The position numbers were made by a program, and so were the translations under genes. Positions 1 through 5,066 of a DNA stretch of 5,066 bases are shown here, in pieces; the first letter of the stretch is position 1; each line of letters begins with the position of its first letter. Below the pieces are notes generated by a model that made no database searches, was not told the origin of the DNA, and saw nothing but the letters and a program-made list of their open reading frames with translations. The DNA is from a bacterium (lineage in GTDB: Bacteria > UBP15 > UBA6099 > JAJRTR01). The stretch spans positions 1 through 5,066 of the forward strand of contig JAJRTR010000004.1 in assembly GCA_024278215.1 (NCBI GenBank). Reading direction: 5' to 3'.

Positions 1-867
1 ATTCCGATAAAGTATCCCGGCATTGAAGTTGCCAGGCGACACCTTGCCAAAATACTCGATATCGAGTTCGTTGATGTTAAATTCGGCTGTTGCCCCGCGC
101 CGACAGGCCTGAAGGAACTTCATTTCGACGCGTGGCTGGCTCTTGCCGCCCGCAATCTCTGTCTCGCCGAGGAAAAAGAACTCGACATCGTCACGCTCTG
201 CTCGGGATGCACAAACACATTGCGTGAAACAAACAGTATTCTCGGCAGAGATGAAAAGAAAAGGCTTTTCGTTCATGACATCCTGGAGAAACACGGCAAA
301 GAGTTTCAGGGCACGATGAAAATATTTCACCTTCCCGCTCTGTTGTCCCAGGACGAATTTCTCGATCTGATAGAAAAGAAAATAGAGCGCCCGCTCGAGG
401 GCATGAGAGTAGGCACTCACTATGGCTGTCACTACTTCAGACCGCATGATATTATGCTGGACGAACAGACCGACCCGGAACACCCGCTGCCCGAACATCT
501 CGAGATTATACTCGAATCGCTCGGTGCCGAAGTGGTCGAGTACAACCGGCAGGACCTCTGCTGCGGCGCGGCCCTTGGGATCAACACAGGAAAATCCGAA
601 GAAGCGCTTCAGATCACCGCCGAAAAACACAACTGTATGAACGAAGCCGGGCTCGACGCGCTTGTCGTTACGTGTCCCACATGTTTCACACAGTTTGATA
701 CCGGGCAAGTACTCATGCGCCGCAAAAACAAGTCGCTTCGTGTATTTCCAATATATCATATCGCCGAGCTTGTCGCCTTTGCGCTTGGCGCCGACCCCGC
801 TCACCTCAATTTAAAAACCCACAAGATAAAAACGAATCTTCCTGTTGAGCCAATTTTAAAATTCTGA
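1..867 (+). CDS. hdrB: Heterodisulfide reductase subunit B-like iron-sulfur protein (CCG domains), 5'-truncated
   Basis: The frame is open from base 1 to the TGA at 865-867, giving 288 visible residues. There is no start, because the window begins inside the gene; the TTG at 220 is internal. Two CCG (cysteine-rich) domains are visible. The first has C30-C31 in GCCPAP and C67-x2-C70 in CSGC; its leading Cys should lie just before the window. The second has C143 in HYGCH, C187-C188 in DLCCG and C225-x2-C228 in CPTC. In methanogen HdrB these cysteines hold two non-cubane [4Fe-4S] clusters that reduce a disulfide. Spacing and length match HdrB with roughly ten N-terminal residues missing. In bacteria such subunits join HdrA and HdrC in flavin-based electron bifurcation or related cytoplasmic complexes. 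The partner genes are probably to the left, unseen. The C-terminal residues PILKF and the stop come from an inserted repeat (847-1025). A succinate dehydrogenase E-type CCG protein is a less likely alternative. Confidence 0.9.
   Translation: MPIKYPGIEVARRHLAKILDIEFVDVKFGCCPAPTGLKELHFDAWLALAARNLCLAEEKELDIVTLCSGCTNTLRETNSILGRDEKKRLFVHDILEKHGKEFQGTMKIFHLPALLSQDEFLDLIEKKIERPLEGMRVGTHYGCHYFRPHDIMLDEQTDPEHPLPEHLEIILESLGAEVVEYNRQDLCCGAALGINTGKSEEALQITAEKHNCMNEAGLDALVVTCPTCFTQFDTGQVLMRRKNKSLRVFPIYHIAELVAFALGADPAHLNLKTHKIKTNLPVEPILKF
843..846 (+). repeat. Target-site duplication, left of element copy 1 (TGTT)
   Basis: TGTT here lies directly before the GAGCC end of the element and is repeated at 1026-1029 directly after its GACTC end. 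Joining base 846 to base 1030 gives CCT GTT GAA TAA TAA in the hdrB frame, a plausible original gene end with tandem stops. That supports reading these four bases as an insertion duplication rather than a chance match. Confidence 0.75.
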
Positions 868-1025
868 TTCGGCTGCGGTCGGCTGCAATTGTCCATAGCT
901 GCGTTGTCGGCACAAAATCTTCCTCGACGTACTCTACAAGTACGCCTGCGGAGATTTTGCACCTCCGTCTTGATTCCGATCAATTTCGCTCGACCTCGCT
1001 TCGAACATAATTTTGCAACTGACTC
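847..1025 (+). mobile_element. MITE-like palindromic element, copy 1 (complete)
   Basis: This non-coding element of 179 bp starts GAGCCAATTTTAAAA and ends with an inward-facing GAGTCAGTTGCAAAA, so its ends are imperfect terminal inverted repeats matching at 11 of 15 positions. The two 73-nt arms (847-919 and 953-1025) align without gaps as an imperfect inverted repeat, best at the tips and at the inner AAAATC/GATTTT. The 33-nt centre holds a stem GTACT/AGTAC (929-933 with 939-943). The direct repeat TGTT flanks it at 843-846 and 1026-1029. It aligns with the reverse complement of 3412-3591 at about 87% identity (hand count), and its left arm with 4994-5066 at 63 of 73 positions. It carries no conserved reading frame. 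A palindromic, short, multi-copy element with flanking duplications fits a MITE moved in trans by an unseen transposase. Confidence 0.85.
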
Positions 1026-1029
1026 TGTT
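1026..1029 (+). repeat. Target-site duplication, right of element copy 1 (TGTT)
   Basis: This is the second TGTT of the pair with 843-846, immediately after the right terminal inverted repeat. The bases that follow (GAATAATAAC from 1030) supply the two in-frame TAA codons of the reconstructed hdrB end. Confidence 0.75.
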
Positions 1030-1198
1030 GAATAATAACTTGCCGCGCCTTGTATCATGGGCATTCCCGCGATTCCAGCCAGCACAGGTGAAGTATGCGG
1101 GATAACGGAAACATCTCCTGAAATATCCGAAAAACCACATGTTTTTTACGCGATGTATTATAAAAACAAAACGCAACAGCTAAAATTAACACATTGTT
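1030..1198 (+). promoter_or_regulatory. Leader region of the VWA gene, weak promoter candidates only
   Basis: This non-coding stretch separates element copy 1 from the VWA gene. The last 60 bases are AT-rich. TATTAT at 1156-1161 could be a -10 box placing transcription about 30 nt before the ATG, but no good -35 box lies 16-18 nt upstream. TTGAAT at 1028-1033 with TGTATC at 1051-1056 (17-nt spacer) is another weak possibility, and it would straddle the element's right edge. No sigma-54 GG-N10-GC promoter, riboswitch or terminator is visible. A 6-bp inverted repeat, TCCCGC/GCGGGA (1065-1070 and 1097-1102), is probably chance. Confidence 0.3.
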
Positions 1199-3349
1199 AT
1201 GGGAATCGACGGATATGAAATAAGGTTGCAGGGGTTGCCGCTCCCTATCATTATCGCGCTTGCCGCGGTAGCTGTTTTCATAGTTATCAGATATTACCGA
1301 TTCCTTAAGGATGTAGGATTTCCGAACCCGGCGGCGCCACTGCTGCTCAGGGCTGTTGCATTCACACTTCTTTTTCTCCTTGCCGCCGGTCCCACTATCT
1401 ACTATGAAAGGAAAGTGCCGGAGGCGCGCAGGCTTGCCGTAATCATCGACACATCACAGAGTATGATGATAGGCGACAGCAGGGGAGTAACCCGAAAACA
1501 GAAAGCATTGCAGGCCTTAAGAGCGATAAGCAAAGCATGGGGCGTCGTGCCCGAACTTTTCACTTTCGATGAGGAACTGGTCAGGAGGGCTTCCATCGAG
1601 GAAATTGAAGGTATTAAGCCCGGAGGCCGGGAAACTCATCTTATTCGTGCTCTGAAAAACATTCCGTCCACCGGTGAAAACCGGATCAGCGACGCGATTG
1701 TAATTACAGACGGAAACGACACTTCAGGTCTGTCGATATCGACGCAGAGCGCTGCGCGGGTACATGTGCTGGGTGCGGGGGATGCCGCGCCGCGACCGAA
1801 TGCAGGACTCTACAGGCTGGAAGCGCCTGAATATGGTTTCGTCGGGTCGCCGGTTGTCGTGCAGGGTGACATTTACGCATCAGACATGCCGGGGGGAACG
1901 GTTATCGGGATCGAACTTTTCGAGGACGGCATAAGGGTCGGCCAGGAAACCCTCGAGTCCGGCGTAGAACCCGGATCACGACAACGGTTTTCTATATCTT
2001 ACGAACCACGGACGCCGGGATACCGTTCGCTGGAAGTCCGACTGAAAACCAGTACCGGGGACGTGATTTTACAGGACAATAAGCGGACACTCTTCATAGA
2101 CATAATCAGCGGCAGGAGGTCAATATTGCTGGTAGACGCGCCGGGCTGGGAGTTCAGGTTTCTGCGCGAATATCTTGAAAGCATCGAGAAGCTGTCTGTA
2201 GATGTGATACTCACCGGGCCGAACGGGAAAACATTCGAGGGCCGGAAACTGCGCGAGAATCTTTCGAACTCCCGCACACTCGGAAAATACAGGCTTATCA
2301 TCGTCGGGCAGGCCGCGAAATTTCTTACGCCGCCGGAGACACGCGCTATTGCACAATATGTGTCGGACGGGGGCCGCATCGTGTCGCTCGGAGGCAGGAA
2401 CGCATTACCGTGCACAGACAATTCACTCGGCAAATCGCTGGGATTCACTTCCGAAAAACCCGGTGGAGACCGGGTTGGTTTCGAGCCGACTCTCACCGAC
2501 ACAGGAGCCAACAGTTTACCCCTGCGATTCGCTCCCGACCGGGAAGCCAACAACCGCATCTGGAAGAATCTGCCGCTTATACAGACAATCTGCATGACGT
2601 CGCCCGGAAAAGACGCCGTCGTGCTCGCTGTGCATCCATGGATGAAGTGCGGCGGCAGTTTGTGCCCGGCTGTTTTTACGAAAACTATCGGGCGCGGGCA
2701 GGCATTCGTTGTAACTTTCGAAGGACTATGGCGATGGCGTTTTCGCCGAAAAGATTCGGAGCATTATGCAACACTATGGGCCGGTGTCCTTACCGAAATG
2801 CTGGAAACGGAGAATCGAAAGCCTGTTCGGATCAGCCTTAAGTCGGACAGCATAATTCTCGGCGGCGAGGCGGCCGTCACGGTGAATGTCGAACCCGGCC
2901 TGCCTGGCGAAAACACCGCCCCGTCGCTCGAAATAAACGGTCCACAAAAGGATTCACACTTTGTACTCGATATGAAAAATGCAAATAATAAAGAACGTCT
3001 GTTCTTCAATGCCATTTATACGCCCGAAAAGGTGGGCTTGTACAATATCAAAGCTGTAGTGGGAAAAAAGGAATCCGAAACACTCAACTTCTATGTATAT
3101 GCGTCACCCGTGGAATTCGTATCAGTCGCACAGAATGAAAAGCTGAACCGTGAGGTCGCGGAAAAACAAGGTGGCTGGTATTACCCCGTCGAACAGGCGA
3201 ACGACCTTATAAAAAAACTTGCGAAAAACATCAACTACAGAGTCGAGCGTGACAAGTTTACTCCATGGTCGTCGCCGTACATTCTATTGCTGATAATACT
3301 GCTGCTGACCGCCGAATGGATTTTCCGCCGCAGGGGCGGCCTCACTTGA
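1199..3349 (+). CDS. Membrane-anchored VWA-domain protein with glutamine-amidotransferase-like domain
   Basis: The protein has 716 residues. Hydrophobic helices at about 13-31 and 46-64 precede a VWA domain (about 78-195). Its metal-ion-dependent adhesion site is readable: D84-x-S86-x-S88 in DTSQS, T146 in GGRETHL, and D171-G172 in ITDGND. A beta-rich stretch (about 205-300) leads into a Rossmann-like, amidotransferase-type region (about 307-535) with LLVDAPGWEFRFLREYL, IAQYVSDGGRIVSLGG and GLWRWRF. No amidotransferase catalytic Cys-His pair is evident. An Ig-like segment (about 541-635) precedes a C-terminal helix at 693-709 followed by RRR. By the positive-inside rule the bulk faces the periplasm. 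This layout recurs in uncharacterised bacterial proteins related to the Bat/MoxR-associated VWA group; no MoxR or Bat gene is visible here. ATG 1199 is the first start after an in-frame TAA at 1187, but it lacks a Shine-Dalgarno. Its role is unknown; binding proteins through the metal site or supporting envelope assembly is inference. Confidence 0.88.
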   Translation: MGIDGYEIRLQGLPLPIIIALAAVAVFIVIRYYRFLKDVGFPNPAAPLLLRAVAFTLLFLLAAGPTIYYERKVPEARRLAVIIDTSQSMMIGDSRGVTRKQKALQALRAISKAWGVVPELFTFDEELVRRASIEEIEGIKPGGRETHLIRALKNIPSTGENRISDAIVITDGNDTSGLSISTQSAARVHVLGAGDAAPRPNAGLYRLEAPEYGFVGSPVVVQGDIYASDMPGGTVIGIELFEDGIRVGQETLESGVEPGSRQRFSISYEPRTPGYRSLEVRLKTSTGDVILQDNKRTLFIDIISGRRSILLVDAPGWEFRFLREYLESIEKLSVDVILTGPNGKTFEGRKLRENLSNSRTLGKYRLIIVGQAAKFLTPPETRAIAQYVSDGGRIVSLGGRNALPCTDNSLGKSLGFTSEKPGGDRVGFEPTLTDTGANSLPLRFAPDREANNRIWKNLPLIQTICMTSPGKDAVVLAVHPWMKCGGSLCPAVFTKTIGRGQAFVVTFEGLWRWRFRRKDSEHYATLWAGVLTEMLETENRKPVRISLKSDSIILGGEAAVTVNVEPGLPGENTAPSLEINGPQKDSHFVLDMKNANNKERLFFNAIYTPEKVGLYNIKAVVGKKESETLNFYVYASPVEFVSVAQNEKLNREVAEKQGGWYYPVEQANDLIKKLAKNINYRVERDKFTPWSSPYILLLIILLLTAEWIFRRRGGLT

Positions 3350-3366
3350 AATTCATGGATTGTGGC

Positions 3367-3407
3367 AAAATCTCCTGACCCGGACGATCCGGAACCGAAA
3401 AGATTTT
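3367..3407. terminator. Terminator-like hairpin between convergent genes
   Basis: AAAATCT (3367-3373) pairs perfectly with AGATTTT (3401-3407), and nested inside is CCGGA/TCCGG (3380-3384 with 3388-3392) around a CGA loop. Short runs of A and T at the outer ends would give a modest U-tract in either direction, so it could end both the VWA transcript, whose stop lies 17 nt upstream, and the regulator transcript from the other strand. Without element copy 2, this hairpin would begin directly at the regulator's reconstructed stop codon. The U-tracts are only four long, so its strength is uncertain. Confidence 0.5.
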
Positions 3408-3410
3408 ATC
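3407..3410 (-). repeat. Target-site duplication of element copy 2 (TATC/GATA), distal side
   Basis: TATC on the plus strand (GATA on the regulator's strand) matches 3592-3595 at the other end of the element. One unmatched base (3411) separates it from the terminal GAGCC. Deleting the element plus one GATA gives AAT AGA TAA in the regulator frame, so the original stop was probably TAA. The extra base makes this pair slightly less clean than that of copy 1. Confidence 0.62.
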
Positions 3411-3411
3411 C

Positions 3412-3591
3412 GAGCCGCTTGCAAAAGTATGTTCGTAGCGCGAGGCCGAACGAAATTGATCGGAGCAAGGCGGAGGTGCAAAATCCCCGCAGGCGTACTC
3501 GCCGAGTACGTTGAGGATGATTTTGTGCCGACAACGCAGCTATGGACAATTGCAGTCGATCACAGCCGAATCGGAATTGTGTAATTGGCTC
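3412..3591 (-). mobile_element. MITE-like palindromic element, copy 2 (complete, inverted)
   Basis: Read on the minus strand, this 180-bp copy begins GAGCCAATTACACAA at 3591 and ends at 3412; read inward on the plus strand from 3412 it gives GAGCCGCTTGCAAAA. The two ends match at 11 of 15 positions and the outermost five bases are a perfect inverted repeat. Its central stem GTACTC/GAGTAC (3495-3500 with 3504-3509) is one pair longer than in copy 1. TATC flanks it at 3407-3410 and 3592-3595, with one extra C at 3411. Its G at 3591 is the last base of the regulator's TAG stop. It sits between the regulator's stop and the shared terminator hairpin. A 74-codon plus-strand frame (3360-3584) runs through it but is not conserved in copy 1. 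Confidence 0.83.
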
Positions 3592-4979
3592 TATCTATTA
3601 TCAATATTGACATTGTATTTTTTCAGCAACCTGTAGAAGCTGCCGCGGTCCATGCCGCTGATGCGCGCGGCGGCTCTCACGTTCCCTTTGCATTTATCCA
3701 GCAAAGTATGCAGGTAATCGAGGGTGAACTGCTCGATCATATTTCTTTTAGCTTCTCTGTATGTAATGGTAACGAGTTCTTCAATATCTTCCGTTTTATT
3801 GCGCTCGATCTTTTCCTTCAGCGGTTTCGGCACGTCGCGCATTCTTATCATCGTGCCGTCGCAGAAGGTGATTATGCTCTCCATCACATTTTCCAATTCG
3901 CGCACATTTCCAGGCCATTCGTAGTTTGAGAAAAGGTTTAAAACATCTTCAGCAATTAACTCTACATTTTTGCCGAGTTTGTCGTTGAACTTGCCGATAA
4001 AATGATCTACAAGCGGCGGGATGTCTTCAAGTCTTTCGACCAGCGGCGGCACATTTACAGTGATTACGTTCAGCCTGTAGAAAAGGTCTTTCCTGAACCT
4101 GCCTTCGGCCACAGCTTTCTCAAGGTTCCTGTTAGTCGCGGCCAGTACGCGGACATTGACGTGCCTGTGAATGCTTTCGCCGACACGCGTGAATTCGCTT
4201 TCCTGTAGGATGCGAAGCAGGCGTGTCTGAAGATGTGGGCTGAACTCACCGATCTCGTCGAGGAAAATTGTGCCGCCGTCGGCTTCCTCGAAATAGCCGC
4301 GTTTGTCGCGGTGCGCACCGGTGAAAGAGCCGCGGGCGTGGCCGAAGAGTTCGCTCTCGAGCAAGCTTTCGGTCAGGGAGGCGCAGTCGACGGTAATAAA
4401 AGGTTTTTCCTTCAGGCGACCGTTGAAATGGATGCCTTTGGCGATGAGTTCTTTTCCGGTACCGCTCTGGCCGGTGATGAGAACTGTGCTGCGTGTGTCC
4501 TTGACCTTGTCCATTATCCGGTACACTTCCTGCATCGCGTCGCCCGAGCCGATAATGTTCCTGAAATCGAACTGTCGTTTTATTTGATTTTTCAGTGCCG
4601 CATTCTCTTCCAGCAGCCTGTTATACTCGATGGCGCGATTGAGCACAACATCGACTTCGTCCAGATTGAAAGGTTTTGCAATGTAATCGAAAGCGCCTTT
4701 GCGCATCGCCTCGACCGCCGATTCGATACTGCTGTGGCCTGTGAAAACGATAACCGGAATGCCGGGATACTTTTCCCTGACTGATTCAAGCAGCGCCATT
4801 CCGTCCATGCCCGGCATGACATAATCCGTTACGACAATATCAGCGCCGCACTCGGCAAGCGCCAGCAGTGCGTTCTCGCCCGAACTGGCGACATCCACCT
4901 CGTACCCTATGCTCTCGAGTCCCTTCGAGAAGCTGTCGAGAATTCGTGCTTCATCGTCAACTAATAAAATTCTTGTCAT
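3591..4979 (-). CDS. Sigma-54-dependent NtrC-family response regulator
   Basis: This 462-residue protein has the full three-part NtrC layout. The receiver (about 3-115) has acidic D8-D9, phospho-acceptor D52 in TDYVMPG, T80 and K102. A short leucine-rich linker (about 116-135) follows. The AAA+ sigma-54 activation domain (about 140-365) has Walker A GQSGTGKE (170-177), the sigma-54 contact loop as GSFTGA (217-222, a natural variant of GAFTGA), Walker B GGTIFLDEIGE (235-245), sensor I ATNRNL (281-286) and WPGNVRELEN (355-364). A Fis-type helix-turn-helix (about 430-456, NVRAAARISGMDRGSFYRLL) ends it. When phosphorylated, such proteins form ATPase rings that open sigma-54 promoters. All key residues are intact. 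ATG 4979 has a good Shine-Dalgarno. No kinase is visible; it may lie beyond the right edge. Element copies sit at both ends of the gene, one at the stop and one beside the ribosome-binding site. The regulated genes are unknown. Confidence 0.95.
   Translation of the reverse strand: MTRILLVDDEARILDSFSKGLESIGYEVDVASSGENALLALAECGADIVVTDYVMPGMDGMALLESVREKYPGIPVIVFTGHSSIESAVEAMRKGAFDYIAKPFNLDEVDVVLNRAIEYNRLLEENAALKNQIKRQFDFRNIIGSGDAMQEVYRIMDKVKDTRSTVLITGQSGTGKELIAKGIHFNGRLKEKPFITVDCASLTESLLESELFGHARGSFTGAHRDKRGYFEEADGGTIFLDEIGEFSPHLQTRLLRILQESEFTRVGESIHRHVNVRVLAATNRNLEKAVAEGRFRKDLFYRLNVITVNVPPLVERLEDIPPLVDHFIGKFNDKLGKNVELIAEDVLNLFSNYEWPGNVRELENVMESIITFCDGTMIRMRDVPKPLKEKIERNKTEDIEELVTITYREAKRNMIEQFTLDYLHTLLDKCKGNVRAAARISGMDRGSFYRLLKKYNVNIDNR
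3592..3595 (-). repeat. Target-site duplication of element copy 2 (TATC/GATA), gene side
   Basis: This is the second member of the pair with 3407-3410. It overlaps the final arginine codon and the first two bases of the TAG stop of the regulator, so the insertion point lies within the stop codon itself. Confidence 0.62.
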
Positions 4980-4987
4980 TTATTATG

Positions 4988-4993
4988 CCTCTT
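4988..4993 (-). promoter_or_regulatory. Shine-Dalgarno AAGAGG of the response regulator
   Basis: On the minus strand AAGAGG lies 8 nt before the ATG at 4979, which fixes the start. Its outer edge directly touches the GAGCC end of element copy 3 at 4994, so all DNA further upstream of the regulator in this window is element. Any promoter must be inside the element or beyond it. Confidence 0.75.
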
Positions 4994-5066
4994 GAGCCGA
5001 TCGCAAAATCCTGATTCTGCTGCGGTCGGCTGCTATTGTCCATAGCTGTGTTGTCGGCGCGAAATC
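4994..5066 (+). mobile_element. MITE-like palindromic element, copy 3 (left arm, cut by window end)
   Basis: It starts GAGCCGATCGCAAAA and aligns without gaps to the left arm of copy 1 at 63 of 73 positions. The window ends where that arm ends (GAAATC). Its tip matches the right tip of copy 2 (GAGCCGCTTGCAAAA) at 13 of 15 positions, which helps define the terminal inverted repeat. Within it, 4995-5005 and 5021-5031 can pair as an 11-bp stem with one G-T wobble. TCTT (4990-4993) is the candidate target duplication; the matching TCTT should follow the unseen right end. It lies in opposite orientation to the regulator, just upstream of it. Confidence 0.8.

Follow-up and report, generated by a model that had tools for sequence, protein, structure and literature searches.

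Three copies of a palindromic repeat in one contig

The window analysed here, the entire 5,066-bp contig C72 of a draft genome (4.55 Mb, 207 contigs, 95% complete), carries three copies of a short palindromic repeat, which raises the question of whether this repeat is a mobile MITE and, if so, which transposase moves it. An earlier note, made from the letters of the window alone, had placed copies at 847-1025, 3412-3591 and 4994-5066, and all three were found there. The first (847..1025, + strand, 179 bp) is full-length and shows 90-93% identity to dozens of full-length copies in the genome. Its left terminal inverted repeat (847..861, + strand) reads GAGCCAATTTTAAAA, with two mismatches to the 15-bp end GAGCCNNTYGCAAAA, and its right one (1011..1025, - strand) reads GAGTCAGTTGCAAAA on that strand; the proposed TGTT target duplication is exact on both sides (843..846 and 1026..1029). 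The second full copy (3412..3591, - strand, 180 bp) lies in the opposite orientation, and copies 1 and 2 are 89% complementary over 126 nt. The TATC duplication proposed for it (3407..3410 and 3592..3595) is present only if one extra C (3411) before the element end GAGCC is skipped, whereas the 4 bp to the left of the proposed boundary read ATCC. Copy 3 (4994..5066, + strand) is partial because the contig ends at that point.

Copy 1 provides the last codons (EPILKF) and the stop of a gene with a CCG domain (Cysteine-rich domain; window 1-867). The sigma-54 response-regulator gene has copy 2 in its stop codon, which is TAG with the element and, judging from the sequence, would read TAA without it. 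On the start-codon side of this gene (window 4979-5066), copy 3 stops 14 bp upstream and adjoins the likely ribosome-binding site, AAGAGG, a proximity that suggests that promoter signals may lie within or beyond the element. These gene-end effects follow as by-products from where the copies inserted; the ORFs crossing the copies are incidental, and the element has no conserved coding capacity.

Copy number and distribution in the genome

Copy 1, used as a query against the genome, returned at least 40 matches at 90% identity or more. The 15-bp end GAGCCNNTYGCAAAA gave 702 matches (at most one mismatch) against nine for the reversed control, indicating about 350 two-ended copies and bearing out genome-wide both the shared terminal inverted repeats and the high copy number predicted from the window. 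An element-profile search of a 1.97 Mb sample (43% of the genome, taken as stretches) detected 192 clusters, 108 of them near-full-length, which made up 1.37% of the sampled DNA and extrapolate to a genome total of ~440, copies and fragments taken together. The family consists of roughly 350-440 copies of a ~180 bp (178-180 bp) element. Paired ends at a spacing of 166-190 bp numbered 101 in the sampled DNA, and shorter derivatives with duplications were also present (46 bp at C6:16952-16997, TATC; 39 bp at C182:13840-13878, TAAT). At C18:1235-2677, two MITE-like elements flank a 1.2-kb stretch with AAAA at both outer sides; the pair could be composite, or the AAAA could be chance within an A run.

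The suggestion that one copy occupies every intergenic space was correct locally, within the window, but not genome-wide, where copies occur about once every 10 kb and occupy about one intergenic space in seven (1,411 between-ORF spaces and 192 clusters in 1.97 Mb). When a simple ORF-based gene set was applied to the sequence with the elements excised, 16 insertion sites fell in ORFs and 84 outside, whereas 86% of random points fell in ORFs; four of the 16 in-ORF insertions lie 5-6 nt from the ORF end. Insertions avoid genes. Copies also account for part of the fragmentation of the draft genome, 27 of the 147 contig ends examined falling inside one.

The element was absent from the 40 other genomes searched, including six of the same order, in which the end-motif counts were close to the control, and no convincing match to the MITE came from collections of plasmids, phages and viruses. 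Within the genome, it is one of several MITE-like families. A second short inverted-repeat family (TTGGAGTGCGGTGATTCATCACCGC ... GCGACAATGAATTGTCGCACTCCAA) was seen at C112:90430-90547, C42:38018-38143, C142:18061-18197 and C200:163-292; another, with ends like GTGGCTGAACGAAAACC, at C42:19763-19889, C43:29193-29524 and in the C22 stretch from 30001 (offset 32390-32725); and a further one, around AATACCGTTTACTTAAG ... CTTAAGTAAACGGTATT, at C186:66718-66851 and in the same C22 stretch from 30001 (offset 13959-14102).

Target duplications

Among the 103 full-length two-ended copies in the 1.97 Mb, 61 were flanked by an exact 4-bp target duplication and 23 more by one with a single mismatch, whereas flanks re-paired by shuffling gave a mean of 2.05 exact 4-bp matches (maximum 8 in 2,000 shuffles). 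Identical flanks of 2, 3 or 5 bp were found in only 2 to 6 of these copies, and of 6 to 9 bp in none; single-base identity also stood out, as expected by chance. The target sites are rich in A+T; the position immediately preceding the 4 bp favours C or T, and the one immediately following favours G or A. The genome-wide comparison thus upheld the 4-bp duplication read from the window: the flanks were far from chance level, and the repeat was not confined to a larger conserved non-mobile unit.

Being intergenic, palindromic and very abundant, the repeat resembles REP sequences, and a non-mobile repeat of the REP/BIME type, spread by recombination and making no target duplication, could look much the same; with 61 of 103 copies exactly duplicated where 2 were expected, this explanation is refuted for practical purposes. 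The matching ends, the 4-bp duplications and the avoidance of genes together identify the repeat as a mobile MITE.

Autonomous elements with the same ends in other bacteria

The ends of the MITE were scanned against 84,980 species genomes, and at least six foreign places were found among the matches listed. End matches numbered 231 in a Terriglobia MAG (control 8) and 85 in Ghiorsea (control 2). In the MAG (OX638355.1), some ends are paired at exactly 1,487 bp and delimit ten full-length ISs, each with an intact transposase of 391 aa and an exact 4-bp duplication. Their terminal inverted repeat, GAGCCTTTTGCAAAATTC, matches one MITE arm at 16 of 18 positions; short same-ended elements are present in that genome too. 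The IS differs from the MITE in being autonomous, in belonging to another phylum and in having an unrelated interior. The Ghiorsea match proved to mark an end of a 161-bp element flanked by CTTC duplications, and a 1,450-bp relative of the Terriglobia IS occurs in Ghiorsea (terminal inverted repeat GAGGTAATTGCAAAACTC, duplication TATG, 59% protein identity between the transposases). Three MITEs of 162-198 bp in a Nitrospirae bin have these ends and are flanked by 4-bp duplications; the bin lacks the transposase in question.

The nearest annotated plasmid relatives, identified through protein similarity and not through their ends, are named in RefSeq as IS1182 family or IS1182-like ISUnCu17. 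ISUnCu17 itself (plasmid NZ_AP026405.1) has the ends GAGCCTCTTGCAAAA / GAGCTTCTTGCAAAA and a 4-bp duplication, ATGA, like the MITE; it differs in its length of 1,483 bp, in encoding a 389-aa transposase and in sharing no interior with the MITE. A second plasmid element annotated as IS1182 family / ISUnCu17 has the ends GAGGCTCTTGC and the duplication TGGT. The best MITE arm matched 16 of 18 positions in the Terriglobia IS, 15 of 18 in the Ghiorsea IS and 14 of 18 in ISUnCu17. A terminal inverted repeat like GAGNCNNTTGCAAAA, by which ends of the IS1182-like ISUnCu17 group are recognised, is present in the MITE as well. A 4-bp duplication was found in all ten Terriglobia ISs and in the Ghiorsea, Aeromonas and Comamonas copies examined, and no clear duplication in the Acinetobacter copies examined. 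The MITE and the ISs have the ~18-bp ends in common, but their subterminal regions were not consistently similar (15 of 16 comparisons with p > 0.05, lowest p 0.032).

The Terriglobia transposase contains the domains DDE_Tnp_1, DUF772 and DDE_Tnp_1_6 (PF01609, PF05598 and PF13751), all above cut-off. In NCBIfam, IS1182 was the best model for all five transposases (80-117 bits; Terriglobia, 117), none of which reached the curated IS1182 cut-off of NF033551 (270 bits); because they score below it, although RefSeq names the relatives IS1182 family and ISUnCu17, they are termed here IS1182-like. Autonomous elements with these ends and a 4-bp duplication encode IS1182-like transposases in other bacteria. 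Some IS1182-family members, IS1272 among them, target palindromes without duplication (PMC5678879), so the 4-bp duplication marks a subgroup.

Search for a partner transposase and proposed origin

No transposase of the ISUnCu17 type was found in this 95%-complete assembly, even with a profile built from five transposases, and DUF772 had no match in the genome. This absence is weak evidence, since such a draft could lack a repeated element of 1.5 kb. The full-length IS with the same ends that had been predicted was found in other genomes (Terriglobia, Ghiorsea), but not in this assembly.

The IS1182 model recovered from the genome only two C-terminal IS1182-like remnants, neither of which matches the ISUnCu17 group, and one of them adjoins a MITE insertion with its own CATA duplication. 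An inverted repeat of ~100 bp with ends GATTCCGGCGCAAAAAGTCC (L095:1787-1888; C62, about 33,370) lies beside an IS1182-like C-terminal remnant, and no 4-bp duplication was seen around it. A pair of perfect ends with a spacing of 1,422 bp (C6:46204-47625) resembled an IS but turned out to be a short derivative, an unrelated gene and an isolated end. Contig ends beside a near-perfect end motif, checked as the borders of a hidden IS, were all MITE copies or chance matches.

In the origin that we propose, all that the MITE would retain of an IS1182-like IS of the ISUnCu17 group is its terminal inverted repeats (GAGCCRNTTGCAAAATT); a transposase of this group, acting in trans, would bind the MITE ends, and insertion into A+T-rich, mostly intergenic targets would generate the 4-bp duplication. 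It is highly probable that the family was derived from, and moved by, such elements. Mobilisation in trans can only be inferred, because the partner transposase was not found in this assembly. A more specific version, which we hold as rather unlikely, is that a family of ~400 copies has lost its own partner transposase entirely and is kept mobile by distant IS1182-like elements that arrive rarely or transiently and recognise no more than the ~18-bp ends.

Ends of the ...TTGCAAAA type might also be shared by chance with a transposase from a different family (IS5 proper or IS6, for example), which would then have moved the MITE. The ends of IS6100 are GGCTCTGTTGCAAA (table in PMC8411920). IS5-type models match the partner transposases too, more weakly than IS1182. 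IS6 elements make 8-bp duplications; the duplication here is sharply 4 bp, and identical 8-bp flanks were found in 0 of 103 copies. The three DDE_Tnp_1 transposases of the genome, considered as partners, lack matching pairs of ends, and the combination of 15-18 bp ends with 4-bp duplications recurs in IS1182-like elements of several phyla, so that a transposase of another family is an improbable source of this movement.

Symmetry, age and host function

The 178-nt consensus aligned with its own reverse complement at a score of 56, compared with -7.4 +/- 7.1 for shuffles (maximum 20), a near-palindromy far above chance. Such a layout would suit a hairpin kept by the host as functional RNA or DNA (terminator, transcript processing or regulation), with mobility as its origin only, and copy 1 does fold better than shuffles (z -2.69). 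Copies are also found close to where genes end or start, as at the final codons of the CCG gene and at the response-regulator stop codon. In the 103-copy alignment, however, only an 8-pair consensus hairpin was recovered, covariation was not above shuffles, and divergence is equal in columns that pair (8.3%) and in those that do not (7.7%). The level of conservation stays even from end to end of the element (0.89-0.94), as in uniform decay, an Rfam search gave no match, and the 40 other genomes, the six of the same order included, held no matches to the family. No host role was detected by covariation, uneven conservation or Rfam matches; a maintained hairpin is therefore very unlikely, and a selfish element is the best reading.

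Mean pairwise identity among the 103 full-length copies was 86.6%, in agreement with the ~13% divergence estimated from the window, and median identity to the consensus was 93.7%. Nearest neighbours are closer (median 95%, up to 98.9%), and nine copy pairs have at least 120 identical bp in common. The family is thus old with some recent movement: the earlier view of an established family holds for its average age, but not as an exclusion of recent activity.

Comparison with known elements and significance

Two MITEs related to the IS1182 family are the closest parallels by description. MITEPye1 of Paracoccus yeei, with IS1182-type ends and 4-bp repeats (PMC11578231), is likewise short, non-coding and intergenic, with a long stem-loop and 18-bp ends like those of the IS1182-family ISPye18, but each chromosome has 1-3 copies of it, whereas the present family numbers about 350-440. 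The 160-bp ISMac2/IS1182-related MITE of Methanosarcina acetivorans (PMC3852290) shares the IS1182 relation, a similar length and 4-bp repeats, and differs in its 14 copies, its 26-bp inverted repeats and its archaeal host.

In abundance, the family is comparable to other repeats. ERIC and Correia elements are also high-copy, intergenic, palindromic and MITE-like, with ends that presumably differ from those of this MITE. ERIC attains up to 711 copies, in Photorhabdus (PMC10969869), and the copy number reported here is thus high but not unprecedented. The MITE family is new and unusually abundant, and otherwise an ordinary genomic parasite.

A repeat without a name can now be assigned to a transposase group. 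The results suggest that IS1182-like elements of the ISUnCu17 type may yield MITEs at ERIC-like copy numbers, and the GAGNCNNTTGCAAAA end motif, linked with a 4-bp duplication across several phyla, provides a simple signature for finding such elements.

Follow-up and report, generated by a model that had tools for sequence, protein, structure and literature searches.

The 3' end of hdrB, a gene for a protein resembling subunit B of CoB-CoM heterodisulfide reductase, has almost certainly been altered by a MITE-like element that inserted just before the stop codon, duplicated 4 bp of its target and gave the predicted protein a five-residue tail that is most likely neutral. It offers a clean case of a mobile repeat rewriting the end of a protein while the gene stays unbroken. 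The gene opens the window, by which we mean the whole stretch of 5,066 nucleotides analysed here (contig C72 of a 4.55 Mb genome assembled in 207 contigs), in which the following features were recognised.

1 to 867, + strand: hdrB, CoB-CoM heterodisulfide reductase subunit B-like (open reading frame; TIGR03288, Pfam CCG)
843 to 846, + strand: target duplication TGTT, left copy, in the target C-TGTT-G (sequence; family statistics)
847 to 867, + strand: element-derived coding end of hdrB, GAG (Glu kept), Pro-Ile-Leu-Lys-Phe and TGA (sequence)
847 to 1025, + strand: MITE-like element, 179 bp, with terminal inverted repeats GAGCCAATTGCAAAATT (family consensus) (sequence and family)
1026 to 1029, + strand: target duplication TGTT, right copy (sequence; family statistics)
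1030 to 1038, + strand: original end of hdrB, displaced, GAA TAA TAA (846/1030 join; the orthologue in genome G001 likewise ends TAA TAA)
1038 to 1104, + strand: copy of R2, another dispersed repeat, truncated at its 5' end and immediately following the original hdrB stop (dispersed-repeat matches)
3412 to 3591, - strand: second copy of the element, whose first G completes the stop of an NtrC-like gene after TA (TAG; empty site TAA) (sequence)
4994 to 5066, + strand: third copy of the element, truncated where the contig ends and located 14 bp before the ATG of the NtrC-like gene (sequence)

The insertion at the end of hdrB

The 5' end of hdrB lies outside the contig, and the frame at 1-867 closes LPVEPILKF-TGA. 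The protein matches TIGR03288 with an E value of 2.6e-74, under the equivalog cut-off, and is also matched by Pfam CCG. Joining base 846 to base 1030 restores an end that translates as THKIKTNLPVE followed by two stops (codons CTT CCT GTT GAA TAA TAA, in frame), in agreement with the original prediction, which had placed the insertion one codon before tandem stops. Because the element begins with GAG the last Glu codon of hdrB is retained, and five foreign residues then lead to a TGA inside the element, as had also been proposed. Alleles of hdrB that lack the element should read CCTGTTGAATAATAA. A scan for promoters and terminators across 780-1260 found nothing.

When the right flanks of other copies were placed behind hdrB, the first stop fell exactly at codon 2 in 9 of 94 cases and a tandem stop at codon 2 in 1/94. 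The rarity of such stops makes the in-frame TAA TAA a moderate independent support for an insertion at hdrB, and the earlier argument that the double stop backs both the boundaries and the duplication holds at that strength. The same figures bear on the possibility that the assembly is chimeric, the assembler having used a repeat of about 250 copies to link hdrB with a locus unrelated to it. Misassembly had to be considered since the element breaks the assembly elsewhere: many contigs of the genome end at element copies, the right end of the window's contig included, and contig C127 overlaps the start of the window with differences at 6 of 92 bases, which implies a mixed sample or a second copy. 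A matching TGTT (1.9% by chance) together with an in-frame stop at codon 2 (about 10%; tandem about 1%) is, however, expected only if the two flanks belong together, and a chimera is on these grounds very improbable. C127 (the end of locus L082, overlapping window positions 1-92) itself contains hdrA and hdrC as well as the beginning of hdrB; its six differences reflect either a strain mixture or a second copy.

A family of about 250 copies

A pattern for the core of the element matched 254 times in the genome (control, 4) and a pattern for the terminal repeat 509 times (reversed-pattern control, 0), which together indicate some 250 copies. The 95 full copies sampled from fetched stretches of the genome are mostly 176-181 bp long, with the 17-bp terminal consensus GAGCCAATTGCAAAATT at both ends. 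An exact 4-bp duplication flanks 63 of the 95 (66.3%), compared with 1.9% for mismatched pairs of flanks from different copies. The target preference is C-NNNN-G: of the 63 duplications, 42 are preceded by C and 31 followed by G, and both preferred bases are present at the hdrB site, C-TGTT-G. The terminal repeats, the constant duplication, the copy number and the want of coding capacity mark the element as a MITE, and the family is a non-autonomous MITE-like one. Plasmid and phage collections gave no match to it and Rfam none even at an E value of 1, and the family looks undescribed. One internally deleted derivative of 46 bp (G000:C6:16952-16997; L096:453-498) consists of little beyond the two terminal repeats and is flanked by a TATC duplication.

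At locus L066 a copy of the element lies inside a copy of R2, with the duplication TTAC. When the element and one TTAC are removed, R2 is whole again across the junction and over its full length, its single gap lying a few bases off; this is evidence for the boundaries and for the 4-bp duplication that does not depend on hdrB. The boundaries and TGTT duplication first called at hdrB are thus borne out by exact coordinates, by the duplication statistics of the family and by the empty site at L066. R2 is about 84 bp long, with a hairpin CCCGCAT..ATGCGGG, and has 67 matches in the genome at up to 2 mismatches; the copy in the window is without the first 16 bases.

A partner transposase carrying the termini of the element was sought in the same genome among PF01609, PF13701 and PF05598, and none was found. 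None of the three PF01609 genes is flanked by the terminal repeats, PF13701 yielded one fragment below the cut-off and PF05598 no gene. A broken C-terminal fragment of an IS1380-like transposase (G000:C44:16102-16254; L061, L168) lies about 145 bp from an element copy with no matching terminal repeats; it was considered as a partner and rejected, there being no second terminal repeat.

Comparison with hdrB orthologues

Among 386 genomes searched at an E value of 1e-70 the only close orthologue of hdrB is that of G001, from another family of the same order, with 71% identity. It has neither the element nor the tail and ends KIPAGALINA-TAA-TAA (LNLKSHKIPAGALINA-TAA-TAA), its stop lying one residue beyond the predicted empty-site end and likewise consisting of two TAA codons. 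The gene downstream differs from that in the window. Orthologues had been expected to end in LPVE or similar with TAA TAA; the absence of the tail and the double TAA agree with this. A PILKF-like tail in a close orthologue without the element had been named as the observation that would count against an insertion, and G001 has no such tail. The further expectation, that relatives would continue like position 1039 onward, failed, the 3' flank in G001 showing no resemblance; it was an unfair test, since 1038-1104 is a copy of R2, another dispersed repeat, and likeness there could not be expected. An orthologous empty site for hdrB was not found at the nucleotide level, the sole close orthologue coming from a different family, and relatives of hdrB in named genomes (33-42%) were too distant to serve as one.

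These comparisons leave almost no room for the converse proposal, that hdrB ended in this tail ancestrally and that the repeat only looks like an insertion. We found no support for it; the tail is absent from the orthologue in G001 and is encoded by a terminal repeat common to hundreds of unrelated loci, which upholds the transposon origin first assigned to it.

Proposed origin of the tail

We infer that a non-autonomous MITE-like element with termini GAGCCAATTGCAAAATT, probably mobilised by a transposase acting in trans, entered the AT-rich target C-TGTT-G, one codon ahead of the hdrB stop, with duplication of 4 bp. Translation would continue five codons into the terminal repeat and end at the TGA within the element. 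The tail is most likely neutral, a by-product of the element's landing where insertion is tolerated, at the far 3' end of an operon. The family consensus at the equivalent of 847-867 is E-P-I-A-K-F-stop. The nine copies of the youngest visible subfamily lie 1-5 bases from their own consensus, and the hdrB copy differs from this subfamily at 11 positions, so either the insertion or the copy from which it derives is not recent. Two of the 11 differences fall in the tail, where the family Ala codon GCA has become TTA (Leu), giving PILKF in place of PIAKF.

The tail could instead have been recruited, with PILKF, or the fold-back behind the new stop, acting under selection on the stability of HdrB or on the end of the mRNA. 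In keeping with this, the frame and the TGA are intact despite the 11 differences, two of them in a single tail codon, the element RNA folds better than 200 of 200 shuffled sequences (z -2.7), and MITEs at gene ends can be targets of RNase (PMC5896051; review PMC10969869). With six codons only, however, chance alone would be expected to leave the frame intact, and the orthologue in G001 manages without the tail; we consider recruitment unlikely.

Copies at gene ends and stop codons

To judge the effects of the element on genes, genes were called by simple codon usage after the empty sites of the 95 copies had been reconstructed. Called genes are overlapped by ten of the 95 copies; nine of the ten lie no more than about 50 bp from the gene end, and the one copy that the call places in a gene interior (L147) is without a good duplication. 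With GAG at both ends of the element, a landing after the T or the TA of a stop completes TGA or TAG, respectively; a landing in phase zero adds EPIAKF or EPIAKLCS before a stop, and other landings read on for about 16-60 codons. Stops completed by the element are those of the NtrC-like gene in the window and of genes at L062, L124, L095 and L115, and tails are carried by hdrB and by a gene-like open reading frame at L145, which gains the right-end tail EPIAKLCS. Four other 3'-end cases have no firm Pfam domain, and those genes are therefore defined by codon usage only. Long open frames that read into copies, such as those at L159 (358 codons) and L112 (327 codons; end EPIAKF), were discarded as unsupported by the codon-usage calls. 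In this genome EPIAKF and EPIAKLCS tails and stops completed by the element are to be read as insertion scars and not as features of the genes. Two copies flank the NtrC-like regulator, one changing its stop from TAA to TAG and the other lying just upstream of AAGAGG.

Known systems and relatives in other genomes

C-terminal extensions made by MITEs have been published (PMC2759123, PMC5896051), and the event at hdrB is thus of an already known type. QMITE2 of Coxiella burnetii overlaps the final 1-10 bp of several genes and, in the Dugway strain, provides the C-terminal 33 residues of EnhC (PMC5896051); it differs from the hdrB element in its longer direct repeats (7-11 nt), its approximately 50 copies and its possession of a GTAG REP targeted by IS1111. 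The RU-1/ERIC element of enterobacteria, a small inverted-repeat element, lies at the 3' ends of genes, among them that of the amidase ECA3499; there, as at hdrB, the normal stop is removed and a C-terminal extension added (PMC2759123). It is 127 bp long, however, duplicates TA and adds about 35 residues rather than five. The palindromic elements of Rickettsia resemble the hdrB element in lying in frame in protein genes and being tolerated, on the accounts given of them (PMC2229807, PMC10969869), but they are open inserts within reading frames, whereas the family described here lies between genes or at last codons. Chunjie, a MITE of Geobacter uraniireducens, is outlined in a review as 178-235 bp long, with terminal and direct repeats as here and tens of copies (PMC10969869).

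BLAST with the family consensus gave one or two matches in each of four other genomes; these loci proved to be fold-backs, 175-181 bp long, and their terminal repeats are quite different. Twelve core sequences drawn from five genomes were used to build a covariance model, which matches 18 of the 386 genomes besides the source genome, several of them in many copies. Across 27 aligned cores, 84.4% of cells pair as the structure requires, compared with 31-48% after sliding, and covariation is 0.447 against at most 0.115, in an alignment that was fitted to the model and is hence favourable; an earlier unfitted alignment, from which the structure was itself derived, gave pairing of 92.0% and covariation of 0.278 against at most 49.1% and 0.097. 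The conserved letters of the core are CTKCGTY...TCCTCRACGTA...TACGCCTSCGG...CTTG. Rfam had nothing similar to the core, no viral contig had its pattern, and its letters brought up only unrelated matches in open papers.

We tentatively propose, with somewhat less than even confidence, an undescribed and widely dispersed superfamily of mobile fold-back elements of about 180 bp, in which arms and termini differ completely between genomes and a structured core of fixed sequence, kept throughout, would be recognised in its folded form by a conserved protein. In the family at hdrB, the GAG ends would in addition render insertions into TAA or TAG stops harmless. Target duplications outside the source genome are isolated cases (G354, G124), and the mobility of the relatives is accordingly deduced from copy number. 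If the core holds across genomes, it would define a broad class of fold-back elements that share a conserved folded signal, have no known protein partner and could be searched for directly. The fold-backs in the 18 other genomes (L170-L187, L189-L198), many of about 180 bp, have genome-specific arms and a common covarying core.
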